NCBI GenBank assembly: GCA_016200005.1 | Contig: JACQFP010000026.1 | Span: 124,001-188,000, forward strand | Reading direction: 5' to 3' | DNA length: 64,000 bases | Origin: Verrucomicrobiota bacterium | Lineage (GTDB): Bacteria; Verrucomicrobiota; Verrucomicrobiia; Limisphaerales; PALSA-1396 | In this document: one piece after another, positions 1-64,000 of the stretch | How positions within the stretch are numbered: the stretch's first letter is position 1 | How the letters are laid out: each line of letters opens with the position of its first letter | Notes under the pieces: model-generated | The model's input: only the letters and a program-made list of their open reading frames with translations | What the model was told of the DNA's origin: nothing | Database searches by the model: none | Position numbers and translations under genes: made by a program

Positions 1-3000
1 GACTTTGGCGGGGATTTTCTGTTTCTTTTCCAATTCTTCCCACGAGACTGCGGGCGGGATGCCTGCGGGGACGGTTTCGTCGGCAACGGTTTCTTTGAGA
101 AATTTGGAGAAGGATTCGTAGCTGGCGTCGAGGGCGAGCAATTTCTTGCTCTCGTTTTCGCTAGCGTCAAATTTGAACTGCCTGACCTGATGAACCGCAT
201 CAGCTACGACCGGCCATGCGGCTTGGATGCGTTTGTCTTTCCACAGCGCGGGCGTCCAGCCGCCGAGTTCCACCGGGCCGCCATCGGCCTTGTGTTCGAG
301 CAGCCACTCGGCTTTCTCGGCGAGCCACCAGCGGAAGGCGTCCACGAATTCCTGAGCGTAGGCGACCGGGCCGGCCATCCAACGGTTGCTCACCTTCCAT
401 TGCTCGTCCCAGCGGCGTTTATAGACCGGCTGCTCAATGCGGCGGATGTGTTCGTTGTCGCGGATGGCGGCGAGGCGCGCTTCCCATAATGTGCGGCGCG
501 GCTTCGGCCAGTCTGCGGGAATCAGCGTAATGGCTTTGTCGAAATCGCCACCGGTGGATTCCCATAGACGGAAAGGGCGTTGCGCCTGATTGAGCGGCGC
601 GGGTTCGGCTTCAACTTGCGCGGCGGAATGATCGGCGAGCAACAGGCCGTAAGCGGCATAGACCAGCCAGTCCATTTCTTCCTGCCGGGCGACCATCCCG
701 GCGCCCAACTGCTCGCGCAGGGACACGGCGCGGGCGAAACGCTCCTGCAACTCGGGGGTGGTGGCGAAGGCCGCTGCGAGTTTGGCGTGCGGCGCCACAT
801 GGCCGGGCAACGCGGCGTTCCAGGCGTGATACGCCTCGCCGGATTTCTCGAACAACTTCCGCAACGCCAGCGACGGCAACACGCGCCCGCGTTCCCAGCA
901 GGCGCGCGACAACGCGGTCAATCGCTCCGCCAGCGCGTTCGGTTTGCCGCGCAGGGCGTCGGCAATTGATCGTGCTAGAGGCAACCGCTGAAGCTTCTTG
1001 CCAGCAAATTCAAAATATGTGTCCTTATCTCCGTCTTCAGACTCCCGCTTGCTAAAGCACTCGTGCTTTAACCAGAAAAGCGCAGTCGAGGAGTTGAGTT
1101 CTGAAGCAAGCAAATGATAATCACCCGGCTCGGCTTTTGCCGGGAGTTTTACCAGCGGGGCTTTCTCATTGAATGCGCAACCGTCAAAATCCACGACGAA
1201 ATGACCGTGCGTCGAGATTTGAGAAAGCGCAATGGACTTTGGATTTTTGGCACGTTCGACCGGCATCTGGTGAAACTGGTAGGGCTTTCGGCCCGCTTCT
1301 TTGAAGCTCCCCTTGAATGTTGGCCTGTTCGATAGCTCTTCGGAAAATAACTCGAAGTATTTACCCATCGGCGACGTGTTGCTCAATTCAAGCAAACGAA
1401 TCGAAGATTGGTCATACGGAAAAATCAAAAACGCGTCGCCGCATAGCTGCCAGTCCCTAACCTCATCGCCAACATTGAGCCGTTTTAAGCTTGCCGGCGG
1501 TATCTCCTGCCGCCGCACATGGTCGGCAGTGCTCATAAAAATATCATTCCGGCCAAGAATGAACATAAATCCCACATCGTCGCCCAAAGTATCCCGCAAC
1601 GGGTCTGAATCTGACCGGTTCAACACATCCAATGTCGGCCAATCGTAGAAGCTTAAAAGCGCCGGGTGGCGCAACATTCTTTTCCGGTCACAATCACCAA
1701 CTGCAATTCGGGTGTCTTCAAACAGCTTGCGGAATCCGACGGTCTGCTCTGCGTTGTTCAACTCTTGAATTGGAATGGGTTCTTGCTGGGATTCGATTGT
1801 ATGCCAAAGTGGACTCTCCTCTGGAGTAGTTCGGAGATCACCGCCGCTCGGCAGAATAGCGACAACGCGAACAGGCAACCGCATCCAGTCGGCATCTTGC
1901 GGACTTGAAACCTGCCTCCCATAAACGATGCACGTAGGCGTGCCATGACCGGGAAACATTAGTCCCGAGCAATCCACTATTTTCTGAACATGTACAGTCT
2001 CGAAGTAATCCTCGACTAAAGGCTTTCCGAACTCTCGCTTCAAGAAAGCGTTTGAAACGATGAATCCTAATTGTCCAGAAGGACGAAGCAGGCCAAATCC
2101 GAGAGTAAAGAACGGACAGACCATTTGATAATCACCGACGCAGACGGCCGGCCAACGCTCGCGGTAAAGTTCAACTTTCGCTTTTGAACGAACATTAACG
2201 AACGGCGGATTGCCGACAATCAAATCGAAGCCAGCCGCCGATTTGCTTTTGGCTTTGACCAGTTCTCCCTGCCCGGCTTCGTTGACGAGCGCGAGATTGT
2301 CCAAGACCGTTCCCTTATCTTTTTCGGCAAGGACGTGCGGGAAGTCGAGCCGCCAGACGAAATTGTGCGGGCCGTCCGGCTCTGCACCTTCCAGCTTGCG
2401 GAGGTTGCGGTAAAAATTCTTGTCGAGCGGCTTGGCTTGAACGCGCTGAAATTCCTTTTCGTCTTTTTCCAGTTGCTTGTGCGCGTCACGAAGGCGGGCA
2501 ATTTCAGCATCCACCCGGCGTTGAGTGGCCGCGTCCGAACCCGTCAGGCCAAACAAGTCACCAACCTGCTGATTTGTTTGGAGCGCGCGAATCTGGTCGG
2601 TGACGATACGTTTGCCAAGGTCGAGACGTTGGGCGAGGATTTCGAGCCGGAGGCGTTTCTTTCTCTCGGCACGTTTCGCCTGGTGGAGTTCCTGCCCGGA
2701 TTTTTCGATGCGCGCGAGGTCGTCGGTGTAATCCGTCAGTTGCGTGCCGTCGAGCCGGACGGGATGGCCGCAGATATAATCGTGCAGGCTGTCGCCCCGA
2801 CGGAAGTTCATTTCCAGATTCGGCAGTTGGGAAATATGATTGATGGCCTCGATAAACTTGCTGCGCTCGGCCTCGAATGGATTCACGCCGAGTTCGTAGT
2901 CCACCAGCAAACTCAACCAGAGCCGGAGGCGGCAGATTTCGATGGCCTGCTGCTGAATGTCCACGCCGAACAAACTGTGCTGGATGAAATGTTCCTTGGC

Positions 3001-4473
3001 TTTCTGTTTCCATGTGCTGCCCTCGCCTTTGACCGGGTCTTGGTAGCCGCCCGCCACCGTCTCAAAGATGCGTAGCAATGAAACCATCTCGTGCAACAGG
3101 CCAACTGGAAACGCGCCCGAGCCAACTGAGGGATCAAGTGTGCGGAGACTTTTCAGGATTTCGATACTGCGGCGCGCTTCGGTCGGCGAGAGAACTTCCC
3201 GCAATGTTTTCAGTTCGTGCTCACTGAAGCCGTCGTCAGGTTCAATTTCTTTGAAAAGGCGGGTGACGCGGGCGGACCAAGTGTGCTTGGTGCCGGGGTC
3301 GGCCAGTTGTTCAGCGCGACCGGCGAAATACAGCCGCAGCGCCTCCCGGCAAATGAAGTGGACGACAATGCGCGGGGTGTAGTTGCTGCCGGTGGCCTTA
3401 CGCAGATTGGGGGCTTGGTATTCCGTGCCCGCCGATTCTCTGTGAAGAACGATGCTCTCGAAAATCTTGCCGAGCATCTCCGGGTCAACCGCCACTTCCT
3501 GATCGAGCGGCGTGTCTTCGCGGACGGTGAAGTTGTAGATTTCGAGGAGTTGATCGAAAAGATTGGCGAAGGTGGCGTTGCGGATGCGGAGCTTGGACGA
3601 TTCCGGCTTGAACTCGTCGTCATCGAACAAACCGCCATTGAGGAAGGGAACACCCGGCAGCCGATTGCCAAAACTTTGTTCCGCCAGACTTTTGAAAAGC
3701 CGGTGAAGTGAATCCGCATAGTAGGTAAAGGCGCTAGGCTTACCGCGATGTTCGGCGAAATTCTTGATGAGATATTCCGAGTCCTGATTCAGCCAGCCGC
3801 GATTCTGCGCGAAGTAGAGAAAAATGAGCCGCTCAATCAGGAGTTGGGCTTCACCGAAAGCGTCCTGTCCATCGAGCTTGTGATGTTCTTTTAGGTCTTC
3901 CTCGACAGCGCGGATGTGCTTGTCGAGTTTGCGGAAGAATTCATCGGTGAGCGCTTCTTTGTCGAACGCTTCGTCGTGATGCTGCTGAATCGTCAGCGGC
4001 GCGAGGCCGAACGATTCAAGGCTTAAAAGCGAAATCCGCTCGGACGCCGTGCGCAACCGCTGCTCCGGCCCAACCGTGATGCGGCGGAAGAGACGGCGCT
4101 TGTCGCTCGTTTCGTCGTATTTGACGTTGAGAAAATGCCAACGGTTTTGTGCGGCATTGGAAAAGACGAAAAGCGTGTAAGGATGCTCGTTGAGCAATCG
4201 CGAAACGACGGGTCGCTCGCCGCCAAGCAAGAGTTTGTCAGATGCGAGCCGCGCATAGATGACGTGGAAGTCATTATTCTCGCCGCCGCCCGCGAACAAC
4301 ACGGGATCATCCGCCAGAGCCTTGCTCACCGATTCCGTCCAGCCGCGCCGTGAAAGCGGCTGGTTCACGCGCTGATAATTGAGTTCCGACCAAAAGAGTT
4401 GCTTGAGAGGTTCGATCCCCCGCAACCCTTTCAGCAACTCCAGAACGTTCTGTTGTCGTTCGGGTCGTGACAT
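1..4473 (-). CDS. Eco57I-class DNA adenine methyltransferase, very large, 3' end outside window
   Basis: One reading frame runs without a stop from an ATG at 4473 to the left edge, giving at least 1,491 residues. An in-frame stop lies eight codons upstream and no other start codon intervenes, so this start is firm. Visible motifs: GSNYTPR near residue 370; SAM-binding motif I DPSVGSGAFPVG at about 447-458; catalytic motif IV NPPF at 755-758; and, further on, a TALFWLKHECF-like stretch typical of the TaqI-like C-terminal recognition domain. VPFLNGGLFD about 180 residues before motif I is also a hallmark of Eco57I-type enzymes. It should methylate adenine N6 and may be a one-protein type IIG enzyme, or the methylase of a BREX (PglX) or DISARM (DrmMI) locus. 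The left-hand neighbours that would decide this are not visible. The toxin-antitoxin pair to its right is consistent with a defence region. Confidence 0.85.
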   Translation of the reverse strand, partial: MSRPERQQNVLELLKGLRGIEPLKQLFWSELNYQRVNQPLSRRGWTESVSKALADDPVLFAGGGENNDFHVIYARLASDKLLLGGERPVVSRLLNEHPYTLFVFSNAAQNRWHFLNVKYDETSDKRRLFRRITVGPEQRLRTASERISLLSLESFGLAPLTIQQHHDEAFDKEALTDEFFRKLDKHIRAVEEDLKEHHKLDGQDAFGEAQLLIERLIFLYFAQNRGWLNQDSEYLIKNFAEHRGKPSAFTYYADSLHRLFKSLAEQSFGNRLPGVPFLNGGLFDDDEFKPESSKLRIRNATFANLFDQLLEIYNFTVREDTPLDQEVAVDPEMLGKIFESIVLHRESAGTEYQAPNLRKATGSNYTPRIVVHFICREALRLYFAGRAEQLADPGTKHTWSARVTRLFKEIEPDDGFSEHELKTLREVLSPTEARRSIEILKSLRTLDPSVGSGAFPVGLLHEMVSLLRIFETVAGGYQDPVKGEGSTWKQKAKEHFIQHSLFGVDIQQQAIEICRLRLWLSLLVDYELGVNPFEAERSKFIEAINHISQLPNLEMNFRRGDSLHDYICGHPVRLDGTQLTDYTDDLARIEKSGQELHQAKRAERKKRLRLEILAQRLDLGKRIVTDQIRALQTNQQVGDLFGLTGSDAATQRRVDAEIARLRDAHKQLEKDEKEFQRVQAKPLDKNFYRNLRKLEGAEPDGPHNFVWRLDFPHVLAEKDKGTVLDNLALVNEAGQGELVKAKSKSAAGFDLIVGNPPFVNVRSKAKVELYRERWPAVCVGDYQMVCPFFTLGFGLLRPSGQLGFIVSNAFLKREFGKPLVEDYFETVHVQKIVDCSGLMFPGHGTPTCIVYGRQVSSPQDADWMRLPVRVVAILPSGGDLRTTPEESPLWHTIESQQEPIPIQELNNAEQTVGFRKLFEDTRIAVGDCDRKRMLRHPALLSFYDWPTLDVLNRSDSDPLRDTLGDDVGFMFILGRNDIFMSTADHVRRQEIPPASLKRLNVGDEVRDWQLCGDAFLIFPYDQSSIRLLELSNTSPMGKYFELFSEELSNRPTFKGSFKEAGRKPYQFHQMPVERAKNPKSIALSQISTHGHFVVDFDGCAFNEKAPLVKLPAKAEPGDYHLLASELNSSTALFWLKHECFSKRESEDGDKDTYFEFAGKKLQRLPLARSIADALRGKPNALAERLTALSRACWERGRVLPSLALRKLFEKSGEAYHAWNAALPGHVAPHAKLAAAFATTPELQERFARAVSLREQLGAGMVARQEEMDWLVYAAYGLLLADHSAAQVEAEPAPLNQAQRPFRLWESTGGDFDKAITLIPADWPKPRRTLWEARLAAIRDNEHIRRIEQPVYKRRWDEQWKVSNRWMAGPVAYAQEFVDAFRWWLAEKAEWLLEHKADGGPVELGGWTPALWKDKRIQAAWPVVADAVHQVRQFKFDASENESKKLLALDASYESFSKFLKETVADETVPAGIPPAVSWEELEKKQKIPAKV

Positions 4474-4570
4474 GGCTGTTCGCTCGCGCGCGAATCAGCC
4501 CTGTCTGGAGACTGCCTCTCGTGGGAATCTTGGTGCCCGAAATGAAAGTGGGACGCACTTACTTGCGTCC

Positions 4571-4676
4571 CATAACAGGCACCTAGGAGGGCCCACGAAG
4601 AAACGCTTTCAATGCGCCCCAGGTGGGGCGCACTTCAAGCGCGGCTCTTCGTCGAAATTTCCTAGGTTTCGTTATG
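4571..4676. repeat. About 106-bp imperfect palindrome upstream of the methylase gene
   Basis: The two halves are mirror images around about 4623: outer CATAAC/GTTATG, then CCTAGG on both sides, then ACGAAGA/TCTTCGT, then GCGCTT-like blocks, and a GCGCCCC/GGGGCGC stem around an AGGT loop. A second perfect hairpin (GGGACGCA, 6-nt loop, TGCGTCCC) lies just left of it at about 4549-4570. It sits in the 467-bp gene-free gap 4474-4940. It may be a small non-autonomous mobile element, or a structured leader or operator for the divergent genes. No coding capacity was seen. Confidence 0.7.
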
Positions 4677-4830
4677 GACAGCAGCCGAAGCCGCGAATTG
4701 GTTTATGTAAAAAGTGTTAGTCGATAGCTTTTCTCTTTTGGTTATTAGGACAGGGACGAGTGTGCGCGGGAAATTTATCAGCGTCAAATGAAGATCAAAT
4801 GGGGAAAGTTGAAAGCTGAAGGCAGAAATC

Positions 4831-4890
4831 CGCGTCCATCTGCGGTTGGAAGCAGTTGAGAGTTGTTGGTTGAGAGTTGAGGGTCGTGGC
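4831..4890. repeat. Composite simple repeat (CGTCCATCTGCGG plus GAGAGTTG-type units)
   Basis: A CGCGTCCATCTGCGGTTG block is followed by direct short units of the TTGAGAGTTG / GTTGGTTGAGAG type. The same two blocks in the same order recur at 5998-6045. The first block resembles the diverged copy at 60680-60711; the second matches, in reverse, the repeat inside the GT9 gene at 10669-10713. Confidence 0.7.
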
Positions 4891-4940
4891 GGGCGGAACG
4901 CGGACTTGCTTTTGCGGGCATTTCAGGCGAAAAGAAAACC

Positions 4941-5336
4941 ATGAGCTTTACCGGAACAGTCAAAGACGGCGTCGTGATCCTGCCGCCGGGATTGAAACTG
5001 CCGGATGGATTGGAAGTCCAATTGACCGTGCCGGATTCCGCGTCGCCCGAGGAAGCTTTTGTGCTCCGCGAAACCGCCAGCCCGTTTCCTACGGTGGTCG
5101 GTCTGCCGGATGATCTGTCCATCAATCTCGACTATTACCTGCACGGGCATCAGCACAAGCAGCAGCCGCGTCGCGGGCGGTGGATTTGCGCGGACAAGCC
5201 GATGCCGGAGTTGACACAGCAGGAGGCGGCGGGCAGCACAGAAAAACTTCTCGCCCTCGCGGCGGAAACCGAAAACCTTCCGGCTGACCTTTCCGCAAAT
5301 CACGACCACTATCTGCACGGTCTGCCCAAACGATGA
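4941..5336 (+). CDS. Antitoxin-like protein with a duplicated C-terminal tail
   Basis: A 131-residue protein beginning with GTVKDGVVILPPGLKLPDG, the beta-rich N-terminus of AF2212/DUF104-like antitoxins that bind PIN toxins. Its stop overlaps the ATG of the following VapC gene by 4 nt, so the two are translationally coupled. Antitoxins of this kind are usually about 70-90 residues. Here the tail motif LPDDLSINLDYYLHG (about residue 55-70) reappears as LPADLSANHDHYLHG just before the C-terminus, separated by a basic linker. This suggests an internal tandem duplication and perhaps two toxin-binding tails. It should neutralise the adjacent nuclease and may repress its own promoter; no operator was identified. 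Confidence 0.7.
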   Translation: MSFTGTVKDGVVILPPGLKLPDGLEVQLTVPDSASPEEAFVLRETASPFPTVVGLPDDLSINLDYYLHGHQHKQQPRRGRWICADKPMPELTQQEAAGSTEKLLALAAETENLPADLSANHDHYLHGLPKR

Positions 5337-5734
5337 ACCTGGTGTTTGCCGACACGTGGTTCTATCTGGCCATCCTCAATCGGGCGGATCCCAATCATCC
5401 GCGCGCGGTGGCGGCCAGCCGGTCGGAACGCCGGCATCGCGTCACCACGGATTTCGTGCTGGTGGAGGTGGGGGACGCCTTGAGCAAGACGGGTAATCGC
5501 GATGTGTTCACGCGTTTCCACTATTGGATTCAAACGCACTCCGGCACGACAGTGATACCCGCCTCGCGCCAGCTTCTGGAGGACGGACTGCATCTCTACC
5601 GGTATCGCCGCGACAAGGACTGGCCGCTGACTGATTGCATGTCATTCGTCGTGATGGACGATGAGGGAATCAGTGACGCGCTCACTGGCGACCGGCATTT
5701 CGAGCAGGCGGGCTTCAAGGCGCTGCTCAAGTAG
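5333..5734 (+). CDS. vapC: VapC-like PIN-domain ribonuclease toxin
   Basis: A 133-residue PIN-domain protein. The acidic metal-binding positions are visible: Asp in FADTWFY near the N-terminus, Glu in VLVEVGDAL near residue 45, Asp in PLTDCMSFV near 102, and Asp in LTGDRHFEQAGF near 121, a typical PIN ending. PIN toxins cleave tRNA, rRNA or mRNA and are blocked by the cognate antitoxin, here the upstream gene overlapped by 4 nt. Length is normal and no disruption is seen. Its RNA target cannot be read from the sequence. Confidence 0.85.
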   Translation: MNLVFADTWFYLAILNRADPNHPRAVAASRSERRHRVTTDFVLVEVGDALSKTGNRDVFTRFHYWIQTHSGTTVIPASRQLLEDGLHLYRYRRDKDWPLTDCMSFVVMDDEGISDALTGDRHFEQAGFKALLK

Positions 5735-5806
5735 CGGGCAAGGGCGAGGAATTTGTTTTCGAGTAATGCGCGGATTCGACACCTCCATGAATCTGCTGCA
5801 AACCAC

Positions 5807-5882
5807 ACCCACCCCGACCCCTCCCAGGAGGGGAACTATCCACCATGTGGCGCTCCCCTCCTGGGAGGGGCCAGGGGTGGGT
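5807..5882. repeat. Long hairpin-forming inverted repeat, 30-bp arms
   Basis: Left arm ACCCACCCCGACCCCTCCCA at 5807 onward and a right arm ending in CAGGGGTGGGT at 5882 are nearly perfect inverted copies around a loop of about 15 nt. The 322-bp gap 5735-6056 holds this, a GAGGCGCAGAGGGTG segment resembling the decayed CCCGACCCTCTCCC block at 38072, and the composite repeat at 5998. There is no T-run, so a simple intrinsic terminator is doubtful; a dispersed palindromic element is likelier. Confidence 0.75.
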
Positions 5883-5997
5883 TCACGGGTTCAAGGCGCG
5901 GAACGTTCTTTTGGGGGAATTCTTACCCCGACCCTCTCCCCGCTCGAGGCGCAGAGGGTGAAACTGCTGTGCGTTTTCTGGGTTCGCCTGCGGCAAA

Positions 5998-6045
5998 TGA
6001 ATCTGCGTCCATCGGCGTTCATCTGCGGTTGAGAGTTGTTGGTTG
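5998..6045. repeat. Second copy of the composite CTGCGTCCATC / GAGAGTTG repeat
   Basis: Three approximately 10-nt units (CTGCGTCCAT, CGGCGTTCAT, CTGCGGTT) are followed by GAGAGTTGTTGGTTG. This is the fuller form of the repeat at 4831-4890. The same unit architecture is seen at 60680-60711 with diverged sequence. Confidence 0.7.
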
Positions 6046-6056
6046 GCGTCGGTCCG

Positions 6057-9020
6057 TCAATTCTTCGCGGACTTAAGCTTGTTGGCCGGGTTGACGCCGC
6101 GCACAACTTCGCCTTGGGTGATCGCGGTGACATAGGCGCGCGGATTCATGTCCGCCGGCGCGTCGCAACTGATTGTGATTCGATTCACGCCTGCTTCCAA
6201 CATCGGCACTCCGCCTTGCGGTTTCACTTCGGCCAGTAGTTCGCCGGTCGGGCCATACAGTTTGCAATCGGCCGGCGACCGGAGTTCGAGGTAGGAACCG
6301 CTTTCCATTTCCACCGGGAAAACGATGGTCTGCCCGCCAATCGTCAGCGACGGATTGCGCCACTTGGCTTTGATGGTGGGCAACGCGCGGACCGGACTGA
6401 GATGGCACGTCACCGAATCGTTTGGCGGCAGGTTGTTGTAAAACAGGTTCAAGCTGGAAATCGCCGAGGGGTGAATCGACTCGCGATAGATGGAATACGC
6501 GTCGCCGTAAGGCCAGATGTAATCCGTGAACCGCTGCGCCTCCGGCTCGATCAATTCGAAATACCGCCAGCCGGTGAAATCAACCACGATGTAGTTGTCC
6601 GCAATGCCGCTGAACAGATGCGCGGGGCTGTTGAGTTGGAGGTTCAGCGTCTCGCCTTTGCCATCGCCATGCACCCAGACTCCCAACGCTTCGTGTCCGG
6701 TCAGCTTGAGGGACGGGTCAAAAGTTCTTCCGGCCTTGGCCCAGGCGCCGCGGCGATTGGAGGTCGCATTGGTGGCGCTAAACCGACCGCTGGCGGCGCC
6801 GGATTTCAGCGGCTCCTTCACCGAGTCGATTTTGTGGGTGACGCCGGTTTGATCAGCCGAGTCGGAAAAGTCCTTTGCGCCACGAAAATCTGCAACGCTG
6901 ATGTTGTTCGACGCTTCGTAAGGTCCGGCGGACATAAGCGCCTCGATGCGCAATTGAAGCGGCTGCCGCACGAACTTGTTCGTGATAGACCACGAGTTGC
7001 TCCAACCGTCCAGTCCTTCCACTTTGTGACGGTCGTATTGCGCGCGACGGAACTGCCATTCGCCTTCGGCACTTTGGAACAGCGTGAATTCATCGCCGGG
7101 CGCGCGCAGTCTGGCTTTGACCGCTTCGGAAAAATAGTTCGCGTGGCGCAGGGTTTCGTATTGCCGCATGATCGTCGCGAGGCGTGGGTAGGCGGGAATC
7201 TTTTTGATGTTCGCGGGATCGACGCCCATGAGCGCGAAGCCGGTGTCCGTGCCGAGACATTTGCACATCAGATATTCGATGTCGTCGGCGAAGGTCGGTT
7301 CACCTTGCGGGCCGCTCCAGGTTTTGACCGACCACCAGCCGAGTTGGCCCGGCAAAAACATCCGGCGATTGTCCTCGTTGGCGGCGACGTGCGTATCGAT
7401 GAATTTCTTGTGAGCGCGGCGCGGATGGTCCCAAGCGCCCATGCGCGCGCGCACAAACCAGAGATGATGGCTGAAGGTGCTCATCTCCATCATCGCCGGT
7501 TTCTTGAGTCGCTTCCAAATCTCGAACGTGAACTTGGACTGATAATGCCAGGCATTCTCTCCACCGCCCACGATGTCGGAGCCGTCGAGCGCGTCCAGAT
7601 AGATCATGTCGAACCCGCCCGCGTTGAATGCCTCAGCGGTTTTGGCGGCGACCTCGGTGTAGAGCGTCGAATCGCCGTCCGGCACGAACAACCCGAAACA
7701 TTCCTTGAGATGATGCACCTTCGCACCTTGGGCGTGCAACGCGACGCGTGTGCCGTTCGCGCCGCGTTTGCAACCCGTGAATGCAAACGGCGGCTCTTTG
7801 GCGACGCCGGTGTAAGTAATCAGTTCGTCGTCGATTTGCAGCGTCACACTGTTGCGCACTGCGAAGCCAGTGATTGCGGACATGGCTTTGGTGGATTCGA
7901 CAACGGGAACGTTCGTTGAGTCGGTGGTCAACGGTTCTGCCAGCGAGAAGGTGGCGTCCTTGCCGAGGCGCGGATCGGGCACGGGCGTGACCCACGGTGT
8001 GCGTTTGTCGATGAACTGTGCGTAGGTGTGAAGTCCGGCTTGCAGTCCGGCGGCGTGCAGTTTGTCGATAACCGCTTTGAAACTCGCCCAGCCGTTCGTG
8101 TAAGTTTTCGGGTTGGGCAGACAATCGCCGAAGCGGAACGAATTGCCGCCGTGGAAATCGATCTGGGTAATTCCCAGGCTGCGCGCCAGTTTGATCCAGT
8201 CGTCCACCTTGTCTTCCGACATGTCGCCGAAGTTGAAGAGGTACGAGCCGCGATTTTTTTCCGAGTCCAGCGCCCACGGCCCACCGATCGGCGAATGTGG
8301 CAGGTCGGGCGCCGCGCTCACCACTTCCTGCAAGACTCGGCGCAGCTCCTTTGGCGGACAGCCGATCACTGCCACCCGCGCGCCTGTCAAACCGAAACGC
8401 GGATAGCACGCCGCCCAAAGCTGGTGGCTGGCACCGGGAATATCGCGAACGTTTGTCTGAAGATTCAACGCCACGGCGCAGCCGGCGAAAGGTTCGTTGG
8501 GAGTTCCTTTGAGCGTGAGCGGCAGGTCGGTAAAGACCAGTTCCTCCACACCGTCGCCGCGAACGTCGGTTACTTCGAAGACGAAATATTGCTTCTTGGA
8601 CGTGACTTTGAGCGTGGCCGTCACCCCGGCATCGCCGAACTCCACAGCCAGCTTGCCGCCAGAGTAAGACGCGGACGCGGCTGCGAACAGGCGGCCCGAT
8701 TTTTTCACGGACGCAAACGGCGCGGGTGGATTTGTGGCGCAGTAGTCTTTGCCCGTGGCACGGTCGATAAAGTGGAGATTGCGACCGTCGGCACCGAGTT
8801 CATAACGCACGTAACGGTTTTGGAGAGTCAGAGCCGGCTTGGAATGCTGCGGCGCGGCGCCGAGCAGTTGAACGCTGGTGAGCAGGAACAAGGACTGCCA
8901 AAATAGACAATGTAGCCGCCAACGTAAGGGGGCGGATTCTTGAGCGCACGCATTTTCCGCCTCCTCACGTCGGCGGCTACAAATTCGGCGGTTACGAAAC
9001 GCTTTGTGGCGAGAGTTCAT
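6057..9020 (-). CDS. Large secreted TIM-barrel-like protein, possible glycoside hydrolase
   Basis: A 987-residue frame. About residues 42-57 form a hydrophobic signal-peptide-like stretch (LFLLTSVQLLGAA). A beta-rich domain follows to about 250, then segments resembling a (beta/alpha)8 barrel: GITQIDFHGG near 287, GLQAGLHTYAQF near 330, GFDMIYLDALDG near 480, KPAMMEMSTF near 520. A C-terminal beta-sandwich-like part follows. Acidic residues after predicted strands resemble glycosidases of the melibiase/amylase type, but no family was firmly recognised. The first about 35 residues, before the hydrophobic stretch, are largely encoded by a palindromic repeat (8911-8981) and no Shine-Dalgarno is visible, so the true start is uncertain. 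It reads alone, convergent with the repeat-rich gap on its left. Confidence 0.7.
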   Translation of the reverse strand: MNSRHKAFRNRRICSRRREEAENACAQESAPLRWRLHCLFWQSLFLLTSVQLLGAAPQHSKPALTLQNRYVRYELGADGRNLHFIDRATGKDYCATNPPAPFASVKKSGRLFAAASASYSGGKLAVEFGDAGVTATLKVTSKKQYFVFEVTDVRGDGVEELVFTDLPLTLKGTPNEPFAGCAVALNLQTNVRDIPGASHQLWAACYPRFGLTGARVAVIGCPPKELRRVLQEVVSAAPDLPHSPIGGPWALDSEKNRGSYLFNFGDMSEDKVDDWIKLARSLGITQIDFHGGNSFRFGDCLPNPKTYTNGWASFKAVIDKLHAAGLQAGLHTYAQFIDKRTPWVTPVPDPRLGKDATFSLAEPLTTDSTNVPVVESTKAMSAITGFAVRNSVTLQIDDELITYTGVAKEPPFAFTGCKRGANGTRVALHAQGAKVHHLKECFGLFVPDGDSTLYTEVAAKTAEAFNAGGFDMIYLDALDGSDIVGGGENAWHYQSKFTFEIWKRLKKPAMMEMSTFSHHLWFVRARMGAWDHPRRAHKKFIDTHVAANEDNRRMFLPGQLGWWSVKTWSGPQGEPTFADDIEYLMCKCLGTDTGFALMGVDPANIKKIPAYPRLATIMRQYETLRHANYFSEAVKARLRAPGDEFTLFQSAEGEWQFRRAQYDRHKVEGLDGWSNSWSITNKFVRQPLQLRIEALMSAGPYEASNNISVADFRGAKDFSDSADQTGVTHKIDSVKEPLKSGAASGRFSATNATSNRRGAWAKAGRTFDPSLKLTGHEALGVWVHGDGKGETLNLQLNSPAHLFSGIADNYIVVDFTGWRYFELIEPEAQRFTDYIWPYGDAYSIYRESIHPSAISSLNLFYNNLPPNDSVTCHLSPVRALPTIKAKWRNPSLTIGGQTIVFPVEMESGSYLELRSPADCKLYGPTGELLAEVKPQGGVPMLEAGVNRITISCDAPADMNPRAYVTAITQGEVVRGVNPANKLKSAKN
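8911..8981. repeat. Palindromic repeat (GTAGCCGCC..ACGT..GAGGCGG family) inside a 5' coding region
   Basis: TGTAGCCGCCAACGT is answered by ACGTCGGCGGCTACA about 45 nt later, with a GGGGGCGGA/TCCGCCTCC inner stem. The same family occurs at 59118-59199 (GTAGCAGCCGACGTGAGGAG) and as a half copy at 14533-14574. Here it is translated as part of the N-terminus of the 987-residue protein, if the start at 9020 is correct. Confidence 0.75.
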
Positions 9021-9068
9021 TCGATACCGGCATCTTGGGCGAAACGCCAGCGGGTTACAATCACAGAC

Positions 9069-9377
9069 CTATGCTTTCCAGCCAACGACACCGGAGATCA
9101 GGACGTTGATTCCCATGTCGAGAATTGACAGGAGGTAAAGGATTACTGCTGCCCGGAAGGCGAGCCGGCGGAGTCTGGCTTCCTCAAGAACGAGCACGAG
9201 GCCCGTGACGCCGATGGATTGGATGAGCAGGGCGGTATCGAGCATCGACCACAATTTGAACTGGAAGCCACCGGCAAACACAGAAACGACGAGGAAAAAT
9301 GCCTGGATGCCCAGGAACAGTTTTACACGCGTCACTTCATCCGGAACCGGCGGGTCGGGCTTTTGTTCTGGATCCAT
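9069..9377 (-). CDS. Small hydrophobic membrane protein, unknown function
   Basis: About 102 residues starting MDPEQKPDPPVPDEVTR. The frame is open upstream to 9557, but the charged MDPEQ start immediately before the hydrophobic part is preferred. Three likely transmembrane segments: FLGIQAFFLVVSVFAGGF, ALLIQSIGVTGLVLVL and ILYLLSILDMGINVLI. No family was recognised. It is divergent from the secreted protein gene at 9546 and tail-to-head with the large secreted protein gene. Confidence 0.55.
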   Translation of the reverse strand: MDPEQKPDPPVPDEVTRVKLFLGIQAFFLVVSVFAGGFQFKLWSMLDTALLIQSIGVTGLVLVLEEARLRRLAFRAAVILYLLSILDMGINVLISGVVGWKA

Positions 9378-9545
9378 ACTGGGTGGCTTTGACGCCAAGA
9401 TTATCGCCGGACCGCAGTATTGCAACCTGATTTCTTGAGCGATTTCGTCAAACCAATCTGTGAGATTGTTTTTTCCTGATTCTCTGGCAGGTTGGGTTGG
9501 TTCAAACCGCCGACCGAAAATGCTGATGAAACAAAACACCAAGCC

Positions 9546-10190
9546 ATGAAGGCGCAAACTCCACCCGGCAAGAAACGTTATGCACTGAATGCTTTCCTGT
9601 GCGTGGCCGCACTGGTGCCAACCATGCTCAAAGGCGATGCGTTGGAGATGATCAATGGCGACCGTTACGCGGGCAACCTGATTTCAGTCACGCCGAGCAA
9701 CGTGACGTTCCGAAGCGAAATCCAAGGGACGTTGAATTTACCGCGGAACAAAGTCGCCCGGATTTCGTTTGGCGAATCAACCGGACGGACGCCGGCAATT
9801 GTGACGAATGCGTTGCCGTCGAACCCGAAGACAAATCAGGCGGTTCAATTGCCTCCGAAACTCGATTTGGATTCCAAGTCGCTCAGCCAGGTGCAACAGG
9901 AGTTGCTCGGCTCGGCGAGTCCGGAAGCGCGCCGACAATTCGCCGAATCAGTCAAAGGCTTGATGACGGGCAGCCTGACGATCGACGACATCCGGGTGCA
10001 GGCGCGGAAGTCCGTGCAGGACATCAAAGCCGCCAAGGAAGAATTGGGTGAGGGCGCAGGTGGAGTACTTGATGGATATCTCCGAATCCTAGAACATTTC
10101 CTCACCGAAACGGACAAGCCGGAGGTCACCGCCCCGGTTGCGAAGCTGAATGCAACCAATTCAGTCCCGGCAACGACACCGCAGAAATAA
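9546..10190 (+). CDS. Secreted or periplasmic protein with a small beta-barrel-like N-terminal domain
   Basis: About 214 residues. The ATG at 9546 is chosen because it is followed at once by a lysine-rich n-region and a hydrophobic signal-like core (ALNAFLCVAALVPTML). The mature part begins with EMINGDRYAGNLISVTPSN, an Sm-like or SH3-like strand pattern common in planctomycete and verrucomicrobial secreted proteins. A charged helical region (about 100-190) follows. The role is unknown. It ends 20 nt before the GT9 gene, so co-transcription is likely. Confidence 0.65.
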   Translation: MKAQTPPGKKRYALNAFLCVAALVPTMLKGDALEMINGDRYAGNLISVTPSNVTFRSEIQGTLNLPRNKVARISFGESTGRTPAIVTNALPSNPKTNQAVQLPPKLDLDSKSLSQVQQELLGSASPEARRQFAESVKGLMTGSLTIDDIRVQARKSVQDIKAAKEELGEGAGGVLDGYLRILEHFLTETDKPEVTAPVAKLNATNSVPATTPQK

Positions 10191-10209
10191 TCGTCCATGA
10201 TGACAGATC

Positions 10210-11193
10210 ATGACTCAAACGCAGGGAAAGATTCTGGTGATTCGCGGCGGGGCGATCGGTGATTTCATTCTGACGCTGCCGGCGCTGTCGGCTTTGCGGC
10301 GGCAATTCCCGCTGGCGCATCTTGAAGTGCTGGGTTATCCGCACATCGCGCAGCTCGCGTTGGCGGGTGGACTGGTGAATCGTGTGCGATCCATTGAGGC
10401 CCGCGCACTGGCCGGCTTCTTTGCGCGACACAGTGAACTGGACGCGGCGTTGAGCGAATACTTTTCCGATTTCGATGTGGTAGTTTCTTATCTCTACGAC
10501 CCGGATAAGATATTTCAAACGAACGTGGCGAGTTGTTCCGCGGCGCAATTCATCGCCGGACCGCATCGACCGGATGAAGCCGCCGGTTTGCCCGCGAGTG
10601 CAACTTTTCTGCAACCGTTGGAGCGGCTGGCCATTTTCGACGCGGACGCGGTGCCTCGACTTCGCCTGAACCCTCGACCCTCAACCTTTGACGCTCAACG
10701 CTCAACGCTCAACCACTTTGCCGTGCATCCCGGCAGCGGCAGCGAGCGAAAGAACTGGCCATTGGCAAAATGGACGGAGTTGTTGCAACACCTGATCGCC
10801 AATACGGAATTCAAGCTCTTGCTCGTGGGCGGTGAAGCGGAAGCCGGGCGATTGGAGAGACTGGCGGGTTTGTTACCGTTAAGTCGTGTTGAACTGGCGA
10901 GGAGTCTGCCGTTGGCTGAACTGGCGGAGCGGTTGGGCCGCTGCGCCGCATTCATCGGGCATGATTCCGGGATTTCGCATCTCGCGGCGGCGGTCGGCTT
11001 GCCGGGGGTGATTCTGTGGGCCGACACGGCGGAAGCGGTCTGGCGTCCACCGTCCGCGCGAATGGTTGTCCTGCGCGACGCGAAAGGATTGGCGGCTTTG
11101 CCGGTGGCACGGGTGGTCAGGGAGTTGGCCAACGTGTTGGCTGATTCGGTCGATCACGTTCCGGAAAAATTACGCGCTAACATCCGTTTTTGA
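10210..11193 (+). CDS. Glycosyltransferase family 9 (ADP-heptose:LPS heptosyltransferase-like)
   Basis: A 327-residue protein with the GT9 N-terminal signature KILVIRGGAIGDFILTLPAL, a central HPGSGSERKNWP donor-site motif near 175 and FIGHDSGISHLAAAVG near 255. Such enzymes add heptose or a related sugar from an ADP- or GDP-activated donor to the LPS core at the inner membrane. Residues about 154-168 (NPRPSTFDAQRSTLN) do not belong to the family: they are encoded by a tandem GCTCAAC-type simple repeat (10669-10713) inserted in frame between the two Rossmann domains, where a loop can tolerate it. The gene ends shortly before frr. Confidence 0.85.
   Translation: MTQTQGKILVIRGGAIGDFILTLPALSALRRQFPLAHLEVLGYPHIAQLALAGGLVNRVRSIEARALAGFFARHSELDAALSEYFSDFDVVVSYLYDPDKIFQTNVASCSAAQFIAGPHRPDEAAGLPASATFLQPLERLAIFDADAVPRLRLNPRPSTFDAQRSTLNHFAVHPGSGSERKNWPLAKWTELLQHLIANTEFKLLLVGGEAEAGRLERLAGLLPLSRVELARSLPLAELAERLGRCAAFIGHDSGISHLAAAVGLPGVILWADTAEAVWRPPSARMVVLRDAKGLAALPVARVVRELANVLADSVDHVPEKLRANIRF
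10669..10713. repeat. In-frame CTCAAC-type tandem repeat inside the GT9 gene
   Basis: About six degenerate 7-nt units (CCTCGAC, CCTCAAC, GCTCAAC x3), in all about 45 bp and a multiple of three, with no stop in the coding frame. The reverse-complement type (GAGAGTTGAGGG) occurs at 4860-4890 and 6030-6045. Confidence 0.75.
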
Positions 11194-11255
11194 CTCAGTG
11201 GTCGCGCGCGTTTGCCGCTATACAGCGGACGGCGGATTTGGTAATTGTGAACATT

Positions 11256-11816
11256 ATGGCTCTGGACGACATTTTATTGGAAGCGGAAGAGAAGATGATG
11301 AAGACCGAGCAGGTGGTGCAGCACGAGTTCGCGGGCGTGCGCACCGGCAAGGCTTCCGCGGGACTCGTCGAAAACATTCCAGTGGAGGCGTACGGCTCGC
11401 AGATGCGCATCCGCGAGCTGGCCGGCATCACCACGCCCGAACCGCGCGTGATTTTGATCCAGCCGTGGGACGCTGCCACCCTTCACGCGGTGGAAAAGGC
11501 GATTCAAAAAAGCAATCTCGGCCTCAATCCGATGGTGGACAAAAAATATATCCGCATTGTGCTTCCGGAACTGAGCGAGGAGCGCCGGATCGAGTTCACC
11601 AAGATCGTCAAGAAAATGACGGAGGACGGCCGCGTGGCCATCCGTCATGTCCGGCGCGATGCGCTGGAGCACTTGAAAAAGGAAGTCAAGAGCGGTGGCA
11701 TCACGGAAGATCAACAGGAGCACGCCGAGAAGGAAATTCAGAAACTGACCGATGAATACATCGGCAAGATCGAAACCCACCTGGCGCACAAAGAAAAAGA
11801 AATCATGACGGTGTGA
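11256..11816 (+). CDS. frr: Ribosome recycling factor
   Basis: A 186-residue protein of normal RRF length: MALDDILLEAEEKM start, VQHEFAGVRTGKAS, the beta-domain IPVEAYGSQMRIREL, and the C-terminal helices ending HLAHKEKEIMTV. RRF and EF-G split the post-termination ribosome. The frame is open upstream to 11190, overlapping the GT9 gene, but ATG 11256 matches the family start. It usually follows pyrH or tsf; here it follows a glycosyltransferase, with a palindromic repeat region directly downstream. Confidence 0.95.
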   Translation: MALDDILLEAEEKMMKTEQVVQHEFAGVRTGKASAGLVENIPVEAYGSQMRIRELAGITTPEPRVILIQPWDAATLHAVEKAIQKSNLGLNPMVDKKYIRIVLPELSEERRIEFTKIVKKMTEDGRVAIRHVRRDALEHLKKEVKSGGITEDQQEHAEKEIQKLTDEYIGKIETHLAHKEKEIMTV

Positions 11817-11818
11817 GG

Positions 11819-11933
11819 TGCCGGATGGGGTGGAGGAGGATTGGAGTGATGGGTTGATGAGTTTAACCCCATGATTGATGCCGCGACCCAACACTCCATC
11901 GCTTCATTGCTCCACTACCCCGTTTTTCTTGAT
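11819..11933. repeat. Palindromic TGGAGTGA-type repeat between frr and the DivIC-like gene
   Basis: The left arm (GGGGTGGAGGAGGATTGG, GAGTGATGGG) and the right arm (CAACACTCCATCGCTTC, GCTCCACTACCCC) are imperfect inverted copies made of TGGAGTGA-like units. It fills the gap between two convergent genes and may help end transcription from both sides. Confidence 0.6.
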
Positions 11934-11934
11934 G

Positions 11935-12261
11935 TTACCGCTTCACCGGATTGTTCGTGGGCGATGGCTCGAAACGGATGACGATTTCCCCGGGCTTGGC
12001 GTAGCCGAGGGTTTCCCGCGCCAAGCGCTCCACGGTTTTCGGGTCCGTGCGCATGGCGTCGATGGACGTTTTCTGCTGTCTGGCGATTTCTTCCTCCTTC
12101 TGAATCTGGGTTTCCAGCTCAAGAATTCTCTTCCGCATCCGCTCGTTCTGCTGGATCAATGGCCAGTACCAGAGTGCGACCCCAAGAAACGCCGCCAGCA
12201 AGAGGAGAAAAACCACCAACCGGGTGAGTTTACCCCAGAGGCCGAGATTAACGTTCATCAC
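11935..12261 (-). CDS. DivIC/FtsB-like septum formation initiator protein
   Basis: A 108-residue bitopic protein: short N-terminus, one transmembrane segment (LVVFLLLLAAFLGVALWYW, about 15-33), a coiled coil (RMRKRILELETQIQKEEE, about 41-65), and the conserved ending DPKTVERLARETLGYAKPGE. DivIC/FtsB proteins bridge FtsL and FtsQ in the divisome. There are two adjacent ATGs; the first is given. Members usually lie near eno or ftsL, but here the gene is with an unrelated lipoprotein. Assignment is by topology and C-terminal motif. Confidence 0.75.
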   Translation of the reverse strand: MMNVNLGLWGKLTRLVVFLLLLAAFLGVALWYWPLIQQNERMRKRILELETQIQKEEEIARQQKTSIDAMRTDPKTVERLARETLGYAKPGEIVIRFEPSPTNNPVKR

Positions 12262-12302
12262 CCGCAGTTAATCACGGCTGCTCGCGCAACAAAAGCGGAA
12301 AA

Positions 12303-12695
12303 TTATTTCCGGAGCCGTTTCCAATCTTTCAATTTGCCGTCCGGGCCGAAGGTGAGCCGCAGGTAATAATCCGGCGTGGGCGAATCGTAGTAATGATAGA
12401 CCGGGCCGTAGTAGTAATAGGGCCAGCGTCCGTAATAACCACCGTAACCGAAATCCATGCCGGAATAGCCGCCGTAGCCGCGCGCGGTCAACCATTCAGC
12501 GACGGTGGTGCCGTCCGTTAGTTTGGCTGACTTATCGGGCGGGCCGAGGTCAGTGACCGCCTGATCATAAGTGTAAGTGCCAACGCGCGCCGCCCAATCA
12601 ACTTTGGGGCTGGTGGCACACCCGGCCAAAAAGACCAATAGCAATCCGCCCAGCAGCCGCCTCCAGAGCAGACCGGAAACCTGATTCGTTTTCAT
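12303..12695 (-). CDS. Small lipoprotein with a Gly/Tyr-rich middle
   Basis: A 130-residue protein with a type II signal peptide (RRLLGGLLLVFLAGC; the lipobox Cys is near residue 25). The mature part starts with a SmpA/BamE-like stretch (YTYDQAVTDLGPPDKSAKLTDG), then a Gly/Tyr-rich segment (about 72-105), and ends with YLRLTFGPDGKLKDWKRL. The flanks suggest a divergent BamE-like fold in which a low-complexity loop has been inserted. Function unknown. It is about 40 nt upstream of the divIC-like gene on the same strand. Confidence 0.7.
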   Translation of the reverse strand: MKTNQVSGLLWRRLLGGLLLVFLAGCATSPKVDWAARVGTYTYDQAVTDLGPPDKSAKLTDGTTVAEWLTARGYGGYSGMDFGYGGYYGRWPYYYYGPVYHYYDSPTPDYYLRLTFGPDGKLKDWKRLRK

Positions 12696-12833
12696 GCCGC
12701 AATTTTCCCCAGCGATTGAATGAATGCAACTTCGGGTTCATTGTCAAAAACGTGCGCCCCCCTGGTCGCGGCGCGATGGGGTGGCAGGTATTGTGTTGTC
12801 ACGGCGTGGCTTCACCGCTAAGAGTGGGGTTTC

Positions 12834-13424
12834 ATGATAAAGGTCTTGTTGCTGATTTTCGACCCGATTGCCACGTGGGAAAGAATTGATAAAGCCCAGC
12901 GGGGCGTCGTGTTTCTTTTCTTCTTATATCTGCTGCCGCTGCTCTCCATCACACTGGCCGGCGAAGCGTATGGCATCCTGCAATGGGGCAAGGAGCAGGG
13001 CATGCTGCATCAGTTGACCAAGGTGCCGGAGGCTGTGCTGGTCTTTTACGAAGTCGGTCAACTCGTGCTCAGCCTGATTGTGGTATTCGTCGGCGCGCGA
13101 TTGATCCAGACCATCGGCGAAAGCTTTCACGGTCGCACGACCTACACCCAGGCGTTCACCGTGGTGGCGTACGCGCTGGGGCCGCTGTTTCTGGTGCGCT
13201 TGCTGGATGCCATTCCGGCAATGAATGCCTGGGTCACCTGGGGGATCGGCATGACTTTGACCTTCGCCGTTTTTTATCATGGACTGCCGCGGATTTTGAA
13301 ACCGGACCCGGCCCATGCCTTGGGACTTTATTTTCTCGGTATTCTGGTGCTCGTGGTCATCACCGGGTTGGCACGCTTTGTCGCGACGTTGCTGCTGCAA
13401 CAGAAGATGCGATTTCCGTTTTGA
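12834..13424 (+). CDS. Yip1-family-like integral membrane protein
   Basis: A 196-residue protein with about five transmembrane segments and the Yip1 opening LIFDPIATWERIDKAQRG, followed by FFLYLLPLLSITLAGEAYG. Bacterial Yip1-domain proteins are poorly characterised membrane proteins. It is convergent with the kinase-MurQ gene, with only 28 nt between stops. Identification rests on topology and the N-terminal motif. Confidence 0.7.
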   Translation: MIKVLLLIFDPIATWERIDKAQRGVVFLFFLYLLPLLSITLAGEAYGILQWGKEQGMLHQLTKVPEAVLVFYEVGQLVLSLIVVFVGARLIQTIGESFHGRTTYTQAFTVVAYALGPLFLVRLLDAIPAMNAWVTWGIGMTLTFAVFYHGLPRILKPDPAHALGLYFLGILVLVVITGLARFVATLLLQQKMRFPF

Positions 13425-13452
13425 CGGTCGGGCGGACGGCACGCGCCCAATG

Positions 13453-15384
13453 TCAAGGCTCTCGCTTCGTAGCCAAACGTGCCACGGCTTGCTTGACCAC
13501 CCAGCCTGATTTTTCCAGCGCGCTTTTCGCCGTCGCTTGATCGACCCCGCGCAGTTCCTGCACAATCCGCATGGCGCGGTCGCGGAGTTTCACATTGGAA
13601 GGATTCAAATCCACCATCAAGTTGCCCACCACCTTGCCGAGGCGCACCATCGCCAGCGTGGAAAAAATGTTCAGGATGAGTTTGGTGGCGGTGCCGGCCT
13701 TCAAGCGCGTCGAGCCGGTCAGGATTTCCGGCCCGACATCTGGAGTGATAACCAAGCTGGGTCGGTGCCCCCGCGGAATCTTCAAAAAGGGATTGAACGC
13801 CAGCAGGATGGTGGTGGCGCCGCGCCGTTTCGCCGCTTCCAATCCGCCCCACACAAATGGCGTTCTGCCGCTGGCGGCGATGCCCACGACGACATCCCGG
13901 CGCCCGACGCCGCGAAACTCAATCGCCCGCGCCCCGGCTTCGCGATCATCCTCCGCGCCTTCGACCGATTTCCACAGCGCGGTCTGCCCGCCGGCCATGA
14001 TCGCTTGAACCATTTCGGGCGACGTTCGAAACGTGGGCGGACATTCAGTGGCGTCCAGCACGCCCAGTCGTCCGCTCGTGCCGGCGCCGACGTAAAACAA
14101 CCGTCCACCCCGTCTAAACGCCTGTGAAATTAATCTGACGGCGCGCTCGATCTTTTTGCTCTCGTTCAACAACGCCCCGGTAATTTTTGCGTCCTCTGAA
14201 AGCATCAGCGCTATGGCTCTGGACAAGGGCAGCTTGTCCAAATTCATCGAACGCGGATTGCGCTGCTCAGTAGGTGAGCGTTTCAGCGACTCGAGGTCGC
14301 GCGCCGTCGTTGGAGTCCAAGCTTTAGCTTGTTGGCCGGAATCAGAGGCAACGCCCGAACAAGCTGAAGCTTGAACTCCAACTTGTCGTGCCAGCTCGAC
14401 CGCGCCCCACACGCTCTCGCGTTGCAACGGCGTGATGACCGCTCCGGGCCAGCGTTGGCGTAACTCATCGCTGACTCGCGCCGCGAAACGCGGTTGCTTG
14501 AGGAGGACACTGCCCGCCAGAATAAATTCCACACGACCTGGTCGCCGCCGCCGTGAGGAGGCGGACCTGGTCAATCGGCGCGCACACGCAATCGCGTCCT
14601 GCGCCAGACTGTGCGACGCGCCTTTGAGAATGTCCGTGGCAATTTGATCCCGCTTTCGCCACGCGGCAAATACGTCCATGGCCAGACCGGCGACTTCAGT
14701 CTTGCTCGCGGATTGCGCCCAGCCAATCAAATCCTCTGGATCGCTGAGTTGAAGCGAGCGCAATATCCTTTGGCCGAGCGGAGACCATTCGCCATCGCGA
14801 TCGTAGTAATAGACCACCGCCTTCAATGCGCGCAGCCCGATCTCAAACCCACTCCCCTTGTCGCCGAGGATATGGCCCCAGCCGCCAACCTTGGCGGTCG
14901 TGCCGGATGAATTGCGCCCATAGCAACACGAGCCGGTGCCGCTCAAAACCAAGACCTGGAGAACTGAGGCTTGGCGAATAACGAATGACGAATGGCGTCG
15001 CGAATTTCTGTCAACATTCTGCCTTTTGCATTCGTCAGTCTGCATTCGCCCTGCGACCAGTGCCGTCTCCAAGTCATTGGTCGCGTGGCAGGGAATGCGC
15101 GGCCAGACTTTGGCGGCGGCATTGCGGATTCGGTCCCAATCTGTTTTCGTCCGCGCGCCGGCCATGCCGATGGCGAGTGCGGCGGGAGGGGGAAACGCTT
15201 TGGCGATAAATCGCAAACGGCGGAGCAGTTGCGCATCCGTGAACAACCGCAGGTTCGCTGCTTCCGCCTCGATTCTTTTCAGCAGCCGGTCTTCGGCATC
15301 GGCTAATAGTGCGACCGAGCGCGTGCCGCCACATTCGATCCCCAGAAACGAGGCTGACGCGGGCGGTTTAAGCGGTTTGTTCAC
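13453..15384 (-). CDS. Fusion: BadF-type GlcNAc/MurNAc kinase plus MurNAc-6-phosphate etherase (MurQ)
   Basis: A 643-residue protein joining two recycling steps. Residues about 12-335 are an ASKHA sugar kinase of the BadF/MurK type (phosphate loop GIECGGTRSVALL, then LSGTGSCCYGR and GGWGHILGDKGSG). About 385-643 are MurQ (GAGTSGRLGVLDATECPP with the general-acid Glu, VEGAEDDREAG, GIAASGRTPFV, GSTRLKAGTATK). It would phosphorylate MurNAc (and perhaps GlcNAc) and then remove the lactyl ether from MurNAc-6P in the cytoplasm, salvaging peptidoglycan. Three stretches look foreign to both families and coincide with DNA repeats: residues about 112-143, 271-284 and 335-362, the last being the interdomain linker. 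All keep the frame. Some lineages keep these enzymes as separate genes. Confidence 0.88.
   Translation of the reverse strand: MNKPLKPPASASFLGIECGGTRSVALLADAEDRLLKRIEAEAANLRLFTDAQLLRRLRFIAKAFPPPAALAIGMAGARTKTDWDRIRNAAAKVWPRIPCHATNDLETALVAGRMQTDECKRQNVDRNSRRHSSFVIRQASVLQVLVLSGTGSCCYGRNSSGTTAKVGGWGHILGDKGSGFEIGLRALKAVVYYYDRDGEWSPLGQRILRSLQLSDPEDLIGWAQSASKTEVAGLAMDVFAAWRKRDQIATDILKGASHSLAQDAIACARRLTRSASSRRRRPGRVEFILAGSVLLKQPRFAARVSDELRQRWPGAVITPLQRESVWGAVELARQVGVQASACSGVASDSGQQAKAWTPTTARDLESLKRSPTEQRNPRSMNLDKLPLSRAIALMLSEDAKITGALLNESKKIERAVRLISQAFRRGGRLFYVGAGTSGRLGVLDATECPPTFRTSPEMVQAIMAGGQTALWKSVEGAEDDREAGARAIEFRGVGRRDVVVGIAASGRTPFVWGGLEAAKRRGATTILLAFNPFLKIPRGHRPSLVITPDVGPEILTGSTRLKAGTATKLILNIFSTLAMVRLGKVVGNLMVDLNPSNVKLRDRAMRIVQELRGVDQATAKSALEKSGWVVKQAVARLATKREP
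14309..14382. repeat. Palindromic GTTGGAGTTCAAGC element, in frame in the kinase-MurQ linker
   Basis: GTTGGAGTCCAAGCTTTAGC is answered by GCTGAAGCTTGAACTCCAAC, with a spacer of about 34 nt. Minus-strand translation gives GVQASACSG...QQAKAWTP. Other copies lie at 15734-15797 (intergenic) and 16915-16969 (inside mnmE). Confidence 0.85.
14533..14574. repeat. In-frame CGCCGCC-GTGAGGAGGCGG repeat in the kinase domain
   Basis: About 42 bp (14 codons) with a GACCTGGTC direct repeat at both ends flanking CGCCGCCGCCGTGAGGAGGC, which resembles the palindromes at 8911-8981 and 59118-59199. It encodes LTRSASSRRRRPGR, a very basic loop just before a core strand of the kinase fold. Confidence 0.7.
14956..15051. 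repeat. In-frame ATTCGTCATTCGTTATTCG-type repeat in the kinase domain
   Basis: About 96 bp. On the minus strand, GCAGACTGACGAATGCAAAA opens the segment and CCATTCGTCATTCGTTATTC closes it. CATTCG/CGAATG units recur on both strands, so it can fold on itself. It encodes about 32 residues between the ALVAG and VLSGTGSC segments of the kinase, where related kinases have only a short turn. Confidence 0.7.
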
Positions 15385-15456
15385 GGGCCGAAGTATTTTG
15401 GGCCGCTGCCGTTTTGCAAGGCAATTGGCAATCGAAAGCTTGGATTCATCGCGCGG

Positions 15457-15729
15457 ATGAGTTATCTAAATTCTGTGACTGCCACCGAAAGAAATATTCA
15501 CACCACGCTGGTCGATCTGGAGAACGCCGTGAAGTCAATGCCGACGGCCAATCCGAAACCGAATCTGTTGCCGCTCTTCGCGCGTCTGGAGGAATTGACG
15601 CGCCAGTTGCCACCGCAAACCGCTCCCGACCTGCTGCATTATCTGCACAAGAAAAGTTATGAGAAGGCGCGGCTGTTTTTGGAGGGGCGCGATGCGCAGA
15701 ATCAGGTTGGCAATTGCCGACACGTATGA
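15457..15729 (+). CDS. Small helical protein, unknown function
   Basis: A 90-residue, mostly helical, soluble protein (NIHTTLVDLENAVKSM; LLPLFARLEELTRQLP; DLLHYLHKKSYEKARLFLEG). No family is recognised. Codon use matches its neighbours. It is divergent from the kinase-MurQ gene and just upstream of mnmE. A genuine gene seems likely because the predicted helices are clean and amphipathic. Confidence 0.55.
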   Translation: MSYLNSVTATERNIHTTLVDLENAVKSMPTANPKPNLLPLFARLEELTRQLPPQTAPDLLHYLHKKSYEKARLFLEGRDAQNQVGNCRHV

Positions 15730-15733
15730 TGGC

Positions 15734-15843
15734 CGGCTGGAGTTCACGCTTTAGCGTGCGCGCGTCGCTCACAGCCTGAAGGCTCAACTCCAACCGGCGT
15801 GGACCACTTGCAACTTGTAACTTTCAACCTGTAACTTTCACCC
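15734..15843. repeat. Intergenic GGAGTTCA palindrome plus AACTTGTAACTTTC tandem repeat before mnmE
   Basis: 15734-15797 is another member of the palindromic family seen in mnmE and kinase-MurQ (GGCTGGAGTTCACGCTTTAG ... CTGAAGGCTCAACTCCAACC). Right after it, 15805-15840 holds two to three copies of an ACTTGTAACTTTCA-like unit directly upstream of the mnmE ATG, possibly affecting translation initiation. No clear Shine-Dalgarno is visible there. Confidence 0.75.
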
Positions 15844-17316
15844 ATGCTCGACGACACCATCGCCGCCATCGCCACACCGCTCGGAGAAGGCGGATTGGCC
15901 GTGATTCGTCTTTCCGGCCCGCAAGCGCTCGCGGTCGCGGACCAGTGTTTTGTTCCCGTCGGCAAGTCTTCGCTGAAACCATCCAGCGCGCCGACGCACA
16001 CGATTCAATACGGCAAAATCGTGCGTCATGATCGCACGGTCGATGAGGTGTTGGTCGCCGTCCTGCGCGCGCCGCGCACGTTTACGCGCGAAGACGCGGT
16101 GGAAATCACCTGCCACGGCGGGTTGCTGCCGGCGAAGCTGGTGTTGGACACCGTCCTGGAAAACGGGGCGCGGCTCGCAGAGCCGGGCGAGTTCACGCGC
16201 CGCGCTTTTCTCAACGGGCGGCTCGACTTGACGCAGGCGGAAGCCGTCGCCGACCTGATTCAGTCGCGCACGGAACTGGCACTCGCCGCCGCCAACGAAC
16301 AACTCGCCGGCAAACTTTCGCAGCGCATCAACCAGCTTCGCGATGACATGATGAAAATCCTGGCGCACGTGGAGGCGCACATTGATTTTCCCGACGAAGA
16401 CATTTCGCCTGACACGAAGGAGCAATTGCTCGCCCGGCTGGAACGTGGCGTGGCGTTCATGGACGAACTGTTGCGCACCGCGAACGAAGGGCAAATCCTG
16501 CGCCGCGGCATCCGCGCCGCGATTATCGGACGGCCCAACGCCGGCAAATCCAGTTTGCTCAATCAACTTCTCGGTCGCGACCGCGCCATCGTCTCGCCGA
16601 TTCCGGGCACGACGCGCGACACGATTGAAGAAACGGCGAACATCCGGGGACTGCCGGTGGTGTTCGTCGATACGGCGGGTCTGCGCGAAGCCGGCGATGA
16701 GATCGAAGTCGAAGGGATTCGCCGGAGCCGTCAATCACTGGCCCAGGCCGAATTCATTCTGCATGTCCTTGATGCATCCGAGCCTTTGACGCCGGCAGAT
16801 GAAGATTATCTGGTCGAGTTTACAGCCAAGAAAGGAATTCTCGTGCGGAACAAAATTGATTTACCGATAAAGCTTAGCATGGAAGATTTGGAGCGCCGAG
16901 CACCGACCCGAGGAGCTGGAGTTCAGGCTTTAGTCTGTCCGCCGAACAAGCTGAAGCTTGAACTCCAACCCGACCAACGCGCCGAGACGGTGCCCGGCAC
17001 TCCAATCGTGGACGTGAGTTGCATCACGGGGCAGGGGATAGAGGCGTTGAAAGACGCCATCAAGAATTTGGTCTGGGCGGGTGAAATCCGAATGGAGATG
17101 TTGGCGGTGATGATCAACTCGCGTCATCAGGACGCGCTGAACCGCGCGCGAACGGCGACCCGTCTCACCATCGAGTCACTCCGCCAGGACCGCACGCTGG
17201 AACTCGTGGCGTTGGATTTGCGGATTGCCGTCAATGCCGTCGGTGAAATCGTCGGCAAGACCACGACGGAGGATTTGCTCGACTCCATCTTCAGCCAGTT
17301 TTGTCTGGGGAAATGA
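15844..17316 (+). CDS. mnmE: tRNA uridine-34 modification GTPase MnmE (with in-frame repeat)
   Basis: A 490-residue protein; with MnmG it installs (carboxymethyl)aminomethyl groups on wobble uridine 34. The folate-binding N-domain starts DDTIAAIATPLGEGGLAVIR. The G domain shows GRPNAGKS (229-236), PGTTRD, DTAG (276-279) and NKID (336-339). The protein ends FCLGK, retaining the catalytic Cys of the C-terminal CxGK motif. Residues about 358-376 (RGAGVQALVCPPNKLKLELQ) are not family sequence: they are encoded by the palindromic element at 16915-16969, inserted between G4 and the SCITG (G5) strand. The length is slightly above the usual about 455 residues, in agreement. Confidence 0.95.
   Translation: MLDDTIAAIATPLGEGGLAVIRLSGPQALAVADQCFVPVGKSSLKPSSAPTHTIQYGKIVRHDRTVDEVLVAVLRAPRTFTREDAVEITCHGGLLPAKLVLDTVLENGARLAEPGEFTRRAFLNGRLDLTQAEAVADLIQSRTELALAAANEQLAGKLSQRINQLRDDMMKILAHVEAHIDFPDEDISPDTKEQLLARLERGVAFMDELLRTANEGQILRRGIRAAIIGRPNAGKSSLLNQLLGRDRAIVSPIPGTTRDTIEETANIRGLPVVFVDTAGLREAGDEIEVEGIRRSRQSLAQAEFILHVLDASEPLTPADEDYLVEFTAKKGILVRNKIDLPIKLSMEDLERRAPTRGAGVQALVCPPNKLKLELQPDQRAETVPGTPIVDVSCITGQGIEALKDAIKNLVWAGEIRMEMLAVMINSRHQDALNRARTATRLTIESLRQDRTLELVALDLRIAVNAVGEIVGKTTTEDLLDSIFSQFCLGK
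16915..16969. repeat. Palindromic GGAGTTCAAGC element inserted in frame in mnmE
   Basis: GCTGGAGTTCAGGCTTTAGT is answered by CAAGCTGAAGCTTGAACTCC, with a spacer of about 15 nt. The reading frame crosses it without a stop. Same family as 14309-14382 and 15734-15797, all within 2.7 kb. Confidence 0.85.
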
Positions 17317-17679
17317 TCTGTTTCGCCGCTGCGTCACCGGCATCCTGACCCACTCAACGTTTTTTCGGAAACACTCTGAAGTTCGCGGAAGGCTGGGAGG
17401 TCGCCGAGCTGACAGCCATTGCGACCGCGGTGATGGGTCAGTGCATTCCAAATGCGGTCGCGCGGGACGCACCCCGGCCAGGTCGGACTTGCGACACTGG
17501 ATTGAATTGCGGCTGCTCCTACCGCTTTGAATTTCTGCTGTCAGATAAAGCCCGACAGTTCTCCGGGCCAACATCCCACACGAAAATCAGACGGCAACCG
17601 ATACCGACAGGCGGTCGCCGATTCTATTCTGTTCACGAAGTATTGATCGGAACTAAAGCGCGCCGTTGATGAAAAATAT
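17317..17679. other. Gene-free gap between mnmE and the MASE1 kinase gene
   Basis: 363 bp without a credible gene. It contains a perfect 8-bp inverted repeat, GCGACCGC (17421-17428) and GCGGTCGC (17454-17461), and otherwise unstructured sequence. Promoters for the signalling block are expected near its right end, but no convincing -35/-10 pair was found. Confidence 0.5.
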
Positions 17680-20600
17680 ATGACCGGGACCGGGAACAAT
17701 GTGATGGGGCACTTGCGTCGGAATCGCAACCTGACGACGCTCACGCGCGTCGTCATCCTCACGGCCTTCTACTTTGTGGGTGGACTGCTCGGCAAGGAGG
17801 CCTCGTTTCTGTCGGGCAGCATGGCGTTGGTCTGGCCGCCGGCGGGAATCGCGCTCGCGGCGATTTTGCTGTTTGGTTACCGCTTCTGGCCGGGCGTGGC
17901 ACTGGGCGCCCTGCTGTTTTCCACGATGAACGGAATGCCGTTGGGATTCTTCACGCTCGGCACGGCCATCGGGAACACCCTGGGCGCCGTCACGTGCGCG
18001 TTTCTTCTCCGGAAGTTCATCGCTTTCGACAACGCGATGGAGCGCACCCGGGATGTGACCGGCTACATCGCGCTGGCTTGTTTTCTCGGCACCACGGTCA
18101 ACGCGGCATTTAACGTCGTCAGCCTCGCTTACAGCGGCACGGTGGCCTGGGACGATTTGTTCGGCAACATTCTGGTGTGGTGGGTGCCGAATGCGCTGGC
18201 CGGATTGGTGGTTGCGCCGTTCATCATCACCTGGGCGACGCCGTCGGCCATCCGCTGGGATGCCCGGTTGATCTTCGAGGCGATGATCTGCGGCGCCGGT
18301 CTGGTCGGCGGCACGTTGCTCTCGTTCAACTCCTGGTTTGTTTATGGCATTCAAAATTATCCGCTGGCCTACCTGCCGTTTCCATTTCTGATCTGGAGCG
18401 CCTTGCGGTTCGGCCAGCGCGGCGCGACCACGGGAACGTTGCTGGTGTCGGCGCTCGCGATCCACTCACTGCTCCGCGGGACAGGGCCGTTCGTGACCGG
18501 TTCGGAACAGAACAGTCTGATGTTGATCGGCAGTTACATCGGGATACTGGCGGTCACCAACATGTTTCTGGCGGCGGCGACCACCGAGCGCCAGCAGGCC
18601 GAACGGGCCGTGTCGGAAAGTGAGAAACGGTTTCGCGCGGTGGTGGAGGACCAGACGGATTTGATCTGCCGCTTCAAGCCGGACGGCGCGCTCACGTTTG
18701 TGAATGGCGCGTTCTGTCGTTTCCACGGCAAGCGCAGCGGCGAGTTGCTGGGCACGAATCTTTTGTTGTCGCTTCCCGACGGGGATGCGGCCGTGGCGCT
18801 GAGTTACTTCAATAGTCTCCCCGCGGAGGCGCCGGTGATTTCGTTTGATCACCGGGTTCGCGGAACGGATGACGAGGCGGTGTGGCACCAATACACCGTG
18901 CGACGCCTGTTCGATGAACACGGTGACACGCTGGAGTTTCAGGCGGTGATCCAGGACGTGACCCTCCGCAAACAGTCCGAACAGGCGTTGCGGGCCAGCG
19001 AAGAAAAATACCGTTCCCTCATCGATCACATCCCGGACGTGGTCTGGACGGCCAATGCGAACCGCGACCTCATCTACATCAGCGGCAACGCCCGCAACGT
19101 GCTCGGTTTCAGTTCCGAAGAACTCCTCAACGCCGGCAGCCAGCTTTGGCTGGATCGCATCCATCCGGAAGACGCCGCGCAGGTGCAGGAGGCTTTTCAA
19201 AAGCTCTTCTCCAACGGCGAACCGTACGACCGGGAATACCGCGTCCGCCGGCAAGACGGTCAGTGGATCTGGCTGCAAGACCGGGCCCTGACCACGCGGC
19301 GGCGCGAGGGCCACTGGTGTGCCGACGGAATTTTCCTGGACATCACGCAACGCCGGCACGCTGAAGCGGCCCTGCAACAAGCCAAGGACGCGGCCGAATC
19401 CGCCAACCGCGCCAAGAGCCAGTTCCTCGCCACCATGAGTCACGAATTGCGCACGCCGCTCAATGCCATCATCGGCTTTTCAGAAATCCTCACCGACAAG
19501 ATCTTTGGCGACTTGAACGAACGGCAGCTCAAGTACTCCAACAACATTCTCAACAGCGGCCGGCACCTGCTCCAGCTCATCAATGACATTCTCGACCTGT
19601 CCAAAGTCGAGGCCGGACGCATGGAGCTGGCGCGCGACACGTTCGCCGTCGGCAAGGCGTTGCAAGATGTGCAGTGCATCGTCAAGACGCTCGCCAACAA
19701 GAAAGGCATCCGGCTTGAAATCGAGGTCGCGACCGACCTTCCGCCGCTCCTTGCGGACGAAGCCAAGTTCAAGCAGATCATGTACAACCTGCTCAGCAAC
19801 GCCATCAAGTTCACTCCCGACGGCGGGAAGGTGACGGTGACTGCCACGAACCAGAACGAAGTTGTTCCCAGCTCAACGCCGGAAGCCGGCGCCGCGGTGG
19901 TGAGCGCGTCGTTGCGGGTGTCGGTGGCTGACACGGGCATCGGGATTAAACCAGGCGATCAACAGCGCGTGTTCGTAGAGTTCGAGCAGGTGGACTCGTC
20001 TTATGGCCGGCAGCAGCAGGGTACCGGTTTGGGACTGGCCTTGACCAAACGGCTGGTCGAGATGCACGGCGGGCGAATCTGGGTGGTGAGTGAAGGCATC
20101 GAAGGCCGGGGCAGCACGTTTACCTTCTTGATTCCGTTTCCCAAACCGGAAACCAAGCCGGCGACACCTGCCGACCAACCCGAGGCACCGGACGACAGTC
20201 TTCATCCGCGCGTCCTGGTGGTGTCGCCCGAGGCCCGAAGTCAGCATCGGATTGGCGAATATTTGAGGGCGGTCGGCTATGACGTGGTCGCGGCGTCCGA
20301 CATCGAGACGATGAGCGGCGCCTTGAAGGCCCGACGGCCTTATGCGGTTGTGCTGGATCGAACCCTGACTGCTCCCGATGGCGGCGAGGCGTTGCGGGAG
20401 TGCCGCTCCAACGTCCCGTCCAAAATTCCGCTGGTCATTTATTCGATGAATGGAAGCGACCAGCCGGCGTTCAGTTTGTACCGTGCGGAACCGCAACTGC
20501 AACTTCCGCCAAGCTCCCGACTCGTTGACGCCATCCGCGGCTCGAACAAAACCACCGGCAAAGAAGTCAAGACCGTGCTGGTCATTGACGACGAGGCGGC

Positions 20601-20961
20601 CATCTTGGAATTGCTGACCAAGACGCTGCTGCCAAAAGGCTTCAAAGTGCTGCGGGCCTCCAACGGCCGCATGGGTGTGGAAGTCGCCACGAGGTATCTC
20701 CCCGACGTCATCATTCTGGACCTCACCATGCCCGAGTTCGACGGCATTCAGGTCGTCGAGAAACTGCGCGCACATCCGCGCACCAAAACCATTCCCATCC
20801 TGATCAATTCCGGCACTGTGCTCAACGAGGAGGAACGACAACACCTGGCGACCCAGGTGCAATCGATCACCTCCAAGACGGAGCAAGCCAGCCTGCTGGC
20901 CGAACTGGAACGGTTGGAGGCGCTAAGTGAAGAAACGGTTGGAGAAGGAGTGAATCCATGA
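17680..20961 (+). CDS. MASE1-PAS-PAS hybrid histidine kinase with two receiver-like domains
   Basis: A 1,093-residue membrane sensor. About 15-300: MASE1-type sensory domain with about eight transmembrane helices (SMALVWPPAGIALAAILL is characteristic). Two PAS domains follow (about 312-425 and 440-560, the latter PAS_3-like with RIHPEDAAQV and WIWLQDRA). HisKA carries MSHELRTPLNAIIGF with His588; HATPase shows NLLSNAIKFTPDG, ADTGIGI and GTGLGLALTKRL. The first receiver-like domain (about 845-945) has lost the acidic pair (LVVSPEARS) and the conserved Lys. The second is complete (LVIDDEAA, Asp1014 in ILDLTMP). The start could also be ATG 17704. The stop overlaps the next receiver gene by 4 nt. 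Confidence 0.92.
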   Translation: MTGTGNNVMGHLRRNRNLTTLTRVVILTAFYFVGGLLGKEASFLSGSMALVWPPAGIALAAILLFGYRFWPGVALGALLFSTMNGMPLGFFTLGTAIGNTLGAVTCAFLLRKFIAFDNAMERTRDVTGYIALACFLGTTVNAAFNVVSLAYSGTVAWDDLFGNILVWWVPNALAGLVVAPFIITWATPSAIRWDARLIFEAMICGAGLVGGTLLSFNSWFVYGIQNYPLAYLPFPFLIWSALRFGQRGATTGTLLVSALAIHSLLRGTGPFVTGSEQNSLMLIGSYIGILAVTNMFLAAATTERQQAERAVSESEKRFRAVVEDQTDLICRFKPDGALTFVNGAFCRFHGKRSGELLGTNLLLSLPDGDAAVALSYFNSLPAEAPVISFDHRVRGTDDEAVWHQYTVRRLFDEHGDTLEFQAVIQDVTLRKQSEQALRASEEKYRSLIDHIPDVVWTANANRDLIYISGNARNVLGFSSEELLNAGSQLWLDRIHPEDAAQVQEAFQKLFSNGEPYDREYRVRRQDGQWIWLQDRALTTRRREGHWCADGIFLDITQRRHAEAALQQAKDAAESANRAKSQFLATMSHELRTPLNAIIGFSEILTDKIFGDLNERQLKYSNNILNSGRHLLQLINDILDLSKVEAGRMELARDTFAVGKALQDVQCIVKTLANKKGIRLEIEVATDLPPLLADEAKFKQIMYNLLSNAIKFTPDGGKVTVTATNQNEVVPSSTPEAGAAVVSASLRVSVADTGIGIKPGDQQRVFVEFEQVDSSYGRQQQGTGLGLALTKRLVEMHGGRIWVVSEGIEGRGSTFTFLIPFPKPETKPATPADQPEAPDDSLHPRVLVVSPEARSQHRIGEYLRAVGYDVVAASDIETMSGALKARRPYAVVLDRTLTAPDGGEALRECRSNVPSKIPLVIYSMNGSDQPAFSLYRAEPQLQLPPSSRLVDAIRGSNKTTGKEVKTVLVIDDEAAILELLTKTLLPKGFKVLRASNGRMGVEVATRYLPDVIILDLTMPEFDGIQVVEKLRAHPRTKTIPILINSGTVLNEEERQHLATQVQSITSKTEQASLLAELERLEALSEETVGEGVNP

Positions 20962-21353
20962 CTGCCAACAGAATCCTCATCATCGAGGACAACCGGTTGA
21001 ACCTTGAGCTGGCGACCGACCTGCTCGAAGCGAACGGCTTCAACGTTGCCTCGGCGCAATCCGCTGAGGAAGGGCTTCGCCTGGCGCGCGCGCTGTTGCC
21101 CGACCTGGTGTTGATGGACATCAGTCTGCCCGGCATGGACGGCTTGTGCGCCACCAAAGCCCTCAAAGCGGATCCGGCGACACGCCACCTGAAGGTCGTT
21201 GGTCTCACGGCCCACGCCATGAAGGGCGACGCAGAAATCGCGCGCCACGCCGGCTGCGCCGGCTATCTGACCAAGCCGATCAACACCCGAACCTTTGTCG
21301 CAACCGTTGCAGACTTCATTACGTCCCCAAACAAACCACCAACAACCACATAA
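20958..21353 (+). CDS. Stand-alone response regulator receiver (CheY/DivK-like)
   Basis: A 131-residue single REC domain: ILIIEDNRLNLELA (acidic pair), LVLMDISLPGMDG (phosphoacceptor Asp near 54), GLTAHAM (switch Thr), YLTKPIN (Lys). There is no output domain, so it probably shuttles phosphate or acts by protein contact. It overlaps the hybrid kinase by 4 nt and precedes the REC-cyclase gene by about 20 nt, making a phosphorelay with the kinase likely. Confidence 0.9.
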   Translation: MTANRILIIEDNRLNLELATDLLEANGFNVASAQSAEEGLRLARALLPDLVLMDISLPGMDGLCATKALKADPATRHLKVVGLTAHAMKGDAEIARHAGCAGYLTKPINTRTFVATVADFITSPNKPPTTT

Positions 21354-21372
21354 CCACCTGGAGAACAAAACC

Positions 21373-22449
21373 ATGCAAGCTGAAATCCTGAACCCCAAAC
21401 CCACCCCCGTCCCGACGACCCGTCGTCGGGGATTCGTACTGATCGTGGACGACGAAGAACAAAACCGCACGCTGTTGCGCGATCCGCTGGAAGCCCGCGG
21501 CTTTGAAGTTGCCGAAGCCGAAAACGGCGTGGAGGCGCTCCAGCGGATTGCCGACCGTCCACCGGACGTCATCCTGCTCGACGTCATGATGCCCAAGATG
21601 GATGGCTTTGAGGTCTGCCGCCGCCTGAGACGAAACGGCCGGACCGCCCACATCCCGGTCTTGATGGTGACGGCGTTATCCGAGCGCAAGGAACGACTGC
21701 TGGGCATCGAAGCAGGCGCGAATGACTTCTTGAACAAACCGGTCGATATTCAGGATGTGACCCTCCGTGTGGGCAACGCGGCTTACGCCAAACGGCTGCA
21801 TGACCAACTCCAAACCGAACGCGAGAAGTCTGACCAGTTGTTGCGGAATATCCTCCCCAACCCGATCGCGGAACGCATGAAAAAAGGGGAACTCAACATC
21901 GCCGACCATTTCCCGGAGGCCACGGTGCTGGTGGCTGATCTGGTTGGGTTCACCACCTTGTCTTCCCATGTTGATCCCGAACAGGTGGTTTTCTTGTTGA
22001 ACGAAATCTTCTCCGCCTTTGATGTGTTGGCTGAAAAACGCGGCCTGGAAAAAATAAAAACCATTGGCGATGCCTATGTGGTGGCGTCCGGCGTGCCCAC
22101 TCCGCGACCTGACCATGCCGAGGCCATCGTCGGTCTGGCGCTGGACATGCAGCGGGAGATTGAGCGGCTCAACACTGAATACAACACGGCCATCCGCATC
22201 CGGATTGGAATCAATACCGGTCCGCTGATCGCCGGCGTCATTGGCCGCAAAAAATTCGCCTACGATCTTTGGGGCGTCACCGTCAACGTGGCCTGCCGTT
22301 TGGAAACGACGGGTGAACCGGGCAGGATCCAAGTCGGCGAATCGACTTACCAACGATTGAAACACAATTACCAGTTTGAGCAACCGCACCGCATGCAGCT
22401 TAAGGGGCACGGTGACCTGGCCGCCTACTGGTTGGTCAAACGCTCATGA
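21373..22449 (+). CDS. Receiver-domain class III adenylate (or guanylate) cyclase
   Basis: 358 residues. Residues 15-135 are a REC domain (LIVDDEEQNRTLL, ILLDVMMPKMDG, FLNKPVD); a coiled linker (HDQLQTEREKSDQLLRNILP) leads to a class III cyclase domain from about 170. Metal-binding Asp in VADLVGFTTLSS, IKTIGDAYVVASG with the base-contacting Lys, and YDLWGVTVNVACRLE with the purine-selecting Asp favour cAMP. It should make cAMP in response to phosphorylation. ATG 21373 is preferred over an upstream in-frame codon because a GGAG Shine-Dalgarno (21359-21362) is well placed and the REC domain starts soon after. Confidence 0.9.
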   Translation: MQAEILNPKPTPVPTTRRRGFVLIVDDEEQNRTLLRDPLEARGFEVAEAENGVEALQRIADRPPDVILLDVMMPKMDGFEVCRRLRRNGRTAHIPVLMVTALSERKERLLGIEAGANDFLNKPVDIQDVTLRVGNAAYAKRLHDQLQTEREKSDQLLRNILPNPIAERMKKGELNIADHFPEATVLVADLVGFTTLSSHVDPEQVVFLLNEIFSAFDVLAEKRGLEKIKTIGDAYVVASGVPTPRPDHAEAIVGLALDMQREIERLNTEYNTAIRIRIGINTGPLIAGVIGRKKFAYDLWGVTVNVACRLETTGEPGRIQVGESTYQRLKHNYQFEQPHRMQLKGHGDLAAYWLVKRS

Positions 22450-22699
22450 CCGGCCGGGACGACGACCGAGCATCGATGTCTGGACGCCGGGACGGCACAT
22501 CGTTTTCGTCCACTCTGTGCCGTGAGGTCCATTGGCAGGGGAAGTCTGGCTTCAAACTCCCGGCGGCATAGTTTGACTAAAGCCTCCGTCCGGTTTTAAG
22601 ATGCGACAAAAGCAAAAGCGCGGCTTGACCTCCGTGTCAAAGGAAACGGCGCGGAAAACCAGGTTTGTCCACTGCCCGCGGAAGCCATTCCAAGAGCCT

Positions 22700-24181
22700 A
22701 TGGCGAATGAACGCATTTTGATTGTTGAAGACGAAAGCCCGGTGGCCACGTTGCTGGAGCGCTATTTGAAAAAGGCCGGCTTTTCGATTTCCGCCAAAGC
22801 AGAGACGGGCGAGGAAGCGCTTCGGCAGGCCGAGTCGCTGTATCCGGATCTGGTGCTGATGGATATTGAGATCAAAGGCGGAATCGACGGCGTGGAGACG
22901 GCCCAACGGCTGCACGATCGCTTTGACATTCCGGTGGTGTTTTTGACCGGCCTGGCGGATGAGGCCACGTTGGATCGTGTTCGACAGTCCGATTCGTTCG
23001 GTTACCTGCTCAAGCCGTTTCGTCCGGGAGAACTCAAGGCCAGCATCGAGTTGGCGTTCAAAAAGCACAAAGGGGAGCGCAAACTCAAAGAGATCGAGCA
23101 ATGGTTCTCCGCCGCCATCAAAGCCATCGGCGACGCGGTCATCACCACGGACAAGGCGGGGCGGGTTACATTCGTCAATCCCGTGGCCGAAGCGTTGATC
23201 GGATGGAGTCAGCACCAGGCCGTGGGCAGCAGCCTCAGCGATGTGTTCCATGTGATCGATGGACCCGTGCGGGCCGCGGGGGAGAATCCGGTCACGCGCG
23301 TGGTGAGGAAAGGCATGACGGCTGGCTTTCCACGAGAAACTGTTTTGCTGGCGAAGGATGGGCGCGAGGCTCCGATTGAAACGAATGTTTCGCCCATCAA
23401 AAATGACCAGGGCCACATCATCGGCAGCGTGCTGATCTTCCGGGATATCGCCGAGCGCAAACAGGCGGAGCGTGAATTGAACCGTTCACGGGAACAGTTT
23501 CGTTCGCTGGTGGCCCACCTGCAATCGGTGCGCGAAGAGGAACGGACACGCATCGCGCGCGAAGTCCACGATGAGTTGGGGCAATTGATCACCGGTTTGA
23601 AAATGGATCTGGCCTGGCTGGAAAAAAAGTTGCCGCAAGAAAGGAAAGTCACGCCGGGCTCTCATCTGTTGGAAAAGACCCAATCGATGTCGGCGCTGCT
23701 CAACCAGATGGTGCAATCGGTGCGGAAAATTTCGGCGGAATTGCGGCCGGGCGTCCTGGATAATCTGGGTTTGGTCGCGGCCTTGGAATGGCAGGCGCGC
23801 GAGTTCGAAACCCACACCGGCATCCCGTGCAAAATCACGACCGACTTGGAAGAGGCGGATTTCGACGCTGATCTCAGCACGGCGGTTTTCCGCATTTTTC
23901 AGGAATCACTCACCAACGTGGCGCGCCACGCCAAGGCTACGAGCGTGGCCGTGAGTTTCAAGGAGTGCTCCGGTCAACTCCTGCTGGAGGTCACGGATGA
24001 CGGTTGTGGCATTTCCGACTCGGCGCTGCGCAAATCCAGTTCGTTCGGAGTACTGGGGATGCGGGAACGGGCGGCGATTTTGGGCGGAGAGTTCTGGATT
24101 AATGGCAAGGCTGGGGCGGGCACCGTCGTTACGGTGAAGCTCCCCCATGGAGGAACCATCAAACAAGTCCAACCACCATGA
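22700..24181 (+). CDS. REC-PAS-HisKA_3 histidine kinase (NarX/DegS-like)
   Basis: About 493 residues. An N-terminal receiver (ILIVEDESPVATLLERYL; LVLMDIEIKGGIDG; LTGLAD; YLLKPFRPGEL) is followed by PAS (about 140-255, with DITERK-like IAERKQAER) and a HisKA_3 dimerisation domain with REVHDELGQLITGLK (His290). The HATPase has NVARHA and DDGCGI. Soluble; no transmembrane segment. ATG 22700 fits the receiver start and has an AAGAG upstream; the frame is open further to 22601. A receiver at the N-terminus of a HisKA_3 kinase implies that this kinase is controlled by another kinase, plausibly the hybrid kinase upstream. Its stop overlaps the NarL-type regulator by 4 nt. Confidence 0.9.
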   Translation: MANERILIVEDESPVATLLERYLKKAGFSISAKAETGEEALRQAESLYPDLVLMDIEIKGGIDGVETAQRLHDRFDIPVVFLTGLADEATLDRVRQSDSFGYLLKPFRPGELKASIELAFKKHKGERKLKEIEQWFSAAIKAIGDAVITTDKAGRVTFVNPVAEALIGWSQHQAVGSSLSDVFHVIDGPVRAAGENPVTRVVRKGMTAGFPRETVLLAKDGREAPIETNVSPIKNDQGHIIGSVLIFRDIAERKQAERELNRSREQFRSLVAHLQSVREEERTRIAREVHDELGQLITGLKMDLAWLEKKLPQERKVTPGSHLLEKTQSMSALLNQMVQSVRKISAELRPGVLDNLGLVAALEWQAREFETHTGIPCKITTDLEEADFDADLSTAVFRIFQESLTNVARHAKATSVAVSFKECSGQLLLEVTDDGCGISDSALRKSSSFGVLGMRERAAILGGEFWINGKAGAGTVVTVKLPHGGTIKQVQPP

Positions 24182-24810
24182 TAAAAATTCTAATCGCGGA
24201 TGACCATGCCGTGGTGCGGCGCGGGTTGAAACAGATACTGCAGGAACATTCCGACATCGTCGTTGGCGGCGAGGCGACCAATGCCGGCGAGGTGCTCGAT
24301 CAGGTGCGCGCCAAAAGCTGGGATGTGCTGGTGCTGGACATCACGATGCCGGGTCGGAGCGGTCTGGATATATTGCGGGAGCTCAAACAACTGGCACCGC
24401 AACTGCCCGTGCTGGTGCTCAGCATGCACGCGGAGGAACAATTCGCCCCGCGCGTCTTGAAAGCCGGCGCCGCCGGTTATCTGCCCAAGGAAAGCGCGCC
24501 CGAGGAACTGGTCAAAGCCATTCGCAAGGTCCACAGCGGGGGCAAATACATCAGTCCCACACAGGCGGAGAAAATGGCCTTTAATCTGAGCGTGGATGCC
24601 GACAAGCCGCCGCATGAAAAACTCTCCGACCGGGAATACCAGATTCTGTGCCTGATCGGTTCCGGAAGAACGCCCACTCAAATCGCCAAACAACTTTCGC
24701 TGAGCGTCAAGACCGTCAGCACCTATCGCACGCGCATCCTGGAAAAAATGAACTTGCACACCAATGCCGAGCTGACTCATTACGCGATCAAGAACGGCCT
24801 GGTGGAATGA
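24178..24810 (+). CDS. NarL/FixJ-family response regulator
   Basis: A 210-residue REC plus LuxR-type HTH. REC: ILIADDHAVVRRGL, LVLDITMPGRSG (Asp near 54), LSMHAEE, YLPKESAPEEL. HTH: LSDREYQILCLIGSG, TPTQIAKQLSLSVKTVSTYRTRILEKM, about 145-200. It is the obvious partner of the overlapping HisKA_3 kinase gene and should regulate transcription when phosphorylated. Targets are unknown. Confidence 0.95.
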   Translation: MIKILIADDHAVVRRGLKQILQEHSDIVVGGEATNAGEVLDQVRAKSWDVLVLDITMPGRSGLDILRELKQLAPQLPVLVLSMHAEEQFAPRVLKAGAAGYLPKESAPEELVKAIRKVHSGGKYISPTQAEKMAFNLSVDADKPPHEKLSDREYQILCLIGSGRTPTQIAKQLSLSVKTVSTYRTRILEKMNLHTNAELTHYAIKNGLVE

Positions 24811-25024
24811 GTCCCAAAATCCAGCTCCCCGACCATCGCTCGCAAACCGTGCCTGCGGGCAACGAGCGCGACCGCACCGACTCTCAGCCTCTGCACCAGG
24901 TGGGGGCGTCCCCATCTCGCGGTTTTGCTGACGCCAAACCAGGAATATCTAAACTGCCTGCAAGCGAGAGAAGTGCCGCTGACAAATACCATCGCACGCC
25001 AACAACACTTTCAGGAATGGCAAT

Positions 25025-26593
25025 ATGAAGAACAGGTCAGTGGAAAACATTTCCCGCAGATCGGTCTTCTTCACCTTTGCTTGCTGGTTTGCTTTCCAGG
25101 TTTTCTCAGCGGAGCCGCCGCCCGCTCAACCCGACGAAACGCTCGCTTCACTTCAACAACGCATCTCCAATCACATTTCCCAGGCGCGCTTTGCCGCCGC
25201 TTCTTGGGGGGTGAAGGTTGTATCGTTGGACAGCGGCAAAACCATTTTCGAGCACAACGCTGAAAAATATTTCAGCCCAGCGTCCAACACCAAACTCTAC
25301 ACCGTGGCGCTCGCGCTCGACCGCTTGAGAGGAGATTATCGCATCAAAACTTCCCTCTATGCGGTGTCGAAGCCTAACCGCCGGGGAACTTTGCGTGACG
25401 ATCTGATCATCTATGGTCGCGGCGACCCGACAATCAACGCGCGTTTGAACGGCGGCGACATTTTCAGGGCGCTCGACCCCTTGGTTGCCGCCCTGACGAA
25501 CGCCGGTGTCAAACGCATCAAAGGCGATCTCATTGGCGATGAAAGTTATTTCCACGGCCCGCCGTTCGGTTCGGGCTGGGTTTGGGACGACGCTCAATTC
25601 TTTTCCGGCGCAGAACTCTCAGCGCTAACAATCAACGACAATGTCCTCCAACTCTCTGTCAAACCCGGCCAACGTGTCGGCGCGCCCTGCCAGCTCGCCC
25701 TGACGCCGGCGAGCCTGTTCGTCATCTTGAGCAATCGAACGCAAACCATTGCCCAGGGTCTCAAGCGCAACATCACTCTCTACCGCCCGCCCGGCCGCAA
25801 CCTGACCTACGTCTCCGGCCAAATGCCCATCGATGACGCGGACTACACTGAGCATGTCACCGTTCACAATCCAGCGGGTTTGTTCGTCGCTTTTTTCAAA
25901 GAAGCCCTGACGCGGCACGGCATCAAAGTCAGTGGCCGACCGCGCGCGATGAATTGGTTGGACCGGCAGGCCGCACCCGTTGACGTGAGTAATTGGGTGG
26001 AACTGGGTTCGGTGCAATCGCCGCCCCTGCGTGACATCGTGCGCGAAATCCAAAAGCCGTCGCAAAATCTCTACGCTGACTTGCTGCTCGCGCACGTTGG
26101 CGTGCATTCACCGATCACCAACGCGACGCCCGACCAGACTTCCGAAGGAGCGGGCATCGCAGCGCTTGGAGCCTTTCTCGCGGAGGCAGGTATCCGGCAA
26201 GGCGACGTCCAATTCGAGGAAGGCTCGGGATTGTCCCGCAACAATTTGACCACGCCCAATGCCACGGTCGCGCTGCTTCAATTCATGAGCCGCCACAAGT
26301 GGGCGGACGCTTACCGTGACGCGCTGCCGATAGCGGGTATTGACGGAACGTTGCTCAATCGCATGAAGGGTACTCCAGCGACCGGCAACGTCGGCGCCAA
26401 GACCGGGACATTACGGTGGGCCAATTCTCTGTCTGGCTTCGTCACCACCGCTGCCGGCGAACGATTGATCTTCTCGATCATGCTCAATCGCTATCAGAAT
26501 CCCGACTCCACCCATTCTGCGCGCGACGAAATAGACGCCATTGCCATAATTCTTGCTGGATTCACCGGTCACAGCGGAAAGCAAAACGAGTAA
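25025..26593 (+). CDS. dacB: PBP4-type D-alanyl-D-alanine carboxypeptidase/endopeptidase
   Basis: A 522-residue secreted penicillin-binding protein of peptidase family S13, acting on periplasmic peptidoglycan stem peptides. Signal peptide VFFTFACWFAFQVFSAE (about 14-30). Catalytic SxxK is SNTK (87-90), SxN is SRN (404-406), KTG is at 459-461. The long insertion between SxxK and SxN is normal for the family. ATG 25025 follows a 214-bp gap with no recognised gene (24811-25024). Confidence 0.92.
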   Translation: MKNRSVENISRRSVFFTFACWFAFQVFSAEPPPAQPDETLASLQQRISNHISQARFAAASWGVKVVSLDSGKTIFEHNAEKYFSPASNTKLYTVALALDRLRGDYRIKTSLYAVSKPNRRGTLRDDLIIYGRGDPTINARLNGGDIFRALDPLVAALTNAGVKRIKGDLIGDESYFHGPPFGSGWVWDDAQFFSGAELSALTINDNVLQLSVKPGQRVGAPCQLALTPASLFVILSNRTQTIAQGLKRNITLYRPPGRNLTYVSGQMPIDDADYTEHVTVHNPAGLFVAFFKEALTRHGIKVSGRPRAMNWLDRQAAPVDVSNWVELGSVQSPPLRDIVREIQKPSQNLYADLLLAHVGVHSPITNATPDQTSEGAGIAALGAFLAEAGIRQGDVQFEEGSGLSRNNLTTPNATVALLQFMSRHKWADAYRDALPIAGIDGTLLNRMKGTPATGNVGAKTGTLRWANSLSGFVTTAAGERLIFSIMLNRYQNPDSTHSARDEIDAIAIILAGFTGHSGKQNE

Positions 26594-26666
26594 TGGTTCC
26601 GCTGGAATTCAGCCACCGCCTGCGTTTTGTTTTGCAACCTCCGGGCTTTCCGATACAGTGCCGCGC

Positions 26667-27071
26667 ATGCCGGAAATTGCCACATTCGTAAATCATGGGG
26701 CCGCATCCATCACGCCGGGCATTGTCGAAAAAGTGCTCCGGGTGCTGCCGCAATGGAAACTGGAATTCACTCAAATTCACGCGCCGCTGTTTCCACACCT
26801 GGTGGATCAACTCGAATTTCTGGCGGACGCCGTGGAGGACACGGCGGATGGGGCTTACAAGGATTTACCTTACCTTGCCCTCGCCCAGGCGGTGTTTGCG
26901 TTGATCTATGCGCACAAAAAAGCCGGCATCATTCCGGACTCGGTGCTGAACCTTGGCCGCGCGGATGACTCGAGCGTGGTGCGGGCGGTGTTGATTCAAA
27001 ACGAGCGTGCCTTTGCGGTTTATGCCGGCGCTCAAGGTGCTGAATGGTCCAAGATCACCAGCCATCCGTAA
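26667..27071 (+). CDS. YkvA/DUF1232-like small protein
   Basis: About 134 residues. The frame is open further upstream but overlaps dacB; ATG 26667 is preferred. The pattern FPHLVDQLEFLADAVEDT, LPYLALAQAVFALIYAHKKAG, IIPDSVLNLGRADDSSVVR resembles DUF1232, in which a conserved LxPxD-like turn precedes a helix. Function of the family is not established. Convergent with the hydrolase gene. Confidence 0.6.
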   Translation: MPEIATFVNHGAASITPGIVEKVLRVLPQWKLEFTQIHAPLFPHLVDQLEFLADAVEDTADGAYKDLPYLALAQAVFALIYAHKKAGIIPDSVLNLGRADDSSVVRAVLIQNERAFAVYAGAQGAEWSKITSHP

Positions 27072-27124
27072 TCCGTCGCTGGCCCACGCCTTCGGAAGAA
27101 CTTCATGTCGTTGCTCAAGGCCTG

Positions 27125-27967
27125 TTACCGCAATGCGGTAAGACAACTGGCGTTTAGAAATTCGCGAAAGGTCCGGTGTTTCGCCAGCACGTCGTTATGT
27201 CCGAGTTCGGTGAAAAGAAAGATGAGTTTGTTCTTCTCCAATTCCTGTCGCGTCACTTCGTTTTCCTTTCTGGCCAGAAACTCTGTTCGTTTCTGTTGAA
27301 GATCTGTCATCCACTTCTCTGCTTCTTCCTTGGTGCGGCCGTGAGGAGTGTAAATATTGATCAGCCGGCCATGATAAAGGTCTAGCCACGCGACAAACTT
27401 TTCGGTCTGGCCAAAAAGCGCGTCAAACAGCCAGACCTCCTTGACGTGCCCGGTCATTCCGCCTTGCGCCAAAATGAAAGAGATGACCCGGTACCCGCCG
27501 CTGTGGCCGGAGAGAATCACATTGCCGATTTCTTTGGTCTTCAACTTCCGTTTTTGATGCAGCGCGTCCATCAGTTCCTCCATGAACCGCTTGAACCCGT
27601 CCACGTCTTCCAGCTTGCCGCCGAATGAATCGCAGGCATCAAACGGGCCTTGCGGCACAACGAGAATGGCGTTGCGTCCGCTTTCAATGAATTGTTCGAT
27701 GAGTTGATACTGGTTGAAAACAATCTCGATGTAGTTTCGCCAGCCGTGAAAGTGAACGACAAAATCAGTTTTGCCGCTTTCGCGAAAACCCGTGGGAATG
27801 AAAATGGCAACGCTGCTGTCCGAATAATGTTTGTCCGCCGGGTAGAATCGATCTTTGTATTGGTGTCCTTCAGCGCGTTGGGGATGCGGAAAGGGAGCGG
27901 AGGCCAGTTGCGTGACAATCAACTCGCCGTAACTTGCGTAGTGTACGCGAAGGGTTTCAGCGCGCAT
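27125..27967 (-). CDS. Alpha/beta-hydrolase-like protein
   Basis: A 280-residue protein with an oxyanion-region VVHFHGWRN, a predicted nucleophile elbow GHSGGYR (Ser near 155), an acidic residue in LFDALFG and a late His in ELGHND, giving a plausible Ser-Asp-His triad. No signal peptide. Substrate unknown; esterase is a guess from fold. No obvious operon partner. Confidence 0.65.
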   Translation of the reverse strand: MRAETLRVHYASYGELIVTQLASAPFPHPQRAEGHQYKDRFYPADKHYSDSSVAIFIPTGFRESGKTDFVVHFHGWRNYIEIVFNQYQLIEQFIESGRNAILVVPQGPFDACDSFGGKLEDVDGFKRFMEELMDALHQKRKLKTKEIGNVILSGHSGGYRVISFILAQGGMTGHVKEVWLFDALFGQTEKFVAWLDLYHGRLINIYTPHGRTKEEAEKWMTDLQQKRTEFLARKENEVTRQELEKNKLIFLFTELGHNDVLAKHRTFREFLNASCLTALR

Positions 27968-28027
27968 CAGGCAACATTCAATAAACCAATTAGGAGCAAT
28001 GTTTGCGGCAATCCGTCCATGCCCGGC

Positions 28028-29224
28028 TTATTTAATCGCCAAAAACTTCACACAAACGGGCGCGCCTACTTCAACGCTTTGTCCCGTTGGCGTCAATCGG
28101 CCGGTCTTGGCGTTGATGCGGAACACAACCACGTTGTCCGAATCCTGGTTGGCCGCCAGCAAAAACGCACCGGTCGGGTCGATGCCAAAGTTGCGAGGAA
28201 TCTTGCCCTGCGTCGGTTGGTTTTCAATCAAAGCGAGCTTGCCGGTCTTCTCGTCAAGGGTGAAGACGGCGATGCTGTCGTGGCCGCGGTTTGAGCCGTA
28301 GAGGAATTTTCCCGAAGGATGTACCTGGACTTCCGCGGTGCTGAACTCCGGTCGCACGGCCACGCCGTCGGGCAAAGTCGAGATGGTTTGGAATTCTTTC
28401 AATGCGCCGCGTCGCGCATCGAGGTTGAAAGCAGTCACGGTGCACTGCATTTCGTTGATCACATAGGCGAAGCGTTGGTTGGGATGAATGGCGAAATGAC
28501 GTGGCCCGGCGCCGGGGTTGACAATCGCGAACGGCGGGTCGTTGGGAACGAGCGTGCCTTTGCCCGCGTCGAATTTATAGACCAGTATCTTGTCGAGTCC
28601 GAGGTCGGCGGCAAAAGCGAAACGGTTCGCGGCATCGAGATTGATGGAGTGCGCGTGCGGTTCTTTCTGACGTTGCGGATTGGCGCTTGATCCGGTGTGC
28701 TGAATAAAGGCGGTTGCCTCAGCCAGTTTCCCATCGGACTCGATGCGCAGCACCGCCACGCTGCCGCCGCTGTAATTGGCCACGAGAACATTCTTGCCAG
28801 TTTTGTCCACGACGAGATGGCAAGGACCGGCACCACCGGAAGCTTTTTGATTCAACAACGTCAACCTGCCAGTGGCGGTATCAATGGCAAATGCGCTCAC
28901 CGCACCGGTTTTCTTGCCGCCAAAATTCTCCATCTCGCCGACCGCGTAAAGGAATCGGTGGCTGGGATGAAGGGCGAGAAAGCTTGGATTGGTTGTCTCC
29001 ACCGCCAATTCTGGATCGGAGAGTTTGCCGGTGACAAGGTCGAGTCGAGAAACATAGATGCCCTTGCTCTTCGCGTTTGAGTACGTACCGAAGTAAACGA
29101 GAACGGCCGCAACGTCTCGACTGGCGGCAGGTTTGGGGGTTTGGGCAACGACTGTCGCAAGACCAAGGAGAAACGAAACGAGGCAGCACATGCCGAGGGC
29201 ACGAGAGCAGGTTGGTGTTTTCAT
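28028..29224 (-). CDS. Secreted lactonase-family seven-bladed beta-propeller
   Basis: About 398 residues. ATG 29224 is preferred to the upstream in-frame ATG because a signal peptide (SRALGMCCLVSFLLGLATVVAQ) follows directly. The pattern YFGTYSNAKSKGIYVSRLD, PSFLALHPSHRFLYAVGE, GAGPCHLVVDKTGKNVLVANY, EPHAHSINLD, GAGPRHFAIHPNQRFAYV and NFGIDPTGAFLLAANQDSD is that of the 6-phosphogluconolactonase/carboxy-cis,cis-muconate cyclase family (YbhE/Pgl type). With a signal peptide it probably acts on a sugar or aromatic lactone outside the cytoplasm rather than in the pentose phosphate pathway. Confidence 0.85.
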   Translation of the reverse strand: MKTPTCSRALGMCCLVSFLLGLATVVAQTPKPAASRDVAAVLVYFGTYSNAKSKGIYVSRLDLVTGKLSDPELAVETTNPSFLALHPSHRFLYAVGEMENFGGKKTGAVSAFAIDTATGRLTLLNQKASGGAGPCHLVVDKTGKNVLVANYSGGSVAVLRIESDGKLAEATAFIQHTGSSANPQRQKEPHAHSINLDAANRFAFAADLGLDKILVYKFDAGKGTLVPNDPPFAIVNPGAGPRHFAIHPNQRFAYVINEMQCTVTAFNLDARRGALKEFQTISTLPDGVAVRPEFSTAEVQVHPSGKFLYGSNRGHDSIAVFTLDEKTGKLALIENQPTQGKIPRNFGIDPTGAFLLAANQDSDNVVVFRINAKTGRLTPTGQSVEVGAPVCVKFLAIK

Positions 29225-29527
29225 AGTGCAAGATGGTGGCTTCATTGCGGACGTTTATAGCTGACTTCCATTTCCTTTGCACTAATTGAATCGGGCACAA
29301 ATGCCGTCCCGAACACCAGTGATCTCGATTATTCGTGATCCCCGTAGTCCAACCTTCGCTCTCTCCGTGCGCGGTGTTTAGTGAATGTCGCGGGTTGGTG
29401 CCCCGGTAAATCCCTTGGGGCCGTTTCAGCAAACCTACCAATAGTATTTGTTGGGTGATGCGATAATCTTGTCGCGGATGTTTAGTCACCACCGATCATG
29501 ATGAATCTCTTACTTTGTTTGACCCGC

Positions 29528-30511
29528 ATGAAAATGAAAACTCCGCCCCGCCCACTCCACAGGCTGTTGCTCATCGCCATTCACGCTTTGCTTTGCGCGG
29601 CGACCACCTCGTACGCAGCCGACCGGGTGGTCGCTTGGGGCGACATGAATTACGATGTTGCGCTTGATCCCTCCCGGCCCAAGGAAAGGGTGGTGGCCGG
29701 GATTGCCGCTGGCAGCTTTCACAGCTTGGTGTTGGAAAGCGACGGGGCCGTGACCGCTTGGGGCGATGATCGTTTTGGTCAGACCACTGTCCCTGACGAA
29801 CTGGATCGAACCCCGGTGGTGGAAATCGCTGCCGGCAATGTCCACAGTCTGGCGTTGCTGTGGAATGGAACTGTCGTCGCCTGGGGTCCCTCCGCCGGCC
29901 ACTATGGGGACTACGGTCAGAGCACTGTTCCCGCAGGATTGAAGCAAATTGTGACAGTCGCTGCCGGTGCGATTCACAGTCTCGCATTGAAGCGCAATGG
30001 CACGGTCGTGGCTTGGGGTGGAAACTGGAACGGCCAGTGCAATGTTCCTCCGGGACTGAATAAAGTAGTTTCGATTGCCGGCGGAATGTATCACAGCCTG
30101 GCTCTCAAAGAAGACGGCACTGTCGTCGCTTGGGGCGAAAACAAGTGGGGTCAATCAACCGTGCCAGAAGGATTGGACGATGTGGTGGCGATTGCCGCGG
30201 GCGGGAATCATAGTCTGGCGTTGAGAAGCGACGGCACGGTGGTCTCGTGGGGCACCTACGGACTCGCCCAGTTCAGCGTTCCAGCGGGATTAAACCAGAT
30301 CGTGGCGATTGCCACTGGGGACTATCACAGTCTGGCGCTTTTGAGCGACGGCACATTGGTCGCCTGGGGCTTCAATACCTCAGGTCAATGCAACATTCCG
30401 CCGGGCCTCGCAAACGTGGCGGCCATCGCAGCGCGGGGAAGTCACAACATGATTCTGGTAAACGAACGCAGCCCTCAGCCGTCCCCTTCTCACCCGCGAC
30501 ACTTGAACTGA
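29528..30511 (+). CDS. Secreted RCC1-repeat beta-propeller protein
   Basis: About 327 residues. ATG 29528 gives a textbook signal peptide (KMKTPPRPLHRLLLIAIHAL, then SYAAD). The mature protein is about seven repeats of VVAWGxNxxGQxxVPxGLxxVVxIAAGxxHSLALxxDGT, the bacterial RCC1/BNR type predicted to fold as one propeller. It lacks a transmembrane anchor or sorting tail. Role unknown; such proteins may bind partners at the surface. The repeats are very alike, so recent internal duplication is probable. Confidence 0.8.
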   Translation: MKMKTPPRPLHRLLLIAIHALLCAATTSYAADRVVAWGDMNYDVALDPSRPKERVVAGIAAGSFHSLVLESDGAVTAWGDDRFGQTTVPDELDRTPVVEIAAGNVHSLALLWNGTVVAWGPSAGHYGDYGQSTVPAGLKQIVTVAAGAIHSLALKRNGTVVAWGGNWNGQCNVPPGLNKVVSIAGGMYHSLALKEDGTVVAWGENKWGQSTVPEGLDDVVAIAAGGNHSLALRSDGTVVSWGTYGLAQFSVPAGLNQIVAIATGDYHSLALLSDGTLVAWGFNTSGQCNIPPGLANVAAIAARGSHNMILVNERSPQPSPSHPRHLN

Positions 30512-30554
30512 TTCCAACGGGGCTTCCGAAAACTCACTTCGGTGAAGGTGTGGT

Positions 30555-30797
30555 TCACGTGGCGCCATCCCCGTTGTTGCCGATGGCTTCAACCGGACAA
30601 CCTTCCATGGCTTCCTTGCAAAGCGCTTCCTCTTCCGGCGTGGTGGGTTGCTTGTAAACGTACGAGTAACCGCCATCGTCGCTGCGGGTAAAATTGTCCG
30701 GCGCCGTTTCGCGACACAGGTCGCAGTCGATGCATTGGTTATCGACAAAATACCTGCCCGCCACGTTGTCAGAATATTTGTTTGCGATGTCCGCCAT
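30555..30797 (-). CDS. Single [4Fe-4S] ferredoxin
   Basis: 80 residues. Cluster ligands C22, C25, C28 (QCIDCDLCRE) and C67 in GCPVEAIG: the one-cluster ferredoxin pattern, with no second cluster (though another Cys is at 60). Start at MADIANKY; the frame is open a further 18 codons but with unlikely content. A soluble low-potential electron carrier; partner not identified. It is convergent with the RCC1 gene and divergent from pyk. Confidence 0.88.
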   Translation of the reverse strand: MADIANKYSDNVAGRYFVDNQCIDCDLCRETAPDNFTRSDDGGYSYVYKQPTTPEEEALCKEAMEGCPVEAIGNNGDGAT

Positions 30798-30951
30798 AAA
30801 GTTGCTCGTTGAGCGCGCTGCAATATAGCGACCGGCCAAAATGAATATCAAGTCTCATTTGGCGAATTCATTTTCACTGTTGCGCAGTCGGGTCTGAATA
30901 ATCGCTTTTAATGTCGCGTAGCTGCATTATGCTCGCGGCGGGAATCGACTC

Positions 30952-32358
<1,407 letters not shown>

Positions 32359-32436
32359 AGGAACGAGACGGCCATTACGCCGCGCGCTTCTGCGCAATGT
32401 CACTTCAGCGGCCGAGGCAAAGCAGGCGAACCCGGC

Positions 32437-32935
32437 AACGAGCTTCTCGACCCGTTCTGGAAACTTCCCAAACAGCTTGAGCCGTCTGCGAGCCAGTTGC
32501 GCAAATCTTTGAACTGGTATGCCAAGTTTCTGGAAAGTTGCCAGAAGCTCCCGAAGCCGCTCCACAACTTTTTGAAACGGTGCAGAACTTTATGGAGCCG
32601 TCTCCCGACTTTCTGAAAATGTTCCAGGAGTTTCTGAATCGGCTCAGCAACACCTGAAACGGTTCCAGAACCTTGTGAACCGGTTTCGCAAGCTCCTGAA
32701 ACAGCTTCCCAAGACTATGGAGCAGTCCGCGATCTCGTGGAATCGTTTTAGAACCTCCTGAATCGGCTCCAGCACCTCAGGGATCGGTTTCCCACGTCCT
32801 GAAACCATTCCAGAAACTCCTAAATCGGTTTCACAACCTCTTGAAACGGTTCCAGAAGCCCATGAATCCGCTTCAGAAAGCCACTAAACCGTCTCCAAAC
32901 GTCATGGAATCTCTCCACTAACTCCTTGTAAATGA
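32437..32935. repeat. Degenerate 21-bp minisatellite, about 20+ units
   Basis: Around 500 bp of 20-22-bp units resembling CTCCTGAAACGGTTCCAGAA, varying at many positions; period 21 in most. One unit is seven codons. On the plus strand the unit reads like LLKRFQ-x and on the minus strand like LEPFQEV, both heptad-like, but stops break both frames. It fills most of the 749-bp gap 32359-33107. No promoter or terminator was identified inside it. Confidence 0.8.
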
Positions 32936-33107
32936 GCCGGTTTAGCCCGGTTTCCAATGCAAATTCCCGGAAAGCGTCAATCGGGTAGATTCCAGCCTTT
33001 ACCGAAAAAACTCATGATTTTGGAAGATTTTTTGAAAGATTGACCCCCCTTCCCCCGTATTGCCAGGCGAGCAGTATCACAATCAAAACCAAAAATAATA
33101 TAAACCT

Positions 33108-33800
33108 ATGATCAAACTTCCTTGGTTCCCTCCCGACGAGCCTGGCCAAATAATCTGGCTGACCAATTACCGGGGCAAAATCCCCACGCACGGGCCGACC
33201 TGTGGCCTGGACGCTGGCGAACTGTCCGATACGGACCAAGACCTCGAACTCTACATCTGGGTGCTCCAGACCTGGCATCCGGCCATCAAGCAGGACCTCC
33301 AGGAGGCCACTGCCTTCAAACGCATCGTCGGCAACGGAACGGGCACCGACAACGTGGTCGTGCCCGATGCCAGCAGCTTCTCGCCGCCCGGCATGCGCCC
33401 GCCCGGAGTGCTCACCCGTCTCTTCAATCAAATTGCGCGCATGAAAAAGAACGCCGGTTACACCGAAGCCATCGGGCAAGACTTGAAAATCATCGGCGCG
33501 GAGGACACCAGCGTGCATCCCGTCCCCGAATTCAAACCCGTCGTGGGGCAGGGCGATGTCTGCCAGTGCGTGCACATCACCTTCACCAAATTCGGCCATC
33601 AAGGTATTCATATTGAGAGCCGGCGCAATAATGGGGCGTGGGAATTCCTGGGCATCGACACCGAGGCACCCTACGACGACGAGCGCGCGTTGCTCGTGGC
33701 CACCACCGCCGAGACGCGCGAATACCGGATGCGCTACTGGGACAAAGGCAGCCCCAATGGCGACTGGAGTCCGGTCCAAAGAGTCATCGTCGGCCCGTAG
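33108..33800 (+). CDS. Uncharacterised 230-residue protein next to the minisatellite
   Basis: Soluble-looking protein, no signal peptide: IKLPWFPPDEPGQIIWLTNYRGK, FSPPGMRPPGVLTRLFNQIARMKKN, IGAEDTS, then a C-terminal half resembling a beta-sandwich (DVCQCVHITFTKFGHQG, WEFLGIDTEAPYDDER, YRMRYWDKGSPNGDWSPVQR), like fibronectin type III-like proteins. Recurrent in Verrucomicrobia as far as I can recall, without known function. The long minus-strand frame over the same interval is its shadow. Confidence 0.55.
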   Translation: MIKLPWFPPDEPGQIIWLTNYRGKIPTHGPTCGLDAGELSDTDQDLELYIWVLQTWHPAIKQDLQEATAFKRIVGNGTGTDNVVVPDASSFSPPGMRPPGVLTRLFNQIARMKKNAGYTEAIGQDLKIIGAEDTSVHPVPEFKPVVGQGDVCQCVHITFTKFGHQGIHIESRRNNGAWEFLGIDTEAPYDDERALLVATTAETREYRMRYWDKGSPNGDWSPVQRVIVGP

Positions 33801-33809
33801 CGCATGAGG

Positions 33810-33885
33810 CAGGGCGGGCAGTCCGCTGTCCGCCCTGCCAAAGCTTGAAACAGCCGACGGCGCGCACGGGAGTGGCGCGCCCTAC
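33810..33885. repeat. GGGCGGGCAGTCC..GCGCGCCCTAC repeat, intergenic copy
   Basis: CAGGGCGGGCAGTCCGCTGT, CCGCCCTGCC, then GCCGACGGCGCGCACGGG, AGTGGCGCGCCCTAC. Both halves form hairpins. A second copy lies inside the methylase remnant (34848-34920), and a decayed third at about 34372-34420. Confidence 0.8.
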
Positions 33886-33898
33886 GCACAACAAGAAT

Positions 33899-34213
33899 GT
33901 GAAACAGAATCTGACCTTCGCCACACGACTCGAAGTCAACTGCATCAGCAGAAGCGACCGACCCGACCTGCATGAGCGCATCAAAGCCATCGGTGGCGGT
34001 TTTCCCGGACACTTATGGGTGCATCTGCAGGAACTGGCCATCCGCTGGATCGAAGACGGCACGTTCGAATACTACGTGGAAAAAGGCGGGGATGCGGTTT
34101 ATCTCATCGTGGCGGTCAGCCAGGAGGGTCAAAAATACCTTAAGATGCCAGACGACGGAGAGGAACCGAACCACCTGTTGCGCCTGCCAGATTGTCCAAG
34201 ATCGCGTCCGTAG
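33899..34213 (+). CDS. DUF3892-like protein, upstream copy with degraded start
   Basis: Frame from GTG 33899 gives about 104 residues ending LRLPDCPRSRP. The body (FATRLEVNCISRSDRP, IKAIGGGFPGHLWVH, ELAIRWIEDGTFEYYVEKGG, GQKYLKMPDDGEEPNHLLRL) is about 65% identical to the next gene (34466-34750). Where that gene has ATG-GCA-ACG, this one has TTC-GCC-ACA, so the original start is gone. Use of GTG 33899 without a clear Shine-Dalgarno is uncertain. It may be a dying copy. Confidence 0.55.
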   Translation: MKQNLTFATRLEVNCISRSDRPDLHERIKAIGGGFPGHLWVHLQELAIRWIEDGTFEYYVEKGGDAVYLIVAVSQEGQKYLKMPDDGEEPNHLLRLPDCPRSRP

Positions 34214-34264
34214 GAACAGGGTGATAATCCAGCACCGCCGCCGCCGTTACAAAGCAAACTCGCA

Positions 34265-34293
34265 GCGGCCTTCGGAAACGCAGGCCGCTTTTT
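34265..34293 (+). terminator. Intrinsic terminator after the first DUF3892 copy
   Basis: GCGGCCT, 10-nt loop, AGGCCGC, then five T. The second copy keeps AGGCCGC and the T-run near 34759-34771 but has lost the left arm. Confidence 0.7.
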
Positions 34294-34311
34294 GGTGCCA
34301 GGAAACCTCCA

Positions 34312-34340
34312 TTGACCTGTGAACGGCCATTTTCTATTGT
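34312..34340 (+). promoter_or_regulatory. Sigma70-like promoter, duplicated (upstream, probably orphan copy)
   Basis: TTGACC, 17-nt spacer, TATTGT. It sits 29 nt upstream of a vestigial copy of the methylase 5' end (ATAGGGAAAAAAGC where the active one has ATGGCGAAGAAAAC). The matching hexamers and spacing in the downstream copy (34788-34816) support both. Confidence 0.6.
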
Positions 34341-34465
34341 TCGAATATAGGGAAAAAAGCTTCCGGGAGAGCGTGCAGTCTCTGCCCGCCGCCACGCATC
34401 ACAGATGACGGGCGTCCTGCCGCGAAACTGGACGAGATGGAATTCGCACAAACGAAGGAAGAGCT

Positions 34466-34750
34466 ATGGCAACGCGAGTCGAAGTTAACTGCATTAACAG
34501 AACCGACAGGCATGACCCGTATGAGCGCATCAACGCCATCGGTGGCGGTTTTCCCGGACACCAATGGACGCATCCGCACGAACTGGCCATCCGCTGGATC
34601 GAAGACGGCACGTTCGAGTACTACATGGAAAAAGGCATGTATGAGTTTCGTCTCATCGTGGCGATCAGCCATTACGGTCACAAATACCTCAAGACCAGCG
34701 CCGACGGAGACCAGCCGGACAACCTCTTGAGCCTGCCAGAGTGCCCGTGA
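34466..34750 (+). CDS. DUF3892-like protein, downstream copy
   Basis: 94 residues: ATRVEVNCINRTDRHDPYERI, AIGGGFPGHQWTH, ELAIRWIEDGTFEYYMEKG, HKYLKTSADGDQPDNLLSL. The DUF3892-like core is a compact alpha/beta domain of unknown function. A good Shine-Dalgarno (AAGGAAG, 34454-34460) precedes ATG 34466. Arisen from a tandem duplication with 33899-34213. Located next to methylases; small DUF3892 genes are found in mobile and defence regions, so a role there is possible. Confidence 0.75.
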   Translation: MATRVEVNCINRTDRHDPYERINAIGGGFPGHQWTHPHELAIRWIEDGTFEYYMEKGMYEFRLIVAISHYGHKYLKTSADGDQPDNLLSLPECP

Positions 34751-34787
34751 TTGCATTGAGGCCGCTTTTTTTGCGCTGAAAGCTGCG

Positions 34788-34816
34788 TTGACCCGTGCAC
34801 AACCGTTTTCTATTGT
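34788..34816 (+). promoter_or_regulatory. Sigma70-like promoter, predicted leaderless start for the methylase remnant
   Basis: TTGACC, 17-nt spacer, TATTGT ending 34816, and the next gene's ATG at 34823. A start about 7 nt after the -10 would fall on or beside the ATG, implying a leaderless mRNA. No Shine-Dalgarno is visible. A diverged copy of this module lies at 34312-34340. Confidence 0.65.
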
Positions 34817-34822
34817 CCATTC

Positions 34823-35293
34823 ATGGCGAAGAAAACTTCCGGCGCAGGTAGGGCGGGCAGTCCCCTGCCCGCCGCTGGCACGCCAACCGCCGACGGCGCG
34901 CACGGAGTGACGCGCCCTACCACCAGAACCAAACCCTCCGCCCTCGTGGATACGCTGGTCATTTACTGCGGCGACAATCTGGAACAACTCAAGAAACTGC
35001 CCGACGCCTGCGTTGACCTCAGCTACATTGACCCGCCGTTCAATTCCAACCGCAACTACGAAGTCTTTTGGGGCGAGACCAAGGAGAAGCGCGCCTTTGA
35101 AGACCGCCACGCCAGCACGCAAGCCTACATTGACTTCATGCGCCCGCCCTGCGTGGAACTGGCCCGCGTCCTCAAAAAGACCGGCAGCTTTTATTACCAC
35201 TGCGACTGGCACGCCTCCCACTACGTCAAGGTCATGCTCGGCGAGATTTTCGGAGAAAATAATTTCTTTGCGCATCATTCCCTGCGAAGCTAG
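34823..35293 (+). pseudogene. Truncated DNA adenine methyltransferase (N-terminal remnant)
   Basis: 156 codons starting MAKKTSG. From residue 39: VDTLVIYCGDNLEQLKKLPD, YIDPPFNSNRNYEVFWGET (motif IV DPPF), FMRPPCVELARVLKKTGSFY, HCDWHASHYVKVMLGEIFGENNF, then HHSLRS and a stop. Intact enzymes of this beta-class continue for several hundred residues, including the SAM motif I, absent here. The break coincides with the start of an unrelated methylase gene 10 nt downstream. Residues about 9-33 are encoded by a palindromic repeat (34848-34920), in frame. Almost certainly inactive. Confidence 0.8.
34848..34920. repeat. GGGCGGGCAGTCC..GCGCGCCCTAC repeat, in frame in the methylase remnant
   Basis: GTAGGGCGGGCAGTCCCCTG, CCCGCCGCTGGC, then GCCGACGGCGCGCACGGAGT, GACGCGCCCTAC. 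Translates as GRAGSPLPAAGTPTADGA, GVTRP. Same family as 33810-33885. Confidence 0.8.
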
Positions 35294-35302
35294 ATCTCAG
35301 AA

Positions 35303-36262
35303 ATGGTATCCAATCTTTTCAACGAGCGAATTCAAATCGCTGATACGTTCTCAGAAAACGAGCGGCTGGTCACAATCTGTGATGATGCCTTGGTGTGTGC
35401 GAAATCTCTCCCAACGAATTTCTTTTCGTTGATCATCACTTCGCCCCCTTACAACTTGGGCAAGGAATACGAACAGCGAGCCTCGTTGCGGGATTACTTG
35501 GCGCAGCAGAAGCCGCTGATTAAAGAACTGATTCGCTCGCTCAAACGAAGCGGCAGTCTTTGCTGGCAGGTCGGCAATTATGTTGAAGACGGCGAGGTTT
35601 TCCCCCTGGATGTTTACTACTATGACCTTTTCAAGAGCGAGGGATTGCAGCTTCGCAACCGAATTATCTGGCATTTCGAACACGGTCTTCATTGCAGCCT
35701 CCGTTTTTCGGGACGTTATGAGACGTTGCTTTGGTTCACCAAGTCAGACCATTACCTTTTCCATCTCGACCCTGTGCGCGTTCCGGCGAAGTATCCCGGC
35801 AAACTTCATTTCAAGGGTGAAAAACGCGGCCAACCTTCTGGCAATCCCCTCGGCAAGAATCCGTCGGACGTCTGGACAATCGTAGCCCAAGATTGGGAAC
35901 GGGGGATTTGGGAGATTCCGAACGTGAAGGCCAATCACCCGGAGAAAACCGAGCATCCCTGCCAATATCCGGTCGAGTTAGTGGAACGATGTGTCTTGGC
36001 ACTTACGAACGAGAACGACTGGATTTACGATCCCTTTTGCGGCGTCGGTTCTGCCCTCATCGCTGCGGCCAAACACAAACGCCGCGTCGTGGGTTGTGAC
36101 CGGGATGAAAAGTATCTGAAAACCGCTCACGAGCGGCTTCACAAATTAGCGGACGGAACGCTCAAGCTGCGCCCGCTAGGCAAGCCGGTCTTTGTGCCGA
36201 CAGGTCGCGAGAAGGTTGCTCAACGACCCGCCGCTTGGGAGAACGAAAAGGTTCTGTTGTGA
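35303..36262 (+). CDS. Type II DNA methyltransferase, beta class, probably N4-cytosine
   Basis: 319 residues. Catalytic motif IV TSPPYNLGKEY (near 47) precedes SAM motif I DPFCGVGSALIAAA (near 256), the beta-class order; SPPY rather than DPPY favours N4-methylcytosine, as in BglII-type methylases. No target-recognition motif could be assigned. The stop TGA overlaps the GTG of the adjacent restriction enzyme gene, so the two are coupled and the methylase is made first. Base composition is visibly less GC-rich than neighbouring chromosomal genes, consistent with recent transfer. Confidence 0.88.
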   Translation: MVSNLFNERIQIADTFSENERLVTICDDALVCAKSLPTNFFSLIITSPPYNLGKEYEQRASLRDYLAQQKPLIKELIRSLKRSGSLCWQVGNYVEDGEVFPLDVYYYDLFKSEGLQLRNRIIWHFEHGLHCSLRFSGRYETLLWFTKSDHYLFHLDPVRVPAKYPGKLHFKGEKRGQPSGNPLGKNPSDVWTIVAQDWERGIWEIPNVKANHPEKTEHPCQYPVELVERCVLALTNENDWIYDPFCGVGSALIAAAKHKRRVVGCDRDEKYLKTAHERLHKLADGTLKLRPLGKPVFVPTGREKVAQRPAAWENEKVLL

Positions 36263-36831
36263 AAGTCGCGGGCGAGTTTTCCTTCAACAACGGTTCAACC
36301 TTTGTCACCAAGCACTATCAGGCTTTGCTTGATGAAGTTTATGAGGTCATTGCGCGGGTCGACAGCGCCATCCACAAAACGAAGCGAAGCAAAGAGAAGA
36401 CGATGCGGCGGCGAATGCTTTTCAGCCCCAGAGCGCTCAATGCATCTTTCAAGCGGGAGTTTTCCACCTTTGATGAATGGTCACAGTGCAAGGTTCGTTG
36501 TGACTATCCGACCGAGTTTTACAAGCCGGGATACAAAGCCGAACCACTATCCAAAGGAGCGTTTCGCGAAATGGATTTTGTGAAGGGCGGGCTGGGCGTT
36601 GAAGTGCAGTTCGGCAAGTATGCGTTCATGGTTTACAACGTCTGCGCCAAGATGACGATCTTTCACAAACTCGGCCACATCAAAGCCGGCATTGAGATTG
36701 TGCCGATCAAGCGGTTTGCCGACCAGATGTCCACCGGTGTCTCTTACTTTGAGCAGTTCGTTTGGGATTTGCAGCATCGCGGGGTTGCCGACATTGACAT
36801 CCCCGTTCTCATCATCGGCATTGATGCTTAA
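36259..36831 (+). CDS. BglII/BstYI-family type II restriction endonuclease
   Basis: 190 residues from GTG 36259 (GTGA overlap with the methylase stop); an upstream in-frame TTG at 36235 is possible. The active site MDFVKGGLGVEVQFGK gives Asp106, Glu115 and Gln117. The nine-residue Asp-to-Glu spacing and Glu-x-Gln, where most nucleases have Glu-x-Lys, match BglII (Asp84, Glu93, Gln95). The C-terminal MSTGVSYFEQ and ADIDIPVLIIGID also fit that family. The family cuts GATC-centred sites such as AGATCT or RGATCY; the exact site here is not derivable. Confidence 0.88.
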   Translation: MKVAGEFSFNNGSTFVTKHYQALLDEVYEVIARVDSAIHKTKRSKEKTMRRRMLFSPRALNASFKREFSTFDEWSQCKVRCDYPTEFYKPGYKAEPLSKGAFREMDFVKGGLGVEVQFGKYAFMVYNVCAKMTIFHKLGHIKAGIEIVPIKRFADQMSTGVSYFEQFVWDLQHRGVADIDIPVLIIGIDA

Positions 36832-36876
36832 GATGCGAAGCCCAAAAACAGGCTACTGAAGGCGGCCTTGTCAGCC

Positions 36877-37971
36877 TCACTGCGCTCCATTACCTGATGA
36901 AACAGAGCGTCTCAGAATCTTCATGTAGGATTGGTCTTTTTCCCTATTTTCCCAAGCTGCACGAATATGTTTGACGAGCTCTGGGAGATCGCTCTCGACC
37001 GTCGAACGCCACAAATTTGGCTGATATTCATGGACACGAAGCATGTTATCAACATCAAACACTTTACCAGTCCCAGATGCTTTGATCAGGGCTACAGGCT
37101 TTTCCATAGCCATGCGAAGTCCCAATTCGAAAAGGACATTCGGGTTGTGATCGGTCAGATCGGCAATCACAAGATCCGCTTCGAGCAACTCGTTCACAAT
37201 TGTGGACTGAATGACATCGCTACCCTGCCGGTTGGCAGTCTCGACGTTGAAGCCCGCATCGAGCGCGGCCGGCGTGATCAGGCTCCGAAGAACTTCCGCA
37301 AAAAATCCTATGGGCCGATCTGGGGTTTTCTCGACGAACGGCATTATGACGAATGCCTTTATTCCTGATTTCTTCGCCGCTTCACCCACGATAACAGTCG
37401 TGGGCGTTTCGCTGCCCCCGGCGCTAATCGCCGAGTCGCCAGACGTAATACCCAAGTATTTGCAATTCTCTCGAAACACGCGAGAGAACTCCTCATGGAA
37501 TTTCGGTGAAAGCGCAAATTCACGCTCCAAAGTGTTTCCGAGATATTTCATCTCGGGTAAGTTGCTGCTCTTATAATGTTGCAGCACTTTACTGAAGAGT
37601 TCGATTTTATGAAATGCCTCAACCTTTTTTGCATGTTCAACATCTGGACTCGGCGCGTACACGAGCTCCCTTCCGAAGTCGGTAAGTGCTATAAGAGCCG
37701 TGTCACGCGTGCCTGTCGTTAATCCGAAATCCCTGGAGGCCGCACTAAGGTAATAGAAATCAGGTGTCTTAGGTGACATGCTGACTGCCTCAGCGACTTG
37801 AGCTGGTGCCCACGGATTACCACCGTTTAACCCCTTGATTTTGTAAGGAATCTCCAGTGCTTTTGCTAATGGCGCCTTAGGATAAGGGCGTGTGACCTTT
37901 CCGCGCCCTCTGGCTCCCGATCTCCGGCGCGCTTTCAATTGAGGTTTTTCTGTTTTAATTTCTTGAGTCAT
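36877..37971 (-). CDS. Nucleoside deoxyribosyltransferase-like putative defence effector
   Basis: 364 residues from ATG 37971, preceded by a strong Shine-Dalgarno (GTGGGGA). The N-terminus is Lys/Arg-rich, then a winged-helix-like region (APAQVAEAVSMSPKTPDFYYLSAASRDFGL, then ALTDFGRELV). About 200-310 is a Rossmann-like domain: IKAFVIMPFVEK, GSDVIQSTIVNELLEADLVI, ADLTDHNPNVLFELGLR with Glu282 of the N-x-x-x-E-x-G type. This matches the TIR/deoxyribosyltransferase-like (NDT, DRHyd) effectors found in bacterial conflict systems, which degrade or modify nucleotides. Convergent with the BglII-like gene across 45 nt. The function in defence is inference. Confidence 0.7.
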   Translation of the reverse strand: MTQEIKTEKPQLKARRRSGARGRGKVTRPYPKAPLAKALEIPYKIKGLNGGNPWAPAQVAEAVSMSPKTPDFYYLSAASRDFGLTTGTRDTALIALTDFGRELVYAPSPDVEHAKKVEAFHKIELFSKVLQHYKSSNLPEMKYLGNTLEREFALSPKFHEEFSRVFRENCKYLGITSGDSAISAGGSETPTTVIVGEAAKKSGIKAFVIMPFVEKTPDRPIGFFAEVLRSLITPAALDAGFNVETANRQGSDVIQSTIVNELLEADLVIADLTDHNPNVLFELGLRMAMEKPVALIKASGTGKVFDVDNMLRVHEYQPNLWRSTVESDLPELVKHIRAAWENREKDQSYMKILRRSVSSGNGAQ

Positions 37972-38049
37972 AATTTTCCCCACTTATGGAATATTAGATT
38001 CGTCTCCTCAGCTTGTCGATAAAAGATTAATAGAAGCTTACGCGGCAGT

Positions 38050-38300
38050 TAGTTTGCCGAACGTTCCCTTTCACCCCGACCCTCTCCCCAAAGAGAAGGA
38101 GAATCGTTCCCCGTCTCACTGAAATTCACGCGACTGGATTTGCCGAACGCTCATTCCGCGTCGGACAGCGGTGCTAAAGACACGCGCAGTCCAGACGCTT
38201 CGTGACTGCCGGGCGTCCTCGAATTGCGCGGAGCGTCTGGACTGCGGTGCGTTCACCGCCGCTTTTCTTGCGGTGAGGGACACACAGGGATTTGAGCCGG
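38050..38300. repeat. Repeat-rich gap left of the small membrane protein
   Basis: Contains TTTGCCGAACG twice (38053, 38138), a CCCGACCCTCTCCCC block like that at 5925, a hairpin GCGCAGTCCAGACGCT (38184-38199) with AGCGTCTGGACTGC (38232-38245), and another, TCACCGC/GCGGTGA, at about 38251-38276. This belongs to the 385-bp stretch 37972-38356 with no credible gene. Confidence 0.65.
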
Positions 38301-38356
38301 AGCTTTGCCTCGAATCAGGCTGCGTAAACCTCGGTCTTCACTTAGGCGTGGTTCCT

Positions 38357-38500
38357 TCAGCCCAGAAAATAGATCACCAAGGCGACCAACGCGCTCAAGC
38401 CCAAGGCAAAGAGTACGGTGTAGCAAAACGTGCGCATGTCCTGTCGCTGGCGGCCCGTCTTGTGCCACGGAAAATGAAAGTGAAAGTGTCCGATGTGCAC
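38357..38500 (-). CDS. Possible 47-residue single-pass membrane protein
   Basis: GTG at 38500 opens HIGHFHFHFPWHKTGRQRQD, then MRTFCYTVLFALGLSALVALVIYFLG and a stop. A His/aromatic-rich N-terminus followed by one clear transmembrane helix is unlikely by chance. An in-frame stop upstream excludes a longer form; GCGGAC may serve as a weak Shine-Dalgarno. It is divergent from the HupE-like transporter gene. His-rich segments can bind nickel or cobalt, so a link to that transporter is conceivable but unproven. Confidence 0.45.
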   Translation of the reverse strand: MHIGHFHFHFPWHKTGRQRQDMRTFCYTVLFALGLSALVALVIYFLG

Positions 38501-38648
38501 GTCCGCATGGTATCAACCGCCACGTGAAAAATCAATTAAATGTGCCCGCAGAAGACTGCGCTTCCGCTGCCACAGTCGCGGCGTGAATCCAAGCTGGAGC
38601 AGAAGGGCGCGTATTTACATCTGACCGGGGACGCTATATTGATTGCGT

Positions 38649-39251
38649 ATGAAAAGATATTTTGAGTGTGCGTCAGCATTGCGTTGGCTTTTTCTGCCCT
38701 TGTTTGTTCTGCTGTTTCCTTCTTTGGCTCATGCCCATGTCGGCGTGGGTCAGACCAGCGGCCTTCTCCCCGGGCTGGCTCATCCCGTTACCGGCCTTGA
38801 CCACATCTGCGCAATGATTGCCGTCGGACTTTGGGCGGCACAGCGCGGTGGTCGTGCCATCTGGCTCGTGCCGCTCACGTTCATTTCCGTCATGGCGGTG
38901 GGCGGGCTGCTTGGCGTGGCGGCGATCTCGATTCCGTTTGTCGAGTACGGCATTATTGCGTCCGTGCTCGTGCTGGGTGTTCTCATCGCTGCTGCCGTTC
39001 GCCTTCCGCTGGTCGCGAGCGTTATTGTTATCGGGCTGTTCGCGCTGTTTCATGGCCATGCACATGGCGCCGAGATGCCGGAGACGGCGTCAGGATTCGC
39101 TTACGGACTGGGATTTATGAGTGCCACGGCCTGCCTTCATCTCTGCGGGGTTGGCGTCGGATTGCTTGCGCAGCGATTAGGCACTGCCCGGATCATTCGT
39201 TATGCCGGAGTCGCCATCACAGCTTGTGGCGTCTATTTTTGTTTGACCTGA
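38649..39251 (+). CDS. hupE: HupE/UreJ-like metal transporter
   Basis: About 200 residues with a cleavable signal (FLPLFVLLFPSLAHAHVG) and six or so transmembrane helices. Signature HPVTGLDHICAMIAVGLWA, with the HPxxGxDH metal motif, and FALFHGHAHGAEMP, a second His-rich site. The family carries nickel or cobalt for hydrogenase or urease; no such enzyme is in the window. ATG 38649 is favoured over the upstream TTG. A TATATT box lies 11 nt before it. Confidence 0.88.
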   Translation: MKRYFECASALRWLFLPLFVLLFPSLAHAHVGVGQTSGLLPGLAHPVTGLDHICAMIAVGLWAAQRGGRAIWLVPLTFISVMAVGGLLGVAAISIPFVEYGIIASVLVLGVLIAAAVRLPLVASVIVIGLFALFHGHAHGAEMPETASGFAYGLGFMSATACLHLCGVGVGLLAQRLGTARIIRYAGVAITACGVYFCLT

Positions 39252-39402
39252 TGCGGTCTCCCATGTGCGTTCATGAGTCAAGCGCGAGCGCGCCGAAGCG
39301 CCGCCGCGAGTAAATCCCTTCGCCAAAGCGCAACGCGAAGCCAGGCCGGAGAAGCAGACGGACTTGATTTGAGCGTTGCTCCGAAGAAATTGTGTCGTCA
39401 AA

Positions 39403-40254
39403 TCAGGACACTACCAAACTCTGCGTCCAATTGCCCGGGGAAGTCTTGGCGACCCAGAACGATTCGCCCACCCCGATAACCGGCGGGTTGGAGGCCCATT
39501 TTGCCGCGTCGTATGGGCAGATCAAATATTTTTGTTTGTCCCGGTCGAACAGATGGATGGTGTCGCCTTCAGCAATCGGGAAACCGAGATCCAGATGAAG
39601 CCGCCCCGGTTTTGGCAACAACGAACTGCGAATCGAAAACCCCGGGGGAATGGGATTCAACAGATTGCCTTGCATGACATTACCGACAAAGTTATGCGTT
39701 CTGTAATCGGACGTGGGATTGAAAATCAGCGCCCCCTCACCGGGCGCGAGTTTCTCCCCCGGATTGGTCCATTTTTTTGCTTTGACCTCATTTTCATTCA
39801 GGGCGAACAGACGCGTGTCATATTTGTTGAGCGTGGTGCCGTCCGGAAATTCCGGGAAGAGTTCGTCCACCGTGTTGTGCCGCGCGATCAAGGGGTTGGC
39901 GATCATGGAAAAACCGGGCGGCAGCGTCACCGAGACATAGCCGATGACATTGGTGGAATGGGCCTCGCCGGCGACCAGTCGATAAAAACGATAACTGAAT
40001 TTGGACGCCTCGGAGTCCACGTAATCCAAGGTTTCCCCAGTGGCAATGTCGGTGGAAATCGAGACCCAATTCTGGAGATCCGTTGACGCGAGAATATTAT
40101 ACTGAGCGCCCTGCTCAACTCGCGTCTTGAATTGAAAAGGGCCGTAAGGAAAACGCTTCGCGGAGCCGAGCGTCGGAGGGGCAATTTGCCCGCTCTTTCC
40201 GACATGAGTGCGGACGCTCTTGCTGATTCTTTTTAGAAGGGAATTGATCTTCAT
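39403..40254 (-). CDS. Verrucomicrobial beta-rich protein, unknown function
   Basis: About 283 residues from ATG 40254 (frame open ten codons further). Central segment YNILASTDLQNWVSISTDI and YVDSEASKFSYRFYRLV is a module common in secreted verrucomicrobial proteins; the second half, VTLPPGFSMIANPLIARHNTVDELFPE, resembles stand-alone domains of that clade. The N-terminus is basic without a clear signal peptide. Function unknown. The 151-bp gap to its left (39252-39402) shows nothing recognisable. Confidence 0.6.
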   Translation of the reverse strand: MKINSLLKRISKSVRTHVGKSGQIAPPTLGSAKRFPYGPFQFKTRVEQGAQYNILASTDLQNWVSISTDIATGETLDYVDSEASKFSYRFYRLVAGEAHSTNVIGYVSVTLPPGFSMIANPLIARHNTVDELFPEFPDGTTLNKYDTRLFALNENEVKAKKWTNPGEKLAPGEGALIFNPTSDYRTHNFVGNVMQGNLLNPIPPGFSIRSSLLPKPGRLHLDLGFPIAEGDTIHLFDRDKQKYLICPYDAAKWASNPPVIGVGESFWVAKTSPGNWTQSLVVS

Positions 40255-40471
40255 CGCACTTTTAGTCGCATCCAGCAACCGCATGAGGTTGGCGTGCTAT
40301 CCCACTACCTTGCAACGAGATGTTAAGTCAGGAAAATCGGCGGCGCAATCACGGACTTCATCCGAACAGGACATTTTTTTAAGCCTGTTTTTGAAATAAA
40401 TGGTTTGAGTCTTATTCGCGGAATCCGGTTAATTGGCTCGCTTTTTCAACCTAGATCCGGAACTAAACTTC

Positions 40472-43400
40472 ATGCCACTCACCGCCGCACAGCAACAAGC
40501 CGTCGCCGCTGAGGGTAACGTCCTGGTCGAGGCGGGCGCCGGCGCCGGCAAGACCCGCACGCTGGTCGAGCGTTGTCTCCAACGGGTGCTGGACGAGAAT
40601 GATCCCGTGTCGCTCGACCAGATTCTCATGGTCACCTTCACGGAAGCCGCCGCGACCGAAATGCGGAAGCGCATTCGGGAGGAGCTGGACAAGAAGTCCG
40701 CCAACCAGCAGACAAATGAATGGCTGGCCGAACAACTCGCTTTGCTCGACACCGCAAGAATCTGCACGCTGCACAGTTTTTGTCTCCAACTGGTGCGCGA
40801 ACATTTTCACGAACTTGGGCTGGACCCGCAACTCGTGGTATTGGATGAAGCGCAGTCCCGGCTGCTGGCGGCTGAATCCCTCGACGCCATTCTGCAACGA
40901 CATTACGGCGGAGAAACCCGTAACGCTGAGGGGGTCCAGCAACTGATCCTCAAGCAAGCTCGCGGTTGGGACACTTCGATTCGCGAATTGGTGTTGCGCG
41001 TCCATGAATACACTCAAACGCGCCCCGATCCCGTGGCTTGGTTGCAAAGGCAATCGGCCATGTTCAGTCAATCCGAACCAAGGGAATGGCGAGCCTGGCT
41101 GCAAAGTGGTTTGACGGAATGGCGGGCGGCCTGGCTGGACGCATTGCAAACCGCCCCACCGGAAAACGTCAACGCCCAACAATGCCGGGACGCACTGAGA
41201 AATTTGCCGGAGAATCCCAATCGCTCGCAAGCTGCGGAAGCCTTGACGCACATTCTTGCGGCAGACGATGTCTGGCCGAACAAGAAGAAGGGTGCGTTTC
41301 GCGCCCCGTTGAAAACTTTGTTCGCCGAAGCCGAATTCTTCCAATCGCTGGCTGAAACGGGCGGTGACCGCGATCCGTTGTTCGAGGACTGGATTTGGGT
41401 GCGACCTCACATGGCCGCGCTCCTGGATTTGGTGCAGGAATTCACTCAATCCTTCGCCGAAGTCAAACGCGAGCTGGCCGCGGTGGATTTCCACGATCTG
41501 GAACAGTTCACTTTGCAACTGCTTTGGGATGCCAACGCAGGCCGACCAACGCCAATCGCACTGAGTTGGCGGCATAAATTACGACTGGTGTTCGTGGACG
41601 AGTATCAGGATATCAACGCCGCGCAGGACAAAATCATTCAATGTTTGGGTCGCGAGGGCGCGGCGGCCAATCGGTTTCTGGTGGGCGACGTAAAACAAAG
41701 CATCTACCGCTTTCGTCTGGCAGACCCGCACATTTTTCAGAACTACAAAAAGGAATGGACCAAGAGCAATGCGGCCGGCCGGGTCATTCCGCTCAGTGAA
41801 AACTTTCGCAGTCATGAAGCGATTTTGGATTTCGTCAACGCCCTGTTCTCCTCGTTGATGCGATCTGAAGTCGGCGGAGTGAATTATGACGAACGGGCGC
41901 GGCTGCGTTTCGGTGCGCCAGCCGAACGCCCGGCCCTGTCCACAGCGGCTGATCCCGCGCCGCGCGTCGAGTTGATGCTGCGGTTGACCAGCAAGGAGGA
42001 AGCTGACCATGCGGACGCGCCGGACAACGACTCCGCCGATGCCGATGACGTCGCCGACCTTTCGAGCACCGAAACGGAAGGACGCTTCATTGCACTGCGA
42101 TTGCGCGAATTAACGGAGAAAGCATTTCCGATCTGGGACCGCCGCACCCGAACCCAGAGGGCCATCGAGTGGCGCGACATGGTGATTCTGCACCGTTCCC
42201 CTCGAAACAAAGCCGAAAGCTTCGCCAAGGTGTTCGCTCAACTTGAGGTGCCGCTGGAAGCGGCGCGAGGCGGTTTTTTCGACACGACGGAAGTCTCGGA
42301 CCTGCTCAATCTGCTGTCGCTGCTCGACAATCCGCTGCAAGATGTGCCGGCGCTCGCGGTGCTGCGGTCGCCGTTGGTCGGCTTATCGGTTGATGAACTG
42401 GCGGCCATCCGTCTAGCCCAGCCTGCGGGGTGGTTTTGGGGGGCGATGGAAAGGTTTCATCGCGACATCGCAGAATTCAAATCTCAGTTTGCGATGAGCG
42501 CGATTGCAGGAGTCGCCCAAACAGCGTGGCCCAAAGTGGACGCGTTTTTGAAATCGCATGGCGCGTGGCGGCGGCTGGCCCGGCAAGGGGCGCTTTCCCA
42601 TTGTCTGGAAACCGTGCTGGATGAAACCCACTACGAAGATTGGTTGCGGGCACAACCCCGCGGCGAACAGAAGCGCGCGAACGTGCAACGGTTGCTGGCC
42701 ATGACGCGGCAGTTCGACGAGTTCCAGCGGCAAGGCTTGTTCCGCTTTTTGAAATTCATCGAAGCACAACAAAAGGCCGAAGAGGACCGCGAGCCGGCCG
42801 CCGCCGAAACGGGTGACGCGGTTCGTTTGATGAGCATCCACAAAAGCAAAGGGCTGGAGTTTCCGGTGGTCGTGGTCGCCGGGCTGGGCGGCAAGTTTAA
42901 CTTTGCGGATACGCACGGCGATATCTTGCTGGATGAGGAATTTGGACTTTGCCCGCACGTGCAGCCGCCGGAACGCGAGCAGCGATATCAAAGCCTGCCG
43001 TACTGGCTGGCAAGCAAACGCCAGCAGCGGGAAATGCTGGGTGAAGAGCTTCGACTGCTTTACGTGGCGATGACCCGCGCCTGCGACAAATTGATTTTGG
43101 CCGGCACGACGACTCGCCAGCGCGCCGAGGTGAACTGGTCGAACGAGCCGGAGCCTCAACTGACGACGCATCAAATCTTGTCGGCGAAACAATACCTCGA
43201 CTGGCTCGGGCCGCTGTTGCCTCGGCTGACCGGAAACAGCGACTGGCTTGTCGAACCGAGCGGACAGAGTCAGTTCCTTAGCTGGCGCCTGGTGGATTCT
43301 GAAGACCTGGCAACGCCGACAAAAAAAACTGCTGAGGACGAAAGCACTTCCCAGCCGGTGAATGCAGTTTCACTTTCCGCGTTGCGGAAACGGCTGGCGT

Positions 43401-44107
43401 GGCGGTATCCCCACCCGGTTGCGACAAAACAGAAGGCCAAGACTTCTGTGTCGGCCATCCGACGGCGACTGGTGGAAGAGATGGAGGAGGCGCAACCATT
43501 ATTCAAATTCGAGCGCCGGGCCAATCCAGAATCAGCAATGGGCCGGTTGTCGGCAGCCGAAATTGGGATCGCGCACCATGCTTTTTTGCAATTCATGTCG
43601 CTTGGCCTGGTCGGCGACCAGACATCGCTCACACAGGAAGCTGATCGACTGGAGAGGGAACAGGTGCTGACGCCGGAACAGAGGGCGGCTTTGGATCTGG
43701 CGGCGCTGGCATCTTTTTGGGAGTCGGAAATTGGTCAAGCGATCCGGGCTGAGACTGGATCGGTTCATCGTGAACTTTCGTTTACTTCGCGCATTCCTCT
43801 TAAAGATCTGGCTCACTTGGGACTCGTGCAGGCTGAGCCGGCACCAGTGGAGGAATTTGTCGTCGTGCAGGGAGTTGCCGATTTGGTGGTCCTCCTGCCC
43901 GGGGAAATCTGGCTGCTCGATTTCAAAACGGACCGGCTAACCGAAGAGGAACTGGCGGAAAAAGTCCAAGTTTATGAGCCGCAGATTAGGCTCTACGCCC
44001 TGGCGCTTGGGCAGATTTACCGGCGCCCGGTTAATGAACGTTGGCTGCACTTCCTCAATTTGAGAAAAACAGTGTGTTGTCCGCCGGTCGAATGCCAGCC
44101 GGCATGA
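40472..44107 (+). CDS. addA: AddA-like UvrD-family helicase-nuclease
   Basis: About 1,211 residues. Walker A AGAGAGKT (21-28), DEYQD (376-380, usual DEFQD), SIHKSKGLEFPVVVVAG in the UvrD C-terminal domain, ending with a RecB/AddB-type nuclease: GVADLVVLLPGEIWLLDFKTD (Asp1150, Lys1152). AddA with AddB resects double-strand breaks for RecA. No AddB-like gene is in the window. The ATG 40472 sits just before the helicase Q-motif LTAAQQQAV; an upstream TTG at 40433 is less likely. Confidence 0.9.
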   Translation: MPLTAAQQQAVAAEGNVLVEAGAGAGKTRTLVERCLQRVLDENDPVSLDQILMVTFTEAAATEMRKRIREELDKKSANQQTNEWLAEQLALLDTARICTLHSFCLQLVREHFHELGLDPQLVVLDEAQSRLLAAESLDAILQRHYGGETRNAEGVQQLILKQARGWDTSIRELVLRVHEYTQTRPDPVAWLQRQSAMFSQSEPREWRAWLQSGLTEWRAAWLDALQTAPPENVNAQQCRDALRNLPENPNRSQAAEALTHILAADDVWPNKKKGAFRAPLKTLFAEAEFFQSLAETGGDRDPLFEDWIWVRPHMAALLDLVQEFTQSFAEVKRELAAVDFHDLEQFTLQLLWDANAGRPTPIALSWRHKLRLVFVDEYQDINAAQDKIIQCLGREGAAANRFLVGDVKQSIYRFRLADPHIFQNYKKEWTKSNAAGRVIPLSENFRSHEAILDFVNALFSSLMRSEVGGVNYDERARLRFGAPAERPALSTAADPAPRVELMLRLTSKEEADHADAPDNDSADADDVADLSSTETEGRFIALRLRELTEKAFPIWDRRTRTQRAIEWRDMVILHRSPRNKAESFAKVFAQLEVPLEAARGGFFDTTEVSDLLNLLSLLDNPLQDVPALAVLRSPLVGLSVDELAAIRLAQPAGWFWGAMERFHRDIAEFKSQFAMSAIAGVAQTAWPKVDAFLKSHGAWRRLARQGALSHCLETVLDETHYEDWLRAQPRGEQKRANVQRLLAMTRQFDEFQRQGLFRFLKFIEAQQKAEEDREPAAAETGDAVRLMSIHKSKGLEFPVVVVAGLGGKFNFADTHGDILLDEEFGLCPHVQPPEREQRYQSLPYWLASKRQQREMLGEELRLLYVAMTRACDKLILAGTTTRQRAEVNWSNEPEPQLTTHQILSAKQYLDWLGPLLPRLTGNSDWLVEPSGQSQFLSWRLVDSEDLATPTKKTAEDESTSQPVNAVSLSALRKRLAWRYPHPVATKQKAKTSVSAIRRRLVEEMEEAQPLFKFERRANPESAMGRLSAAEIGIAHHAFLQFMSLGLVGDQTSLTQEADRLEREQVLTPEQRAALDLAALASFWESEIGQAIRAETGSVHRELSFTSRIPLKDLAHLGLVQAEPAPVEEFVVVQGVADLVVLLPGEIWLLDFKTDRLTEEELAEKVQVYEPQIRLYALALGQIYRRPVNERWLHFLNLRKTVCCPPVECQPA

Positions 44108-44117
44108 AGGTGGATGG

Positions 44118-45038
44118 CTAAATCAACGGCGGTTGTTCCGTCGGCGATATCGACTCGGCCGTGTTTTCGGCGGAAACGGTGTCATCCAGGAGCTGAGAGT
44201 TGCGCATTTTATTGGAAGATGCCGATGCGGAGTCGGAGCTGGCCGCGGGTGAGTGCGACTCCACGGTCGGTTGAAGCGAAACCAATGCAAGCCGAATGAG
44301 CTGGCCTTGATAATTATACCCCGTCGCGATCGACTCGGAGACGCACGCATCGGGTGGCACCTTTCCTTGTTCCTCCACGAGCCGGTGCTGCTTTGGGTCA
44401 AATGGTTGTCCGGTGGCGGCGACAAATGGGATGAGGCCGATCCGGCGGGACACGTCGTAGCAGGCGTTTTGGAAGTGGCCTAGTTGTTCGACGAGGCTGG
44501 GTTGTCCGGAGCGCAGGGCCGCCTGATGCAGCGCATAAACGTGGTCGAGTATCCGCATGAGCACTTGGAGCCAGTCGTTTTCCGCGCGGCGCAACTTTTC
44601 GATCTCCAATCGCAGAGTGGCTTTCTCGCTGGAGTTGAACTTTTGCATGAAATCGGTGAACGCGTGCGCTTCGGCGGTCATGCGGTCGGCAATTTCCTTG
44701 GCGGCGCAAACGGTTTTGGAAGACTCCTCTTGAACGCGCTGCCATTGGGCTGTCGCACCGCTGATGTGGCTGGCAACGCGATCCAGATTCTGAAGTTGTG
44801 CCACAGTTGTCGCCAGTCCGTTGGCTTCGGCAAGCTTGACTGCCGCCCGGTATTCCAGCAAAAAGGGTGTCACTCCCAGAGCGGCGCCCAGCCCAACGGC
44901 GACTACACAGAATAGTATTTCCAATGAGCCCATCGGTGATTTACTTTGGTAGTAAACCAAATACGCGACTGCCACCAGCATGGCATCCCCCAAATAGAAT
45001 GGCCTTTTAACCAAGTTAAGCCCGACTGATTTATTCAT
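44118..45038 (-). CDS. Membrane-anchored protein with a GrpE-like C-terminal domain
   Basis: 306 residues. Two transmembrane segments (about 17-32 and 38-62), a long coiled coil (about 65-180: NLDRVASHISGATAQWQRVQ, EKATLRLEIEKLRRAENDWL), then RRIGLIPFVAATGQPFDPKQH and GYNYQGQLIRLALV, the beta-wing pattern of GrpE nucleotide-exchange factors, and a Ser-rich tail. GrpE is normally a soluble co-chaperone of DnaK; here it would be held at the membrane. Convergent with addA, 10 nt apart. Confidence 0.65.
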   Translation of the reverse strand: MNKSVGLNLVKRPFYLGDAMLVAVAYLVYYQSKSPMGSLEILFCVVAVGLGAALGVTPFLLEYRAAVKLAEANGLATTVAQLQNLDRVASHISGATAQWQRVQEESSKTVCAAKEIADRMTAEAHAFTDFMQKFNSSEKATLRLEIEKLRRAENDWLQVLMRILDHVYALHQAALRSGQPSLVEQLGHFQNACYDVSRRIGLIPFVAATGQPFDPKQHRLVEEQGKVPPDACVSESIATGYNYQGQLIRLALVSLQPTVESHSPAASSDSASASSNKMRNSQLLDDTVSAENTAESISPTEQPPLI

Positions 45039-45597
45039 TGTCAGGGCGTTAGTTTAGGGAATCAGGCTTATAGTTCAAGGTCTAGGAAACCCGCGGTCAC
45101 AATGGTTGTCCACCAAATCGTGACAAGCCAGCAAGCGTGGCCGAAAACCTGCAAACGCGTTCCTGCCAGTCTTTATTGGGGCATTCACTTTATTGAGGCA
45201 TTCAACTCTCAAGAATGACATGGCAGAACAAGTGCTGGCTAGCAATTGGACACAGAGTCGTAAAATGAGACTATCGATACATTCGCATGATCAAATGAAG
45301 AAGGATCGGACAATTCCCCGGTTCGTCTCTGAGGTTTCACGCACAGGTTCGGAGATGACATCGTCGAGAATCCCGAGTGCGATGGGATTCCTATCAATGG
45401 CCTTGTTAACGCTGACGTACCTGGGCACAATTAATGGCCGAGCGGGACACGATTCAATGGTTTGGCTCCAGTTACCCAAGACTCAGATCATGTTAGTACT
45501 CTTGATAAACCCGATAAGCTACTCCATACTTGTGCGAGTGAGAGTTCAAAAAGCCGTTATGCCAGCCGCGCGACCTTTTGCGGGCCAATGATAAACT
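45039..45597. other. Gap before the prepilin cluster
   Basis: 559 bp, visibly more AT-rich than its surroundings. A frame at 45220-45591 (MAEQVLASNWTQSRK start) with one hydrophobic stretch (FLSMALLTLTYLGTI) exists but lacks a Shine-Dalgarno and family resemblance; it is left unannotated. A promoter for the downstream prepilin genes is expected here. Confidence 0.45.
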
Positions 45598-46098
45598 ATG
45601 AAACTACCGACACATACTACTTCGAGTGCATTGCGGGGCGCATTCTCCCTGGTTGAAGTAATGGTGGGCGTTCTTGTGCTTGGAATCGTCCTTATCTCCT
45701 TGTACGCCGGGTTCGGTTCGGGCTTTTTAGTCATGCAGGTTACACGGGAGAATCTGCGTGCGACTCAAATACTGATGCAACGCATGGAAACCATACGGCT
45801 CTACACGTGGGCGCAACTCCATGATACTAATTATTTTCCTCTGACGTTTATTGAGTCATACGGTCCGACGGCCGGAACTAACTCGACCGTTTATACTGGC
45901 AAAGTAATTAATGCCGCGGGCAATGTGGCTGTTCCCGGTCCCCCCGACGCGGTTTCCTCTGGCTTGCCCGATGCTTACCGCACCAATATCGCCCTTGTGC
46001 GAATCCAGATTACCTGGCCTTCTAGTGGAACGTTGCGTACCCGAGAAATGCAGACGTACGTCGCCCGGTCTGGTATTCAACGCTACATCTACAACTGA
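45598..46098 (+). CDS. Prepilin-type protein (PilV/GspI-like)
   Basis: 166 residues. Prepilin N-terminal signal with the cleavage motif GAFSLVEVMVG (Glu5 present) and a hydrophobic helix VLVLGIVLISLYAGFGS. The C-terminal half is Gly/Thr/Asn-rich and family-nonspecific. Minor pseudopilin by size and motif. The next genes (46123, 46693, 48013) are all prepilin- or PilX-like on the same strand, so a pilus or type II secretion minor-pilin cluster is likely. Confidence 0.82.
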   Translation: MKLPTHTTSSALRGAFSLVEVMVGVLVLGIVLISLYAGFGSGFLVMQVTRENLRATQILMQRMETIRLYTWAQLHDTNYFPLTFIESYGPTAGTNSTVYTGKVINAAGNVAVPGPPDAVSSGLPDAYRTNIALVRIQITWPSSGTLRTREMQTYVARSGIQRYIYN

Positions 46099-46122
46099 CA
46101 AAACTCTCTTCAAAATCACGGC

Positions 46123-46683
46123 ATGACCCTCCCTCCGATTACATATCTGTCACGCGCAAGGAAATCCCGTTTCGCCATGACTCTTGTTGAAACCGTGATT
46201 GCGGTTGGTATTGGCTCGCTGGTGCTCGCCGTAATCGCAACATTTTCCATATACAGTGGGCGTAACTTTGCTTCCATGGGAAATTATGTGGAACTCGACA
46301 ATGCCAGTCGCAAGACGCTGGATCAAATGATTCGAGAAATTCGGGGAACCACAGGGTTGACTGCGTTCCAAACGAATCGGCTGGCGTTCTTGGATTCCGA
46401 CGGAACCAGCCTAATTTACACCTATGACCCGGCGCAAAAGACTTTGACTCGCTTCAAACCGACGTCAACCAACACCCTTCTAACGAATTGTGTCTCGCTG
46501 CAATTCGGCATTTACCAGCGCACCCCGCAAACCGGCGGCGGCGGGTTCGTTGCCACCACCAATCCGGTCACTTGCAAATTGGTTGACCTGACCTGGAAAT
46601 GTGTCCGAACCAATTACCTGAGCACGCGACTCAACACTGAAAGTGTGCAGACCGCCAAAATCGTGATCCGTAACAAACACTAA
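46123..46683 (+). CDS. Prepilin-type protein (PilW/GspJ-like)
   Basis: 186 residues with prepilin signal RFAMTLVETVIAVGIGSL (cleavage after Ala or Phe; Glu5 present). A helical N-terminus (DNASRKTLDQMIREIRGTT) is followed by a beta-rich globular part. The motif is FAMTLVE rather than GFTLVE, so cleavage efficiency is uncertain. It is 24 nt downstream of the PilV-like gene. Confidence 0.8.
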   Translation: MTLPPITYLSRARKSRFAMTLVETVIAVGIGSLVLAVIATFSIYSGRNFASMGNYVELDNASRKTLDQMIREIRGTTGLTAFQTNRLAFLDSDGTSLIYTYDPAQKTLTRFKPTSTNTLLTNCVSLQFGIYQRTPQTGGGGFVATTNPVTCKLVDLTWKCVRTNYLSTRLNTESVQTAKIVIRNKH

Positions 46684-46692
46684 CATATATTT

Positions 46693-48003
46693 ATGAAGAT
46701 CTATTTCTGCAAACAATCTCGACTTGGCGGTAGCGTTCTCATGATGACGATGATCGTGACGACTATCGTCGGAATTGCACTGGCGAGTTACCTTTACTTG
46801 ATCCGCTTTCAAAATATTTCCGTTGTCCATTCTCAAGCATGGAACGCTTCGCTAGCCGTGGCAGAAGCAGGCGTCGAAGAGGCTTTGGCCCAACTGAATT
46901 CCGGCGTCAAAATCGGGCTTCCCCTGAATTGGAGTGGCAACGGGTGGATACAATCCGGCTCCAACTATGTTGCGCCTCAACGCGCGCTCGGGAGCAGCTA
47001 TTACAACGTCAAAATCTTGCCGGGAAGCACGGCGGTGATTTACTCCACCGGTTATACGGCCGTCACATATTCGGGGGTTACGGCTGCCCGCGTCGTCAGG
47101 GTTACAGCCACCAACCAGTCTTTGTTTTCGGTTGCCATGGCCGCGCAAAAAACGATCGATTTGATTGGCAACGACATAGCGATTGATAGTTACGATTCCA
47201 CGGATTCACGATACAGCACAGGCGGGTATTACGATCCTACCAAGAGCCGAGACCATGCTGACGTGGCCACCAACAACGGACTGACCAACTCGTTCAGCGC
47301 CGGCAATGCCAATATTAAGGGACGTATCCGCACCGGGCCGAGTGGCAGCCCTTCCATCGGCCCGAATGGAAGTGTCGGCAGTTCCGCCTGGGTGGACGGC
47401 GGAAACAAGGGCATTGAGAATGGCTGGTTCAGCGATGACTTCAATTACCAATTCCCCGATGTCGATCCTCCTTTCGCTCCGGGAAGCGGCGCAACCCCGA
47501 AGGGTGGTATCTATAACGGCACAAATTACACCTACATTATGGGCACAGATAATTACTCGCTGTCCACTCTGAGCATGAAGACTGGAGACAAAATGCTGGT
47601 TGCCGGTGACGCCGTCTTATACATCACCGGAAATGTTACAATGTTGGGCTCGGCCGAAATAATCGTGGCCCCAGGAGCAAGCATGAAATTCTACGTTGGA
47701 GGCGCCAGCGCGGATGTTACGCTGGTTAATACTGCCGGCAGTCCTTTTGCTTTTCAGTATTATGGCCTGCCGTCCAACACCAGCCTAACATGGGGTGGTA
47801 ATGACGAATACGTCGGGACAGTCTATGCGCCGAGCGCAACCTTCACAATGGGTGGTGGTGGTAATAACATTCGCGACTTTCAGGGTAGCTGTGTAGCCGG
47901 AGCAGTTAAAATGAACGGACATTTTAACTTTCATTATGACGAAAGCCTCGCCCGAAACGGACCTTCCCTTGGGTACGTCGCTAGTTCCTGGTCGGAGTTA
48001 TGA
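46693..48003 (+). CDS. PilX/GspK-like pilus-associated protein
   Basis: 436 residues. N-terminal hydrophobic helix (SVLMMTMIVTTIVGIALASY) followed by a helical segment NASLAVAEAGVEEALAQL, typical of PilX-type minor pilins, then a large Gly/Ser/Asn-rich beta region ending GNDEYVGTVYAPSATFTMGG, a pattern of DUF7305-like repeats. It lacks a Gly-Phe cleavage site. Role: pilus assembly or export tip component, inferred from synteny. Confidence 0.75.
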   Translation: MKIYFCKQSRLGGSVLMMTMIVTTIVGIALASYLYLIRFQNISVVHSQAWNASLAVAEAGVEEALAQLNSGVKIGLPLNWSGNGWIQSGSNYVAPQRALGSSYYNVKILPGSTAVIYSTGYTAVTYSGVTAARVVRVTATNQSLFSVAMAAQKTIDLIGNDIAIDSYDSTDSRYSTGGYYDPTKSRDHADVATNNGLTNSFSAGNANIKGRIRTGPSGSPSIGPNGSVGSSAWVDGGNKGIENGWFSDDFNYQFPDVDPPFAPGSGATPKGGIYNGTNYTYIMGTDNYSLSTLSMKTGDKMLVAGDAVLYITGNVTMLGSAEIIVAPGASMKFYVGGASADVTLVNTAGSPFAFQYYGLPSNTSLTWGGNDEYVGTVYAPSATFTMGGGGNNIRDFQGSCVAGAVKMNGHFNFHYDESLARNGPSLGYVASSWSEL

Positions 48004-48012
48004 ACAGTTAAC

Positions 48013-48348
48013 ATGCAAGCGCGATTGTCTCAACAGCGGAAGAAACCCGAAGCTTCCAACCGATCGATCGCGAATGCCTTGGGACGAGTCGGAGTGCGAT
48101 CTCGAACAGGATTCACCCTTGCGGAGATTGTCATTGCCATGGCAATCACCGGCATCTCACTGGCGGGGATTGTTGCCGGTCATATCTTCGCCTCACGGTA
48201 GGCGGAGTGGTCTGCTTATTCGCTGGCCGCCCAAGCCCTGGCAACACAACGGCTGGAGCAAGTCCGGGCCGCAAAGTGGACCTTCGACAACAATTTCCTG
48301 ACCCCCCCTTCAAAATGCCGCCGGCCACTCCGGCCTTCCATGTGCTGA
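48013..48348 (+). pseudogene. Prepilin gene (PilV-like) interrupted by an amber stop
   Basis: Frame starts MQARLSQQ; prepilin motif RTGFTLAEIVIAMAITGISL is intact; at 48199-48201 a TAG follows GHIFASR. Reading on, the same frame gives AEWSAYSLAAQALATQRLEQ, then VRAAKWTFDNNF, a sensible PilV continuation, until a TGA at 48346-48348. So a nonsense mutation is more likely than a wrong frame. The 3' end is also short, so a deletion may have followed. Confidence 0.75.
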
Positions 48349-48468
48349 TTCGCGGAGAGTGGGCGGTTCTGGGCAAGGACCCGTCCGGCTAACCGCACCG
48401 GCAAGCTTCGCCATCGCGATCGCGCTTTCTGCTCGACTCCCGAAGTTCGACCCTCGACAAATAGGCGC

Positions 48469-49359
48469 GTGCGCACCTGCGTCATTTTCAACCCGACCGC
48501 CAAGGGTGACAAGGCCCGGCGATTTCGACGGCAACTCGACACCCTCCAGACCGGGTGCACCTTCAAATTGACCCAGGCGGCGGGAGACGCGCGCCATCTG
48601 GCAGCGGAAGCGGTCCGCGAAAACTTTGACACCGTCGTCGCCGCGGGAGGCGACGGCACTTTCAACGAAGTCCTCAACGGCATCGGTGATGAACCCGGCG
48701 CTTTTGATCGTGTTCGGCTTGGCCTGTTCCCGCTGGGAACAATGAATGTGGTGGCGAAAGAACTGGGTATTCCCATCCAACCCGAATTGGCCTGGCAAAC
48801 CCTCCAGCAAGGTCGCGAAACGGCGATCGATCTTGCCACCGTGGAATTCACCGCGAACGGCGCGCCGGCGCGCCGGTATTTCGCCCAGTTGGCCGGTGCC
48901 GGCCTGGACGCACGCGCCATTGAACAGACCAGTTGGGCCTTGAAAAAAAAGATCGGCCCGCTGGCTTATGTGGTCGCCGGCTTGAAGGCGCTGCTGGGCG
49001 AACAATCCCGAATCACCGCAACCAACGGCGCCCAATCCGTCACCGGCGAACTGGTGTTGATTGGCAACGGGCGATTTTATGGCGGCAAGTTCGCCATCTT
49101 TCCAGAGGCCGATCTGCGCGATGGCTTGCTCGAGGTCTGTGTATTCCCGCACGTCAACTGGCTGGTGCTGGGCTGGTGCGCGCTGCCTTTGCTGACGTGG
49201 GGTTTGCTCCCTGAAAAGGCGGTTCGCCGATTCCGATGGGAAAAACTCACCCTGACCACCCCATCCAGCGCCCATTTCCAATTGGACGGAGAACTGGTTG
49301 GAAATCTGCCCGCCACTTTTTCCCTGCAACGCAACAAGCTGCGCGTGCTGGTGCCTTGA
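48469..49359 (+). CDS. Diacylglycerol/lipid kinase family protein
   Basis: 296 residues from GTG 48469. DAGK catalytic motif VVAAGGDGTFNEVLNGIGD (about 57-75), PLGTMNVVAKELG, GAGLDARAIEQTSW, and a C-terminal beta-sandwich (LDGELVGNLPATFSLQ). YegS/DgkB-like lipid kinases phosphorylate diacylglycerol or related lipids at the membrane. Start codon is GTG; TTG or ATG alternatives are not apparent nearby. Overlaps no gene; preceded by the broken prepilin gene. Confidence 0.9.
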   Translation: MRTCVIFNPTAKGDKARRFRRQLDTLQTGCTFKLTQAAGDARHLAAEAVRENFDTVVAAGGDGTFNEVLNGIGDEPGAFDRVRLGLFPLGTMNVVAKELGIPIQPELAWQTLQQGRETAIDLATVEFTANGAPARRYFAQLAGAGLDARAIEQTSWALKKKIGPLAYVVAGLKALLGEQSRITATNGAQSVTGELVLIGNGRFYGGKFAIFPEADLRDGLLEVCVFPHVNWLVLGWCALPLLTWGLLPEKAVRRFRWEKLTLTTPSSAHFQLDGELVGNLPATFSLQRNKLRVLVP

Positions 49360-49415
49360 TTGCTATCCTCCGATCACGGCTTTGTTTTCCCGACTGCCCG
49401 GAAGATCGCGGCAGT

Positions 49416-49760
49416 TCACTGCCCGGGCGGCGGGGCTTTTTCGATCGCCTTCTTGGTCTGCTCGATCAAGTCGTTGACCAGTTTTTTCTGCGATTCCGTG
49501 AGGGCGGAATTACTCGAAAGCTTGTCCAATTCCACGAGCGCCTCCGGAAATTGCCCGTAGCGAAAGAATCGCTTTAGCGAAGAAATGTTGCCTTGCACGT
49601 CCGGACCGGCGCTGGCGAACTCGGCATCAAACTTCGTCCAGTCCACCTGGATGCCATGGTACGCTTGAGCGGATTGTTTTGCTTGATCCGTCTTGTTGCA
49701 GGCCGCCAGACCCAGCAGGCACGACGTGAGGACCAGAAAAAACACTTTTGTGGTTTTCAT
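49416..49760 (-). CDS. Small lipoprotein, unknown function
   Basis: About 114 residues from ATG 49760. Type II signal peptide (FFLVLTSCLLGLAAC) with a lipobox Cys near 21. The mature part is helical: KFDAEFASAGPDVQGNISSLKRFF, PEALVELDKLS, TESQKKLVNDLIEQTKKAIEK. No family recognised. It lies 12 nt downstream of the pseudopilin gene on the same strand. Confidence 0.7.
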   Translation of the reverse strand: MKTTKVFFLVLTSCLLGLAACNKTDQAKQSAQAYHGIQVDWTKFDAEFASAGPDVQGNISSLKRFFRYGQFPEALVELDKLSSNSALTESQKKLVNDLIEQTKKAIEKAPPPGQ

Positions 49761-49771
49761 TTTGCGAGGGT

Positions 49772-50659
49772 TCAAAATTGACCGGGTTTCCGGGTGGAAT
49801 GGTCCATCAGCCAATAAACATCCTTGTTGTTCGGGGACAAAACATTCAGGCCAAAAAGCCTCCCGATGGGAGGCGTTGTTCTAGAGTCAGTCCATTTATG
49901 GATTTCCGCGTGGCCATCCACAAAGGAAAGTCCACCTGCCCCACCATGATAACTGCCGGGAAAATCGATCATTACCGACTGAGTGGGCTTATCGGGCCAG
50001 CCATTCATGCTGGTACACCATTCACCGTCATTGATGCTATCGCACCGCTCATCCACAAATACGATGGTCTTCGAAGGTCCCGGCGCTACGGCGTCGCCCA
50101 TTTTCTTGTACTTCGTGTAGCCGGCGCACCCGGTAAAGCCATCAGCGTCGGCACCGTTAAACCAACTGAGCATCGACATGCTACGCACTCGCGGAAAGGA
50201 TTGTCCCTTGTAAGGCCCGGTTCCAGCGAGACAGGGATATTTATCATCCCCCGGACACCGCCAGATGCCGGTATTGTTCCCACAGTACGGCCACAAAGGA
50301 CTTTTCTTTATGGTGACTTCGGCATCCCAATTGGCTTGGTTGCCGCCATCGTTGCGGGGATTTCCACTCCAACTCATATCATTCACCGGCATCCAGTCGC
50401 CCGGATTCCTCCATGCCGCCGGCACCCGATCAGAGTTGTCGTCCACGTAGAATCTCCACGCCAGCATGAGTTGCTTGTCATTATTCATACATTGAACGGC
50501 TTGCGCCTTGAGCTTGGCTTTACCCAAGACGGGCAGCAACAAGCCGGCGAGAATGGCAATGATCGCTATGACCACCAATAATTCAATCAAGGTAAACCCG
50601 CGGCGGGGAAACCGCGGCGGCGACAAGGAGTGGTTGCTTGCACACTTGAATGTTTTCAT
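49772..50659 (-). CDS. H-X9-DG-type pseudopilin
   Basis: 295 residues from ATG 50659 (frame open 14 codons more). Class III prepilin signal [21 protein letters not shown] and a beta-rich C-domain, closing with the H-X9-DG signature [16 protein letters not shown], hallmark of the family (DUF1559-like) expanded in Planctomycetes and Verrucomicrobia. Thought to form type II secretion-like pseudopili. A GGGA lies 10 nt before the ATG. The next gene on the strand, a lipoprotein, may be co-transcribed. Confidence 0.88.
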
Positions 50660-50887
50660 AAGAAATATCCCGCCAATTTCTTGCCTGATGGTTCTACCCA
50701 CACCTTATTCATTTTCCGCGTGGCCGTCAACAGCTTCCAAATGAGAGCCAACACGGCCAACCGAAGCGCGGCGGAGGACAACAAACCAAGGTTTCTAATT
50801 CAGTCATTGGTTAGATTGATCGATCCCAGGATGGCATAAAACCATTCACCGCGTAAGTGTGCGTTTGACCGCACACCTCCCCTTCTC

Positions 50888-51442
50888 TTACGAAGGGAGT
50901 GGCGCGGAAACATTTATCCCGTGGCGCAGACAGTAAGCCGCGTTTCGCACGTACTTTTCGGCGGAGTTTCGTAGCTCGCTGATTTCCTTGGGCGTCAAGG
51001 CGCGCACAACTTTTGCCGGAGAACCCAGCACCAGCGAGCCGGGTGGAATCTGGGTTCTTTGCGTCACCAGACTGTTGGCGCCGATCAACGATTGGCTTCC
51101 GATATTTGCGCCGTCCAAAATGGTCGCGCCCATCCCGATCAGCACTTCGTCGCCCACCGTGCAGGCATGCACGATGGCCAGATGCCCAATCGTAACGTAA
51201 TTCCCGATGAGGCAGGGTAACTCATCTTCCACATGAATCATGGCATTGTCCTGGAGATTCGAATGGTGGCCGAGGACGATGCGGTGGATGTCGCCTCGCG
51301 CGACGGCGTTATACCAGACGCTGGAATGGTCACCCAATGTCACGTCGCCCAGCACCGCGGCTCCCCGCGCAATGTAAACCCCCTGGCCAAGCACGGGGTT
51401 CTTTCTCAAGAAAGCATCAAACTGTGCATCAAGGTCGCCCAT
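50888..51442 (-). CDS. Gamma-class carbonic anhydrase-like hexapeptide-repeat protein
   Basis: 184 residues. Left-handed beta-helix hexapeptide repeats (VLGDVTLGDHSSVWYNAVARGD, HSNLQDNAMIHVE, VTIGHLAIVHACTVGDEVLIGMGATI), with His residues at the expected metal positions (HVE, GHLAIVHA). YrdA/CaiE/PaaY-like. Zinc-dependent CO2 hydration or acyl transfer is possible; family members often lack measured activity. It lacks a signal peptide. Confidence 0.85.
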   Translation of the reverse strand: MGDLDAQFDAFLRKNPVLGQGVYIARGAAVLGDVTLGDHSSVWYNAVARGDIHRIVLGHHSNLQDNAMIHVEDELPCLIGNYVTIGHLAIVHACTVGDEVLIGMGATILDGANIGSQSLIGANSLVTQRTQIPPGSLVLGSPAKVVRALTPKEISELRNSAEKYVRNAAYCLRHGINVSAPLPS

Positions 51443-51478
51443 GCACTGGTTAAAACAGGATTGCCGGCTTGTTCCAAC

Positions 51479-51511
51479 AAAAAAACCCCGCCGGCAATTC
51501 GCCCGGCGGGC
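51479..51511 (-). terminator. Intrinsic terminator for the Tyr/Pro-rich secreted protein gene
   Basis: On the minus strand, CCCGCCGG, a short loop, CCGGCGGG, then a run of seven T. It sits about 25 nt past the stop of 51537-51914. It also lies between the two genes transcribed leftward. Confidence 0.8.
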
Positions 51512-51536
51512 TGCATTGTTTCAGTTCCTCCCCAAT

Positions 51537-51914
51537 TTATCGGCAAACCCGGTAATGCGGCCGGCCTCCATGATAACCTCCGTAGTAGTGGCGCGGATAG
51601 CAACCCCCGAATCCGAAACTGAACGAGACGACCGGCGCCGGTCGAACATAAACCGGCGGAGGATAGACTACCACTGGCGCAGGCGAGGCATACACGACTG
51701 GCGGTGGAGCGTAGTAAACCGGCGGAGCTGGCGGGTAATACGTGGGGGCATAATAACCCGGACGATAGTCAATCGCATTGGCGATGATCGATGCCGCCGC
51801 AATACCCGTCAGCACTTTGCCAGCGGTGGCCCATTCCCGATCCCCAGCCGAGGCGGTCTGAATGTTCGTTCCGGCAAAGGCCAGCAGCGTGACGGCTAAA
51901 ATAATCTTTTTCAT
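51537..51914 (-). CDS. Secreted Tyr/Pro-rich small protein
   Basis: 125 residues: signal peptide (IILAVTLLAFAGTNIQTASA), short TAGKVLTGIAAASIIANAID helix, then a Tyr/Pro/Val-rich repetitive part (YYAPTYYPPAPPVYYAPPP and similar) and a HYYGGYHGG end. Possibly a surface or cell-wall protein; no family. A good Shine-Dalgarno (GAAAGGC) precedes the ATG, and a terminator follows. Confidence 0.75.
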   Translation of the reverse strand: MKKIILAVTLLAFAGTNIQTASAGDREWATAGKVLTGIAAASIIANAIDYRPGYYAPTYYPPAPPVYYAPPPVVYASPAPVVVYPPPVYVRPAPVVSFSFGFGGCYPRHYYGGYHGGRPHYRVCR

Positions 51915-52026
51915 AATTTGCCTTTCGTGTTTGATTATGATGTCATACTAACTGCCAACAAGGGTTTCGACTGGATGAGTTGATTATTATTCAAAAAGAA
52001 ACTATCGGCAATCAGGCCAGCTAACT

Positions 52027-52956
52027 ATGAATAAATCTGCAGGCCAGCCTTCGATTCCTCCGCGCCGACGTATTCCACGAGCTTTCAAGGATTTAACCCC
52101 GACCAAGGCCTTCAACCCGCGCACCTTCTTCCATGAAATGGTGTGGAAAGCCTGGTTGACCCCGCGCATCGGTCAGCACAAGCGCCCGGAATTTCCCAAA
52201 CTGACTCACGGTCAGGTGGCACTGACTTGGATCGGCCACGCTTCGTTTTTGGTGCAGTTCACCAACTTAAACGTCCTGATCGATCCGAACTTTGCCAACT
52301 GGCTTTTCCTTTTGAAACGCATCAAACGCTCCGGCTTGAAGATTGGCCACCTCCCTCCGATTGATCTTGTCCTCCTGACACACGCGCACTTTGACCATTT
52401 TCATAAACCAACGCTCCGCCGTCTGCCGCACCCGAAAATCGGCATCATGCCGTGGGGCGTCGGCGACCTCGCGCACGATCTCGGGTTTGAGCGCATCATC
52501 GAGCTTGAGTGGTGGGAAAGTTTTTCGCGGGGCGATTGGAAAGTCACATTGACTCCATGCAAACATTGGGGGGCGCGCGTCTTGCGCGATGAGCATCGCG
52601 GCTACGGCGGCTTTATTTTGGAGCACCAGGGCCGGCGGATTTACCACGCCGGCGACAGCGCCTACTTCGACGGTTTCAAACAAATCGGCGAACGCTGCCC
52701 ACCGGAAATTGCCCTGTTGCCCATCGGCGCCTACCACCCGGAATCCTTTCGCAACGTTCACATGGGACCGGACGAAGCGGTGAAGGTATTTCGCGACTTG
52801 CGCGCCAAATGGCTCGTGCCGATGCACTACGGCACGTTCAAACTTTCCTTCGAAGCGATGGACGAACCGCCCCGCTGGCTGCGCGAAATCGCCCACCGCG
52901 ACGGCATCACTCATCACCTGAAAATCCTCGAAGAAGGAACGCCGGTGATTTTTTGA
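52027..52956 (+). CDS. Metallo-beta-lactamase-fold hydrolase (UlaG/NAPE-PLD-like)
   Basis: 309 residues. Zn-ligand motif THAHFDHFHKPT (HxHxDH), CKHWGARV (His), HAGDSAYFDGF (Asp), and a late His in PIGAYHPESFRNVHMGP and MHYGTFKL. TWIGHASFLVQ near 67 is characteristic of the UlaG/NAPE-PLD-like group. Substrate may be a lactone or phosphodiester. No signal peptide. No operon partner visible. Confidence 0.88.
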   Translation: MNKSAGQPSIPPRRRIPRAFKDLTPTKAFNPRTFFHEMVWKAWLTPRIGQHKRPEFPKLTHGQVALTWIGHASFLVQFTNLNVLIDPNFANWLFLLKRIKRSGLKIGHLPPIDLVLLTHAHFDHFHKPTLRRLPHPKIGIMPWGVGDLAHDLGFERIIELEWWESFSRGDWKVTLTPCKHWGARVLRDEHRGYGGFILEHQGRRIYHAGDSAYFDGFKQIGERCPPEIALLPIGAYHPESFRNVHMGPDEAVKVFRDLRAKWLVPMHYGTFKLSFEAMDEPPRWLREIAHRDGITHHLKILEEGTPVIF

Positions 52957-53025
52957 GCAAAGTCACGAGCGTCTTGTCATCGGCTGGCGAAGCATCCTAA
53001 AGCTAGTTCCCTGACGGAGCGCCGC

Positions 53026-54273
53026 TCAACGAGTTTGAATCCACCTCCTCGCCTTCTCCGCCAGCTTGTCGAACGCGGTCACGCAGAGTTCGAGGTGTTC
53101 TTCCTTCGTGTCCTCGATCTTGTTGTGGCTGATGCCGTGCAGACTTTGGACAAACATCATCACGGTGGGCACCCTCGCGCGCGCAACTTCGGCGGCGTCG
53201 TGCAACGGGCCGCTCGGCAGGCGATGCGATTGGCCACAGGTCTCGCGGATGGCTTCGTCGCACAGCGCGATGAGTTCGTCGTTGAACGGGCGCGGGTCAA
53301 TTTGCCAGAGGCGTTCCCAGGAAACATTCACGTTGCCTTCCTTCGCGAAGCGTTCGCTTGCGTCCCTTGCGTCCTTTAACATTTTCGCCAGTGCAGCCGC
53401 ATCGAGATGGCGCTGGTCGAGCGTGATACGGCTTTCCTCGACCACGCTCGTCACGATGCCGGGTTTGGTCGTGCACGAACCGATGGTGCAAACGCCGCCG
53501 TTGCTGCGCTCGGCGATGCGATAGATTTCCAGACTCATCTTCGCGGCGGCGAGGAAGGCGTCTTTGCGGCGGTTCATCGGCGTGCTGCCAGAGTGCGCGG
53601 CCTGGCCGTGAAACGTGATAGCATGTCTTTCCACCCCAAATGTGCCGAGCACCGCGCCGAGCGGCAGATCGAGGTCCAGCAACACCGGGCCTTGCTCGAT
53701 GTGCAATTCCAGATACGCGGCGGCGTTCTTGAGTTCCTTGCCGCTGTCCTTCACGCGCTCGAAATCTATGCCCACTTCGCGCAGCGCGTCAGGCAGATGG
53801 AGGCCGTCCTTGTCCTTTAAGCCGCGCGCTTCGTTCATATCCAAATTGCCGGAACAGGCAGACGAGCCGAACAAACTTTTTCCGAATCGAGCGCCTTCTT
53901 CATCGGCCCAATCCACGAGGCGCACGGTGACCGGTGGCTTGCCATGATATTGCGCGTTGATGCGCCGGAGAATCTCGACGCCCGCCATCACGTTAAGACA
54001 ACCATCAAGCCAACCGCCATTCGGCACCGAATCAATATGGCCACCGATGAGCAGACACTTTTCTGATTCGCCGCGCAGCGTGCACCAAGTGTTGCCCGCC
54101 GCGTCGTTGTGAATCTCCAGCGGCAGCCCGGCAACTTTTGAGCGCAGAAACTCCCGCGCCTTGAGCCAGGTCTTGGTGAACGCGACGCGTTGCGCGCCGT
54201 TCTCGTCGCTGGTGAGGGCGCGGAGTTCCTTGAGTTCAGCGACGGTGCGTTTGGGATTCAGCAGCCTGCTCAT
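53026..54273 (-). CDS. M20-family amidase (beta-ureidopropionase / N-carbamoyl-amino-acid hydrolase type)
   Basis: 415 residues from ATG 54273. Metal-binding and catalytic motifs: GGHIDSVPNGGWLDGCLNV (His, Asp), WADEEGARFG (Glu), YLELHIEQGPVL (His), LHGISHNKIED (His). Matches HyuC/AllC-like hydrolases that remove carbamoyl from N-carbamoyl-beta-alanine or allantoate. Being divergent from preA and beside hydA, it most likely opens N-carbamoyl-beta-alanine to beta-alanine, CO2 and ammonia. Alternative: allantoate amidohydrolase. Confidence 0.88.
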   Translation of the reverse strand: MSRLLNPKRTVAELKELRALTSDENGAQRVAFTKTWLKAREFLRSKVAGLPLEIHNDAAGNTWCTLRGESEKCLLIGGHIDSVPNGGWLDGCLNVMAGVEILRRINAQYHGKPPVTVRLVDWADEEGARFGKSLFGSSACSGNLDMNEARGLKDKDGLHLPDALREVGIDFERVKDSGKELKNAAAYLELHIEQGPVLLDLDLPLGAVLGTFGVERHAITFHGQAAHSGSTPMNRRKDAFLAAAKMSLEIYRIAERSNGGVCTIGSCTTKPGIVTSVVEESRITLDQRHLDAAALAKMLKDARDASERFAKEGNVNVSWERLWQIDPRPFNDELIALCDEAIRETCGQSHRLPSGPLHDAAEVARARVPTVMMFVQSLHGISHNKIEDTKEEHLELCVTAFDKLAEKARRWIQTR

Positions 54274-54353
54274 GCGGTCAGAATTTTCTTGTAGCGAACC
54301 CACTCATCACGGACGTATCATGTGCCGCTGAGATAAAAAAGAAAGGCAAACCT

Positions 54354-55475
54354 ATGCCAACACTTGCCACGACAGTTGACGGGCTCAAGCTCCCGAATCC
54401 CTTCGTCATCGGTTCGGGCCCGCCCGGCACGAACCTCAACGTCATCACCAAGGCGTTTCGAGAAGGCTGGGGCGCGGTCATTGCCAAGACCATCAGCCTC
54501 GACGCCTCCAAAGTCGTCAACGTCACACCGCGTTACGCAAAACTCCTCGCCTCCAGCGGCGAAGTCATCGGCTGGGAAAACATCGAGCTGATCAGCGACC
54601 GACCGTTCAAAATCTGGATCGAAGAATTCAAGAAGTGCAAAGACAAGTTCCCGGACCGTGTGCTCATCGCATCCATCATGGAGGAATACAACAAGAATGC
54701 GTGGATTGAAATCGTCGAACGCTGTCAGGACGCCGGCGTGGATGCGTTCGAATTGAATTTTTCCTGCCCGCACGGTCTTCCGGAACGCAAAATGGGCGCG
54801 GCCATGGGCGAAAACCCGGAAATCCTCCGCGAAGTAGTCGGGTGGGTGATGCGCGCCGCGACGAAACCGGTGTGGGCGAAGATGACGCCCAACGTGACGC
54901 ACATCGAAGACCCGAGCCGCGCGGCGTTGCGCGCCGGTGCTACCGGTATCAGCGCCATCAACACCATTCGCAGCGTGATGGGCGTGAACCTCGAAACACT
55001 TCGCCCCGAACCCAGCGTGGAAGGCTACACGACGCCGGGTGGTTATTCCTCGAAGGCGGTGCGGCCCATCGCGCTGCGGATGGTCCTGGAAATCGCGCAG
55101 CTCATCCGCAAGGAATTTCCGAAACGCTCACTCTCTGGTCTCGGTGGAATCGAGAGCGGCAGCGACGCGGCACAATTCATTTTGCTGGGCGCGGACACGG
55201 TGCAAGTCTGCACCGGCGTGATGAAGTTCGGTTACGAATGTGTGAAGCCGATGTGCGATGAACTGCTCGCGTTCATGGCCAAACACAAGTTCGAAACGCT
55301 TGCCGACTTCAAAGGAAAAAGTCTCGATTATTTCACCACGCACGCCGACCTCGTAAAACGCCAGGCCGAACGCAAGGCCGCGCAAAAAGCCGCCGCCGCA
55401 GCCAAGGTTGTCAAGAGCGACGGCGAGTGGAGCGGTGACGACTTTGTGAAACAATCCGCCGCGCTGGCAAGGTGA
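54354..55475 (+). CDS. preA: Dihydropyrimidine dehydrogenase PreA-type subunit without ferredoxin tail
   Basis: 373 residues: TIM-barrel flavoprotein of the DHOD/PreA family (VIGSGPPGTNLNVITKAF; FELNFSCPHGLPERKMGAAM with catalytic Cys138; KMTPNVTHIEDPSRAALRAG; GLGGIESGSDAAQFILLGA). It would reduce uracil or thymine. E. coli PreA is about 411 residues and carries two [4Fe-4S] motifs at its C-terminus; here no CxxCxxC occurs and the tail ends in an Ala/Lys-rich helix. The FAD/NADPH partner PreT is not in the window. So its electron donor is unknown; it may bind a separate ferredoxin. Confidence 0.82.
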   Translation: MPTLATTVDGLKLPNPFVIGSGPPGTNLNVITKAFREGWGAVIAKTISLDASKVVNVTPRYAKLLASSGEVIGWENIELISDRPFKIWIEEFKKCKDKFPDRVLIASIMEEYNKNAWIEIVERCQDAGVDAFELNFSCPHGLPERKMGAAMGENPEILREVVGWVMRAATKPVWAKMTPNVTHIEDPSRAALRAGATGISAINTIRSVMGVNLETLRPEPSVEGYTTPGGYSSKAVRPIALRMVLEIAQLIRKEFPKRSLSGLGGIESGSDAAQFILLGADTVQVCTGVMKFGYECVKPMCDELLAFMAKHKFETLADFKGKSLDYFTTHADLVKRQAERKAAQKAAAAAKVVKSDGEWSGDDFVKQSAALAR

Positions 55476-55480
55476 GAAAA

Positions 55481-55536
55481 CTTAAACGCAAAGACGCCAT
55501 GCATGAAAGATTTGTCTTTGCGCCTTTGCGTTAAAA
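55481..55536. repeat. ACGCAAAG-type inverted repeat between preA and mmsA
   Basis: TTAAACGCAAAGACGCC and CTTTGCGCCTTTGCGTTAA are inverted and can form a hairpin of about 14-17 bp. It ends 5 nt before the mmsA ATG, so it could affect its translation. Similar repeats occur in many bacterial genomes. Confidence 0.7.
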
Positions 55537-55540
55537 AATT

Positions 55541-57043
55541 ATGGCAACAACTCTCGAACCGTGCCCGAATTTCATCGGCGGCGAATGGCTTCAGCCAAAA
55601 GTCGCCGGCACGCCTGTCTTTAATCCGTCCATCGGCGAAACCATCGCGGAATGTCCCATCGGCACGGCGGCTGACGTGAACGCCGCCGTCGAAGCCGCGC
55701 ACGCCGCGTTTCCCGCATGGATGGAAACACCGCCCGTCGAGCGCGTGCGGATTTTGTTCAAGTTCAAGGCGCTTCTCGAAGAAAACCTTGAAGACCTTGT
55801 TCGCTGGAACACGCGCGAGCACGGCAAGACGCTCGTCGAGTCGCGCGGCGACGTGAAGCGTGGCATCGAGATGGTCGAATTCGCGTGCGGCGTGCCGTCG
55901 CTGCTGATGGGCGAGGTGTTGGGGAACATCGCCCGCGGCATTGATTGCGAGTCCATCCGCCAGCCGCTTGGTGTGTGCGTTGGCATCACCCCGTTTAATT
56001 TCCCGGCGATGGTGCCGTTGTGGATGTATCCCGTCGCCATCGCCTGCGGTAACACGTTCGTCCTCAAGCCGAGCGAAAAAGTGCCGCTCACCGCCATCAA
56101 GATCGCGAAGCTGCTGGAAAAGGCCGGGCTGCCAAAAGGCGTGTTGAATATCGTCCATGGCGGACGCGAGTGCGTCGATGCGCTGCTCACGCATCCCAAG
56201 GTGAAGGCGATTTCCTTTGTCGGCTCGACGCCCATCGCGCGCTACATCTACGAGACCGGCACGAAGCACGGCAAACGCGTCCAGTCCAACGGCGGCGCGA
56301 AAAATTACGTCATCCTCATGCCGGATGCCGACGTGGAAAATTCCACGCGCGGCGTCATCGAAGCTGCGTTCGGCTGCGCGGGCGAGCGTTGCATGGCCGG
56401 CTCAACGGCCGTCGTCGTGGGCGGCGCGGAGAAAACCGTTTTGCCCACGCTCATCGAAGCCACGCGCAAAATCAAAGTCGGCCCGACCGACCGCGAGAAA
56501 CAGCCGGACATGGGCGCCGTCATCACGCGGCAGCATTGCGACCGCGTGCTGGAATTGATCGAAGCCGGTGTGAAGGAAGGAGCGAAGATTCCGGCGGACG
56601 GTCGCGGCGTGAAAGTCAGCGAAGCCCCCAACGGCTTTTTCGTCGGCGCGACGATTCTCGATCAAGTTCAACTTGGCATGACCGTGGCCAAGGAGGAGGT
56701 TTTCGGCCCGGTGCTGAACGTGATGCACATGGAGGATCTGGACGCTGCCATCGAACTCGCCAACAAATCGCCCTTCGGCAACGGCTCTTCGATTTTCACC
56801 CGCAACGGCAAGGCCGCGCGCGAGTTCAAGCATCGCATCCGGTGCGGCATGGTCGGCATCAACATCGGCGTGCCTGCTTCAATGGCTTGGTTTCCGTTCA
56901 ACGGCTGGAACGATTCGTTCTTCGGCGACCTGCACATGCAGGGCAAGGAAGGTGTGCAGTTCTTCACGCAACTCAAGGTGACGACGAGCCGCTGGTTCAG
57001 CTACGGCGAGGGTGACCTCTGGCATCGCGAGCCGCACAAATAA
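55541..57043 (+). CDS. mmsA: CoA-acylating (methyl)malonate-semialdehyde dehydrogenase
   Basis: 500 residues: catalytic Cys284 in GCAGERCMAGSTAV, substrate loop TPFNFPAMVPLWMYP, NGGAKNYVILMPDADVE, VKVSEAPNGFFVGATILDQ, end FFTQLKVTTSRWF. Converts malonate semialdehyde to acetyl-CoA, or methylmalonate semialdehyde to propionyl-CoA, releasing CO2 and NADH. This is the last step of beta-alanine catabolism from pyrimidines; an iolA role in inositol breakdown is excluded only by context. Confidence 0.92.
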   Translation: MATTLEPCPNFIGGEWLQPKVAGTPVFNPSIGETIAECPIGTAADVNAAVEAAHAAFPAWMETPPVERVRILFKFKALLEENLEDLVRWNTREHGKTLVESRGDVKRGIEMVEFACGVPSLLMGEVLGNIARGIDCESIRQPLGVCVGITPFNFPAMVPLWMYPVAIACGNTFVLKPSEKVPLTAIKIAKLLEKAGLPKGVLNIVHGGRECVDALLTHPKVKAISFVGSTPIARYIYETGTKHGKRVQSNGGAKNYVILMPDADVENSTRGVIEAAFGCAGERCMAGSTAVVVGGAEKTVLPTLIEATRKIKVGPTDREKQPDMGAVITRQHCDRVLELIEAGVKEGAKIPADGRGVKVSEAPNGFFVGATILDQVQLGMTVAKEEVFGPVLNVMHMEDLDAAIELANKSPFGNGSSIFTRNGKAAREFKHRIRCGMVGINIGVPASMAWFPFNGWNDSFFGDLHMQGKEGVQFFTQLKVTTSRWFSYGEGDLWHREPHK

Positions 57044-57084
57044 TCTTCTCGAAATCCTCCCGGCCGGGATTAAAGTAATTACGT

Positions 57085-57318
57085 ATGAGCACGCGGGACG
57101 CGCTGATTCAGGAACTTATGAAACAGCCCGAGGAAGTGCTGCGAGAGGTGCGGCGCTATCTCGCTTCTGTCGTCGAGCATCAGACGCACAACGGTAACGG
57201 CGCGGGGGCAACCACGACGTGGCCGGAAGGCTATTTCCAACGAACTGCCGGCGCGTTTGCCAACGAACAGTTCGAGCGTCCGTCCCAACTGCCGTTTGAA
57301 AATCGCGAGGAGTGGTGA
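57085..57318 (+). CDS. Antitoxin partner of a VapC-type toxin
   Basis: 77 residues beginning STRDALIQELMKQPEEVLREVRRYLASVVE, a long helical N-terminus similar to DUF2281-type antitoxins, then a TTWPEGYFQRTAGAF segment and an acidic end. Its TGA shares the A with the ATG of the toxin gene, so the two are coupled. Confidence 0.65.
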   Translation: MSTRDALIQELMKQPEEVLREVRRYLASVVEHQTHNGNGAGATTTWPEGYFQRTAGAFANEQFERPSQLPFENREEW

Positions 57319-57716
57319 TGGCCTGGCTGCTCGACACCAACGCGTGGATCGTTTACCTGAAAACACCGCAGTCTCCCATCCGCACTCGCCTTCAAACGCT
57401 GCGGCCGTCCGATCTGGTTCTTTGCTCCGTTGTCAAAGCTGAACTGCTTCACGGTGCTGAGAAATACGGCAACCGCGAGCGACGACTTGGCATTCTTCGC
57501 GAATTGTTTGCTCCTTACGCCTCGCTTCCTTTCGATGACGCTGCGGCGGCTCAATACGGGCAGATGCGCCATGAGTTGGAAGTCGGCGGCAATGTCATCG
57601 GTCCGAATGATCTGATGATTGCAGCCATTGCACTCGCGAACAACCACACCTTGGTCACGCACAATACTGCGGAGTTTTCGCGTGTGCCTGGACTCGCGCT
57701 TGAAGATTGGCAATAA
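57318..57716 (+). CDS. vapC: VapC-like PIN-domain ribonuclease toxin
   Basis: 132 residues. PIN positions: LLDTNAWIVY (Asp), VVKAELLHGAEK (Glu), GPNDLMIAAIAL (Asp), and NTAEFSRVPGL. Typical VapC length. This pair lies between mmsA and hydA on the same strand, apparently inserted in the catabolic gene row. Start ATG 57318 overlaps the antitoxin stop; an in-frame GTG at 57312 is less likely. Confidence 0.88.
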   Translation: MAWLLDTNAWIVYLKTPQSPIRTRLQTLRPSDLVLCSVVKAELLHGAEKYGNRERRLGILRELFAPYASLPFDDAAAAQYGQMRHELEVGGNVIGPNDLMIAAIALANNHTLVTHNTAEFSRVPGLALEDWQ

Positions 57717-57736
57717 CGGAGGCAACACCAAAGCCT

Positions 57737-59119
57737 ATGTCGCTCCTCATCAAGAACGGTGAAATCGTCACGGCCAGCGAACGATACGTCACCGATATCT
57801 TTTGCGACGGCGAAACCATCAGAGCTATGTGTCCAGACATTCAGCCGCCGCGCGGCGCGGAGGTGATTGATGCGAAAGGCAAGTTCGTTTTCCCCGGCTT
57901 CATTGACCCGCACGTCCACATTTACCTGCCGTTCATGGGCACGTTCTCGAAGGACGATTACGTGACCGGCAGCCAGGCCGCGCTCGTCGGCGGAACGACG
58001 ACGCTCATCGAAATGTGCTGCCCGTCGCGCAAGGACGATGCGCTGGAGAGCTTTGAGTTGTGGATGAGCCAGGCCGTCGGCAAGTCCGCGTGCGATTTCT
58101 CGTTCCACATGGGCGTGACGAAGTTCGATGACAAGTCCGACAAGCAACTGCGCGAGATCGTGAAGCGCGGCATCAGCTCGTTCAAAATCTTCCTCGCCTA
58201 CAAAGGGGCGTTCGGCGTGGACGATACGGAGCTTTACCGCACGCTCAAGCTGGCGAAGGAACTTGGCGTCATCGTTACCGCGCATTGCGAAAACGAAACG
58301 CTCGTGGCCGAGCGCTCGAAGGAATTGCTCGCCGCAGGCAAGACCGATCCCGGCCAGCATCACGAGAGCCGTCCGCCCGCCGTCGAGGCTGAGGGCGTGC
58401 ACCACTTGATGACCTTCGCCGAACTCACCGGCGCGGCGACTTACATCGTCCACCTGAGTTGCAAGGAAGCGCTCGACCAAGCCATCGCCGCGCGGCAACG
58501 TGGCGTGCGCGTCACGGTCGAGACGCTCATCCAGTATCTCACGCTCGACAAAACCTACGCGGAGTTGCCGAAGTTCGAGGGCGCGAAATTCGTCATGTCC
58601 CCGCCGCTGCGCGACAAGCGGAATCAGGAAATTCTCTGGAACGGTTTGCGCGACGGTCTCGTGCAAACCGTCGCCACCGACCACTGCCCGTTTGATTTCA
58701 AAACGCAGAAGCCGATGGGCAAGGACGACTTCACGAAAATCCCCAACGGCATCCCGTCGCTCGAAGAACGCATCAACCTGCTTTACACCTACGGCGTGAA
58801 GGCGGGGAAGATTGACCTGCACACGTTCGTGAACGTCGCCAGCACGCAGGTCGCGAAGACGTTCGACCTGTTCCCGCGCAAAGGCACGATCCAACCCGGC
58901 GCGGACGCCGACCTCGTGGTGTTCGACCCGGACTATCGCGGCAAAATCTCCGCCAAGACGCAGCACATGAACGTGGACTACAGCGCGTTTGAAGGTTGGA
59001 AGATAGAGGGCCGCCCCAGCGTCGTCACCGTGCGCGGGCAAGTCGCCGTGCGCGACGGCAAATTCGTCGGCAAGCTTGGCCACGGGAAATTCCTCCAGCG
59101 CAAGCCAAATCATTTTTGA
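57737..59119 (+). CDS. hydA: Dihydropyrimidinase
   Basis: 460 residues from ATG 57737. Binuclear-zinc amidohydrolase: DPHVHIY (His59, His61), FKIFLAYKG with the carboxylated Lys156, VTAHCENE, YIVHLSCKEALDQ, ATDHCPFDFKTQK, NGIPSLEERI. Opens 5,6-dihydrouracil or dihydrothymine to N-carbamoyl-beta-amino acid. Fits the pathway between preA and the amidase. A good AACGGAGG sits at 57715-57722, 14 nt upstream, so the spacing is long. Alternative D-hydantoinase activity cannot be excluded. Confidence 0.93.
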   Translation: MSLLIKNGEIVTASERYVTDIFCDGETIRAMCPDIQPPRGAEVIDAKGKFVFPGFIDPHVHIYLPFMGTFSKDDYVTGSQAALVGGTTTLIEMCCPSRKDDALESFELWMSQAVGKSACDFSFHMGVTKFDDKSDKQLREIVKRGISSFKIFLAYKGAFGVDDTELYRTLKLAKELGVIVTAHCENETLVAERSKELLAAGKTDPGQHHESRPPAVEAEGVHHLMTFAELTGAATYIVHLSCKEALDQAIAARQRGVRVTVETLIQYLTLDKTYAELPKFEGAKFVMSPPLRDKRNQEILWNGLRDGLVQTVATDHCPFDFKTQKPMGKDDFTKIPNGIPSLEERINLLYTYGVKAGKIDLHTFVNVASTQVAKTFDLFPRKGTIQPGADADLVVFDPDYRGKISAKTQHMNVDYSAFEGWKIEGRPSVVTVRGQVAVRDGKFVGKLGHGKFLQRKPNHF

Positions 59120-59199
59120 ATTCGTAGCAGCCGACGTGAGGAGGCTCTGATCTCTTTCGCTTTCAATTTGAGCCTCGTTACCTCGGCTGCTACGAATTC
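59118..59199. repeat. GAATTCGTAGCAGCC palindrome after hydA
   Basis: GAATTCGTAGCAGCCGACGT, GAGGAGGCTC and GAGCCTCGTTACCTCGGCTG, CTACGAATTC: inverted arms of about 30 bp, about 26 of 30 positions matching, with a 22-nt loop. Same family as 8911-8981. It starts immediately at the hydA stop. Likely a dispersed palindromic element. Confidence 0.8.
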
Positions 59200-59261
59200 T
59201 TGATGAACCGACTGGAATTTCAGGTGTTGGCCATCAACCCGTTTGTAGCTAATCTATTTCC

Positions 59262-59849
59262 ATGCAAACCGCCGTCGGCGAGGTTTCGTGGGAAAGAATG
59301 ATTCGAGCTGTGGAAAGAGTTCGCGAACGATTACGCCGGACCGTAGCTGCCCTTGAAGCGGCAGGCGTGCCTTACGCGCTGGCCGGCGGCAACGCCGTCG
59401 CCGCGTGGGTTTCTCGGGTGGACGAGGCGGCAGTGCGCAATACCCAGGATGTTGACATTCTTCTGCGTCGCTCCGATTTGCCGGCGGCAATCGCTGCGAT
59501 GGCCAAGGCCGGTTTTTTCCATCGGCACGTCAAGGGCATCGATATGTTTTTGGACGGCCCGAACGCGAAGGCGCGCGACTCCGTTCACGTCGTTTTTGCC
59601 GCGGAAAAAGTCCGGCCCGAATCGCTCGCGCCGTCGCCGGATATTACCGAGTCCGAAGCCACGGAAACCTTTCGTCTGGTGACTCTTGACGCGCTGGTCC
59701 GAATGAAGCTCACGGCATTTCGTGACAAAGACCGCACTCACTTGCGCGATCTCATCGAGGTTGGATTGGTTGATGCCAACTGGGTCAGCCGACTGCCTTC
59801 CGAATTGGCAGTTCGGCTGCAAAACCTGTTGGACACACCAGAGGGATGA
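59262..59849 (+). CDS. Nucleotidyltransferase-fold protein
   Basis: 195 residues with ALAGGNAVAAWV (GG motif), TQDVDILLRRSD (DxD-type acidic pair) near 65, then DALVRMKLTAFRDKDRTHLRDLIEVGLVD, the arrangement of AbiEii/MNT-like nucleotidyltransferases. Stand-alone proteins of this kind may act on tRNA or be toxins; no HEPN-type partner is adjacent. Function uncertain. Unrelated to the surrounding catabolic genes. Confidence 0.7.
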   Translation: MQTAVGEVSWERMIRAVERVRERLRRTVAALEAAGVPYALAGGNAVAAWVSRVDEAAVRNTQDVDILLRRSDLPAAIAAMAKAGFFHRHVKGIDMFLDGPNAKARDSVHVVFAAEKVRPESLAPSPDITESEATETFRLVTLDALVRMKLTAFRDKDRTHLRDLIEVGLVDANWVSRLPSELAVRLQNLLDTPEG

Positions 59850-59899
59850 TGAGCCGTGGCGATTCGCTATCCTCACCGAATTCAAACTGCTGTTGATCT

Positions 59900-60607
59900 A
59901 TGCCAATCAAATTCTCCGTCGTCGGACTCCCGGAAATAAAACCCGGCAAGCACAACGTCAAAGACCCGCGGCTGGATCAGGCGGACAAGCTGGTCGAAGC
60001 CGACAAGAAAACTTACGCGCAGGTGGACGTCGTTGGCGCGGAGGACGCCTTGACCGCCGACGCCGTGCTCGCGTCGCGCGAAGGACACGTGGACCTGATC
60101 CTTCAGGACTTGGAGTTTGTGGAGACGCGCTTGAGCCGCGACCCGGCGGAACCAGAAAAGTCGGTGCTAACCAAAGTCAAAAGCCTGCTGGAGAACGAGA
60201 AGTCTGTTTTTAGCAGCGGACTGAAACCGGAGGAGTTGCAGGCCATCGCCGCGCACAGTTTTTCGACCAACAAACCGATCATCGTGGCCGAACTCGATGA
60301 GTCGGCTGAACCGGACAAATTGATTTTGCGCGCGTTTCGCGAGAGCGGCTATATCAGCTTTCTGACCGTCGGCGGCAAAGAGAATCGCGCCTGGCCGATT
60401 CGTCAAGGCATGAGCGCGTGGGAAGCTGCCGGCTCGATCCACTCCGACCTGCAGAAAGGATTCATTCGCGCCGAGATCATCAGCTTCGACGATTTTGTTC
60501 AGGCTGGCGGTGAGACGCAGGCCAAACGCGCGAACAAGCTGCGACTCGAAACAAAGAACTACATCATGCAGGATTACGACGTGACAAATTTCAGGTTCAA
60601 CAAGTAG
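59900..60607 (+). CDS. YchF-like TGS protein lacking a functional G domain
   Basis: 235 residues. N-terminus IKFSVVGLPEIKPGKHNVKD looks like the start of YchF/OLA1 (IVGLPNVGKST), but the P-loop is absent and most of the G domain is missing. A coiled-coil part (about 75-105) and a TGS domain (IRQGMSAWEAAGSIHSDLQKGFIRAEIIS, NYIMQDYDVTNFRFNK, about 165-235) are well kept. YchF binds ATP/GTP and ribosomes; this version cannot hydrolyse nucleotides by the usual mechanism. Verrucomicrobial DUF933-like proteins of this type occur as paralogues of YchF. Confidence 0.75.
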   Translation: MPIKFSVVGLPEIKPGKHNVKDPRLDQADKLVEADKKTYAQVDVVGAEDALTADAVLASREGHVDLILQDLEFVETRLSRDPAEPEKSVLTKVKSLLENEKSVFSSGLKPEELQAIAAHSFSTNKPIIVAELDESAEPDKLILRAFRESGYISFLTVGGKENRAWPIRQGMSAWEAAGSIHSDLQKGFIRAEIISFDDFVQAGGETQAKRANKLRLETKNYIMQDYDVTNFRFNK

Positions 60608-60679
60608 CCGCCGTCACTTCCATCCAACTTGGAACAACTTCGAGGCAATTTTTGAAACTCGTCTCAGCCAGTGTTTTTT

Positions 60680-60711
60680 ATCCGTGTCAACCCGTGTTCA
60701 TTCGTGGCTTA
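60680..60711. repeat. TCCGTGTCAACCCGTGTTCATT-type direct repeat before the permease
   Basis: Three units of about 11 nt (TCCGTGTCAA, CCCGTGTTCA, TTCGTGGCTT) end 11 nt before ATG 60723. The same unit architecture (N-NCGTNTNCAT) recurs at 5998-6045 with changed bases. Could be fortuitous or a dispersed spacer element. Confidence 0.55.
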
Positions 60712-60722
60712 ATTCCGCCCGT

Positions 60723-62213
60723 ATGAACCCAATCGAAGCTGGCCTCACGGAAAGCCAGTTGGACGAACTCAAGCAAAGCACGCTCTTCAATGCCGACCTC
60801 GCGCCCGTGCCGCAATCGCGGCGAAAGTGGGGCATGTTAAGCTTCGCCGCGCTGTGGATTTCCATGTCGGCGTGCATCCCCACTTACATGCTCGCGTCGG
60901 GACTTATCAGTGGCGGAATGAACTGGTCACAAGCCATCCTCACGATATTTCTTGGCAATGTCATCGTGCTCATCCCGATGGTGCTCAATGCGCACGCGGG
61001 AACGCTTTACGGAATTCCGTTTCCGGTTTATTGCCGCGCGTCGTTCGGAACGCTGGGCGCGAACATCCCGGCGCTGTTGCGGGCGCTCGTGGCGTGCGGC
61101 TGGTTCGGCATTCAAACCTGGATTGGCGGCGAAGCGATTTACAAAATCTGCGTCACGATTTTCAAGCTGCATCCCGAACCGGCGTCGAACTGGCTTGGCA
61201 TCACCGGAGGACAATTCTTTTGCTTCCTGTTCTTTTGGGGCGTCAACATGTGGGTCATCTACCGCGGCATCGACACCATCCGCTGGTTGCTGAACATCAA
61301 GGCGCCGTTGCTCATCGCGCTCGGACTGCTGTTCCTGTTTTGGGCGTATCGCAAAGCCGGCGGATTCGGGCCGATTCTGTCGCAACCGTCGCAATTCGAT
61401 CCCGGCCAGCCGAAGGCCGGGGAATTCTGGAAATATTTTTTCCCGGCGCTGACTGGCATGGTTGGGTTTTGGGCGACACTCTCGCTGAACATCCCCGATT
61501 TCTCGCGCTACGCGAAGACGCAGCGCGACCAGGTCATCGGCCAAGCGCTCGGTTTGCCGCTGACAATGGCATTGTATTCGTTCATCGGCGTCGCGGTTAC
61601 ATCGGCGACCACGATCATCTTCGGCAAGACAATTTGGGATCCAGTGGACGTGCTGACGCATTTCGAGAACCGCACGTTGCTGGTGTTTGCGATGTTCGCG
61701 TTATGCCTCGCCACGCTGGCGACGAACATCGCCGCCAATGTCGTCAGCCCGGCGAATGATTTCTCTCATCTCGCGCCGAGGAAAATCTCCTTCCGGACCG
61801 GCGGTTTCATCACCGGCGTGCTTGGCATCTTGATGATGCCTTGGAAACTGCTCGCGAACCCGGACAGCTACATCTTTCAATGGCTGGGTGGGTATGGCGC
61901 GCTGCTCGGCCCGGTCGGAGGAATTCTCATCGCCGACTATTTCGTTTACCGCCGCCGGAAACTGAATCTCGCCGCGCTTTACAAGTCTGATGGCGAGTAC
62001 CGTTTCACGAATGGATTTAGCTACGTGGCGATTATCGCGTTTGTCGTCGCGGTGTTGCCCAGTCTGCCAGGTTTTCTGGTGAAAGTGCATCGGCTCGACC
62101 CGGCGCGCCTCTCCCCATTTCTCGTGAGCTTGTTCGACTACGCATGGTTCATCGGGTTCACGTTGGCATTTACACTTTACCTCGCGTTGCGCAAACTGGC
62201 GCCGAGAGCTTGA
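60723..62213 (+). CDS. NCS1-family nucleobase transporter
   Basis: 496 residues with about 12 transmembrane helices. NCS1 features: LTESQLDELKQSTLFNADLAPVP, FAALWISMSACIPTYMLASG, YGIPFPVYCRASFGTLGANIPAL, WFGIQTWIGGEAIY, LSLNIPDFSRYAKTQRDQVIGQ, VVSPANDFSHLAPRKISFRTGG. Likely imports uracil, thymine, cytosine or hydantoins. Placed between hydA and the aminotransferase, it supplies substrate for the pathway. Start at ATG 60723 is preferred over the open frame from 60684. Confidence 0.92.
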   Translation: MNPIEAGLTESQLDELKQSTLFNADLAPVPQSRRKWGMLSFAALWISMSACIPTYMLASGLISGGMNWSQAILTIFLGNVIVLIPMVLNAHAGTLYGIPFPVYCRASFGTLGANIPALLRALVACGWFGIQTWIGGEAIYKICVTIFKLHPEPASNWLGITGGQFFCFLFFWGVNMWVIYRGIDTIRWLLNIKAPLLIALGLLFLFWAYRKAGGFGPILSQPSQFDPGQPKAGEFWKYFFPALTGMVGFWATLSLNIPDFSRYAKTQRDQVIGQALGLPLTMALYSFIGVAVTSATTIIFGKTIWDPVDVLTHFENRTLLVFAMFALCLATLATNIAANVVSPANDFSHLAPRKISFRTGGFITGVLGILMMPWKLLANPDSYIFQWLGGYGALLGPVGGILIADYFVYRRRKLNLAALYKSDGEYRFTNGFSYVAIIAFVVAVLPSLPGFLVKVHRLDPARLSPFLVSLFDYAWFIGFTLAFTLYLALRKLAPRA

Positions 62214-62227
62214 CCTGATTACACCAA

Positions 62228-63568
62228 ATGAAAACGCCAACCCTGCCTCCTACGAATCACAAGCCACAAAAATACACCGGCCCGTCCGCTGCCGAAGTTC
62301 TGGCACAACGGAAACAATTTCTGAACCCGGGCATCTTCCTCTACTACAAACAGCCGCTCATGCTCGTCGAGGGCAAGATGCAATACATCTGGGACGACCA
62401 GGGCAAGCGTTATCTCGACGGCCTCGGCGGCATCGTCACCATCAGTGTCGGGCATTGCCATCCGCACGTGGTGGCGGCGGCGACGAAGCAGAACGAAACG
62501 CTGCAACACTCAACGACAATTTATCTGCATCCAAACGTCGGCGCGTTTGCGGAAAAGCTCGCGTCAAAACTGCCCAGCGATCTCAAGCTGTGTTACTTCG
62601 TGAATTCCGGTTCAGAGGCGAACGATCTGGCGCTGCTCATGGCGCGCGCTTACACAGGCAACTACGACGTCATTGCGTTGCGCAATGCGTATCACGGCGG
62701 CAATGCGTCGGGCATGGCCGTCACGGCACACAGCACGTGGAAATACAACGTGCCGCACAGCTTCGGCGTGCATCACGCCATCGCGCCGTATCCCTATCGC
62801 GGGCCGTACGGCTATGATGATGCGGACGCGGGCAGGAAATATGCGGACGACGTGAAGTCGTTGATTGATTACGCCACGCCGGGTAAGGTGGCGGCGTTCA
62901 TCGCGGAATCCATCCAGGGCGTCGGTGGATTCGTCGAGTTTCCGCAAGGTTATCTCAAGCGCACGTATGAACACATCCGCGCGGCGGGCGGCGTTTGCAT
63001 TGCAGACGAAGTGCAAACGGGCTTTGGCCGCACGGGCACGCATTTCTGGGGCTTCGAAACGCAGGGCGTGATACCCGACATCGTCACGATGGCGAAGGGC
63101 ATCGGCAATGGCTGTCCGCTCGCGGCCGTCGTCACCACGGCGAAGATTGCGCAGTCGCTCACGGGCAAAGTTCACTTCAACACGTTCGGAGGAAATCCGG
63201 TCGTCACCGCGATCGGCAAAGCCGTGCTCGAAGTTATCGAGAAGGAAAAGTTGCAGGAGAACTCCCTCAAGCAAGGCACGCGCATCAAGGATGGTTTGGA
63301 GAAATTGAAGGCGAAATATCAAATCATCGGCGACGTGCGTGGCAAGGGCTTGATGCTGGGCGTGGAGATGGTGAAAGACCGCACGACCAAAGAGCCGGCG
63401 AAGGCCGAGTGCTCCGCCGTGCTTGAACATGCGCGCGAAATGGGCTTCTTGCTCGGCAAAGGCGGTTTGTGGGGACAGACGATTCGCTTTGCGCCGCCGA
63501 TGTGCATCACGCCGGCCGACGCGGATTTCATCGTCGAGGTATTCGACGCGGCGTTTGCAAAGCTCTGA
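62228..63568 (+). CDS. Class III PLP aminotransferase (beta-alanine/AGXT2-like)
   Basis: 446 residues. Fold type I signature: [57 protein letters not shown] (PLP-Lys in AKG), [21 protein letters not shown]. Similar to AGXT2 and beta-alanine:pyruvate transaminases. In this locus it should convert beta-alanine or beta-aminoisobutyrate to (methyl)malonate semialdehyde, which mmsA consumes. The permease stops 14 nt upstream. Confidence 0.9.
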
Positions 63569-63573
63569 ATTGA

Positions 63574-63712
63574 AGCTCCAAATTCCAAGCTCCAACAACC
63601 AGAGAAGCCCCAAGCCTCAGGCTCCAACTCAAGATGTCCGTTCGACGCCGCACTTTGTGGTGATTCGAATTTAAAGCTTCTTTGGAGCTTGGAGATTGGT
63701 GTTTGGAGCTTT
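63574..63712. repeat. GAAGCTCCAA-type palindrome between convergent genes
   Basis: Repeated AGCTCCAA/TTCCAAGC units on one side and GCTTGGAG/TTTGGAGC on the other (63574-63608 against 63675-63709) form an imperfect inverted repeat. Lies between the aminotransferase and the MFS gene, both ending here, so it may act as a bidirectional terminator. Confidence 0.65.
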
Positions 63713-64000
63713 ATTCGGACACTTCTTCCACGAGCGCCGCTGCCTGTCTCGCGCCTTTGCCGAACTTGATTTCGGGAATCAACATGGAAGTGCCAGCGAC
63801 AATTAATCCGGCGCTGATCCAACCCAGGACTTGCATCGAAACGCCGGACACCAGTTGAAACGCGACGAGGGGTGCCAGCACACCGCGCACACCGGTGAAG
63901 AACGTATGCACGCTCATGTAATCCGCCACGCGCCTGGGCGGCGCGAATTTGGTGACCCAAAGGCTCCACGCCACGTCGCCGCCCGCGTTGGAAATCCCGT
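63711..64000 (-). CDS. MFS transporter, C-terminal end (5' end outside window)
   Basis: At least 96 residues open to the right edge: GISNAGGDVAWSLWVTKFAP, YMSVHTFFTGVRGVLAPLVAF, VLGWISAGLIVAGTSMLIP, then a charged tail ending at TAA 63711-63713. Two or three transmembrane helices are visible in an arrangement like the last part of MFS permeases. Substrate unknown. Facing the pyrimidine genes, it might be unrelated to them. Confidence 0.7.
   Translation of the reverse strand, partial: GISNAGGDVAWSLWVTKFAPPRRVADYMSVHTFFTGVRGVLAPLVAFQLVSGVSMQVLGWISAGLIVAGTSMLIPEIKFGKGARQAAALVEEVSE

Follow-up and report, generated by a model that had tools for sequence, protein, structure and literature searches.

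In-frame palindromes in mnmE and other genes of a Verrucomicrobiota bacterium are very probably REPINs of a GGAG-headed family with a candidate RAYT

The stretch of DNA analyzed here (the window; 64,000 nucleotides of Verrucomicrobiota bacterium GCA_016200005.1, to which plain coordinates refer) contains two genes that host palindromes. The tRNA modification GTPase gene mnmE (15844-17316, + strand) encodes 490 amino acids with matches to MnmE_helical, TrmE_N and MMR_HSR1, and a gene on the other strand (13453-15384, -) encodes a BadF-type kinase fused to a MurQ/GKRP-like protein, a fusion that also occurs in relatives. In mnmE, we found an inverted doublet of REP units (16915-16969, +; 55 nt, GCTGGAG...CTCCAAC) composed of two 20-nt hairpin units (16918-16937, +; 16947-16966, -). 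The sequence and the 490-aa ORF agree with the initial annotation, which had described a 55-bp palindrome that is read in frame and adds about 18 residues between the G4 and G5 motifs; the residues it encodes are 358-376 (AGVQALVCPPNKLKLELQP). The unit pattern also matches at the two other places where the same family had been reported: the kinase-MurQ linker (14309-14382, -; 74 nt, in frame; units 14312-14331, +, and 14360-14379, -) and the spacer before mnmE, where we place the limits of the copy at 15736-15794 instead of 15734-15797 (59 nt, no strand assigned; unit 15739-15758, +, exact; second unit, -, degenerate with 3 mismatches). With up to 3 mismatches, the REP unit pattern occurs at 5 places in the window as compared to 0.01 expected, and 0 of 100 shuffles reach 5. 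When folding was compared to 200 shuffles, the spacer palindrome folded no better than many of them (z -1.6, 17/200 as good), and the other two palindromes had z values of -3.6 and -6.0 with 0/200 shuffles as good. The kinase-MurQ palindrome is missing from the 12 relatives in the alignment (13 loci were fetched, and L420 fell out), and we found no REP unit in the 13 fetched loci. The kinase gene also holds a second inverted repeat in frame (14973-15050; GRMQTDECKRQ...SSFVIRQ); at this site, genome G025 carries a comparable insertion and most aligned relatives are shorter.

The expectation that the palindrome has further genomic copies was borne out when we searched the whole genome (6.54 Mb, 87 contigs, 96% complete). 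There are 129 exact units (0 in the reversed control) and 225 units with up to 2 mismatches (1 in the control). Each unit consists of the head GGAG, then TT, then a 6-bp hairpin with the layout CA-N-GCT / TY / AGC-N'-TG. The free positions 9 and 18 pair in 128 of the 129 exact units (A-T 80, C-G 46, G-C 2 and one C-A), as compared to 66.4 expected under independence, and the neighboring stem pair also switches (G-C 156, C-G 28 in the 191 units that have up to 3 mismatches). Because these paired positions covary, the REP stem has been maintained through compensating changes. The element has sharp borders, with G at position -3 in 138 of 142 ends and a mixed position -4, and is bounded by GTTGGAG and CTCCAAC. 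One copy is nested within a REPIN of the GGAGCGCGGACA family (L022 1444-1552, which is G000:C22:140944-141051); it spans GTTGGAG to CTCCAAC and is thus independent evidence for the element ends, and the nesting also gives the relative age of both families. Two sub-threshold Rfam microRNA matches on the palindrome were taken as chance.

We fetched the sequence around all 129 exact units, a procedure that overlooks doublets elsewhere if both units are degenerate, and sorted the 199 units with up to 4 mismatches into 106 groups: 71 '+-' doublets with heads outward, 19 '-+' pairs, 1 '+-+-' group and 15 single units. Doublets are 52-91 nt long, and target duplications of 1-8 nt show no excess over expectation at the ends of the 71 doublets. 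The tail-out '-+' pairs appear to form a composite repeat class (for example L018, C22:26526, and L078, C33:51839), and 13 (counted by eye) of the 18 that were aligned share outer arms near GGGCTATGCACTTGATTCCCCTTG, which makes a longer palindrome of about 145 nt.

To count copies that are read as protein, we used 97 of these groups, after removing 9 in which even the best unit exceeded 2 mismatches, and called a copy in frame from open reading frames together with a codon score for which 27 window ORFs were the training set, with no gene finder. The strict score places 17 of 71 '+-' doublets in frame within coding ORFs, as compared to 0/18 '-+' pairs and 0/8 of the other groups; one further '+-' doublet lies between coding stretches and has stops inside the element. 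The relaxed score gives 18 in-frame '+-' doublets, and the total is 19/71 once the kinase-MurQ copy is added, which the score missed and the alignment supports. Besides mnmE and kinase-MurQ there are 17 host genes, whose Pfam matches are CysS, MmgE/PrpD, DUF58, Methyltransf_30, an acyl transferase (presumably FabD-like), a PSD-domain protein, a helicase with UvrB-interaction and CarD domains (which we take to be Mfd-like), sigma-70 region 2, squalene/phytoene synthase, SelA, class I/II and class III aminotransferases, RhaT, the tRNA U5 methyltransferase family, the exonuclease VII large subunit and M19 dipeptidase; one host has no match at 1e-8.

Comparison with relatives indicates that these copies were inserted into conserved genes. 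For 17/17 of the other host genes, the palindrome is missing in the match from G025 or G047. By eye, the relative is at least 10 residues shorter at the site in 11/17 hosts, and in the remaining 6/17 there is a smaller length difference or an unrelated loop sequence; for two sigma-factor sites (C2, C6), orthology is uncertain with 48% matches. Among 30 relative loci of the hosts, only L230 contains units, two degenerate ones outside the matched stretch. The insertion sites are loops that vary in length or sequence among relatives. The lengths of 18 in-frame elements modulo 3 are 1 (11 elements), 0 (5) and 2 (2); 13/18 are therefore not multiples of three, and each such insertion must also have altered its target by a base or two. 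The peptide motifs GVQASAC and KLKLELQ recur among the in-frame copies. We found no support for a repeat designed for coding: its reading frames are stop-free in 31% of cases as compared to 39% in shuffled copies. From the stop codons of the doublet and a one-in-three chance that the frame is restored, about 10% of random genic insertions are predicted to be readable, so the 19 in-frame survivors fit the loss of many other insertions.

As the initial annotation had anticipated, the insertion in mnmE can be demonstrated by alignment. We searched 57 relatives and fetched 30 mnmE loci including that of the genome itself; residues 358-376 of MnmE are missing from 29/29 relatives, and their mnmE genes contain no unit with up to 3 mismatches (one 3-mismatch site in L055 is outside the gene). 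The G4-G5 loop has 57 residues here, 54 in G025 and 54 in G047, and 20-25 in 21 of 26 measurable relatives; the lineage has a long loop even where the element is missing. In two of the 29 relatives, L050 (G056) and L052 (G017), mnmE breaks off in the G4-G5 loop, at a stop and at a contig end, respectively; we regard these breaks as a further sign that the loop is unstable. The same loop in G025, which belongs to the same genus, carries a different inverted pair, GGGGCGCGGACA...TGTCCGCG with a GGAG-headed partner, and thus the loop has taken different REPIN families in two congeners. This second family has 7 exact units in G025, including the one in the loop (C393:1202), and two of its units flank a G025 RAYT on C143. 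In the genome studied here, 7/20 doublets of the second family are in frame by the relaxed score, several of them weakly supported.

A gene of 201 amino acids that resembles a RAYT (G000:C46:117811-118413; hereafter C46 RAYT) is flanked on both sides by REPINs of the window family, one before and two after, and has a thymidylate synthase (thyA) and a dihydrofolate reductase (folA) gene as neighbors, one on each side. We found the ORF (117985-118314) with a profile built from ten RAYTs that belong to GGAG-type loci within the order, one of them from the same genome (A1), and a self-search extended it to its present limits. NCBIfam REP_Tyr_transpos matches the protein with an E value of 1.6e-19 and 70.2 bits, below the curated cut-off of 80. 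The Pfam Y1_Tnp match is weak (E 0.024), and for that reason the gene was missed in our PF01797 search. The top PDB sequence match is 4er8 (TnpArep; 6.5e-4). A structure model built from 47 sequences has a pLDDT of 89.3 (an earlier, poor model with a pLDDT of 51.7 was set aside), and its nearest fold is again 4er8, in which a RAYT is in complex with a REP hairpin (3.4e-8 by Foldseek; Z 15.3 for 162 residues at 3.2 A, with the next row at Z 9.0). Thg1 and ribosomal S6 rows in the fold search were read as a common ferredoxin-like arrangement. H86, H88 and Y146 are invariant across the 47 sequences, which gives the protein the HxH motif and tyrosine of a Y1 HuH enzyme, and we take these three residues to be catalytic. 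Judged from sequence and gene context, the C46 RAYT is most likely the mobilizer of the window-family REPINs, and we propose GGAGTTCA as its cognate hairpin.

Other transposase genes were considered as well. The PF01797 search returned 4 genes in the same genome, which we rejected as mobilizers since none has a window-family unit nearby. One of the four, a RAYT on C43 (L131, G000:C43, ~6970-8970), is flanked by REPs of another family, CGGAGCGCGGCTGTGTC. In 18 relatives there were 120 PF01797 matches, of which 88 were covered by scanning 50 and 40 loci (L163 had no match, and L161 is the same as L221). Among these, the sole exact unit near a PF01797 match is in G110 (L162), beside a gene that reads by eye as an IS200-type tnpA, and was taken as a coincidence; 3-mismatch sites are found near PF01797 loci in L137, L140, L155 and L214. 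In L202 (G175:C279), the ORF of a RAYT gene itself holds several in-frame hairpins of the GGAGCGCCG type.

Gene and hairpin also appear to be paired in relatives. Order-wide, 43/293 genomes (this one included) have an exact window-type unit, and the C46 RAYT matches 139/293 genomes at E <= 0.001, many of the matches being remote. Among the RAYT loci covered (L302-L319 of the set L302-L331), hairpins of the same design lie on both sides of the gene at 13 of the 17 loci L303-L319, on one side at 3 (one of which ends at the gene) and on neither side at 1, with heads GGAG, GGTG or GTAG; reversed flanks gave 0. A search of named genomes, which overlaps with the 17-locus set, returned 80 RAYT loci, 70 of them with enough flank: hairpins lie on both sides at 42/70, on one side at 7 and on neither at 21, and reversed flanks again gave 0. 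The heads around these 70 loci are GGAG (115), GTAG (47), GGTG (26), GTTG (15) and others (5). The closest relative of the C46 RAYT (L332, 71% identity, from a Verrucomicrobia subdivision 3 MAG) shares the window REP, and by eye a thyA-like ORF precedes it. The nearest relative of the C46 RAYT in G025 (L316, G025:C299:33629-34223) is interrupted by TAA and has GGTG-headed hairpins on its flanks. The repeat family and the RAYT gene are not always found together: G009 has 28 exact units and 0 matches to the RAYT profile, G036 has 50 exact units and only weak profile matches (best 2.8e-14), none of them flanked by the window repeat, and 21/70 relatives have no hairpin.

From these data, we conclude that the palindromes are very probably RAYT-type REPINs, non-autonomous single-strand DNA transposons that would be moved by a RAYT, most likely the C46 gene. 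The initial annotation had likened their behavior to that of Rickettsia palindromic elements (RPEs). An element of the RPE type would be adapted to translation and would spread through in-frame insertion. What holds of that comparison is the behavior, a mobile palindrome read in frame in unrelated conserved genes, and the recurring GVQASAC and KLKLELQ motifs would also suit it. Identity with RPEs is not supported: these are GGAG REP doublets in a genome with a REP-flanked Y1-type RAYT, stop-free frames are not in surplus, most doublets (52/71) do not lie in frame within a gene, and published RPEs are about 150 bp (PMC10969869). We consider an RPE-like origin very unlikely, and we give still less credence to a miniature inverted-repeat element (MITE) of a DDE transposase. 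Inverted ends (GTTGGAG/CTCCAAC) and sharp borders would be expected of a MITE; however, target duplications of 1-8 nt do not rise above expectation across 71 doublets, the internal hairpins covary and the repeat is associated with a RAYT.

A further proposal, compatible with the REPIN explanation, is that an in-frame copy has been retained as a useful protein loop or mRNA hairpin. The good folding of the in-frame hairpins and the entry of different REPIN families into one MnmE loop in two congeners are in its favor; however, the host genes are unrelated, the sites are loops that already vary among relatives, and the survival of harmless insertions suffices to explain the pattern. We therefore regard such usefulness as improbable.

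RAYTs and REPINs are defined in PMC2817692 and PMC3116915, and the window family resembles these systems (see also PMC8266576) in its tetranucleotide head, its compensated hairpin, its inverted doublets and a RAYT flanked by two inverted units of its own. It is also mainly extragenic (52/71). Unlike usual REPINs, the head here is GGAG (in relatives also GGTG, GTAG and GTTG) instead of GTAG, and the in-frame share is high. In-frame REPs in Verrucomicrobiota are not new: according to PMC3733652, REPs occur inside ORFs in several species, GTAG ones most often in the verrucomicrobium Opitutus terrae, and intragenic singles and dimers, the latter encoding 20-30 residues, are found in this and other species, some in uvrA and DNA ligase. 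The present copies likewise lie within ORFs in the same phylum, but they belong to another family with another head, and here the residues could be shown to be missing from relatives and the likely cognate RAYT was found. GGAG is absent from the main text of that paper. RPEs (PMC10969869; RPE-4 and RPE-6 in PMC3733652) share palindromes in frame inside unrelated proteins; in contrast, they are about 150 bp with a conserved ORF (PMC10969869), whereas we see 52-91 nt doublets, a RAYT and no coding bias. In the literature searched, which left most subscription papers and supplements outside its scope, we found no report of the GGAG family or its RAYT clade. The GGAG REPINs add a new family to a known type of mobile repeat, one in which an unusually high proportion of copies is read as protein.

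In vitro, other RAYTs are reported to cleave REPs, and for one of these there is support for the head acting as a guide (PMC8266576). By a single-strand route, the C46 RAYT would bind a REP that has folded on one strand, the tetranucleotide head would help to select the cleavage site, and the RAYT would insert a copy at another site. We infer this route, the movement of these copies, now or in the past, by the C46 RAYT, their translation and their tolerance by the folded proteins. Most genic insertions would be lost; the survivors would be the ones that preserve the frame and lie in variable loops or linkers, which would explain an MnmE that is about 18 residues longer in its G4-G5 loop. More tentatively, REPINs may steadily supply this order with new protein loops, with independent families entering the same tolerant loops and one RAYT clade having switched heads (GGAG, GGTG, GTAG and GTTG) together with its hairpins and so changed its insertion sites.

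REPs are termed extragenic, yet 19/71 doublets in one genome are in frame, for example in CysS, SelA, exonuclease VII and MnmE. They amount to a natural experiment in the tolerance of protein loops for 18-25 foreign residues, in which the likely transposase can be named, and the RAYT-hairpin pairs with differing heads would allow the guide model of cleavage-site choice, as put forward in PMC8266576, to be tested.

Follow-up and report, generated by a model that had tools for sequence, protein, structure and literature searches.

Tandem DUF3892 genes beside a truncated DNA methylase in a Verrucomicrobiota bacterium: a locus probably assembled by duplication and recombination

Introduction

Among the type II and orphan N6/N4 DNA methylases (PADLOC PDLC03339, CcrM-like), an enzyme that retains the DPPF motif and has lost its C-terminal AdoMet-binding part is expected to have no activity. 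Type II restriction–modification (RM) systems of the BglII/BstYI kind consist of an adjacent methylase and endonuclease, the latter cleaving AGATCT or RGATCY. In the palindromic elements of Rickettsia, a short dispersed palindromic repeat lies in frame in coding sequence. For the DUF3892 family (PF13031; PHROG 8224), a dsRNA-binding/HPF-like fold and a role as a sensor have been proposed, and fusions of certain of its proteins to Min-Wnt effectors have been described (PMC12419801).

The locus described here lies in a stretch of 64 000 nucleotides from a Verrucomicrobiota bacterium (assembly GCA_016200005.1, contig JACQFP010000026.1, positions 124 001–188 000; hereafter the window, with positions counted from its first letter). 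It holds a tandem pair of genes from a small DUF3892 family that is dispersed in the genome, and downstream of each gene is what reads as a copy of an N6/N4 methylase promoter and start. The first-pass annotation took this arrangement for the tandem duplication of an RM-associated module that was falling apart. We compared it with paralogous loci on other contigs of the same genome, above all C48 and C61, and with homologous loci in other genomes.

Repeat structure

The repeated part of the locus comprises the following features.

33899–34213 (+): DUF3892-1, the upstream copy, with a GTG start
34265–34293 (+): intrinsic terminator after DUF3892-1, a stem-loop followed by a T-run, conserved on C48
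34312–34340 (+): P1, putative duplicate of the methylase promoter, TTGACC-17-TATTGT
34347–34392 (+): relic of the start region of the methylase, with ATA in place of ATG, and the opening part of a REP-like element, aligned to 34823–34875
34424–34465 (+): leader of DUF3892-2, homologous to the leaders of divergent type 'c' genes (DUF3892-c) on C48 and C61
34466–34750 (+): DUF3892-2, the downstream copy, with an ATG start and a mosaic body
34760–34772 (+): terminator remnant after DUF3892-2, only the right arm and the T-run, from comparison with the stem-loop of copy 1
34788–34816 (+): P2, putative promoter of the methylase fragment, TTGACC-17-TATTGT, ending 6 nt before its ATG
34823–35293 (+): N-terminal fragment (156 aa) of an N6/N4 DNA methylase

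A repeat search recovered the two segments that had been reported as duplicated, 33899–34390 and 34466–34865, in the same order and orientation. The first block, 33920–34205 and 34469–34754, is 286 nt long in each copy with 81% identity (repeat finder; BLASTN E 4e-72), and the core of the second, 34290–34366 and 34766–34842, is 77 nt long with 71% identity (repeat finder; BLASTN E 2e-14). By local alignment the second block extends to 34282–34392 and 34759–34875 at 72% and spans the T-run, the TTGACC-17-TATTGT element and the methylase start; the promoter and start region taken alone is 74% identical over 85 nt between P1 and P2 (E 2e-10). Similarity therefore runs beyond the DUF3892 frames, and the low identity outside them that the first-pass annotation had named as evidence against a duplication is not what is seen. 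The codon differences that it listed are likewise present, with TTC in copy 1 facing ATG in copy 2, and ATA (34347) facing ATG (34823) at the methylase start.

The two copies are thus adjacent, in the same orientation and significantly similar over more than one gene, as in a simple tandem duplication. They do not share one origin along the whole length or one 5' flank, since their leaders differ and the body is a mosaic. The spacing between the copies shifts from 549 to 476 between the blocks because copy 2 has lost around 60–70 bp after its stop codon, a deletion that took the left arm of the terminator stem, which copy 1 retains. With this stem broken, transcription of copy 2 is predicted to run on into the methylase fragment. 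The suggestion that the repeat is a dated record does not hold: divergence is unequal across the two stretches (around 18% and 28%), and with recombination likely no date can be derived and nothing at the duplicated DUF3892 locus is datable.

The two DUF3892 genes

Both open reading frames encode DUF3892 proteins by their PF13031 scores of 37.8 bits (copy 1) and 52.9 bits (copy 2), with a gathering score of 22.3. Copy 1 has an in-frame GTG at 33899, upstream of the TTC codon, which gives an N-terminal extension. A paralogous unit on C48, consisting of ORF230, a degenerate REP element, a DUF3892 gene and a terminator, is 81% identical over 1247 bp; C48 ends 195 bp upstream of its ORF230, and the comparison of the flanks ends there. 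The DUF3892 gene of that unit has the GTGAAACA start and the N-terminal extension, as copy 1 does. The two proteins share 80% identity, no stop occurs in 104 codons, and the NG86 dN/dS is 0.34, which, coming from 47 differences, is an indication of constraint and not proof (the DUF3892 dN/dS values are each based on 41–51 differences). With an upstream start conserved in this way, the earlier view that copy 1 had lost its ATG is not supported, and pseudogene status is not shown.

Copy 2 has a different background. Its leader is unlike the flank of copy 1 and matches those of DUF3892-c on C48 (34 aligned columns) and C61 (27 columns) with p ≤ 0.001 against shuffles, a short match of 34 nt. Its body is 92–98% identical to that of the C48 DUF3892 gene over the first 150–160 nt and 72–80% identical over the remainder, where copy 1 is the closer of the two to C48. 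The best break lies near 34618, with a maximum chi-square of 26 that was reached in none of 5000 permutations; it could partly stem from unequal rates instead of conversion, as copy 1 has several unique changes in its 5' part. For copy 2 the dN/dS with C48 is close to 1 and does not demonstrate constraint. On C48 the unit has a DUF3892-c gene after it, and tandem DUF3892 genes may therefore predate the events in the window. A tandem pair also occurs on a Pseudosulfitobacter plasmid, contig C31 holds a further DUF3892 relic, and on C61, C13 and C7 there are remnants of the 3' end of ORF230.

The family is rare in the phylum, with members in 15 of 388 genomes and in three of 97 relatives. In two genomes a DUF3892 gene immediately precedes type I RM genes, apart from one short gene in the gap (L041, 789–1079, and L163, 5958–6254), and these two rank among the nearest relatives of the window genes; the neighbours of others are metabolic genes, plasmid-borne HTH and ImmA/IrrE genes, and phage structural or late genes. 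On C61 (L039, G000:C61:28000-42000, positions 4619–7021), an ORF230 3' relic and terminator, a GmrSD-like restriction gene and a DUF3892-c gene with a similar terminator are found together, and another N6/N4 methylase lies around 2.5 kb beyond DUF3892-c. Two DUF3892 relatives were found in viral contigs; on one of these contigs (L238), two different DUF3892-like genes, at 3864–4310 and 5001–5288, lie antisense among structural genes, like morons. Predicted structures of ORF230 and DUF3892 are of low confidence (mean pLDDT 39 and 42, respectively), and a PDB match of DUF3892 to OspA (E 0.0009) was dismissed as spurious, as no stretch of it passes by itself.

The methylase fragment and its neighbours

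Downstream of the repeat, the methylase fragment contains a repeated element and is followed by a complete RM pair.

34846–34920 (+): REP/MITE-like element, in frame in the N-terminal linker of the methylase fragment, with many copies in the genome
35303–36262 (+): complete DNA methylase of a BglII/BstYI system (PF01555, 6.7e-46), adjoining the endonuclease in relatives
36256–36831 (+): BglII/BstYI-like restriction endonuclease (PF09195, 9e-18; BstYI structure, 2.7e-28)

The first-pass annotation was right that the methylase is broken: 156 aa are left of an enzyme of around 500 aa, and a genome search found the remainder nowhere else in the genome. The fragment is 82–93% identical to 80 homologs from Verrucomicrobia, Planctomycetota, Acidobacteria and others. 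It holds the catalytic DPPF/SPPY motif (SYIDPPFN in the translation), and its match to PF01555 stops at profile position 76 of 221, having begun at position 1, so that the C-terminal AdoMet-binding part is absent. With this part lost, the fragment should be inactive, judging from its sequence. It ends where the complete BglII/BstYI-like pair starts, and at 35303–36831 an endonuclease profile and an adjacent methylase are found together, as in a type II RM system. An AGATCT (BglII) site lies at this junction (35292–35297), one of six in the window; insertion of the pair at its own site was considered and set aside, given that number.

The two TTGACC-17-TATTGT elements are the only sigma-70-like matches in 33000–36900 by a simple scan, for which shuffled sequence averages around 1.5. 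Promoter-like elements are present 6–8 nt before homologous methylase starts, ending 6–7 nt before the ATG in L064, L083 and L090, and P2 is therefore read as the methylase's own promoter and P1 as its duplicate. The same linker of the methylase holds similar in-frame REP-like inserts in L063 and L090 (at about 5900–6000 in each); other homologs have different linkers, some of which resemble other repeats. A search of 32300–36900 gave no Rfam match.

A DUF3892 profile that does detect divergent members in other genomes found none at the 80 methylase loci, 68 of which have at least 1.5 kb of upstream sequence. The intact DUF3892–methylase pairs that an RM-associated module would lead one to expect elsewhere are thus absent from these loci, homologs of the methylase have a promoter of this type of their own, and DUF3892 is no fixed part of this methylase system.

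ORF230 and its upstream array

The unit that carries DUF3892-1 begins well upstream of the repeat.

32460–32917 (+): array of around 22 degenerate, dyad-symmetric 21-bp units (fitted), the only such peak in the window (lag-21 autocorrelation, z around 10)
33108–33800 (+): ORF230, 230 aa, member of a multi-copy family
33807–33885 (+): REP/MITE-like palindromic element between ORF230 and DUF3892-1, with many genome copies (folding z −4.6); C48 has a degenerate version in the corresponding position

ORF230 is 86% identical in protein sequence to its C48 paralog and strongly constrained (dN/dS 0.09–0.15). No family match was found for it in Pfam, NCBIfam, PADLOC or PHROG, and no relative in viral contigs; of 293 genomes of the order, 32 have relatives, and several copies per genome are common. 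Strong 21-nt periodicity is present upstream of 26 of the 34 homologs with enough upstream sequence (the homologs studied for arrays include L177–L194, L222, L228–L236 and L131); of the 17 whose downstream flank can be read, none shows it there. Units were fitted in 23 arrays. Their sequence mostly changes between loci but has dyad symmetry (p below 0.05 for 18 of the 23 taken singly; around 1e-22 combined). A 21-nt scan of 1.04 Mb, from loci retrieved for unrelated purposes, yielded five peaks, the strongest two of which are at L131, directly before an ORF230 homolog in a Phycisphaerae genome, and at L111, where the repeat runs into the contig end; the third (L069) is a coding repeat and the remaining two are weak. 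A heptad-coding gene was rejected as the source of the periodicity, as no frame is consistently open across the homologs.

With units at two helical turns and dyad symmetry, the array at 32460–32917 looks like a set of operator or iteron sites; the adjacent gene, ORF230, has no family match that would make it a replication initiator or a known DNA-binding protein. A literature search on such 21-bp arrays found no description. We tentatively propose, as a possibility that we hold with some doubt, that the unit bearing DUF3892-1 is part of an undescribed element, in which an ORF230 gene (multi-copy in Verrucomicrobia and present in a Phycisphaerae genome) would have the dyad-symmetric array directly upstream, each ORF230 protein or a partner would read its own array, and DUF3892 would have been picked up as cargo in the space separating ORF230 from its terminator. 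Period and symmetry that are kept while the unit sequence varies by locus are what would be expected in that case. This array is the most interesting part of the region and would, if it is confirmed, amount to a conserved DNA element open to experimental test.

History of the locus

Taken together, these comparisons make it probable that duplication and recombination among DUF3892 paralogs, and not one tandem duplication, built the array of two genes, that the truncated methylase has its own promoter, and that DUF3892 is independent of the methylase. Copy 1 would belong to the ORF230–REP–DUF3892–terminator unit found also on C48, and copy 2 would combine a mosaic body with a leader from another DUF3892 lineage, represented on C48 by the gene after the unit; this argues for recombination in addition to duplication. 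P2 would be a near-leaderless promoter of the methylase and P1 a duplicated relic without a start, and the methylase would have been cut to 156 aa at the point where the complete methylase–endonuclease pair begins. A single duplication of DUF3892, promoter and methylase 5' end, with decay of the upstream copy, accounts for the order and orientation of the repeats, and for the fact that both copies include the methylase start and run into the REP-like element. It is nonetheless unlikely, given the unlike 5' flanks, the mosaic body, and the open frame, conserved start and low dN/dS of copy 1. As for a false tandem made by joining two strain variants, the genome is in 87 contigs, but such an artefact is hardly credible for copies that differ by around 18%, have unlike flanks and both lie inside a 209-kb contig, with tandem DUF3892 genes on C48 as well.

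Two near relatives upstream of type I RM genes and the DUF3892-c gene beside a GmrSD-like gene on C61 could suggest that DUF3892 works together with the methylase or the RM system, in a rare module of which other examples were missed. We regard this as improbable, since the family is absent from all 80 methylase loci, its partners vary from place to place and the methylase has its own promoter. From that absence and the mixed neighbours elsewhere, the two genes are read as independent accessory genes; their proteins are probably still made and would serve mobile or defence regions as small accessory factors, with no dependence on the methylase.

The observation in the first-pass annotation is thus confirmed and its interpretation partly supported: a DUF3892 gene with a methylase promoter and 5' end is present twice, and the single event is what the two lineages of flank and the mosaic body speak against. 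It would be tempting to infer that copy 1 is dead or that DUF3892 goes with this methylase; the comparisons correct both readings. As a duplication the locus is ordinary though somewhat intricate, a small accessory gene family reshuffled beside RM genes, and it provides an example of a methylase promoter duplicated together with a neighbouring gene.

Comparison with known systems

The methylase fragment falls among the type II and orphan N6/N4 methylases by its identity to the 80 homologs, and differs from these enzymes of around 500 aa in keeping only 156 aa. The adjacent methylase and endonuclease, with similarity to PF09195 and BstYI, are as in BglII/BstYI systems, and the pair is ordinary among them except that its left edge is the truncation point of another methylase. 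The element in the methylase linker is like the Rickettsia palindromic elements in being a dispersed short palindrome in frame in a gene, a likeness by description only; the present element is found again in homologous methylases from several genomes. Both DUF3892 genes exceed the Pfam cut-off and match phrog_8224, and copy 2 carries the C-terminal motif DGxxPxNLLSLPECP of phage and bacterial relatives. Whereas some published DUF3892 proteins are fused to Min-Wnt effectors (PMC12419801), those in the window are two stand-alone genes in tandem beside RM genes.
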